In this document: piece after piece, positions 1 to 41,312 of the stretch
Layout of the letters: every line of letters begins with the position of its first letter
Numbering within the stretch: position 1 is the stretch's first letter
Assembly (NCBI GenBank): GCA_020328045.1
Contig: JAIXMY010000002.1
Span: 1-41,312, forward strand
Reading direction: 5' to 3'
DNA: 41,312 nucleotides
Source of the DNA: Candidatus Endomicrobiellum pyrsonymphae
GTDB taxonomy: Bacteria; Elusimicrobiota; Endomicrobiia; Endomicrobiales; Endomicrobiaceae
Position numbers and translations under genes: made by a program
The notes under the pieces: model-generated
Database searches by the model: none
What the model saw: only the letters and a program-made list of their open reading frames with translations
Told to the model about the DNA's origin: nothing

Positions 1-1492
1 TTCCATATCTTTTTTCTATATTCATCATCATAGTAAGAGGAATACCTCCACATTCCCACTGTTTCGGAGGTTTGACAAGATTTCTTACGTACGACATATA
101 TCCCGTAAAACCATTAAGAATAAGAATAGCCGCATTATAACCTAAAGCATAAGTATAATTTGCATCGAAATTCGACGGAATTCCACAACGTCCTTCATAT
201 CCAAAGAAGTGTGTAATAGTAGAAAACTTGCCTTTATACTTCTCTTCTTTTTTAAGCTCTGCAAGTCTCTTACGTATCATTTCAATTAAAAGTTCTTCTG
301 TTTCAATCAACGATACTGCAACATTACCATGAGGATCTCTGTCTAATATAAGTTGTGAAGCAATTCCGGATGGTAAACCCGCCATTAAATCTGAAAGCTT
401 TTTTGGGAGCTTTCCGCAAACAAAATCTCTTTTATCTTCCGTTGAAGACAGCTGTATAACAGTATCAGCATTTTCTGCCAAAACATCATTGATAGCTGAA
501 ATAAGTTCTTTCATTTCAGGTATAAATTCTATAACACCTTCAGGTATCAAAATAATACCGAAATTCTTGCCAACCTTAGAACGCTTTACTACAACCTCAA
601 CGATGCTTTCAACAACTTTTGTCAAAGTCATTTTTTTTGCTAAAATTTCCTCGCCAATTAAAACAATATTCGGCTGAGTTTTAAAGCCGACTTCTAATGC
701 GATGTGAGAAGCGCTTCTACCCATAAGACGAACAAAATGCCAATATTTTCTCGACGAATTTGCGTCACTACAAATATTTCCTACAAGCTCAGAATAAATT
801 TTTGTTGCCGTATCAAAACCGAATGAAATCTCCACGTATTGATTTTTCAAATCGCCGTCAATAGTTTTTGGAATACCGATAACACACTTGTCTATATTTT
901 CTTGTTTTAAATATTCCGCTATCATTGCAGCATTCGTATTGGAATCATCACCACCTACAACCACCAAGGCATCCACATGACATATTGCAAGACTATCTTT
1001 TGTTGAACAAAACTGTTCATATGCTTCAATCTTTGTTCTGCCGGACTGTATATAGTCAAATCCTCCGGTATTTCTGTATTCATCAAGAACTTTTTCATTA
1101 ATTTCTTTATACTTGTTTTCTAAAATTCCCAAAGGACCTCCAAGATATCCAATCAATGTGTTTTTCTTATTTGCTTTTTTTAATCCGTCAAAAAGCCCGG
1201 CAATAACATTATGACCTCCCGGTGCTTGACCACCAGAAAGAACAATTGCAACTTTTATAGGTTTCTTTTTCTTTACTGAAAGATTTGAGCCATTCTTAAA
1301 CGTAACTATGGGCAGACCGTAAGTGTTTTTAAAAAACTTCTTTACGTTACTTTGATCTGCTACAGATTGAGTTGGTTTTCCTTTAACTGGACTGACACAA
1401 GCCACTCCGCCTTTTAATACTTCAGGTAGTATGGGTTTAAACTTTGTCCTCACAACTTGAACTTCTGAAATGTTAGATAATTTCTGACCCAT
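1..1492 (-). CDS. pfp: Diphosphate (PPi)-dependent 6-phosphofructokinase, long form; C-terminus cut by window edge
   Basis: Not in the ORF track because it runs off the left edge. Reverse translation from ATG at 1492 gives MGQKLSNISEVQVVRTKFKPILPEVLKGG...KVAIVLSGGQAPGGHNVIAG...DALVVVGGDDSNTNA...IGIPKTIDGDLKN..., typical PPi-PFK motifs (SGGxAPGGHN, GGDDSNTNA, PKTIDGDL). Confidence 0.9.
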   Translation of the reverse strand, partial: MGQKLSNISEVQVVRTKFKPILPEVLKGGVACVSPVKGKPTQSVADQSNVKKFFKNTYGLPIVTFKNGSNLSVKKKKPIKVAIVLSGGQAPGGHNVIAGLFDGLKKANKKNTLIGYLGGPLGILENKYKEINEKVLDEYRNTGGFDYIQSGRTKIEAYEQFCSTKDSLAICHVDALVVVGGDDSNTNAAMIAEYLKQENIDKCVIGIPKTIDGDLKNQYVEISFGFDTATKIYSELVGNICSDANSSRKYWHFVRLMGRSASHIALEVGFKTQPNIVLIGEEILAKKMTLTKVVESIVEVVVKRSKVGKNFGIILIPEGVIEFIPEMKELISAINDVLAENADTVIQLSSTEDKRDFVCGKLPKKLSDLMAGLPSGIASQLILDRDPHGNVAVSLIETEELLIEMIRKRLAELKKEEKYKGKFSTITHFFGYEGRCGIPSNFDANYTYALGYNAAILILNGFTGYMSYVRNLVKPPKQWECGGIPLTMMMNIEKRYG

Positions 1493-1496
1493 GTTT

Positions 1497-2429
1497 TTAT
1501 CCTTTGCTCATTTTTTGTATAACTCTTGCAACAATATCCTCAGGATAGACTCGCGAAATACTATCCTTCTTTATTATGACATGATTTTCCAAGGGCATAG
1601 GACCTACCTGACCTGGATCTGTATAACCAAACACAGCTATACATTTTGTTCCCAAAGCCGCGGCCAAATGCATAGCACCTGAATCTATCCCAATAAATAA
1701 ATTAGATTTTTTCAAAAAAGCAGCGCTGTCTAAAATACCTTTTTCTGCTGTAAATAACGCAGGTTTTATTCTACATTTTTCGGCAATCTTACTCAAAGTT
1801 TCTTTTTCCCATTCTGCTCCTGAAAGAACACAATCAAATCCTTTTTCAAATAAAATATTTATTACTTCAATCCATTTACTTTCATCTAAACATTTATCAC
1901 GTCTTTTTTTACTTGCCCCTACTGAAACTGCTATTGTTTTTGCTACATTAAGATGGTTACTCTCAAACCAGTTTTGGACATTGCTCAAATTTTCTTTCGG
2001 AATATTTAAAATATTTGCATAATCAGATTCTATCGTTTTAAGCCCCACTTTTAATCCAAGCGCTCTATTATTGGACAATGACGGTACACCCAATCTTTGC
2101 GCTTTTTCTGTGAGTAAAAAACTTAAAGATGCCGTATTAAAACCAATCCTTTCTTTAACGCCTGATAAAAAAGCCGTAATCAACGAATTTGGCGATTCTG
2201 AAAAAAGAACCGCTTTATCGAAATTTTCTTTTTTTATAATTTTTACTGATAAATCATTTTTAGGTACAATGCCATCAACAAGTCCTGCAGAGACTAAAAG
2301 AGGACTTAAATTGGAATTAACAACAGAATATATTTTAGAATTTAGTTCTTGTTTTGCAGCTTTAAGCACAGGGAGAGAAAACAGCAAATCTCCAAGCTGA
2401 TTCATATGAAAAAAAACTATTTTATCCAT
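1497..2429 (-). CDS. ADP-heptose:LPS heptosyltransferase-like (GT9)
   Basis: MDKIVFFHMNQLGDLLFSLPVLKAAK N-terminus and C-terminal FIGIDSGAMHLAAALGTKCIAVFGYTDP motif typical of GT9. Confidence 0.85.
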   Translation of the reverse strand: MDKIVFFHMNQLGDLLFSLPVLKAAKQELNSKIYSVVNSNLSPLLVSAGLVDGIVPKNDLSVKIIKKENFDKAVLFSESPNSLITAFLSGVKERIGFNTASLSFLLTEKAQRLGVPSLSNNRALGLKVGLKTIESDYANILNIPKENLSNVQNWFESNHLNVAKTIAVSVGASKKRRDKCLDESKWIEVINILFEKGFDCVLSGAEWEKETLSKIAEKCRIKPALFTAEKGILDSAAFLKKSNLFIGIDSGAMHLAAALGTKCIAVFGYTDPGQVGPMPLENHVIIKKDSISRVYPEDIVARVIQKMSKG

Positions 2430-3346
2430 TTCTGTATCTCTGCGAAAACGTTTTCAGATTTAATATTGTTTATCCTATCACGATTTTTTTCGTTCACAAA
2501 AAGCGAAAACCGACCTATATAAGGCGATGTTTCATTAATATCTGAAGCACCAAAAATAAAAATAGATGGTGTTTGTAAAATTGACGACAAGTGCATAGAC
2601 CCAGTATCTGCACCTACGGCAACTTTACTCTTCAACAAAATTCCGGCAAGATCTTCTATATTTGTTTTACCGCACAAATCCACAATTCTATCAGAGCGTA
2701 TTTTACCAAAATCGCTTTTTAACCCTAAAACAACAATTTGTATATTAATATATTTATTTTTTACTAAATCTATCAATTTACAATAATTATCAACGCCCCA
2801 CTCTTTCCCATCGCCTCTAGCAAAAGGAAGAAGCGTAAGAAAATCTCCAAAAACTTTATTGTCTTTTAAAATACTTTCAGCATTTGACTCTATTTTTATA
2901 TTTACTTCAGGATTAAACAACTGTCCCGTCAAAAAACGAACAGGTTCCAAATTACGAAGAGTAGCATTGATATTTGCTTTTTTAGGACATACTTCTTTAA
3001 TCAGAAAACTACTAAACTCTTTCATTCCGGGAACACCAATTTTAGTTTTTGCGGTTGCAAATCTTGTAAGAGCAGCGCTTCGCAAAAGTCCCTGTAGATC
3101 TATGATTATATCATACTTTGTTTTTCTAACTTCTTTTAAAATTTCAAAAAAACCTTTTAAGCCTCTTTTTCTGTTCCAACTTATAATCTTGTCGACGTCA
3201 AGACAAATTTTGAGCAAAGATTCCCAACCATTAAAAACAACCCAGCTTATCTCGCATTTAGGGTACGCTTGTTTCAAAGCATTTGCGCATGGCAAAGCTT
3301 GAACAATATCGCCAAAAGAACTGGGTTTTATTATTAAAATTTTCAT
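2417..3346 (-). CDS. Heptosyltransferase family (GT9), WaaC/WaaF-like
   Basis: MKILIIKPSSFGDIVQALPCANALKQAYP..., AVGADTGSMHLSSILQTPSIFIFGASD; overlaps the next GT9 gene by 13 nt. Confidence 0.87.
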   Translation of the reverse strand: MKILIIKPSSFGDIVQALPCANALKQAYPKCEISWVVFNGWESLLKICLDVDKIISWNRKRGLKGFFEILKEVRKTKYDIIIDLQGLLRSAALTRFATAKTKIGVPGMKEFSSFLIKEVCPKKANINATLRNLEPVRFLTGQLFNPEVNIKIESNAESILKDNKVFGDFLTLLPFARGDGKEWGVDNYCKLIDLVKNKYINIQIVVLGLKSDFGKIRSDRIVDLCGKTNIEDLAGILLKSKVAVGADTGSMHLSSILQTPSIFIFGASDINETSPYIGRFSLFVNEKNRDRINNIKSENVFAEIQKWIK

Positions 3347-3525
3347 ATTTATCTATATGTCGTTTGTCGTCATCGTGAGACGATGAATTCGTCGAAGCAA
3401 TCCAGAATTTCTATAAAATATCCTCATATACTCTTTATAATGCTTGATGTAACACCGGTATATAATGTTTCGTCTCTTTTGTTGAGCTGGCTTGCTTCGT
3501 TCATTTCATTCCTTGATGGCGCAAC

Positions 3526-5202
3526 TTAAAGCGATTTGACTATATACAGTTTTCTTTTGATTTCTGAAAACACTTCTGCAACCGTTATATTCTTCATACA
3601 TATCACATCTTTACAATTTCTATTTCTGCACGGCTGACAATCTACTTGATGTTGTATAATTTTTGTACTGCCTCCATATGGTCCGGTACGTTTTGCATCT
3701 GTAGGTCCTAGAATCGCTACAGTCTGCGTATTTAGCGCCGTCGCGATATGCATAGGACCCGCTTCGTTGCCAACAAAAACTTTACACATTTTTAAAAATG
3801 CACATAATTCTTTTAAAGTAAATTTACCGGCCATGTCCACCATTTTGATACCTGCGTCCACTATTATTTCTTTGTTCAAATCTTTTTCACTCGTTCCACC
3901 TTCTTTCCCACCAACAAGCACAACGTCCGCACCCAATTCAGTTTTTAATTTACCAGCAAGTACGGCAAACTTATAACTATCCCATCTTCTTGAAATCCAC
4001 CCACCACCGGGATGAATACCTATCACTTTATCTAAATTTATATTTTCCTTCAAAAGTTTTTCTCTAACGCTTTTAAAGCATTCTTCAGGAATTGATATCG
4101 AATAATTCACTTCATATGTACAGCCTAAATACTTTGCAACTTCAAAATGTCTTTCAACACAATGGCGCTTTTGAGAAGCTTTTATCTCTTTGGAAAATAA
4201 CCAGGAGAATTCTCTCATACCATTTGTAGAAGATGACGCTAATTTAAATCTTGCGGCGGCAAGTTGAACAAGCATTGCCGATTTTGCAAGACCATGCAAG
4301 TCTATACTTAAATCAAATTTATCATTGCGAAGCTGTTTTTTTAAATTTCTATAATATTTTAAAGAAACCTGTTTTCTATCCCATATAAAAATATTCTCTA
4401 ATAGAGGATTGTCTTCTAAAATTTCAGAACATCTTTCATCTACAATCCAACTAAGTTTTGCGTGGGGATATTTTTTCTTTATTGCCGAAAGGACAGGCAA
4501 AGCAAAAATAATATCGCCTATCCTGCTTGGTTGAACTATCAATATCTTTGGGGACGGATGATACTCTAAATATTTTAATATGTCTTTCCTCCAATAGTAT
4601 TTATCTGTAAATTCAGATAACTTATTTAATCTTTCCTCTACGAGTGTCGTTTTTTCTTCTATATTATCACCATCATTCACGTAAATAGGCTCTCCATAAA
4701 TCTGCACGGTTTTTGAAAATGGCAAAGGGATTATTGTTTTATCCCATGATTTGTTTAAAACAATTTTATTTTTTGGCGAACAATTTATTGGCAACAATGG
4801 CATTCCCGTTTTTTGAGCTGTATATACGACGCCTGATTTAAGCTTATGATAGGGACCTCTTGGTCCATCTGCGGCAAAAGCAAGCGTACGTCCTTGACGA
4901 GCATATCTTATAATTTTTATTAGAGCTCGCTCTCCACCTTTGCCTGAAGATCCTCTAACAGTTATATAGCCAAAGCTCTTCAGAATTTGAGACAACATCT
5001 CGCCGTCATCTGATAAACTAACCATAATAACTATATTGTTTTTTTGATTAGACATCAACATAGGGAACTCATTCCCATGCCAAAAAGAATAAATTGACGG
5101 CTTAGGATAATGCAAAGTTTCGTTTAACGATTTCTTTCTCAAAGTTTTATCTATAATATGGCATATGAATGTAACAATTTTTATAAAACTCTCTTTACGC
5201 AT
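3526..5202 (-). CDS. Fusion protein: N-terminal DUF374/lysophospholipid-acyltransferase-like domain plus C-terminal GT9 heptosyltransferase II
   Basis: N-terminus ...YSFWHGNEFPMLM...SDDGEMLSQILKSFGYITVRGSSGKGGERAL...AADGPRGPYHKLKSGVVYTAQKTGMPLLPI (DUF374-like); C-terminus KILIVQPSRIGDIIFALPVLSAIKKKYPHAKLSWIVDE...HPGGGW...GNEAGPMHIATALNTQTVAILGPTD (GT9). Confidence 0.85.
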   Translation of the reverse strand: MRKESFIKIVTFICHIIDKTLRKKSLNETLHYPKPSIYSFWHGNEFPMLMSNQKNNIVIMVSLSDDGEMLSQILKSFGYITVRGSSGKGGERALIKIIRYARQGRTLAFAADGPRGPYHKLKSGVVYTAQKTGMPLLPINCSPKNKIVLNKSWDKTIIPLPFSKTVQIYGEPIYVNDGDNIEEKTTLVEERLNKLSEFTDKYYWRKDILKYLEYHPSPKILIVQPSRIGDIIFALPVLSAIKKKYPHAKLSWIVDERCSEILEDNPLLENIFIWDRKQVSLKYYRNLKKQLRNDKFDLSIDLHGLAKSAMLVQLAAARFKLASSSTNGMREFSWLFSKEIKASQKRHCVERHFEVAKYLGCTYEVNYSISIPEECFKSVREKLLKENINLDKVIGIHPGGGWISRRWDSYKFAVLAGKLKTELGADVVLVGGKEGGTSEKDLNKEIIVDAGIKMVDMAGKFTLKELCAFLKMCKVFVGNEAGPMHIATALNTQTVAILGPTDAKRTGPYGGSTKIIQHQVDCQPCRNRNCKDVICMKNITVAEVFSEIKRKLYIVKSL

Positions 5203-5263
5203 TTGTATTTCTCTTTTATTTCATATTGTTAACGAGGGATTATATCTCATCGTAAAATATTTC

Positions 5264-6838
5264 TCATGCGTTTTGTCTGTTTACAATAGTATCTTTAGCG
5301 TCAGGTAACATAGAAGGATAATCAGTGTTATAGTGTAGCCCTCTGCTTTCCTTTCTAAGCATTGCGGATCTTACAACAAGGTCGGCTATACACGCTATAT
5401 TTCTTAATTCTATATTGTCAACAGTGATAGGCGTATTATTAAAATACTGATCTATCTCACTTTTTAAAATATCTATTCTTTTTTTCGCTTTTAATAATTT
5501 TCCGTCAGAACGAATAATCCCTAGATAATTCCATGTTATACGTCTTATCTCTTCCCACTCTTGCATATAAATGGAAAGACTCTTTCCAGAAAAATTATTA
5601 TATTTACCAAAACTGCCTTGAATTTTGGGAAACTCTTTTTTTAAAAATTGTAACGAATCTTTATATACTCTATCTGCGTAAACAATACCTTCTAAAAGAG
5701 AATTTGAAGCAAGTCTGTTTGCTCCGTGTACTCCTGAACATGCTGTTTCTCCAACTGCATATAAATTATCAACGCCAGTTTTGCCGTTTTCGTCTATTGC
5801 AACACCACCGCAAAAGAAGTGAGCGGCAGGAACAACGGGAATCATGTCCTTTGCCATATCCATGCCGTACTCAAGACATTTTGCATAAATGTTTGGAAAT
5901 CTTTTCATCAAAAAGCCTCTGCTTTTTGATGTAATATCCAAATAAACAAAATTTTCTCTTCTAGATTTTAATTCACTGTCTATCGCTCTTGCAACAATAT
6001 CACGAGGAGCAAGCTCTTTTTGAGGGCTGTACTTGTCCATAAACGGTTCGCCGTTTTTAAGTCTTAAAACAGCGCCTTCTCCACGCACAGCCTCTGATAT
6101 TAAAAATGATTTTGCTTCACTGTTATACAAACATGTAGGATGAAATTGCACAAACTCCATATTAGATATATCAGCTCCGGCTCTATAAGCCATTGCCACA
6201 CCGTCGCCCGTAGCCACGTCGGGGTTTGAAGTATATAAATATGTTTTCCCGGACCCGCCCGTTGCTAAAACTATTATTTTAGCTTGAAAAATTTCGATTT
6301 TATTATTTTCATTATCAAAGACATAAGCGCCACGACAAACTTTGTTACCATCTAAGATTAAGTCTATCGCAGAACAATTTTCGTAAACAGTAACATTTTC
6401 ATGTTTTGAAATATTGCTTATTAAAACTTGCTCTATTTCGTTTCCAGTAACATCGCCGGCATGTAAGATTCTTCTCTTACTATGCCCGCCTTCCATACCC
6501 AAATCAAACCTCGAATTAGAATCATCCCGTTTAGTAAACTTTACCCCAAACCACGTCAATTCTTTTATTCTTTCCGGCGCTTCGACAACCATCTTCTCAA
6601 CCATTTTTTTATCGCAAAGCCCAGCTCCGGAAACGATAGTATCATGAATATGTTCTTCAAAAGAGTCAGATTTATCCATTACACATGCAACACCACCTTG
6701 AGCTCTACCCGTAGAAGAATCAAACATTTTTCTCTTCGTAACTAAAGAAATGCTACCACACTTTGACGCTTTTAAAGCCAAACTAAGACCAGCTATACCG
6801 CTACCTATAATTAGATAATCTGATTTTATCATTATCAC
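5264..6838 (-). CDS. nadB: L-aspartate oxidase
   Basis: FAD-binding DYLIIGSGIAGLSLALKA, TGRAQGGVACV, LATGGSGKTYLYTSNPDVATGDGVAMAYRAGADISNMEFVQFHPT, HGANRLASNSLLEG. Confidence 0.95.
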   Translation of the reverse strand: MIMIKSDYLIIGSGIAGLSLALKASKCGSISLVTKRKMFDSSTGRAQGGVACVMDKSDSFEEHIHDTIVSGAGLCDKKMVEKMVVEAPERIKELTWFGVKFTKRDDSNSRFDLGMEGGHSKRRILHAGDVTGNEIEQVLISNISKHENVTVYENCSAIDLILDGNKVCRGAYVFDNENNKIEIFQAKIIVLATGGSGKTYLYTSNPDVATGDGVAMAYRAGADISNMEFVQFHPTCLYNSEAKSFLISEAVRGEGAVLRLKNGEPFMDKYSPQKELAPRDIVARAIDSELKSRRENFVYLDITSKSRGFLMKRFPNIYAKCLEYGMDMAKDMIPVVPAAHFFCGGVAIDENGKTGVDNLYAVGETACSGVHGANRLASNSLLEGIVYADRVYKDSLQFLKKEFPKIQGSFGKYNNFSGKSLSIYMQEWEEIRRITWNYLGIIRSDGKLLKAKKRIDILKSEIDQYFNNTPITVDNIELRNIACIADLVVRSAMLRKESRGLHYNTDYPSMLPDAKDTIVNRQNA

Positions 6839-7683
6839 TTACTCCGTTTAGTCATTATAACATTATCAATAAGTCGCGTTTTGCCTATCCACACAGCTAC
6901 CGCAAAAACAACTCTTTTTGTGTTATTATCAGCAATGGATAAATTGCTAAAATTTACAATCTCTGCATAATCTATTCTACTGTTAGGAATTTTCCTTAAT
7001 TTATTTAAAACATTTCTTTTAACGAAATTTAAATCTTTATTTCTAAATTCATGAACAGCTTCTTTTAATGTTTTAGAAATTTTCAAACTTATATTTTTTT
7101 CTTCCTCGCTTAAATAAGAATTTCTGCTTGAAAGCGCAAGACCACTTCTTTCTCTTACTGTAGGGCAAGGAATAATTTTAGTTCTAAAATTTAAATCTCT
7201 TGCCATTCTTTCTAAAATTTTGAGCTGTTGAAAATCTTTAATTCCAAAATATGCTCTATCCGGGTACGATATGTTAAACAATTTTGAAACTACAGTCGCA
7301 ACACCTTCAAAATGCGCAGGTCTAAACAATCCGCATAAAATATCCTGCATCTTTTGAACTTCTACAAAAGTCCTATGCTCTTGTGAAAACATATCATCCA
7401 CTGAGGGCATAAAAACATAATCAACATGATTTTTTCTGCAAATATCCAAGTCTTTTTTAATCGGACGTGGATATTTCAGGTAATCTTCGTTAACGCCAAA
7501 CTGTATTGGATTTACAAAAATTGAAACTATGGTAATATCATCGTTTTTTTCTGATTTTGAAAGCAAAGAAATATGACCTTCGTGTAAAGCGCCCATTGTA
7601 GGGACAAGACCTATCTCATCGCCGTCTCTAAGATGTTTTAAAGCAATTTTTTGCATCTGCAACGCATTTTTTATAACTTTCAT
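6835..7683 (-). CDS. panC: Pantoate--beta-alanine ligase
   Basis: [65 protein letters not shown] motifs. Confidence 0.96.
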
Positions 7684-8480
7684 TTGTACGCGTTCTCTTC
7701 CATCGGAAATTTTCCCTCTTTTACTTCATCTATATAATTTTTTACGGCAGTTTTTACTGTTTCACCGATATTTGCATATTTTTTAACAAACTTCGGCGTA
7801 AAATCCGTAAACATTCCAAGCATATCGTCAACAACTAAAACCTGTCCATCACAATAACGTCCTGCGCCTATACCTATAGTTGGTATTTTTAAACGTCCCG
7901 TAATTTCTTTTGCAAGCTGCTCTGGTATCGCTTCCAACACAATTGCAAACGCGCCAGTTTTTTCTAAAGCGACTGCATCAGAAATAAGTTTATTGTGAGA
8001 TTCCTGAGTTCTTCCCTGAACCTTAAAACCTCCGAACTTATTTATAGCCTGAGGCGTTAAACCTAAATGACCTACAACAGGAATTTTTGCATCAACAATT
8101 GCTTTAACCTGTTTTATAATTTCAATCCCGCCTTCAATTTTAACAGCTTCGGCTCCGCCATCTTTTACAATTCTTGCAGCATTTTTTACGGCATCTTCTA
8201 CGCTTATTTCATAAGACATAAACGGCATATCCGTAACAAGCAACGCGCCATCATTTCCTCTTTTTACGGTTTTTGTATGATATATCATATCTTCCACTGT
8301 AACCGGAAGGGTATTTTCGTAGCCAAGTTTGACATTGCCTAGAGAATCTCCAACAAGTAACATATCAATGCCTTGCGAGGAAATAAGTTTTGACATAACA
8401 TAATCATAGCAAGTGAGCATTGTTGTTTTTTCGTTTGCCTGTTTTTTATCTAAAATCGTCGTAACAGTTCTTTTATTCAT
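7680..8480 (-). CDS. panB: 3-methyl-2-oxobutanoate hydroxymethyltransferase
   Basis: [52 protein letters not shown]...; likely start is the internal Met ([10 protein letters not shown]) near 8480, not the track start at 8627, whose extension translates a GC-rich intergenic patch. Confidence 0.94.
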
Positions 8481-8778
8481 TTTTATATTCCATAGTAAGC
8501 ACATGAAAGATATATGCCAGTTGTCGTTGCAGTTGTTCTCTTGCCATTTTGCCTTTTTCTCACTTCCATTGCGAGATCGAATAAGAAGCGCAAGTCTTGC
8601 GACGCGCGCAAGACACGAGCGCGCCATGAAGCAGCGAAGATATAGACTTCAACTACTTGGGTAGGGCAAGAGGTCGGAAATAAAACCTATGAATGACAGC
8701 CATTTTTATAGCAGAAGAGTCATCTCTCATCGTAAAATACTTTTCATGCGTTTTGTTTTATATTCCGTTTGGTTACAC

Positions 8779-9273
8779 TCACATGATTTTAACATTTTGA
8801 TTTTTAAGTATCAATGATTTGCTATATAAAATATCTCTTATTTTACGTTTTAAACCGGGATGTATAAAATCGATGGCTATTTCGCTCAACGGCGCTAAAA
8901 CAAAAAGTCTATTTTGTATTTCTTTATGCGGGATAATTAGATTAGAATTATTAATATTTTTTTTACCAAAAAACAGTATATCTATATCAATTACGCGAGG
9001 TCCCCATTTTACTGTCTTTACACGTCCTAAAATATGTTCCGACTGTTTTATTAATGAAAGCAAATCAATTGGACTCAAATCCGTTTGCGCTTTAATTACA
9101 ATATTATAAAAACCTCTTTGTTTAGGACCTATTGGAGATGTTGCGTAAAAAGAGGATATTTTCTTAACGTTTACAAACAAGCTACTTTGCAAAAAAGATA
9201 AAGCGGAAATAATATTTTCCGCTCTGTCTCCAACATTTGATCCTAAACCCAAATATATTGTGTTTTTCATCAT
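8779..9273 (-). CDS. folK: 2-amino-4-hydroxy-6-hydroxymethyldihydropteridine pyrophosphokinase
   Basis: IYLGLGSNVGDRAENI...SSFYATSPIGPKQRGFYNIV...WGPRVIDIDILFFG. Confidence 0.94.
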   Translation of the reverse strand: MMKNTIYLGLGSNVGDRAENIISALSFLQSSLFVNVKKISSFYATSPIGPKQRGFYNIVIKAQTDLSPIDLLSLIKQSEHILGRVKTVKWGPRVIDIDILFFGKKNINNSNLIIPHKEIQNRLFVLAPLSEIAIDFIHPGLKRKIRDILYSKSLILKNQNVKIM

Positions 9274-9285
9274 ATGGAGCGCTCA

Positions 9286-11607
9286 TCAATACAAATATTT
9301 TTGAAAAGATATAAAAGTTTCGATAATTATTTGCTCACTATTGCCTAATTCTCTGATACCGTCTTCAATAGTTTTATATTTCAGTTTTATAAGTTCGGGT
9401 AACTTTTCTTGATTTAATTCTTCAACGCCGATTTCTACGTATTTATCCAAAACAAAATCCAAGAAAACTTTTTGCTTATCTTCGAAGTCTTCGACTTTAG
9501 ATATTTTTTCTTTTGCTCTTTCAGCCCGAACTACTCTTGTCAAAGGTCTAATGTTATATGCAAGATATTTTAAAGCGTCAAACAGATCACTATTTTGGGT
9601 GTCTGTAAGCTGTTGTAAAACTTCAAGATTTTTATGTCCGTATCCCGCTTGCTCAAGTTTCTCTAAAAGTTTTTTGCGAGTATCCGGTTTTAACCAAATA
9701 TCTCTTAACTCTTGTTCGCTCGTAAAAAACTCGGGCAATTTACCGAACCATTTACGTAAAAATTGTTCGTGGGACATAAGAGTTCCGCTTGCCTCATCCC
9801 AAAACGACGTTTGCGCCATATACCGAATTTCTCTTTCCTTCCCTTCCGCTAATTTTATTATAACTTTCTGTTTTTCAGACTGTTCAAGTGGAGTCTCTTT
9901 TTCTACAATATCAGACTGTTTAACGCTTTTTATCTGTTTTTTAGGAGATTCTTCAATGTCTATAACGTCTATAGGTTCGCCGTCCCATTGAGGATCTAAA
10001 AAGTTTTTATAAGCGCCAACAAAATCGTATATTGTAAAATATTCTTTACCATCAAAGAGTCTTGTTCCTCTGCCAATTATTTGTTTAAATTCGATCATAG
10101 AGTTCACGGAGCGCAAAAGCGCAATAGTTCTAACATTTCTCGCATCGACTCCTGTAGAAAGTTTTTTAGAAGTCGTTAAAATAGTAGGGATTGTTTTATC
10201 GTTATCTTGAAAATCTCTTAAATGCTGATCACCTATTTCACCTTCGTTTGTAGTTACTCTTACGCAATAATCGGGATTTTTGCTAGTTTTAATTTGGTTT
10301 ATTAAATCCCTAAGCAAAGCCGCATGCTCTTGATTTGCGCCAAAAACAAGCATTTTTTCTTTTTGATCTATTTCATTCATAAAAATTTCAACATACTTTT
10401 TTTCTCTCTCTTCAATTTCAATATCTCGATGGAATTCTTCTCTTACATACTCATGATTTTTTTTAACTTCTCCTTCAATAACATCGTCGTCATCAGCATA
10501 AATGTAGGAATCCAAAGTTGTTTGAACACGCCGAACTTTAAAAGGCGTTAAAAATCCGTCGTTTATACCCTCTTTGAGAGAATAAGTATATACGGGCTCG
10601 CCAAAATATTTATACGTATCCGCGTTTTTATCGCGTTTCGGCGTGGCCGTCATTCCAAGATGTGTTGCCGGTGAAAAATAATCTAAAATAGCGCGCCAGC
10701 GACTCTCATCATTCGCTCCGCCTCTGTGACATTCGTCAATTATAATAAAATCAAAATAATCTTTTGGATACTGACTAAAATAAGGGACATCTTCCGCGTC
10801 GGTCATAAAAGTTTGAAAAATTGTAAAAAAAATACTGCCGTCTGCGATGACTTTGCCTGTCTTTTTTATTTCTCTAGACTTAATGCGTTTTAAAGCATCT
10901 TCATGAAAATCCGAAAAAGTATTAAAAGTATTAAACGCTTGATCCGCCAAAAAATTTCTATCTGTTAAAAACAATATTCGCGGCGACCTTACGCCGTCTT
11001 TATTTATATTCCAACACGTTTCAAAAAGTTTCCACGCAATTTGAAACGCTATATAAGTCTTACCTGTTCCTGTGGCTAAAGTTAATAAAATGCGTTTCTT
11101 ATTTTCAGCAACGGCCTGCATAACTTTATTTACGGCTATTTCTTGATAATAACGTATAATAAATCTTGAACCGCCTTTGTTTTCAAAAGGAACAGAATTA
11201 AATTTATCGCGCCATTCATTTCGCTCAGCAAAAATATTATTATAAAACTCATCGGGAGAAGGAAATTTGTCTATTTTTTTCTCTTCACCAGTTTCCGTAT
11301 CAATAAAATAAATTTCCCTGCCGTTACTTGCCAAAGCGTAACGAATATTTAATTTTTTAGCATACAGCTTAGATTGAGCAACGCCTTCTCCCACAGACAA
11401 AGACAACTTCTTGGCTTCAATAACGGCAAGCTTCACGTTTTTATAAGAAAGCACATAATCTGCTTTAAGCCCTTGAGAAGAACGTATGCCGACTTTAGCT
11501 TCAGTTATGGGAAACTCGCGAAAGATTTTACAATTATTTTCCGCGGTCCAGCCACTGTCCTTCAATTTAGGCTCTATAAGTTCAGCCTTAGTTTCTGCTT
11601 CGTTCAT
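9286..11607 (-). CDS. hsdR: Type I restriction enzyme R (endonuclease/translocase) subunit
   Basis: N-terminal nuclease region (ADYVLSYKNVKLAVIEAKK), helicase motifs LTLATGTGKTYIAFQI, FIIIDECHRGG, LGMTATPKR, FKQIIGRGTRLFDGKEYFTIYDFVG; adjacent to hsdS and hsdM. Confidence 0.95.
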   Translation of the reverse strand: MNEAETKAELIEPKLKDSGWTAENNCKIFREFPITEAKVGIRSSQGLKADYVLSYKNVKLAVIEAKKLSLSVGEGVAQSKLYAKKLNIRYALASNGREIYFIDTETGEEKKIDKFPSPDEFYNNIFAERNEWRDKFNSVPFENKGGSRFIIRYYQEIAVNKVMQAVAENKKRILLTLATGTGKTYIAFQIAWKLFETCWNINKDGVRSPRILFLTDRNFLADQAFNTFNTFSDFHEDALKRIKSREIKKTGKVIADGSIFFTIFQTFMTDAEDVPYFSQYPKDYFDFIIIDECHRGGANDESRWRAILDYFSPATHLGMTATPKRDKNADTYKYFGEPVYTYSLKEGINDGFLTPFKVRRVQTTLDSYIYADDDDVIEGEVKKNHEYVREEFHRDIEIEEREKKYVEIFMNEIDQKEKMLVFGANQEHAALLRDLINQIKTSKNPDYCVRVTTNEGEIGDQHLRDFQDNDKTIPTILTTSKKLSTGVDARNVRTIALLRSVNSMIEFKQIIGRGTRLFDGKEYFTIYDFVGAYKNFLDPQWDGEPIDVIDIEESPKKQIKSVKQSDIVEKETPLEQSEKQKVIIKLAEGKEREIRYMAQTSFWDEASGTLMSHEQFLRKWFGKLPEFFTSEQELRDIWLKPDTRKKLLEKLEQAGYGHKNLEVLQQLTDTQNSDLFDALKYLAYNIRPLTRVVRAERAKEKISKVEDFEDKQKVFLDFVLDKYVEIGVEELNQEKLPELIKLKYKTIEDGIRELGNSEQIIIETFISFQKYLY

Positions 11608-11722
11608 GGTTCTCCTCTAGAAGAATTTGTCCTTTGCTCTCACCGTTACATTTTCTCCTTTCACCCTTGTCTTTGTTTTTTTTCCTCTCCACTTGAGGGA
11701 GAGTGGTTGAGGATAAAGGGAA

Positions 11723-12880
11723 CTAACAGCAAAATGTGCGTTTAAGCATGGATTTTTTTAGTTCCAACAAATCATCTATTTTCTTTTGATAAATTACCTC
11801 TAATTCTTTTGTTCTTAATGATAATTCATCGAGTTTTGAAACTATTTTTTGCTGCTCTAAAATATCACTAGGATAAGATATGGTAGTTTCTTTTAATTCT
11901 CTGTAATGTCTAGCATATCCTAAAGATTTTATGGGATTACTTAACATGCAATAATACAAAATTTTTGGGTTTAATCCTTTTTTTGGCTTAATAATTTTTA
12001 CGCCATCCGCTCCCAATATAAAATCAAAATCAACATATTTTAAAGTCCGCGTGTGATCTCCAAAAATTATAATAGGTTCTGCAACTTTAAATAATTTCCC
12101 TTTATCACAGGAATATCCATTTATAAATTCATTTTCTTGTGAAATAATTGGAAACTGACCTTTAGATAAGAAATCTTTTTTCTTTAATTTTGCGGAATAT
12201 GTAACTTTATCAATACAATCATCAAATCTTCTTACTTCCCAACGCGTTTTTAATATTAGAGTTTTTCTGTCTAGTCTGTCTGTCTGTCTGTCTGTGTCAG
12301 CTTTATTATTTCTAAACGTTTCCTTCAAAACGCTATTGAATATATTCTTTGCGTTCTGAAGATTCCTTCTTGCTATGTCTTCAAGTTTCTTTGTATTTTC
12401 AAACAATTTATCAAGTTTTGAAACTATTCTCTTTTGCTCATCTCTCGGTGGTACTAGAACCAAAATATCTTCTATTTGTTTTTTATTTATAGAAGCAAAT
12501 ACAGCTCCAGCAGAGCCTTTTATTTTATCTTGAATACTTATTAAAAATAAAAACAAATAATCATTAGAAAACTCTTTTTCATTTATTGATCGTATCGCAG
12601 CCAATCCTCTGCCAATACATATTTTTTCCGTCGCAAAATTTATTGGTCCCACAGGAGCGCGTACAGACATGAGAATATCGCCTTTTTGGGCTTCTTTTGT
12701 AATTTCAGTCGTCCAAACTGCCGGACATCCTACATATTTATCTGTAAATTCTTTTTTTCCTTGATAAAATGGCACCCCCTTGCCATTGTTATTGTAATAT
12801 TTACCATCCGGAGACTGTCCTGCTATTACATCGCAAACATCTCCAAGTTTTTTCATTTCCCACTTACTATTAGTTTTCAT
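11723..12880 (-). CDS. hsdS: Type I restriction-modification specificity (S) subunit
   Basis: Two TRD modules with conserved repeats (PPRDEQKRIVSKLDKLFENTKKLEDI... and LEQQKIVSKLDELSLRTKELEVIYQKKIDDLLELKKSMLKR); adjacent to hsdM/hsdR. Confidence 0.93.
   Translation of the reverse strand: MKTNSKWEMKKLGDVCDVIAGQSPDGKYYNNNGKGVPFYQGKKEFTDKYVGCPAVWTTEITKEAQKGDILMSVRAPVGPINFATEKICIGRGLAAIRSINEKEFSNDYLFLFLISIQDKIKGSAGAVFASINKKQIEDILVLVPPRDEQKRIVSKLDKLFENTKKLEDIARRNLQNAKNIFNSVLKETFRNNKADTDRQTDRLDRKTLILKTRWEVRRFDDCIDKVTYSAKLKKKDFLSKGQFPIISQENEFINGYSCDKGKLFKVAEPIIIFGDHTRTLKYVDFDFILGADGVKIIKPKKGLNPKILYYCMLSNPIKSLGYARHYRELKETTISYPSDILEQQKIVSKLDELSLRTKELEVIYQKKIDDLLELKKSMLKRTFCC
12274..12295. repeat. Tetranucleotide microsatellite (GTCT)5.5 on the + strand inside hsdS
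   Basis: Sequence reads gtctgtctgtctgtctgtctgt; encodes DTDRQTDR-like peptide in hsdS between the central conserved region and TRD2. Confidence 0.98.
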
Positions 12881-12899
12881 TGCTAAACCTTTTGAATTA

Positions 12900-14354
12900 T
12901 TACTTTAATATTTTTTCAATTTCAGAAATTATTTTTACAGACTCTTTATTTAATTCTAATATCTCTTTCAATATATCTTTTGGATTTCTTATTATCGTTT
13001 CGTTTTTTTTGTTTGGATTTTTTACAGATAAATCGTAAGTTTCTTTATTTACATCTTCAATTTTTACAGTCCAAGAATTGTCCGAATTAGTTTTTGTTTT
13101 TTGAAGTTTAACAAATTCTTCTAAATCCTTTTCATTTAAAGGGTTGGTTTTGCCAAGATTTCTATTTAATTTTAATTGATAGTACCAAACTTTTTTCGTA
13201 GGAACGCCTTTCTCAAAAAATAAAACTACAGTTTTTACGCCCGCCCCAGTAAACACTCCGCCTGGCAAATCCAATAACGTATGCAAATTACAACTCTGAA
13301 TTAACTCTTTACGAAGCGATATAGAAGCGTTGTCAGTATTAGATAAAAATGTATTTTTAATAACAATGCCGGCTTTACCGCCTGCTTTTAGTATTTTCAT
13401 AAAATGCTGTAAAAACAGAAAAGCTGTTTCTCCAGTTCTAATATCAAAATTTTGCTGTACTTCGGGACGCTCTTTCCCTCCGAACGGTGGATTAGCAAGA
13501 ACTACATCAAATTTATCTTTTTCTTGTATGTCTTTAATATTTTTTGAAAGCGTGTTTGTATGCAAAATATTTGGCACTTCTATACCATGCAAAATCATAT
13601 TCATAATGCCTATAATATATGCGAGCGCTTTTTTTTCTTGGCCGGAAAAAGTATTATGTTGCAATACCAACTGTTCTTTTGTTGTTTTGACTCTCTCATG
13701 CAGATAGTTAAACGCTTCTATCAAGAAGCCTGCCGACCCTACGGCACCATCATAAATTTTATCCCCTATCTTAGGAGCCACAACTTTTACTATAGTCCTG
13801 ATAAGCGGACGCGGAGTATAATATTCTCCACCATTGCGTCCGGCATTGCCCATATTCTTAATTTTTGATTCATAAAGATGAGACATCTCATGTTTTTGAG
13901 CATGAGTAGAGAATTTGAGTTCGTCAACAATATTTAATACTTCTCTTAAATTGTATCCACTCTGAATTTTGTTTTTAAGCTCGCTGAAAATCTCGCCGAT
14001 TTTATATTCTATTGTATTATAGTTTGCTGCATTAATTTTAAATTTTTTAAGGTACGGAAAGAGTTTTTGATTTACAAAATTGACAAGATCATCGCCGGTT
14101 AAAGCTTTATTGTAATCTAATTTACCATCTTTTTTAGGACATGCCCAAACGCCCCACTGAAATTCTTTTGAAATTATATTTGTATATTTCTTGATTGCAA
14201 GCGCATCTTCTTTAGTTTTTGTACGCTCTAAATCGTCTAAATATCTCAAAAACAAAATCCAAGAAGTTTGTTCAATATAATCTAATTCGCTACTATTGCC
14301 CGCGTCTTTATGCAGAATGTCATCTACGTTTTTAAACGCTTGTTCAAACATCAT
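12900..14354 (-). CDS. hsdM: Type I restriction-modification N6-adenine methyltransferase (M) subunit
   Basis: HsdM N-domain (FKNVDDILHKDAGNSSELDYIEQTSWILFLRYLDDLE), AdoMet/NPPF motifs (GNAGRNGGEYYTPRPLIRTIV, DGAVGSAGFLIEAF, FDVVLANPPFGGKE). Start likely the Met after ggagaaa (near 14354); track ORF begins at 14408. Confidence 0.94.
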   Translation of the reverse strand: MMFEQAFKNVDDILHKDAGNSSELDYIEQTSWILFLRYLDDLERTKTKEDALAIKKYTNIISKEFQWGVWACPKKDGKLDYNKALTGDDLVNFVNQKLFPYLKKFKINAANYNTIEYKIGEIFSELKNKIQSGYNLREVLNIVDELKFSTHAQKHEMSHLYESKIKNMGNAGRNGGEYYTPRPLIRTIVKVVAPKIGDKIYDGAVGSAGFLIEAFNYLHERVKTTKEQLVLQHNTFSGQEKKALAYIIGIMNMILHGIEVPNILHTNTLSKNIKDIQEKDKFDVVLANPPFGGKERPEVQQNFDIRTGETAFLFLQHFMKILKAGGKAGIVIKNTFLSNTDNASISLRKELIQSCNLHTLLDLPGGVFTGAGVKTVVLFFEKGVPTKKVWYYQLKLNRNLGKTNPLNEKDLEEFVKLQKTKTNSDNSWTVKIEDVNKETYDLSVKNPNKKNETIIRNPKDILKEILELNKESVKIISEIEKILK

Positions 14355-14536
14355 TTTCTCCTTTTGAAAATTAATGGAGATGTTAGTCGATTTATATACC
14401 AAATACAAACCCCTAACTCTCTTTTCAATATAGGAGTTTAACCTCGAATGTCTTATCGGGGTCTTTCAAAGCCACTTCCCTCAAGGAAGAGAGATAACAT
14501 CAACTTGAAAATTACTACTTTTCCTCATTCGTCGCG

Positions 14537-15823
14537 CTACGACCCCTCAAAGGAGAAAGGAACTAACGTTTTTCTTATTTTTTCTACAGTAAAAAATACC
14601 GCGCCTTTTTGAGCCCTAACCGTTTTTAAAGCTCTTTGTCCGGTATCTTCGAGCAATCGTCTATTTAAAATAAATTCTTTAATCTTAGCGACTAAATCAT
14701 TTGAATCTTCAACGAAAAACGCTCCGCCTCCTCTTATAAGACTTTCAGCTTCTGTTATGAAATTATTCATATTTTTGCCAAATAAAACGGACTTGCCGTA
14801 TGCCGCAGGTTCTATAGGATTTTGACCGCCCTTGTTTACAAGCGAACCACCCACATAACATACATCTGAAACGGAGTATATATTCTGTAGTTTTCCAAAA
14901 ACATCGATCAAAATAAAATTAGCGCTGAAATCGCCGCTAGAAAACAATGAATACTTAATACCTTTATTTTTAAGAATATTAACTACTTCTTCTATCCTTG
15001 AAAAATGTCTGGGAGCGAGAAAAAATCTAATATTTTTAAAATCTGAACTTATTTTATTATACGCTTCTGCTATAAATTCTTCCTCGCCTTCTCTTGTACT
15101 ACCGGCCGTAAAAACAAAATCTTCTTTTTTCAACATAAAATCTTCACGCTTTGAGTCCAATGTAAAATCCCTGTCGTACTTAATATTACTAGAAACAACA
15201 ATATCACTTTTACCATCAGTTAAAAATTCAAATCTATCGGCATCATCTTTACTTTTGGCAATAACGGTACTAATAAGACTTACAAAACTTCTCCAAAAAA
15301 ATTTCACTTTTTTGTATGCCTTAAATGACTTGGCAGACATTCTTCCGTTAATCGTAATAATTTTTACATTTTTACTTGCCGCAGAGTATAGCATAGTTAC
15401 CCAAAGTTCAGTCTCAACAAGCACAAGCATACTCGGATTAATAATACTAAACGCTTTATTCATGATGGGATAAATATCCAATGGAAGTAAAGCAACAAAA
15501 TCCGCTTTTTGCAATTTTTGCGCATGCTCTCTACCGCTTTTTGTAATTGTTGTCAAAACAATATAATATTTCTCTTGAAGCGCATCCAAAATAGGCTCAA
15601 CAGCGCGCACTTCGCCAAGCGACGCACAATGCATCCAAATAGTAGTTTTTTTTGATTTTTTACTTACAGGTTTATAACAAGCGAAACGTTCAGGTAGTTT
15701 ATAAAAAAATTCTTTTCTATATTTACTGCTAAAAAGAAAAACAAGTATAACCAAAGGCATGCCCGCAACAAACAAAGCGTTATATATGATTAAATATATT
15801 CTTAACATTTTATTACCAATCAT
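14537..15823 (-). CDS. kdtA: 3-deoxy-D-manno-octulosonic-acid (Kdo) transferase
   Basis: IWMHCASLGEVRAVEPILDAL, TTITKSGREHAQKL, DVCYVGGSLVNKGGQNPIEPAAYGKSVLFGKNMNNF. Confidence 0.93.
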   Translation of the reverse strand: MIGNKMLRIYLIIYNALFVAGMPLVILVFLFSSKYRKEFFYKLPERFACYKPVSKKSKKTTIWMHCASLGEVRAVEPILDALQEKYYIVLTTITKSGREHAQKLQKADFVALLPLDIYPIMNKAFSIINPSMLVLVETELWVTMLYSAASKNVKIITINGRMSAKSFKAYKKVKFFWRSFVSLISTVIAKSKDDADRFEFLTDGKSDIVVSSNIKYDRDFTLDSKREDFMLKKEDFVFTAGSTREGEEEFIAEAYNKISSDFKNIRFFLAPRHFSRIEEVVNILKNKGIKYSLFSSGDFSANFILIDVFGKLQNIYSVSDVCYVGGSLVNKGGQNPIEPAAYGKSVLFGKNMNNFITEAESLIRGGGAFFVEDSNDLVAKIKEFILNRRLLEDTGQRALKTVRAQKGAVFFTVEKIRKTLVPFSFEGS

Positions 15824-15877
15824 TTACACAGATCGAAAAACCATGGTCGTATGATCAACTAACTTTATCACCCTCTA

Positions 15878-16450
15878 TTATCTTTTTGCTTTTTTCTTAG
15901 ATGGTATCCAGTAGAATAATCCACAAGTTGAATACTTAGGACTGACATCTTCAGATTCTATACTTATGCCTATTTTGTCTATAGGGATAACTTTTGCAAC
16001 TTCCCTGTATAAATCCCTCGGAACATCTACAATTCTTGATATTTCACAATTTTCATCTCGCGCTTCATTTGAAATAAGTCTTTGCACAAAAAATTTTGAT
16101 TGTTCTAAAGCATCAACGGCTATTGCAGAAACAATTTTACCTGTATGTTCTCCAAAAGTCCCTTCATTTTTTTTATATTCTTCATAAAGACCATTGCCTA
16201 TAGTAACAAAAAAAACGCTTTCAGCAATCCATTTCGAAGGAGCATCTTGTTCGTAAATAAATGGCAAAGCATCTTTTGAAAAAACATCGTAAACAACAGA
16301 CGGTGACAAAAACTTAAAATACAAACGACAGTGCCGCTGAATAGTTTCCTCAAGTTCAACCGATAAATCAGCAACATTTCTAAGTTTCTTCACAACACGT
16401 AAAATTTCTTTAACTCGTAAATTTATCTTAAAATTCTTTATCTTTCTCAT
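15878..16450 (-). CDS. Hypothetical protein (faint resemblance to B12-dependent methionine synthase activation-type proteins; not established)
   Basis: 190-aa ORF tightly packed upstream of kdtA and abutting secF; no motif identified with confidence. Confidence 0.6.
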   Translation of the reverse strand: MRKIKNFKINLRVKEILRVVKKLRNVADLSVELEETIQRHCRLYFKFLSPSVVYDVFSKDALPFIYEQDAPSKWIAESVFFVTIGNGLYEEYKKNEGTFGEHTGKIVSAIAVDALEQSKFFVQRLISNEARDENCEISRIVDVPRDLYREVAKVIPIDKIGISIESEDVSPKYSTCGLFYWIPSKKKAKR

Positions 16451-17388
16451 TATCTTTTTGAACGAACTACGCCTTGTTTAATCGCAATTTTTAAACGATT
16501 AGCTCTTCTTATTTCCCACTCATAAACAAGCGGCGTACAAATAAATATTGTAGAAAACACTCCAAGCGCCGTGCCTATAATCATAATGTAGGCAAAAGTA
16601 TGTATAACTTCGCCTCCAAAGAAAAACAACGAGCTTGCAACAACAAACACAGTTAAAGAAGTAACAATTGTTCTACCAAGAACCTCGTTAATACTTTTAT
16701 TGATAATAGTTGCAAAATCTTCCTTTGCGCGAAATCTTAAATTCTCTTTCATTCTATCAAACAGAACAATAGTATCGTTAATTGAATAACCGGCAACCGT
16801 CAGAAGAGCCGCTATCACTGTTATATTGACTTCTTTGTTTACGAGAGCCACAAAACCAAAAGAAACAATAACATCATGCACAATACCAAGAACAGCGGCA
16901 ACTCCCCACAAACTGGATTTAAATCTAAAAGCGACATATACAATCATGCCCAAGAAAGCAAAGAAAAACGCATACAATGCCTGTTTTGAAAGATACTCTC
17001 CCACGCTTGGACCAACATATTCTATTTTTTCAATTTTCATAGGATTATCGGGCAATTTTGCTCGTATAGAATCTCGTATTGTCCTTTCAAATTCTTCTTG
17101 CGATTCAAGATTTTTCTTCGCTCTTATCATAATCATATTTTCAGAACTCTGCAACTCAAAAGAAGTTATTCCTGCACACTCTATAGCGCCACGAACATCT
17201 TGCAACTCAACATTATTACGCTGGAAAGAAATCTGCATAAGAACACCGCCGGTAAAATCAATGCCGTAATTCGGTCCGCCTCTATAAATGAACGCAATCA
17301 CAGTCATTAACAACAATGTTCCAGCTATTACAAAGAATTTACGACGATTACCGATGAAATCTATATGTATGGATTTAAAGAATTGCAC
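16450..17388 (-). CDS. secF: Protein translocase subunit SecF
   Basis: NYGIDFTGGVLMQISF, GYSINDTIVLFDRMKENL, SecD/F-type TM segments; adjacent to secD. Confidence 0.96.
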   Translation of the reverse strand: MQFFKSIHIDFIGNRRKFFVIAGTLLLMTVIAFIYRGGPNYGIDFTGGVLMQISFQRNNVELQDVRGAIECAGITSFELQSSENMIMIRAKKNLESQEEFERTIRDSIRAKLPDNPMKIEKIEYVGPSVGEYLSKQALYAFFFAFLGMIVYVAFRFKSSLWGVAAVLGIVHDVIVSFGFVALVNKEVNITVIAALLTVAGYSINDTIVLFDRMKENLRFRAKEDFATIINKSINEVLGRTIVTSLTVFVVASSLFFFGGEVIHTFAYIMIIGTALGVFSTIFICTPLVYEWEIRRANRLKIAIKQGVVRSKR

Positions 17389-17400
17389 TTTGACCTCCGA

Positions 17401-18828
17401 CTATATTTTTATTCTCAATAAAAGATTTTCTTTAAACAAAAATTCATATATAAGTTTAGTAACAGTTATAGCAGTAAACATGCTTATAATAAGACCTATT
17501 GAAAGAGTAACAGCAAAACCTTTTATTGGACCTGTTCCAAACTGGAACAGGAAAACAGCGGCTATAAGAGTTGTAAGATTTGCATCAAAAATAGTCCAAA
17601 AAACTTTCTGATAACCTGCATCTACGGCAACTCTCGCAGTTTTGCCACTGGCAAGTTCTTCTCTTATTCTCTCTAATATAAGAACATTCGCATCAACCGC
17701 CATCGCAAGAGTGAGAGCTATACCCGCCACACCTGGAAGCGTAAGGGTAAACTGGAAATATGCCATAGTCGCCATAAGCATTATTAAGTTTAAAGCAAGA
17801 GCTATATCTGCAATAACGCCTGAAAAACGATAATAACCAATCATAAAAACAAAAACTACTACTACGCCGATAATGGCTGACATAAAACCGCTCTTTATTG
17901 AATCATCTCCCAGCGACGGCCCCACAGTCCTTTCTTCTATAACCTTTACAGGAGCTGGAAGCGCACCAGCTCTTAAGACTGTCGCAAGAAGCCTTGCATC
18001 CTCAGCTGAAAATCCTCCTTCTATAACAGCCTTTCCGTCCGGGATTCTGGCGCGAATTACAGGAGCAGACTGCACAATTCCATCAAGCACTATAGCCAAA
18101 CCTTTCTCTCTATTTCTCTCTGTAATATCTGCAAATATTCTCCCACCATCTTTGTTAAACTCAAGCGAAACTATAGGCTGACCGAATTGCCCGCCAAATT
18201 CAACTTTTGCATTCGTAAGAGCAGCTCCGGTTAGAAGAGCTTTATCTAGTACATAATACGAACCGTCCCCCTTACTTTCAAAAACCGATGCGCCTTCAGG
18301 CATAGCAGCCGTTATGTCAGGATACGTCGAAGGATCTTCTCTGTATTGAGTTGGGGTAATTTTCTTATCTGAAAGCAAATCAAGCACTTTGCCGGCTTGC
18401 TCGTTTTTATCTACTATTCTGAACTCAAGTAAGGCTGTTTTACCTATTAAAGCCTTCGCCGCCTGAGGATCTTTGATTCCGGGAAGCTGTATCACTATCC
18501 ACTTATCTCCCTGTTTTGCAATCATAGGTTCAGCTACGCCGAACTGATCGATTCTGTTTCTGATAATCTCCGTGGCTCTATCAACAGCATCTTTAATCTT
18601 TATGTTACCATCTAGCTGAGATGAATCAATTTCCAAAAGAAGATGAGTTCCCCCTTTTAAATCCAATCCTAATTTTAAAACTTTACCTAAAATAGGACTC
18701 CTCTCTTTTTCTGCTTGTTCTTTTTGATCGTTAGACATCATTATCCAATTTATCGACGGCCACAATATCCACACAGAAAAAGCCAATAACGCTATAGTGG
18801 TCCATAACTTCCAATTAATCTTACTCAT
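17401..18828 (-). CDS. secD: Protein translocase subunit SecD
   Basis: LGLDLKGGTHLLLEID, RNRIDQFGVAEPMIAKQG, AMAVDANVLILERIREEL. Confidence 0.96.
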   Translation of the reverse strand: MSKINWKLWTTIALLAFSVWILWPSINWIMMSNDQKEQAEKERSPILGKVLKLGLDLKGGTHLLLEIDSSQLDGNIKIKDAVDRATEIIRNRIDQFGVAEPMIAKQGDKWIVIQLPGIKDPQAAKALIGKTALLEFRIVDKNEQAGKVLDLLSDKKITPTQYREDPSTYPDITAAMPEGASVFESKGDGSYYVLDKALLTGAALTNAKVEFGGQFGQPIVSLEFNKDGGRIFADITERNREKGLAIVLDGIVQSAPVIRARIPDGKAVIEGGFSAEDARLLATVLRAGALPAPVKVIEERTVGPSLGDDSIKSGFMSAIIGVVVVFVFMIGYYRFSGVIADIALALNLIMLMATMAYFQFTLTLPGVAGIALTLAMAVDANVLILERIREELASGKTARVAVDAGYQKVFWTIFDANLTTLIAAVFLFQFGTGPIKGFAVTLSIGLIISMFTAITVTKLIYEFLFKENLLLRIKI

Positions 18829-19517
18829 CAGAGCAATTGCCTCTCATTTATTATTAACTCAAATGCACAATCGAAAAAATCTTCTGCAGCTCTTTTGCAT
18901 ATATGCATTCTATCCATAAAAATTTCAAAGTATTCCATAACCGAAAATTTTTGAATATTAATGACTAGATAAAGTGATATAATTTTTTTATCTTTGTTAA
19001 CTTCTAAAGAAGATTTTTTCACGGCATAATTTACTCGCTCGTGTATGTTGTGATCTAAAGCATTACGACGAAGACTTCGCACTCTTGTCTTATGCACGTC
19101 AGATTTATCAGCCAAAACGAGCGCCGCCGCTATAGGATTCATCGGATCGCCTGTTTGTTCATGATTGCCTATGGCCGAAATTATTAGCGCTATCTCTTCA
19201 GGATCCATCATCAAATCTTTCAACAATCGCATAGCTATAAGCGCTGAAGATTGTCCATGATCATGTCTATTTACAATATTTCCTATATCATGCATATAAC
19301 CCGCGATTTCGGCAAGCTCTTGATATCTTTTCGAATAACCAAGGCGCAACAAAACGGTTTTCGCTATAGACGCAACCAAACTTACGTGTCTTTTTCCATG
19401 TTCAGTATAGCCTATCTCCCCTAAATAATTATCAGCTGACTTAATAAACATCTTAACAATCGGACTCTTTTTCACATTTGCAAGAGTTATTTTTGAGTAT
19501 TTATTTTTAGTATTCAT
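18828..19517 (-). CDS. HD-domain phosphohydrolase-like protein (paralogue 1)
   Basis: EHGKRHVSLVASIAKTVL...LAEIAGYMHDIGNIVNRHDHGQSSALIAMRLL (HD motif); paralogous to 21120-21836. Confidence 0.82.
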   Translation of the reverse strand: MNTKNKYSKITLANVKKSPIVKMFIKSADNYLGEIGYTEHGKRHVSLVASIAKTVLLRLGYSKRYQELAEIAGYMHDIGNIVNRHDHGQSSALIAMRLLKDLMMDPEEIALIISAIGNHEQTGDPMNPIAAALVLADKSDVHKTRVRSLRRNALDHNIHERVNYAVKKSSLEVNKDKKIISLYLVINIQKFSVMEYFEIFMDRMHICKRAAEDFFDCAFELIINERQLL

Positions 19518-19640
19518 TGCTCATCCATAATCATGTATTTTGTCAGTTGTCGTTGCAACCGCTTTCATGCCACACTCGCCGTTATTTGTCATACTCCGAC
19601 GACTTCACTGCCACCCTCATATGTCCCATCAAGCTACGCT

Positions 19641-19712
19641 CGCCATCTCTTCTCGTAAAAAAGGGAATAAAGACATCGTAGTAAATTCCCTTTTTTACGA
19701 GAAGAGATGGCG
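19641..19712. repeat. Perfect inverted repeat, 27-bp arms, 18-nt loop
   Basis: cgccatctcttctcgtaaaaaagggaa (19641-19667) ... ttcccttttttacgagaagagatggcg (19686-19712) are exact reverse complements. Confidence 0.97.
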
Positions 19713-19796
19713 GAACAGCCCGATGAGAGTATTTATACTTATTTTTTAAGGGATAATACTGAGCACAGCGAAGTATCCACTGCCAAATATTTACTA

Positions 19797-20216
19797 TTAC
19801 CTTCTAACAATTTCAGGAATTTTAACAGTAGCTTCTTCAGCTTCTTTCTCTTTGGTTATCACAGAAGCGACTGACTGTCTTGCGACCTGAATACAAACTC
19901 CGTCTGAAATCTTAACTTCAATAATATTTCCTTTTACAGAACTTACAGTGGCATATATACCGCCAACCGTAATGACTCTGTCATCTTTTTTTAAAGAGTT
20001 TAACAATTTTTGATGATCTTTAGCTTTTTTCTGCTGAGGTCTTAACATAAACAAATAGAAAAAGACAAAAATAAGAAGAAGCGGCACTAATCCGAATCCA
20101 CCAAAAGACATCCCTCCACTGCCCGATTGTGCAAATGCAAAAGAAGGCGTTAACAAAACTGCCACCAAAAATACCAACAAATCAACTGATTTTCTCATTT
20201 TTCCCCTCGTCATCAA
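19797..20216 (-). CDS. yajC: Preprotein translocase subunit YajC
   Basis: Single TM followed by FYLFMLRPQQKKAKDHQKLLNSLKKDDRVITVGGIYATVSSVKGN. Confidence 0.94.
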   Translation of the reverse strand: MMTRGKMRKSVDLLVFLVAVLLTPSFAFAQSGSGGMSFGGFGLVPLLLIFVFFYLFMLRPQQKKAKDHQKLLNSLKKDDRVITVGGIYATVSSVKGNIIEVKISDGVCIQVARQSVASVITKEKEAEEATVKIPEIVRR

Positions 20217-21129
20217 TTTTTTGAATAATATTTTTCAAAAAATTCTTTTTTTGATCTAAGAAATATGTCATTCTCCAATGACTTTCTTATTTTCGACATC
20301 AAGTTTACCATAAAATGGATATTATGTAAAGATAAAAGGCTTAAATACAACGTCTCCTGCGCTCTGACTAGATGATTCAAATATGCTTTAGAATAGCCGA
20401 CACAGACGGGGCAATTACACTCCGGATCCAAAGCGCTAAAATCTTCTCTATATTCCGCATTTCTTATGTTAATTTTTCCAAGGCTTGTAAAAACCTGTCC
20501 GTTCCTGCCATTTCTAGTAGGTATAACACAGTTAATCCCTGTATAATACCAAACAAAGCTTGTGTTTCATAAGAATTATCTTTATAAAATTCTTCCTTAC
20601 ATCTCTTAGCCCATCTGAGACTTAATTCCATAGATTTTTTTGCGCATTCGTAACCTGCGGGATATGGCGTACATTCGTCAAAGCACATTATGACATCCGC
20701 GCCAATATCTTTCTGAATCTGCATGGATTTTTCAGGCGAAAAGAAATGCTTAGATCCGTCTATGTGCGACCTAAATTCAGTGCCTTCCTCGCTAATTTTT
20801 CTAATATCATTTAAACTAAAAAGTTGAAATCCGCCGGAATCCGTAAGCATAGGCTTATTCCAAGAATTAAACTTTTGTATTCCACCGGCTTTTTTTATTA
20901 TATTGATTCCAGGACGAAGATATAAATGGTATGAATTTGCCAATATTATTTGAGCGCCGGTCCCACACAAAAACTCAATAGCAATGCCTTTAACCGTCCC
21001 TTGCGTTCCCACTGGCATAAATATCGGAGTTTCAACAATACCTCTTGTAGTATAAACTTCCCCTAACCTTGCTTTGCATTCAGACGATTTTTTGATTAAT
21101 CGGTAAGAACCACATTCCATTATGAACAT
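20213..21129 (-). pseudogene. tgt: Queuine tRNA-ribosyltransferase, internal deletion plus frameshift
   Basis: ORF 20464-21129 matches Tgt to ALFGIIQG, then changes frame. In another frame the sequence continues [54 protein letters not shown]..., contiguous with ORF 20213-20431. The section between GIIQG and the FDCVxPTR motif is missing. Confidence 0.92.
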
Positions 21130-21836
21130 CTATCTCCATTGATATATAGTTCGAATTTACATCTTAAAACCTCGCTTGCTTTTCTACAATGGTTCATTCT
21201 TGCCATAAATATTTCAAAGTAATCCATAACTGAAGACATGCTAGTATCAATTTCCAAACGCAACTCAATAGTCATTATTTCTTTTCTTACAACAACACTA
21301 ACTTTTCTACAAGCATCAAGTATCCTCTCATGTTTATTAATATAACGCGAATATTTGGTTCGTATTTTTTCATGACGTACATCGGCTTTATTGATGAGCG
21401 CATCTTTGACTTGTGTTCTTTCATGATGTACATCAGATTTATCGCCAAGCACAAGCGCTGCTGCAATAGGAGACGCAGGCTTCGTAGTTTTATCTTCATG
21501 ACACCCTATGGCGACTGCTACAGTAAGAACATCTACATTATATCTATCCTTGCCAAGAACATTCAAAAACATTACTGCGCTGCTTTGATCGTGATATTCT
21601 TCTCCAACCACATTCCCTATGTCATGAATATACGCGGCAATCTTAGCAAGTTCTTGCTCTTTCTCGTTATAACCTAAATCTTTTAAAATTTGACCTGTAA
21701 CTTCTGCAGAACGCGAGGCATGTCTTACACCATGTTCTTTATATTCCCCCATGGTAGAAGCTTTATCCGTAAACTCAAGATATGTTTGTATTTCAGAATT
21801 ATTTTTTATTTCATCAAAAGTTAGCATTTTATTCAT
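21120..21836 (-). CDS. HD-domain phosphohydrolase-like protein (paralogue 2)
   Basis: [19 protein letters not shown]...[26 protein letters not shown]; shares ...[18 protein letters not shown] with paralogue 1. Confidence 0.82.
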
Positions 21837-21873
21837 AAGAGTATTTATACCGTTAGCGTCAAAGACATTAAAG

Positions 21874-22710
21874 TTAAAATAAATTCATAGCCTGTTGAAA
21901 ATTAGTTACTTTTACATCATCTTCAGTGGCATTCAATAAAGATTTCTCGCCTTTATTATGTTTGTCTATTCTTTGTTCTATCATTTGGCAATAATCGGGG
22001 TTTAATTCAAATCCTATATAATATCTTTTATTTTTTATACTTGATATAGCAGTTGTTCCGCTACCCATAAAAGGATCAAATACTATTCCATTTTTGGGAG
22101 AACTTGCTAAAACCATTCTGTCTATTAGCTCTAATGGTTTTTGCGTAGGATGGTTTTGCCTTTCTGGATCTTGTTTATGAAGACGAGTAATTGACCATAA
22201 ATCCTTAAGATTATATCCTACTTCTAACCATTTTTTACCGACAAATATAGAGCGAGTTCTTGCTTTCTTTGTTTCTTCATCGTATGGAATGCGTATTGAA
22301 TCTAAATCAAAATAATATTGTTTTGTTTTTGCAAAAAAACCTATTGTGTCGTGAACCGAGGTAAATGACCTTGTGCCTCCCCCCATACTCGGAACTCTTC
22401 TATCCCATATAATTTCATTGAGCATTATCAATTTTTTCTTCATGTAAGAAAAAATCTCAGGGCTATAACGCCAAGTTAAAAATATATAAAAACTGCCTGT
22501 ATCTTTTAATTTTGGAATTACGGTATCTATCCACTTATAAGACCATTCTAAATAATCTCTCGGGTTCATTTTATCTGAATCATTACCATAATCTTTGCCA
22601 AGACAATACGGTGGATCGGATATTATCAAATCTATTGAATTATCTTCAATGTATGACAGCCCCAATAATACATCTTGATTAAAAATTTTATTTAGACATT
22701 CTCTTTTCAT
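21874..22710 (-). CDS. Site-specific DNA methyltransferase (amino-methyltransferase, type II-like)
   Basis: LIISDPPYCLGKDYGND (DPPY motif IV), HPTQKPLELIDRMVLASSPKNGIVFDPFMGSGTTAISSIKNKRYYIGFELN (motif I region). Confidence 0.92.
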   Translation of the reverse strand: MKRECLNKIFNQDVLLGLSYIEDNSIDLIISDPPYCLGKDYGNDSDKMNPRDYLEWSYKWIDTVIPKLKDTGSFYIFLTWRYSPEIFSYMKKKLIMLNEIIWDRRVPSMGGGTRSFTSVHDTIGFFAKTKQYYFDLDSIRIPYDEETKKARTRSIFVGKKWLEVGYNLKDLWSITRLHKQDPERQNHPTQKPLELIDRMVLASSPKNGIVFDPFMGSGTTAISSIKNKRYYIGFELNPDYCQMIEQRIDKHNKGEKSLLNATEDDVKVTNFQQAMNLF

Positions 22711-22711
22711 A

Positions 22712-23315
22712 TTATTTACCCTTTAACACAATGCTATGAGATTGTTCTTGTAATAATTTTAAAAAATCTTGACGACTTCTAATTTGCGGAACATGATGAT
22801 AACGAGCTTGGATTTTATCATTTCTTGGATTCACATAGATGGGCAAAAATTGTGCGCAAAAAACTGCCACATAATCTTTATCAAAAGAAATATTTACCCC
22901 ATTGAAATGAATACCCAAACAGACATACATCACATCGTACAATGGATTTGAACTATATTGCATATATAGTTTTTCAACAGCCACTATATCGTTTTTGTTT
23001 TCCTTGCCATCAACATTGTGCGTTTTTATATTAACATAATATGTTTTTTCTTTGACTTTAATAGCGCAATCATGCAAACAAACAAGTGTCAGGCATATCA
23101 AAATCAACTTCTGATAAACCCAAAGCGACTTCATTATACTTTGTCTGTTGCGTTATAACTTGTTCTACAAGCCAACTAATAGAACGAGTATGCGGTTTTA
23201 GTCCGTACGGTAAAACTTTAGAATCAGTTATATTAAAAGACGGCAGAATTTTTATAAGTCTTGAATATAAATCTTTCAAGCAAGCAATATCTTTTTCTAT
23301 ATCAGCAATTTTCAT
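22712..23315 (-). pseudogene. Frameshifted gene adjacent to the DNA methylase, probable type II restriction endonuclease
   Basis: ORFs 23070-23315 and 22712-23134 join after removing 4 nt of the caaacaaacaa tract (23075-23085), giving ...VDFDMPDTC LHDCAIKVKEKTYYVNIKTHN.... Endonuclease call rests on position next to the methylase. Confidence 0.72.
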
Positions 23316-23422
23316 AACATATCCTCTTTTACTTCGTAGCTGAATATGTTATCAGACATGGGACGCTTTAACAACATCTACAAGTCACTACGATATAATT
23401 TCGAAAATTAATTTACAGTTGA

Positions 23423-23719
23423 TTATAGCCCCGGGATTTTCATTCCACCGGTTAATTTTTTAGCTTCTTCAGTCATAATGTTTTGAGCTTTTTTTCCAGC
23501 TACTTCAAAAGCAGATAATATATTTTCTTCTATTTTCTCCTTTTTTTCTTTGAGCAAATCCTCAGGGATATTCAAACTTAAAAATTCATTTCTAGCATTT
23601 ACTTGAATTTTAATGCCTTTATATTCAACATCAATAACCCGAGCTTTTAACTTTTTATCCATTTCGTTCCACTTGCTTCTCATTGCCATTGCTTCTTTCG
23701 CCGCCTTAAACAATTCCAT
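23423..23719 (-). CDS. ybaB: YbaB/EbfC family nucleoid-associated protein
   Basis: 98 aa: MELFKAAKEAMAMRSKWNEMDKKL...EYKGIKIQVNARNEFLSLNI...LLKEKKEKIEENILSAFEVAGKKAQNIMTEEAKKLTGGMKIPGL. Confidence 0.85.
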   Translation of the reverse strand: MELFKAAKEAMAMRSKWNEMDKKLKARVIDVEYKGIKIQVNARNEFLSLNIPEDLLKEKKEKIEENILSAFEVAGKKAQNIMTEEAKKLTGGMKIPGL

Positions 23720-23720
23720 T

Positions 23721-23930
23721 TTACATTTCCTCTCTGCTTTTTACTTTGATTAATTTTTTGTCTCTCATTATCAGAATTCTTACAAGTACAGCAAAAACGG
23801 CCCATATACATACCAACACCCATCCTAAAACGATTAACTGTTTATGCAGAAAATATACACCTACCGCGCCAGAAACAGTAGAAACCAAAAACATATATTT
23901 ATACACAATTGCTTTTTTACTTTGTTCCAT
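23721..23930 (-). CDS. Small membrane protein, unknown
   Basis: 69 aa with two hydrophobic segments, directly upstream of ybaB with 1-nt spacing. Confidence 0.55.
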   Translation of the reverse strand: MEQSKKAIVYKYMFLVSTVSGAVGVYFLHKQLIVLGWVLVCIWAVFAVLVRILIMRDKKLIKVKSREEM

Positions 23931-24102
23931 TTTTGCCGACCTTGTCAGCCTTCAGAATTATAGCATAAACTGATATGTTTAATGTAAGCAAAACAAACGC
24001 CGTCGCAATTCCTGCAAGCAACGTAACAAGCGCTGCAACAACACAACTTGCCAAAACATCTAAAGCAAAAAGTACATAAAAAAAAGTTTTCATTTTTTTC
24101 AT
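23917..24102 (-). CDS. Small membrane protein, unknown
   Basis: 61 aa, two hydrophobic segments; 14-nt overlap with the next small ORF. Confidence 0.5.
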   Translation of the reverse strand: MKKMKTFFYVLFALDVLASCVVAALVTLLAGIATAFVLLTLNISVYAIILKADKVGKNGTK

Positions 24103-24159
24103 TTAATTCACTACACTCACTAAAGTTATTCTCTCAAGGAGAAAGGAGAGCTGTACATT

Positions 24160-24939
24160 TTAATCGCATTCCTTGCTTCTTCTTAAAGTTCCGGATATTA
24201 TTTTTTCAAAACTATTTAGGGTTTTGATTATAAGCATGCCTCCTTCGTCTATTCCTAAGTTTATGCCTGTCGTTACAGCGTGCCCTGTATCAATGCTAAC
24301 AGATTTATTCTTATACGCAAGATTGTCGTTGTATTCTTCTGAAAACTGATTAAATCCATCTTTTTGAAAATCAAGATATAACTTTTCAAAGTCTATCAAA
24401 AATTCAGTCATAAACTCCGCTCTATCTGCTTCATTTTTTAAAATATCTTTTAAAGAAACAGAAATATTTTCTAAATTTTTAGGAATATCGTTATTGATAT
24501 TTATCCCTATGCCCGCAACGACCCAATTTATTCTATCCTGCTCGGCAAACATTTCCACTATTATTCCTGCAATCTTTTTATCGCAAACAAGAACATCATT
24601 AGGCCATTTTATTTTAGAACTAATTTGATACTTTCTTTTAAGAGTTCTCTTCAAGGCAATACTTAGTAATAACGTGAGTTTAGAGACCTCGTCTGGACGA
24701 ATAATCGGTTTTAGAAGTATAGAAAACCACAAACCTCCAACATTAGAACTCCACACCTTCTTAGAACGCCCATACCCGCTCGTCTGTTTTTCAGCAACAA
24801 CAATAAAGCCTTCTTCAAAACCTTTTTCCGCTAACTTCTTAACCGCTAACTGAGTTGATGGGAGCTTTTTATAGTATTTTATTTTTTTACACACACTAAG
24901 CTGCTTTTTCAACAAAGAAAGAATCTCAATAACATTCAT
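24160..24939 (-). CDS. birA: Biotin--[acetyl-CoA-carboxylase] ligase
   Basis: LPSTQLAVKKLA, VVAEKQTSGYGRSKKVWSSNVGGLWFSILLKP, IKWPNDVLVCDKKIAGIIVE, GIGININND. Confidence 0.95.
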   Translation of the reverse strand: MNVIEILSLLKKQLSVCKKIKYYKKLPSTQLAVKKLAEKGFEEGFIVVAEKQTSGYGRSKKVWSSNVGGLWFSILLKPIIRPDEVSKLTLLLSIALKRTLKRKYQISSKIKWPNDVLVCDKKIAGIIVEMFAEQDRINWVVAGIGININNDIPKNLENISVSLKDILKNEADRAEFMTEFLIDFEKLYLDFQKDGFNQFSEEYNDNLAYKNKSVSIDTGHAVTTGINLGIDEGGMLIIKTLNSFEKIISGTLRRSKECD

Positions 24940-24940
24940 C

Positions 24941-25798
24941 TTATTTTATTGTCACTTCAAGAGTAATATCTAATGCCTGAGAAGAATGTGTAATCATACC
25001 TACAGAAATTCTATCAACATCCAATTTTGAAAATTCTTTTGCGGTTTTTGGTGTTATGCCTCCTGAAATTTCTATTTCAGGTTTATATTGTTTCGTAGAG
25101 CTTTTCCTTATAATATCTATCATTTGTTTTGTATTTTTAAGAGAAGTGTTATCCAGCATTATAATATCGGCTTTTGCAGCTAAAGCCCAATTTACTTCCT
25201 TTGTGTTTTCACATTCAACTTCAACTGGAGTATCTTTATATCTTTTTCTAAATTCTGCTATTTTAGCAATTATATCTTTTGTAAGCTTTAAATGATTGTC
25301 TTTAATAAGAACCATATCGTAAAGTCCCATCCTGTGGTTGGTTCCTCCCCCGCAATTTACCGCATATTTTGCAAGCCTTCTATATCCAGGAATAGTTTTT
25401 CTTGTATCGTATATTTTCGTTTTACCATTACTGACAGACTGAACAAATTGATTTGTTATAGTAGCTATTCCGGACATATGTTGTAAAAAATTAAGAGCCG
25501 TCCTTTCCCCTGATAGAATCGCCCGCGCTGGACCAGTAATCTCTAATATTTTGTCGCCTCGCTTAAGTTTTGAACAATCTTTCATTTTCAAAGACACTTT
25601 GCATCTTTTATCTATAGCTTTAAACACTTTTACAAATAGATCCGTACCACAAAGAATCCCGGAGTTGTTTGCAATTAGCGTAGCCCTAGCATATTTGCAT
25701 TTTGGGACAAATTCTTTGGTTGTAATATCGCTAAAAACACCATCTTCTTCTAAAGCAAGGTTAATGAGGGTTTCTGTTATACCATTAATTATTTTCAT
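24941..25798 (-). CDS. nadC: Nicotinate-nucleotide pyrophosphorylase (carboxylating)
   Basis: EDGVFSDITTKEFVP, LSGERTALNFLQHMSGIATITNQFV, DTRKTIPGYRRLAKYAVNCGGGTNHRMGLYDMVLIKDNHL. Track ORF begins at 25816; the internal Met near 25798 (MKIINGITE) is the likelier start. Confidence 0.95.
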   Translation of the reverse strand: MKIINGITETLINLALEEDGVFSDITTKEFVPKCKYARATLIANNSGILCGTDLFVKVFKAIDKRCKVSLKMKDCSKLKRGDKILEITGPARAILSGERTALNFLQHMSGIATITNQFVQSVSNGKTKIYDTRKTIPGYRRLAKYAVNCGGGTNHRMGLYDMVLIKDNHLKLTKDIIAKIAEFRKRYKDTPVEVECENTKEVNWALAAKADIIMLDNTSLKNTKQMIDIIRKSSTKQYKPEIEISGGITPKTAKEFSKLDVDRISVGMITHSSQALDITLEVTIK

Positions 25799-26090
25799 AG
25801 TTTGTGATTGTATCAAATTATATTTAGATTTCCTGTAAAATCACAAGCTCCTGCAACTTCAACTACAAATACCACTGCGACTTCGCCACCACCACTTTTA
25901 TAAAAATAGGAATAAAGACACGACATCAAGTTCCCCTTTTTTAAAAGGAGCGACGAGCGTAGCGTGACGAGGTATTTATACAGGAAATCTATTGCATCAA
26001 TAATAAAGTTAACTAACCACGAACTATTCTATAAATTTTTGAGCAGCTCGTCAATGTAAAATCCGGCCAAATCAAAAGTACAGAAAAATT

Positions 26091-26120
26091 TTGACAATTT
26101 TTTAATAATTTGTTTACAAT
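26091..26120 (+). promoter_or_regulatory. Candidate sigma70-type promoter for dprA (TTGACA-N18-TACAAT)
   Basis: TTGACA at 26091-26096, TACAAT at 26115-26120, 10 nt before the dprA ATG. Confidence 0.6.
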
Positions 26121-26129
26121 GACATCATA

Positions 26130-27224
26130 ATGAATAAAGACAATTTGCGTTTATTCGGACTTCTCCTCTCTGCAGATATAGGAGCCATAAGATTTTTTAG
26201 ACTGCTAGAAAAATTTGGCAATACGGAATCAATTCTTAAAGCTGATAAAAAAGATCTTATGTCCGTTGAAGATATTGGTCCCACCGTCGCAAAGGCAATT
26301 CTCGACTCTTCAAAATCGGACAAAGCCGAAAAAGAACTTGAGCTTGCAGCAAAAAATAATGTCAAAATAGTTCTTTACAACGATGATATGTATCCAAAAT
26401 CATTAATGTATTTTCCTGACAAACCTCTAATTCTTTATATTAAAGGCGATATCTTAGAGAAAGATTTTAATTCTATATCAATAGTCGGGTCAAGAAAAAT
26501 AAGTAATTACGGAAAAACCGTTACAGCCGATTTTGCATCGTATTTCGCGAAAAGAAATATAACCATTGTTTCAGGCTTGGCAAGAGGCGTTGACACATTA
26601 GCGCATGTTACAGCTTTAGAAAATAAATCCCGAACTGTAGCAATATTAGGCAATGGTCTTCTTGTCAATTATCCGCCTGAAAATGCAAAACTGCAAGAAA
26701 TAATAGCTCAAAATGGAGCTGTTATAAGCGAGTTTCCTCTTAAACAAAAACCGAATAGAGGAACCTTCCCAAGAAGAAACAGAATAATCGCAAGCTTTTC
26801 TAAAACCACATTGCTTACAGAAGCGGCAATGGGCAGTGGCGCAGTTATAACAGCAAAATATTGCGCTGATTACGGCAAAGATGTTTTTGTAGTGCCGGGC
26901 AACATATATTCAAATATGTCAAAAGGCGCAAACAATCTTATACAAAACGGCGCTTTTATTGCACTATCCCCACAGAACATGGCAGAGCATCTTGATTGGC
27001 TGCCTAAAGATAAAATTGCAATGACGAATACACTTCCAAAACTTGACAAACTTGAACTTGAGGTACTTAATTTGATAGAAAGTGACAGCGCTGGGCTTCC
27101 ACCGGACATAATCGCGCAAAAATTAAATATGGATATTTCAGAAATATCGATCGTGATTTTTAACCTTGAAATAAGTGGACTTATAAAAACGACTCCCGGT
27201 CAAATTTATATAAGAAAACATTAA
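26130..27224 (+). CDS. dprA: DNA processing protein DprA/Smf
   Basis: ISIVGSRKISNYGKTVTADFA, IVSGLARGVDTLAHVTALE, GAVISEFPLKQKPNRGTFPRRNRIIASFSKTTLLTEAAMGSGAVITA, FVVPGNIYS; intact length. Confidence 0.95.
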   Translation: MNKDNLRLFGLLLSADIGAIRFFRLLEKFGNTESILKADKKDLMSVEDIGPTVAKAILDSSKSDKAEKELELAAKNNVKIVLYNDDMYPKSLMYFPDKPLILYIKGDILEKDFNSISIVGSRKISNYGKTVTADFASYFAKRNITIVSGLARGVDTLAHVTALENKSRTVAILGNGLLVNYPPENAKLQEIIAQNGAVISEFPLKQKPNRGTFPRRNRIIASFSKTTLLTEAAMGSGAVITAKYCADYGKDVFVVPGNIYSNMSKGANNLIQNGAFIALSPQNMAEHLDWLPKDKIAMTNTLPKLDKLELEVLNLIESDSAGLPPDIIAQKLNMDISEISIVIFNLEISGLIKTTPGQIYIRKH

Positions 27225-27260
27225 CAGAGCGCTTGCAGTTTAATCGTGAAGGAGTAGTCA

Positions 27261-29504
27261 ATGCCAAAATATTTAGTAATAGTGGAGTCGCCGGCAAAAG
27301 AAAAAACAATATCAAAAATCTTGGGCAAGGATTTTATCATAAAAAGTTCTTACGGGCACATAAGAGATCTCCCCAAAAGTAAACTTGGAATTGATATTGA
27401 AAATAATTTTGAGCCTACATACATAAATGTGCCAAAGGCTGAAAAACTTATATCTGATTTAAAAAAAGCGTCCGGTGATGCGGATAAAGTTTATCTTGCA
27501 ACCGATTTCGATCGCGAAGGCGAAGCCATTGCTTGGCATCTAAAAGAAGCGCTAAACCTTTCTGATTCTGAAATTTCTAGGATAACATTTCACGAAATTA
27601 CGCCTGAAGCAATTCTTGACTCGGTAAAACGCCCTAGGGAATTGGATATGCGTCTTGTAAACAGCCAGCAGGCTCGCAGACTTTTAGACAGACTTGTGGG
27701 CTATAAACTTTCTCCTCTTTTGTGGAAAAAGGTGAAAATTGGACTCTCCGCGGGCAGAGTGCAGTCTGTGGCAGTAATGATTATTTGTATCAGAGAAGAA
27801 GAAATTAAAAGTTTTTCACCTGTAGAATATTGGAGTATCGAAGCCGAATTATCAAAACTTGATAAAAATACGCTTCCTTTTAAAGCGCAACTTTTTTCAA
27901 AAAATGACATTAAGTTTGATAAATTTTCCATGAAGACTAAAGAACAGTCCGATGAAATACTAAAAGAGCTTGAAGGTGCAAAATATATTGTTAAATCTGT
28001 TGGATCCAAACAGCGCAAACGCTCTCCTTACCCGCCATACACAACGTCAACGATGCAACAAGATGTTTCAAGACGACTTGGATTTTCAGCTTCTAAGACA
28101 ATGTCTATCGCCCAAAAACTTTACGAAGGAATACACACGAGAGGAAGTGCAGGCGTAGGTCTTATAACCTACATGAGAACAGACTCTTTAAACATTGCAA
28201 AAAGCGCTCAGAACGAAACGCTAAAGTTTATTGAATCTTCCTATGGCAAAGATTTTCTTCCAAAAGCTCCAAGATTTTATAAAACAAAAGCTAAAGGCGC
28301 GCAAGAAGCGCACGAAGCAATAAGACCAACTTCTCCAAATAGAATCCCTTCCAAGATAAAGCACTCTTTGTCTCCTGACGAATTTAAGCTTTATGACTTA
28401 ATATGGAAAAGATTTTTAGCAAGTCAAATGGCAGACGCAAATTACAACACTGTAACTGCTGAAATTTCTGCAAAAGATTATTTATTCAAAGCTTCGGGCA
28501 GTACGTTGCTTTTTGATGGATTTTTAAAAGTTTATAACATAGACGACGATGAAAAAGAAGCAAAACTTCCCCCATTAAAAAATGACGAGCTTTTAAATCT
28601 GTTGCAGATAATACCGCAGCAACATTTTACAGAACCGCCGCCGCGATATAACGATGCAAGTTTAATTAAAGCGCTTGAAGAACACGGCATAGGAAGACCG
28701 TCGACGTATGCGCCTACAATCAAAACTATTTTAGACAGATTGTACGTAAGGCTCGACGGAAAAAAATTTGTACCTACAAATCTCGGTATGGTTGTAAATG
28801 ATGTCTTAAAAAATCATTTTGGTAACATAATCAACGTCGAATTTACTGCAGGCGTTGAAGAAAAACTAGATAAAATCGCAGAAGATAAAGCAGTTTGGCA
28901 AAATGTTTTAAAAGATTTTTATACGCCTCTTGAAAAAGATTTAGCCGAAGCTGAACAGAACCTGCAAAGACAAAAAATTCAGGCTCAGGAATCTTCGAAA
29001 ATATGCCCCAATTGTGGAAAACACATGGTTGTAAGAGATTCTAGAAGAGGACAGTTTTTAGGATGTTCGGGATATCCTGAATGTAAAACAACAATGGCTT
29101 TAGATAAAGACGGGAATGTGGCTGCGGATCCACAAGAAACAGATATGAAATGCGATAAATGCGAAAACGTTCTTCTTAAAAAAATTGGGTTTAACGGAAA
29201 GACGTATCTTGTATGTAAAAATCTTAACTGTAAAACAACGTATAATATTGATAAATACGGGAACAAAGTTATCAAGCCTGAACCACAACATACAGATATA
29301 AAATGTAAAAAATGTGGAGCTGAAATGCTTAAAAGAATAGCGAAAAGGGGATCGTTTCTCACGTGTTCAGCTTTCCCCAAATGTAGGAACTTACAATGGA
29401 TAAAAATACCAAAGGAAACAACGAAAGCGAAGAAGATTCCAAAAACGCAGACTGCAAAAGCTCAATCAAAGAAACCATCGAAGAAGAAAGCAAAATCCAG
29501 TTAG
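27261..29504 (+). CDS. topA: DNA topoisomerase I
   Basis: MPKYLVIVESPAKEKTISKILG, TDFDREGEAIAWHL, GRVQSVAV, GLITYMRTDS, three C-terminal Cys4-type zinc-binding repeats and a Lys-rich tail. Confidence 0.97.
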   Translation: MPKYLVIVESPAKEKTISKILGKDFIIKSSYGHIRDLPKSKLGIDIENNFEPTYINVPKAEKLISDLKKASGDADKVYLATDFDREGEAIAWHLKEALNLSDSEISRITFHEITPEAILDSVKRPRELDMRLVNSQQARRLLDRLVGYKLSPLLWKKVKIGLSAGRVQSVAVMIICIREEEIKSFSPVEYWSIEAELSKLDKNTLPFKAQLFSKNDIKFDKFSMKTKEQSDEILKELEGAKYIVKSVGSKQRKRSPYPPYTTSTMQQDVSRRLGFSASKTMSIAQKLYEGIHTRGSAGVGLITYMRTDSLNIAKSAQNETLKFIESSYGKDFLPKAPRFYKTKAKGAQEAHEAIRPTSPNRIPSKIKHSLSPDEFKLYDLIWKRFLASQMADANYNTVTAEISAKDYLFKASGSTLLFDGFLKVYNIDDDEKEAKLPPLKNDELLNLLQIIPQQHFTEPPPRYNDASLIKALEEHGIGRPSTYAPTIKTILDRLYVRLDGKKFVPTNLGMVVNDVLKNHFGNIINVEFTAGVEEKLDKIAEDKAVWQNVLKDFYTPLEKDLAEAEQNLQRQKIQAQESSKICPNCGKHMVVRDSRRGQFLGCSGYPECKTTMALDKDGNVAADPQETDMKCDKCENVLLKKIGFNGKTYLVCKNLNCKTTYNIDKYGNKVIKPEPQHTDIKCKKCGAEMLKRIAKRGSFLTCSAFPKCRNLQWIKIPKETTKAKKIPKTQTAKAQSKKPSKKKAKSS

Positions 29505-30376
29505 ATTTTTTTGCAAAATATCTTAAAGCTGAGAGAAATTTTTCTCCGCACACTTTAAGAGCGTATTTAAGAGATATATCTGATCTTGTTCTGTTCCTGC
29601 AAAAGAAGAAACTAAAGTTCTGCGATGTTGGCAAATACGACATAAGAGAATTTCTTGAAGAATTAAATAAAAAACGTTTAAGCAAAGCGACTCTCGCAAG
29701 AAAATTTGCCACTCTTCGAACTTTCTATAAATTTTTAATAATTAATAATATTATTAAAAAAAATCCTATAGAAAACATGTCGGGACCTAAAAAAGACAGA
29801 AAAGTTCCATCGTTTCTAACTGAAAATGAGATGCAGAAGCTGTTTAATTTATCAGATATAAAACTAAGAGATAGAGCAATGATTGAACTTCTTTATTCAT
29901 GCGGTTTAAGAATTGAAGAGCTGATGAGTTTAGATTTAAAGAATATAGATTTTATATCAAATATCGTTACAGTAACAGGTAAGGGAAATAAAGAAAGAAT
30001 TGTGCCCGTAGGAAATCAAGCTTTGAACGTTATAAGAGAATATATTAATGAACGTCGTGCGCAAAATCTTCCTTATGATATAAAATCGCCTGTATTTTTA
30101 AACGAACATCTAAAAAGACTAGACCAAAGAACAGCTCGAAGAATTTTACATAGATGGTTTGTTAAGGCAGGTCTTGCAAAAAAAGTGAGTCCGCACACTT
30201 TAAGACATACATTTGCAACTCACATTCTTGACAGGGGATGCGATTTAAGAAGCGTACAGGAAATGCTCGGGCATAAAAACCTTTCTACAACACAGATTTA
30301 TACTCATGTTACAATAGAAAGTCTAAAAAAGATTTATCAAAAAGCACACCCGAGAGATATAGTCGGCTATAAATAA
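29396..30376 (+). CDS. xerC: Tyrosine recombinase XerC/XerD
   Basis: YLKAERNFSPHTLRAYLRDI, LYSCGLRIEELMSLDLKNID, HTLRHTFATHILDRGCDLRSVQEMLGHKNLSTTQIYTHV (R..HxxR..H..Y). Confidence 0.93.
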   Translation: MDKNTKGNNESEEDSKNADCKSSIKETIEEESKIQLDFFAKYLKAERNFSPHTLRAYLRDISDLVLFLQKKKLKFCDVGKYDIREFLEELNKKRLSKATLARKFATLRTFYKFLIINNIIKKNPIENMSGPKKDRKVPSFLTENEMQKLFNLSDIKLRDRAMIELLYSCGLRIEELMSLDLKNIDFISNIVTVTGKGNKERIVPVGNQALNVIREYINERRAQNLPYDIKSPVFLNEHLKRLDQRTARRILHRWFVKAGLAKKVSPHTLRHTFATHILDRGCDLRSVQEMLGHKNLSTTQIYTHVTIESLKKIYQKAHPRDIVGYK

Positions 30377-30587
30377 CAATCTCAAACACGTTAAACACAG
30401 AAAGAAGCGATCCCGCGTGATATTTAAAGCGATATTGTTTTCGTTGTTTGTAACAAGAATACATTTGCGATTTCCGTGTTATATGACAGGTCTATATAAA
30501 TTACATCTATCAAACCATTGCCGTTTTTATTTATGTAGGTTGCGCATAAGTTTTTTAGAGGAAACAATTCATCTGTTCCCATCTACT

Positions 30588-31643
30588 TTATTTCCCAAAC
30601 AGCTTGCCAACGCCTAAACGCAAAATATCGCTGTACGTTGCAAAAAGAAAAATACCTAGTATAAAAACTAAACCTATCGTATTGTAAATTTGAACGATTT
30701 TTGCGCTTATCTGTTTTTTTATTATTCCTTCGACAAAAAATAAAACTATCATGCCGCCATCAACCATAGGAATAGGAAATAAGTTAAATAATCCCAAGGT
30801 AACCGACATAATTGCAAGAAAACTTAAATAATTCTGCATTCCAGACTTTGTAGCGTTTGCCATAGTCCGCATAATGCCAATAGGACCTGAAATTTCAGGA
30901 GTTTCAAACGAAATAACTTTGTCTATAAGATATGCGACAGTCGAAACAGTTTGCATTATTGAAGCTTCTACTCCAAGACAAATAGATTTAAAAAATCCGA
31001 TTTCTATATTCGTTTTTAAAGGCGCTATACCTATTGAATCTTCCCTCGTCACGGGATTTTTTGTAACAATCATACTTAAATCAAAGGAATAAGTTCCTCT
31101 TTCTATTACAAAAGTTGTTTGCTTTTCGGCTTTATTTTTTAAATTGCTTAACAATTCCTCCCATGTATCTATTTCTACGCCATCTATTGATTTTATTTTA
31201 TCTCCGGGAACAAGACCTGCCTGCGCTGCGGGATAATTTTCTATAACAGCGCCTATAGAAGAACTTGTAGAAATTTTCGTTACCCCCCATATATTAAAAA
31301 CGAAAACAAAAAGAAAAACGGCTAGAATATAATTTAAAAAAGGACCCGCAAAAGATATCCATACTTTTTTATACCACTTAAGCGATAAATATTCGCCCTC
31401 TCCACCCGTAGCTCCAGTGGGATTGTCGCCCGCCATAGAAACAAACCCGCCGAAAGGAACAGCTTTGATACAATATTTTGTGCCCTTGTAAGTATGTTTT
31501 ATTAAATCGGGACCAAAACCCAAAGCAAATGTTAATATTCTAATTTTACACATTTTTGCAGCAAAAAAATGTCCCAACTCGTGTATAAAAACCAAAAAAC
31601 CAAATCCAGCCGCAACACCAAGTATCTGAAGAACGATAGTCAT
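30588..31643 (-). CDS. rseP: RIP metalloprotease RseP (site-2 protease family)
   Basis: GFLVFIHELGHFFAAKMCKIRI (HExxH), PDZ-like segment, NLFPIPMVDGGMIVLF. Confidence 0.94.
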   Translation of the reverse strand: MTIVLQILGVAAGFGFLVFIHELGHFFAAKMCKIRILTFALGFGPDLIKHTYKGTKYCIKAVPFGGFVSMAGDNPTGATGGEGEYLSLKWYKKVWISFAGPFLNYILAVFLFVFVFNIWGVTKISTSSSIGAVIENYPAAQAGLVPGDKIKSIDGVEIDTWEELLSNLKNKAEKQTTFVIERGTYSFDLSMIVTKNPVTREDSIGIAPLKTNIEIGFFKSICLGVEASIMQTVSTVAYLIDKVISFETPEISGPIGIMRTMANATKSGMQNYLSFLAIMSVTLGLFNLFPIPMVDGGMIVLFFVEGIIKKQISAKIVQIYNTIGLVFILGIFLFATYSDILRLGVGKLFGK

Positions 31644-31686
31644 TTGTTATACTCTCCTTTATAAAATTTTAAACTTAATACTGCAA

Positions 31687-32892
31687 TTACAATGCCCAAA
31701 TTGAGTCGCCTCTGGGGACAACTAAACTGATTTTATTTACTAATTTTTTTGCATACTGTCGCGCCCAAGAATCCGCAGCAAAAAAAGTATTTAACAACAT
31801 ATCTTTTGAAATCTTATGAGCATAAACTGTTTTCCCAACAATTTTTGCAATATCTGTAAACTTTACCTCTTTGTTTAAAAATGCCGCAACAGCCGTCTCA
31901 TTTGCCGCACTCATTACCGCAGGCAAAGTATGCCCTTTTTTTGCGGCATAATATGCAAGTTTTAAACACGGGAATTTATTGAAATCAGGTTTATAAAATT
32001 CCAATTTGCCTATTTCTGCGAAATCTAAAGATTTAACACTAGACGATACTCTTTCAGGATAAGTTAACGCGTACTGTATCGGAAGACGCATATCTGGGTT
32101 TGAAAGTTGCGCTACCACAGAACCGTCGACATACTCCACCATTGAATGCACTATAGACTGAGGATGTATAACAATTTCAATTTTATCTATGGGTACGCCA
32201 AAAAGAATAGATGCCTCAATAGCTTCGAGACCTTTGTTCATAAGAGTAGCGCTATCTATTGTTATCTTTTTACCCATCTTCCAAGTGGGATGATCTAAAG
32301 CCTGTTCAACCGTTATTTTAGAAAAATCTTTGTTATATTTGTAAAATGGTCCGCCTGAAGCGGTAAGCAATATTCTTTTAATCTGCGATTTTTTCTCTCC
32401 GCCACAACACTGAAATATCGCCGAATGTTCGCTATCAACAGGCAATACGGAGATACCGTTTTCCTCAGCAAGATTCATTATAAAGCTCCCTGCCATAACA
32501 AGCGATTCTTTATTTGCAATCGCTTGTTATGGCACGTCTTTTTTTGCTTTTATTGCCGCAATTACCGACCTCAAACCAACAGAACCTACAACTGAAGCAA
32601 AAACCATACTAACATCAGGTAGCGTCGCAAGTTTCTCCAATCCTTCTTCACCACTATAAATATTTGTTTTTACATCGTTTGATTTACACCATTGCTTTAA
32701 GATTTGAGCATCCGATTGATTGCCGACTGACACTGCGAGAGGTCTAAATTTTTTGATTTGAGATTTTAGAAGTTTTATATTTGAACCAACAGCAAGACCT
32801 TCAACGCGAACATAATTTTTCATCTTAGAAACTATATCAAGAATTTGCGCTCCTATCGAGCCTGACGAACCTAAAATAGTTATTTTTTTCAT
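31687..32892 (-). pseudogene. dxr: 1-deoxy-D-xylulose 5-phosphate reductoisomerase, interrupted by an in-frame TAA
   Basis: N-terminal ORF 32527-32892 (MKKITILGSSGSIGAQILDIV...SVIAAIKAKKDVP*) continues in the same frame as QAIANKESLVMAGSFIMNLAEENGISVLPVDSEHSAIFQC... (31687-32496). Stop at 32527-32529. Confidence 0.88.
32491..32534. repeat. Perfect inverted repeat in dxr, 17-bp arms, 10-nt loop
   Basis: tgccataacaagcgatt (32491-32507) / ctttatttgc / aatcgcttgttatggca (32518-32534). Confidence 0.97.
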
Positions 32893-32935
32893 TATTTTAT
32901 TTCGATTGTAAATAAATCAAAACCCTCTGACTTGT

Positions 32936-33534
32936 TTATCGTAGAATTTGCAGAACGTAATATACAGCCGGCGCTGCAAATATATAAGAATCAAATCTGT
33001 CAAAAACACCGCCATGACCCGGTATTATTTTACCAGAATCTTTAATATTCCCGTCCCTTTTAATAAGCGATTCTGCGAGATCCGAAAATTGTCCCGTAAA
33101 ACCCAAACAACTATGAAAATGAAAAATATTAATTTCATACCGTCGTATAAATTACGTATATAAACCATATACATTAAAGAAAGCGGAATAAAAAAAGAGC
33201 CGAAAAAAGACACACTAATTCTTCCGACGCTTAAGCTTGGATTTTCGCCAAAAACTTCTATAAAAAAGAAAACAAACATCATTATTATTGCCGAAACCGC
33301 AACTTTGTCATACGGAAATATATCAAAGAAATATAAAAACAAAAAAAACACGACGGCCATTGCAAGCGACGTTGCGCTATGAGGATTATATCTTTTTGAA
33401 ATGGCAAGATATTCTTTAACACAAAAAAATGACACTGTAAACATGAGTAAGTAAAATGGGATATTGCCAAAATATATACATACAAAAACAAGAGGTATTC
33501 CGACAAGAGCCGTCAAAATTCTAGTTGATAACAT
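32936..33534 (-). pseudogene. cdsA: Phosphatidate cytidylyltransferase, internal deletion plus frameshift
   Basis: ORF 33025-33534 looks like the CdsA N-terminal membrane region to FIVVW. Another frame then reads GFTGQFSDLAESLIKRDGNIKDSGKIIPGHGGVFDRFDSYIFAAPAVYYVLQILR*, the conserved CdsA C-terminus; the segment between is absent. Confidence 0.92.
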
Positions 33535-33564
33535 TATCTAGTTCTCCAAATAATTTGACAGACA

Positions 33565-34242
33565 TCAAATTCCACCAAAGCGTCTTTCTCTTTTTTGAAA
33601 CTCGGCTATTGCATTTTCTAAATCATGCCGCGCAAAATCCGGCCAAAGTTTATCCGTTATATAAATTTCAGAATACGCTATTTGCCATAAAAGGAAATTT
33701 GATATTCTAAGTTCTCCGGAAGTACGAATAAGCAGATCTGGATCAGGCTGTCCCGCAGTATATAAAAAAGATGACACTATCTCTTCTGTGGGCTTTTTTA
33801 TATCTTGCCTTAACATTTCTTCAAAAACATGCAAAAGTTCTTGTCTTGCGCCATAATTTAAAGCTATATTCAACTCAAGACCTGTATTTTTAGAAGTAAT
33901 TTTACAAGCGCTTTCAATTTCAGTTTTTAGATTTTCAGGGAATTTTGACAAATCGCCCAAAATCCTTAATTTAACGCTGGAATTATTTAATTCTTCCAAT
34001 TCTTTTTTAATAAACTGTTTCAACAAAGAGAATAGCGTTTTTATTTCCGTACGAGGTCTTTTCCAATTTTCAGCAGAAAAAGCATATAGGGTCAAAACCT
34101 TGATGCCAAGACTATCTGCCGCCTTAACAATCTTTTTTACGGTTTTGACCCCTTGCTTATGACCAAAGGCTCTAGGCAAAGATCTTCTCTTAGCCCATCT
34201 GCCACTCCCATCCATTATAATAGCTACGTGTACGGGTATCAA
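33565..34242 (-). CDS. uppS: Isoprenyl transferase (undecaprenyl diphosphate synthase)
   Basis: VAIIMDGSGRWAKRRSLPRAFGHKQGVKTVK, LTLYAFSAENWKRP, NIALNYGARQELL, PDPDLLIRTSGELRISNFLLWQIAYSEIYITDKLWPDF. Confidence 0.96.
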   Translation of the reverse strand: MIPVHVAIIMDGSGRWAKRRSLPRAFGHKQGVKTVKKIVKAADSLGIKVLTLYAFSAENWKRPRTEIKTLFSLLKQFIKKELEELNNSSVKLRILGDLSKFPENLKTEIESACKITSKNTGLELNIALNYGARQELLHVFEEMLRQDIKKPTEEIVSSFLYTAGQPDPDLLIRTSGELRISNFLLWQIAYSEIYITDKLWPDFARHDLENAIAEFQKRERRFGGI

Positions 34243-34251
34243 AAATCTACC

Positions 34252-34428
34252 TTATTTCTGCGAAATTGCGCTTACAGGACAAGTCGATTCACATGCTCCG
34301 CAACTTACGCATACGTCAGGTTTAATTACGTAGTGTTTGTCATCTTTCGATTCAATAGCTGAAACAGGGCAGTTGCCTGAACACGCTCCGCACCCAACAC
34401 ATACTGTCGCATCAATTTGATAAGTCAT
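34252..34428 (-). CDS. 2[4Fe-4S] ferredoxin
   Basis: MTYQIDATVCVGCGACSGNCPVSAI...YVIKPDVCVSCGACESTCPVSAISQK: two CxxCxxCxxxCP clusters. The upstream extension in the track ORF overlaps frr and is unlikely. Confidence 0.93.
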   Translation of the reverse strand: MTYQIDATVCVGCGACSGNCPVSAIESKDDKHYVIKPDVCVSCGACESTCPVSAISQK

Positions 34429-34462
34429 TTTAATCCTCCTCTTTTTATTTGACCATAAAATC

Positions 34463-35023
34463 TTACATCTGCATAACTTCTTTTTCTTTAGCAACTACAA
34501 TTTCGTCTATTGTCTTTATATAACCGTCCGTAATTTTTTGAGCAACTGCTTCAAATTTCTTTTTATCATCTTCAGTTATAACTTTATCTTTTTCAAGTTT
34601 TTTTATATTCTCAACCAAAACCCTTCTTTCATTCCTTACAGCAACTCTAAAATCTTCAGCCATTCTGCCTATAGATTTTGCTATTTCTTTTCTTCTCTCT
34701 TCAGTAGGATGAGGAATTACAATACGTATGAGCTTTCCATCGTTTACAGGGTTCATACCGATATCTGCTTTCTGAATCGCCTTTTCTATAGCGCCTAGCT
34801 GAGAAACGTCCCAAGGTCTTATTTCTATTGTCCTTGCGTCCGGAACGCTAATGCTTGCAATTTGATTTATAGGCGCAAGAGATCCATAACTTTCAACCTT
34901 AATTCCTTCCACTACAGCGCCACTTACTTTACCGGTCCTTATAGAAGTCAATTCAGATTTCAACCTATCTATAGTTTTTTTCATGGATTCTTCAGACGCC
35001 GAAAAAAAACTTTGAGCTTGCAT
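34463..35023 (-). CDS. frr: Ribosome recycling factor
   Basis: MKKTIDRLKSELTSIRTGKVSGAVVEGIKVESYGSLAPINQIASISVPDARTIEIRPWD...IRIVIPHPTEERRKEI. Confidence 0.96.
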   Translation of the reverse strand: MQAQSFFSASEESMKKTIDRLKSELTSIRTGKVSGAVVEGIKVESYGSLAPINQIASISVPDARTIEIRPWDVSQLGAIEKAIQKADIGMNPVNDGKLIRIVIPHPTEERRKEIAKSIGRMAEDFRVAVRNERRVLVENIKKLEKDKVITEDDKKKFEAVAQKITDGYIKTIDEIVVAKEKEVMQM

Positions 35024-35025
35024 TG

Positions 35026-35724
35026 CTAAGCCTCCACAGTTGTACCTATTTTGTCATCGTTTAAAACTTTCTTCAAATTACCGTCCTTATAAAAATCAAA
35101 CACTTTAATTATCACATTAGTCCGCATACACAACGAGAAAGCCTCATAATCCATTATCTTCAAATGTTTATCCAAAGCTTCTTGAAAAGTTAAAGAATCA
35201 TATTTTATGGCATCTTTATACTTTTTTGGATCTGCGCTATACACACCATCAACTTGCGTGGCTTTAAGTAAAATATTAGCTTTTATTTCAGCCGCTCTCA
35301 AAGCAGCGGTAGTATCAGTTGTAAAAAAAGGATTGCCCGTACCGCCTGCAAAAACAATAACTTTTCCTTGTTCCATAGACCCTATAACTTTTTCTCTGTT
35401 AAAATTTTCAGCAAAACCACTTACGCCTCTTGCCGAAAACACTATCGATTTTATTCCCGCTTTCAATAAAGAATCATTTAAGGCAAAAGCATTCATAACT
35501 GTCGCAAGCATGCCCATTTTATCCGCAGTAACTCTTTCTATAAACTTGCCCGCGCCTCTCCAAATATTGCCTGCGCCTACGACAATTGCAAGCTGTATTT
35601 CACTGTCTAAGACAGCAAAACTGATTTCTTTGACCGTTCTCGAAAGACTTGACTCACTTATCAACGATGAATCGCTAGAAAAAGCTTCGCCGGAAAGTTT
35701 TAAAAGCGCTCTCTTTACGGGCAT
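35026..35724 (-). CDS. pyrH: UMP kinase
   Basis: RALLKLSGEAF, IAIVVGAGNIWRGA, DKMGMLATVMNAFALNDSL, VIVFAGGTGNPFFTTDTTAALRAAEI, LLKATQVDGVYSADPKK. Confidence 0.96.
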   Translation of the reverse strand: MPVKRALLKLSGEAFSSDSSLISESSLSRTVKEISFAVLDSEIQLAIVVGAGNIWRGAGKFIERVTADKMGMLATVMNAFALNDSLLKAGIKSIVFSARGVSGFAENFNREKVIGSMEQGKVIVFAGGTGNPFFTTDTTAALRAAEIKANILLKATQVDGVYSADPKKYKDAIKYDSLTFQEALDKHLKIMDYEAFSLCMRTNVIIKVFDFYKDGNLKKVLNDDKIGTTVEA

Positions 35725-35726
35725 TA

Positions 35727-36320
35727 TTATTCTCCGAGTTTAAATCTTGCAAATCTTTTTATTACTATATTCTCACCGATTTTTGCAATGACGTTTGTTA
35801 CTAAATCTTTTATTGTTTCTTTGCCCGAAGTGTCTCTCATATAAATCTGATCGTACAAACATATCTGGCTATAAAACTTTTCAATCTTGCCCTCGATGAT
35901 TTTGTCCCAGACTTTCTCAGGTTTTCCTAATTCCTTAAGCTGAGCTTTATAAATCTCTCGCTCTGCTTCAAGAATACTTGAAGGAACTTGCTCGCGTGAG
36001 ACATAAGTAGGAGAAACTGCTACAATCTGCATAGCGATTTCTTTGACTAAAGATTGAAAATCTTCTGTTTTTGCCACAAAGTCTGTTTCACAATTTACTT
36101 CAACCAAAGCGCCAAGTGTTCCATTGCCATGTATGTACGAATAAACAAGACCTTGCTTTGCAGCCCTTCCTGCTTTTTTGACAGCAGATGCCATGCCTTT
36201 CTCTCTAAGCCATCGGCAAGCTTTATCTATATCATCATTTGATTCTTTTAACGCATTCCTGCAATCCATTACACCCGCGCCTGTCATTTCTCTTAACTTC
36301 GTTATAAGCTCCGTTGACAT
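35727..36320 (-). CDS. tsf: Elongation factor Ts
   Basis: LREMTGAGVMDCRNALKESNDDIDKACRWLREKGMASA, YIHGNGTLGALVEVNCETDFVAK. Confidence 0.96.
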   Translation of the reverse strand: MSTELITKLREMTGAGVMDCRNALKESNDDIDKACRWLREKGMASAVKKAGRAAKQGLVYSYIHGNGTLGALVEVNCETDFVAKTEDFQSLVKEIAMQIVAVSPTYVSREQVPSSILEAEREIYKAQLKELGKPEKVWDKIIEGKIEKFYSQICLYDQIYMRDTSGKETIKDLVTNVIAKIGENIVIKRFARFKLGE

Positions 36321-37102
36321 TATTCCACTCCTCTTTCCTGAGAGTCTTTCTCTTCTTTCACAGTTTCTTCTTTAACAGATTCCCGCGCTACCTCAGCTTC
36401 TTCACCATCTTTCTTTTCAATAACACCTTTGCCTTCCAAAACAGCATCTGCAACAATAGAGCAGAAGAGCTTTACAGCTCTGATAGCGTCATCATTTCCA
36501 GGGATAGGATAATCGACTAAATCCGGATCGCAGTTTGTATCGCAAACTGCAACAACAGGAATATTAAGTTTCCTTGCTTCTGAAACTGCTGTCGCCTCTT
36601 CATGAGGATCTACGACAAACATAAGTCCAGGAAGCCTCGTCATATTTTTAAGACCTTCTAAAGACTTCTCAAGTTTAATTCTCTCTTTTTCAATCTGAGA
36701 CTGTTCTTTCTTTGAAAGAACCCTAAGAACACCGTCTTCTTTCATTTTCTCTATTTCTTTATATCTTGCAATTGATTTTTTCAATGTTTCAAAGTTTGTA
36801 AGCGTTCCACCTAACCATCTCTCAATAACGAAAAACGCTCCACAACGTAATGCTTCGTCTTTCACTGGAAGCTGAGCCTGTTTCTTTGTACCTACAAATA
36901 TAATTTCTCTTCCTTCTGCGACAAGATCTCTTACAACTTTGTAGTTTTCCTTCAACTCTTTGAGCGTTTTCTGAAGATCGATAATGTGTATCTTATTTCT
37001 CTTTCCAAAAATAAATTTTGCCATCTTTGGATTCCATCTTCTGGTTTGGTGTCCAAAATGAACACCGGCCTCCAGCAAAGCCTTCATACTAATGTTTGCC
37101 AT
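36320..37102 (-). CDS. rpsB: 30S ribosomal protein S2
   Basis: [113 protein letters not shown]. Confidence 0.97.
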
Positions 37103-37255
37103 AACTTCCCCTTTGGTTTTTTGCTGCGTTTAACGCAGACCCGTTTCAGACGAACAATTTTCGTCTTACGGCTTCCACAATTTTCAATCTCCAAAATCCA
37201 CAAATCTAAATTTGGGAACCTTTGGCAAATCCAACTGTGTGCTTATTACCCCTTC

Positions 37256-41312: not shown

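What the first reader, a model, noticed from the sequence alone, without database searches (positions are those of the whole stretch)
12274..12295. Tetranucleotide tract inside hsdS: candidate phase-variable type I R-M specificity switch
A (GTCT)5.5 tract lies where the first half of HsdS (TRD1 plus central conserved region) joins TRD2 (...FRNNKADTDRQTDRLDRKTLILKTRWEVRR...). On the coding strand, adding one 4-nt unit reads ...RQTRQKNSNIKNALGSKKI-TGA and the third frame hits TAG almost immediately, so slippage by any number not divisible by three truncates HsdS to a one-TRD half-subunit. A three-unit change would instead add or remove four residues (TDRQ). Known precedents are spacer-repeat changes in EcoR124-type HsdS and the truncated HsdS of NgoAV. 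A mechanism that toggles between full-length, half-size and altered-spacer HsdS by tetranucleotide slippage would be notable in an AT-rich, possibly obligate symbiont.
Basis: partly seen in the sequence, partly recalled or inferred. Interest (0 to 1): 0.8.

Follow-up and report, generated by a model that had tools for sequence, protein, structure and literature searches.

The report
Repeat switch in a restriction-specificity gene
A short four-letter DNA repeat sits in the hinge of a gene that chooses which DNA a bacterial defence enzyme recognises; gaining or losing one copy would cut that protein in half, and relatives of this insect-gut bacterium carry longer repeats at the same hinge, several of them apparently caught in the cut-off state.

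Summary
(GTCT)5.5 lies at 12274-12295, in frame in hsdS (11723-12880, minus strand) of an hsdM-hsdS-hsdR operon of an Endomicrobiellum (Endomicrobiaceae, termite-gut Elusimicrobiota). It is the only such repeat in the 41 kb window. A change of 3n units keeps HsdS full length; any other change truncates it to a 197-224 residue half-HsdS.

New evidence: another genus of the family (G043) has the same hsdM/S/R system with (ACAG) of at least 28 units at the same hinge. Six further hsdS genes in the family carry an SSR at the TRD1/TRD2 hinge, five of them long (AAGTC13, AAGAC>=20, C14, G17, G14). Four are now out of frame, each one unit away from a full two-TRD HsdS. So an NgoAV-type full-length/half-size switch is well supported for the family.

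The window copy has only five perfect units with eroded flanks, and its three congeners with this system lack it, so present-day switching here is uncertain. The EcoR124-type spacer idea is unlikely: the repeat encodes a disordered loop (residues 193-210) outside the coiled-coil helix (146-190). SSR-driven hsdS variation is known (NgoAV; 7.9% of REBASE hsdS genes). New member of a known kind.

The parts
12274..12295 (-). (ACAG)n / (GTCT)5.5 tetranucleotide tract in the hsdS hinge
   Evidence: Sequence, SSR census and frame test
12266..12299 (-). Tract plus eroded flanking copies (TRF: 7.2 copies, 92% matches, 7% indels over 12266-12295)
11723..12880 (-). hsdS, 385 aa: TRD1, helix 146-190, tract-encoded loop 193-210, TRD2, helix 340-383
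   Evidence: PF01420 E 1.8e-33; AF2 model mean pLDDT 81; PDB matches to HsdS
12900..14408 (-). hsdM, N6-adenine methyltransferase subunit
   Evidence: PF02384 E 3.5e-64, PF12161; dN/dS about 0.09-0.11 against G020 and G041
9286..11607 (-). hsdR, restriction and translocation subunit
   Evidence: PF04851, PF08463, PF04313; dN/dS 0.15-0.31

Best explanation
The tract is a short, probably contracted member of a lineage-wide class of SSR switches in the hinge between TRD1 plus the central helix and TRD2 of HsdS. Slippage by a unit number not divisible by three would turn full-length HsdS (asymmetric bipartite target) into a TRD1-plus-central-helix half-HsdS. That half could pair with a second copy and, with HsdM and HsdR, recognise a symmetric target, or be inactive. 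Changes of 3n units would be near-neutral loop changes. Shown here: tract, frames, hinge position, longer homologous tract in G043, and out-of-frame hinge SSRs in relatives. Inferred: slippage in this species, half-HsdS activity, and effect on methylation. I put about 0.75 on the hinge-SSR switch as a real mechanism of this family and about 0.4 on the five-unit window copy still switching at a useful rate.
For: Frame test. G043: same hsdM/S/R order (hsdM 68%, hsdR 65% identity) with (ACAG)29 and (ACAG)28 at the two contig ends that meet in the hinge. G002, G056 and two G049 hsdS genes are out of frame at hinge SSRs, and one unit more or less gives a two-TRD protein of 340-448 aa. Purifying selection on hsdM and hsdR. 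Precedents: NgoAV (PMC9577141), and an engineered half-HsdS cut just before TRD2 that dimerises and methylates a palindrome (PMC6158711). Five tetranucleotide units meets the cut-off used by PhasomeIt.
Against: Only five perfect units with eroded flanks. Three congeners with the same operon lack the tract. No within-species variation could be examined. A half-HsdS of this system has not been tested. The G043 and G058 genes are split between contigs, so their joins are inferred.
Confidence: 0.6

Rival explanations
1. Frozen relic: an ancestral longer (ACAG) contingency tract has contracted and mutated to a stable, in-frame linker. HsdS is permanently full length and no switching takes place.
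For: Only five units, with imperfect flanking copies. The degenerate ACAG-like stretch in the G020 hinge (p about 0.01) and its absence in G041 and G008 suggest decay in the endosymbiont genus. ACAG tracts of five or more units are otherwise absent from the 42 genomes of the genus.
Against: Five units still meets published cut-offs. Another genome of the genus keeps a 13-unit pentanucleotide tract in an hsdS hinge, presently out of frame.
Confidence: 0.32
2. EcoR124-type spacer tuning: changes of three units add or remove four residues and so alter the length of the non-specific spacer in the DNA target.
For: A three-unit change is exactly four residues. Type IC systems use four-residue repeats to set the spacer (PMC10030836).
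Against: The tract encodes a disordered loop after the helix, not the coiled coil. Hinge lengths in close relatives already range from about 2 to 22 residues. The unit is 4 nt, so most slippage events would break the frame.
Confidence: 0.05
3. Chance low-complexity sequence or assembly artefact in a relaxed linker.
For: Linkers are poorly constrained, and the genome is a fragmented 122-contig assembly.
Against: The tract sits in an intact, selected operon; the same unit at the same place in a related genus makes coincidence unlikely, and simulation gives none of five or more units.
Confidence: 0.03

Closest known systems
NgoAV type I R-M of Neisseria gonorrhoeae (poly-G tract in hsdS)
   Same: SSR that lets slippage toggle between a full two-TRD HsdS and an N-terminal half of about 208 aa; in NgoAV the two forms have different motifs (PMC9577141).
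   Different: Tetranucleotide instead of poly-G; presently in frame here; unrelated host lineage; switching and half-protein activity not shown here.
Engineered half-HsdS of S. aureus CC398
   Different: Engineered, not phase variable (PMC6158711).
EcoR124-type (type IC) hsdS with four-residue repeats
   Same: Tandem repeat between the TRDs; a three-unit change equals four residues.
   Different: Those repeats lie in the central conserved region and set the spacer (PMC10030836); here the repeat is in a disordered loop and is 4 nt long, so it mostly shifts the frame.
Phase-variable mod and hsdM genes (phasevarions of Haemophilus, Neisseria, Moraxella)
   Same: Tetra- or pentanucleotide SSR inside a methyltransferase-system gene, changing frame by slippage.
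   Different: Those switch the enzyme ON/OFF; here the specificity subunit would change form. No regulon is shown.

Membership tests
Type I restriction-modification system | Adjacent hsdM, hsdS and hsdR genes with the expected domains | tested here: met
   PF02384/PF12161, PF01420, PF04313/PF04851/PF08463; HsdS fold matches 5ybb, 3okg, 1yf2, 7bst
Type I restriction-modification system | m6A methylation of a bipartite target and ATP-dependent restriction | not testable with these tools
   Needs a methylome or an assay
SSR phase-variable hsdS (NgoAV-like) | SSR at the TRD1/TRD2 junction whose slippage toggles full-length and N-terminal half HsdS | tested here: met
   Frame test of the window gene; model; long or out-of-frame hinge SSRs in relatives
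SSR phase-variable hsdS (NgoAV-like) | Repeat-number variation observed within the species or population | not testable with these tools
   One assembly of the species is held; no reads
SSR phase-variable hsdS (NgoAV-like) | Both protein forms active with different specificities | not tested
   Would need expression and methylome
Type IC / EcoR124 spacer-repeat HsdS | Tetra-amino-acid tandem repeats within the central conserved helix | tested here: not met
   Helix 146-190 has no such repeats; the tract lies at 193-210, outside it

The most novel reading that the evidence does not exclude
In Endomicrobiaceae, insect-gut bacteria that include intracellular symbionts of termite flagellates, unrelated hsdS genes have repeatedly acquired SSRs of different units (ACAG, AAGTC, AAGAC, poly-G/C) at one structural point, the hinge before TRD2. 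Toggling between two-TRD and self-pairing half HsdS would then be a recurrent, selected strategy that persists into the endosymbiont genus.
Probability: 0.5. Interest if true: 0.6.

Novelty: new member of a known kind. Interest (0 to 1): 0.45.

Why it matters
It would extend the NgoAV-type specificity switch, shown experimentally for an hsdS SSR in one pathogen according to PMC7394358, to a lineage of insect-gut bacteria that includes endosymbionts. The family offers homologous hsdS hinges with long, short and no tract, and hinge tracts caught out of frame, so one can ask directly whether half-HsdS forms are used and whether such switches decay on entry into intracellular life.

Tried and rejected
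Strain-level comparison: no second genome of the species is held. Spacer tuning: rejected on the model. Silent hsdS cassettes for recombination: the other PF01420 hits in the genome (C86, C108, C59) did not match this HsdS by sequence. A dinucleotide (AC)6 at the hinge of the second hsdS (C86) was compared with the 96.6%-identical G008 stretch, which shows only a single one-base gap in 2469 columns, so no sign of a unit change; not pursued. Atack et al. 2020 (FASEB J) and Zheng et al. 2016 (MBE) are not in the paper library, so the 7.9% figure is taken from papers that cite it.

Full report
WHAT IS THERE. The tract is exactly as described: 12274-12295 on the + strand reads (GTCT)5.5, which on the coding strand is a perfect (ACAG)5 core inside GACACAGACAGACAGACAGACAGACTAGACAG. 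It lies in frame in hsdS (11723-12880, minus strand, 385 aa, PF01420). hsdM is upstream, hsdR downstream, and folK (HPPK) follows hsdR. It is the only perfect repeat of 2-8 nt units above my cut-offs in the window. Third-order Markov simulation gave 0.03 tetranucleotide tracts of four or more units per window and none of five or more. No other GACAGACAGACA occurs in the 1.25 Mb assembly, and ACAG x5 occurs in none of the other 41 genomes of the genus.

READING FRAMES. Changing the unit number by multiples of three gives 381, 389 or 393 aa proteins with both TRDs. Every other change from -5 to +5 gives 197-224 aa, ending within about 25 residues of the tract. Downstream in-frame start codons exist only from codon 289 on, well inside TRD2, so an intact TRD2-only product is not expected from re-initiation.

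STRUCTURE. An AlphaFold2 model (12-sequence alignment, mean pLDDT 81) has TRD1, a helix 146-190, a gap at 193-210 with pLDDT below 50, TRD2, and a helix 340-383. It matches solved HsdS structures (5ybb, 3okg, 1yf2, 7bst). The tract codes for the unstructured loop, not for the coiled coil that sets the distance between the TRDs. I therefore regard the spacer-tuning mode as unlikely. Published type IC repeats lie in the central conserved region (PMC10030836), and those of M. pneumoniae in the dimerisation domain (PMC8836594).

ORTHOLOGUES IN THE GENUS. The same operon next to folK is present in G008 (the E. dinenymphae DS12 contig JAIXNA010000024, HsdR 91% identity), G020 and G041. G002 keeps only a fused hsdM/hsdR remnant there. 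The hinges differ: window FRNNKADTDRQTDRLDRKTLILKTRW; G020 FKNTSVIDGRQTYKKTHW; G041 FKNKSAVANDNRQVYKKTHW; G008 FRNKW. G020 shows a weak degenerate ACAG-like stretch (shuffle p about 0.01), G041 and G008 none. Non-Endomicrobia relatives found by the genome scan also have short hinges without repeats. hsdM (dN/dS about 0.09-0.11) and hsdR (0.15-0.31) are under purifying selection.

THE KEY COMPARISON. I scanned about 339 kb of hsdS loci (with overlaps between loci) from 77 genomes of the family. In another genus, G043 carries hsdM (68% identity), hsdS and hsdR (65%) in the same order. Contig C16 ends in TRD1-helix-(ACAG)29 and contig C12 begins with (ACAG)28-TRD2-hsdR. That the two ends belong together is inferred from the gene order. 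This is the window's own repeat at the same hinge, several times longer.

Six further hsdS genes have an SSR at this hinge: G002 (AAGTC)13, G058 (AAGAC) of at least 20 (also split between two contig ends), G056 C14, G049 G17, G049 G14 and a short G017 (AAGAC)3. In G002, G056 and both G049 genes the two halves are now in different frames, and one unit more (or one less in G049:C37) gives 448, 427, 381 and 340 aa two-TRD proteins. G017 has a TAA stop after its short tract, so no unit number tested joins its halves. In that scan the long tracts all lay at hsdS hinges; what else was listed were a 12-nt x4 repeat in the helix region of G074, runs of only three penta- or hexanucleotide units, and an (AC)6 at the hinge boundary of the window genome's second hsdS. 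By pairing nearby PF01420 hits I count 39 two-domain genes, about 43 with the window, G043, G058 and G049:C28 added by hand, so roughly one in six carries a hinge SSR of five or more units or a long homopolymer.

WIDER CONTEXT. (ACAG)>=5 occurs in 21 of 341 genomes of the phylum. In G047, a single-contig genome of another genus, six tracts of 8 to 33 units were located; several lie shortly upstream of outer-membrane-type genes, and one reads into a large repetitive ORF. In G056 and G043 short tracts lie inside methyltransferase-domain ORFs. ACAG thus looks like a common contingency-type repeat of this lineage, almost gone from the genus of the window. Genus Endomicrobiellum was named for the flagellate endosymbionts in PMC11257099, which also notes that R-M systems are abundant in E. 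trichonymphae but rare and randomly distributed in the family.

MECHANISM. Most likely the window tract is a contracted member of this hinge-SSR class. Full-length HsdS is encoded now. Slippage would yield a half-HsdS that keeps TRD1 and the complete first helix. A half-HsdS cut at the same place in S. aureus CC398 dimerised and methylated a palindromic motif (PMC6158711), and in NgoAV a poly-G change fuses a truncated HsdS into a full-length one with a different motif (PMC9577141). Steps shown: tract, frames, loop position, long homologue, out-of-frame relatives. Steps inferred: slippage here, activity of the half protein, biological use. Five units just meets the published cut-off for tetranucleotides, and the flanks are eroded, so a frozen relic is the main rival.

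NOVELTY. SSRs in hsdS are a known class: 7.9% of hsdS genes in REBASE, as cited in PMC9577141 and PMC7394358. I found no paper in the library that holds both Endomicrobia and hsdS. The four listed with Elusimicrobia and phase variation mention the former only once or twice each; I did not read those papers. The window finding is a new member of a known kind. The recurrence of different repeat units at one hinge across the family is the more interesting part.

Noticed in passing
L018:1-300 (E. dinenymphae DS12 contig end): The contig starts with about 70 nt that are the reverse complement of a stretch some 150 nt further in, inside hsdS TRD1: an assembly chimera or an hsdS rearrangement.
   Followed up: no
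L018:66-1040 versus window 11723-12880: The window's TRD1 (94% identity) sits in the TRD2 slot of the DS12 HsdS: movement of a recognition domain between the two positions of the gene at the same locus.
   Followed up: partly
L012:1402-2769 (G041): The two halves of this HsdS have the same TRD sequence, so it probably has a symmetric target encoded in a full-length protein.
   Followed up: no
L157:1198-2561 (G002:C12): Next to folK only an N-terminal piece of hsdM joined directly to a C-terminal piece of hsdR remains: a deletion remnant of the same operon.
   Followed up: no
L161-L166 (G047): (ACAG)n tracts of 8 to 33 units, several shortly upstream of OmpA-like or other outer-membrane-type genes: a set of possible contingency loci.
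   Followed up: partly
L203-L208 (G016) and L209 (G036): Several long (AAGAC)n tracts in two other genomes of the endosymbiont genus, mostly with no ORF of 100 aa or more close by; one tract (L205) borders a large repetitive ORF.
   Followed up: partly
window 39597-40922: ORF of 441 aa with nine Sel1 repeats (PF08238, E 2.2e-97) encoded by 111-nt tandem repeats of about 80% identity.
   Followed up: partly
window 38520-38674 and 37711-37837: Tandem repeats of 85 nt (x1.8, 94% matches) and about 41 nt (x2.5) in a stretch with no listed ORF of 100 aa or more.
   Followed up: no
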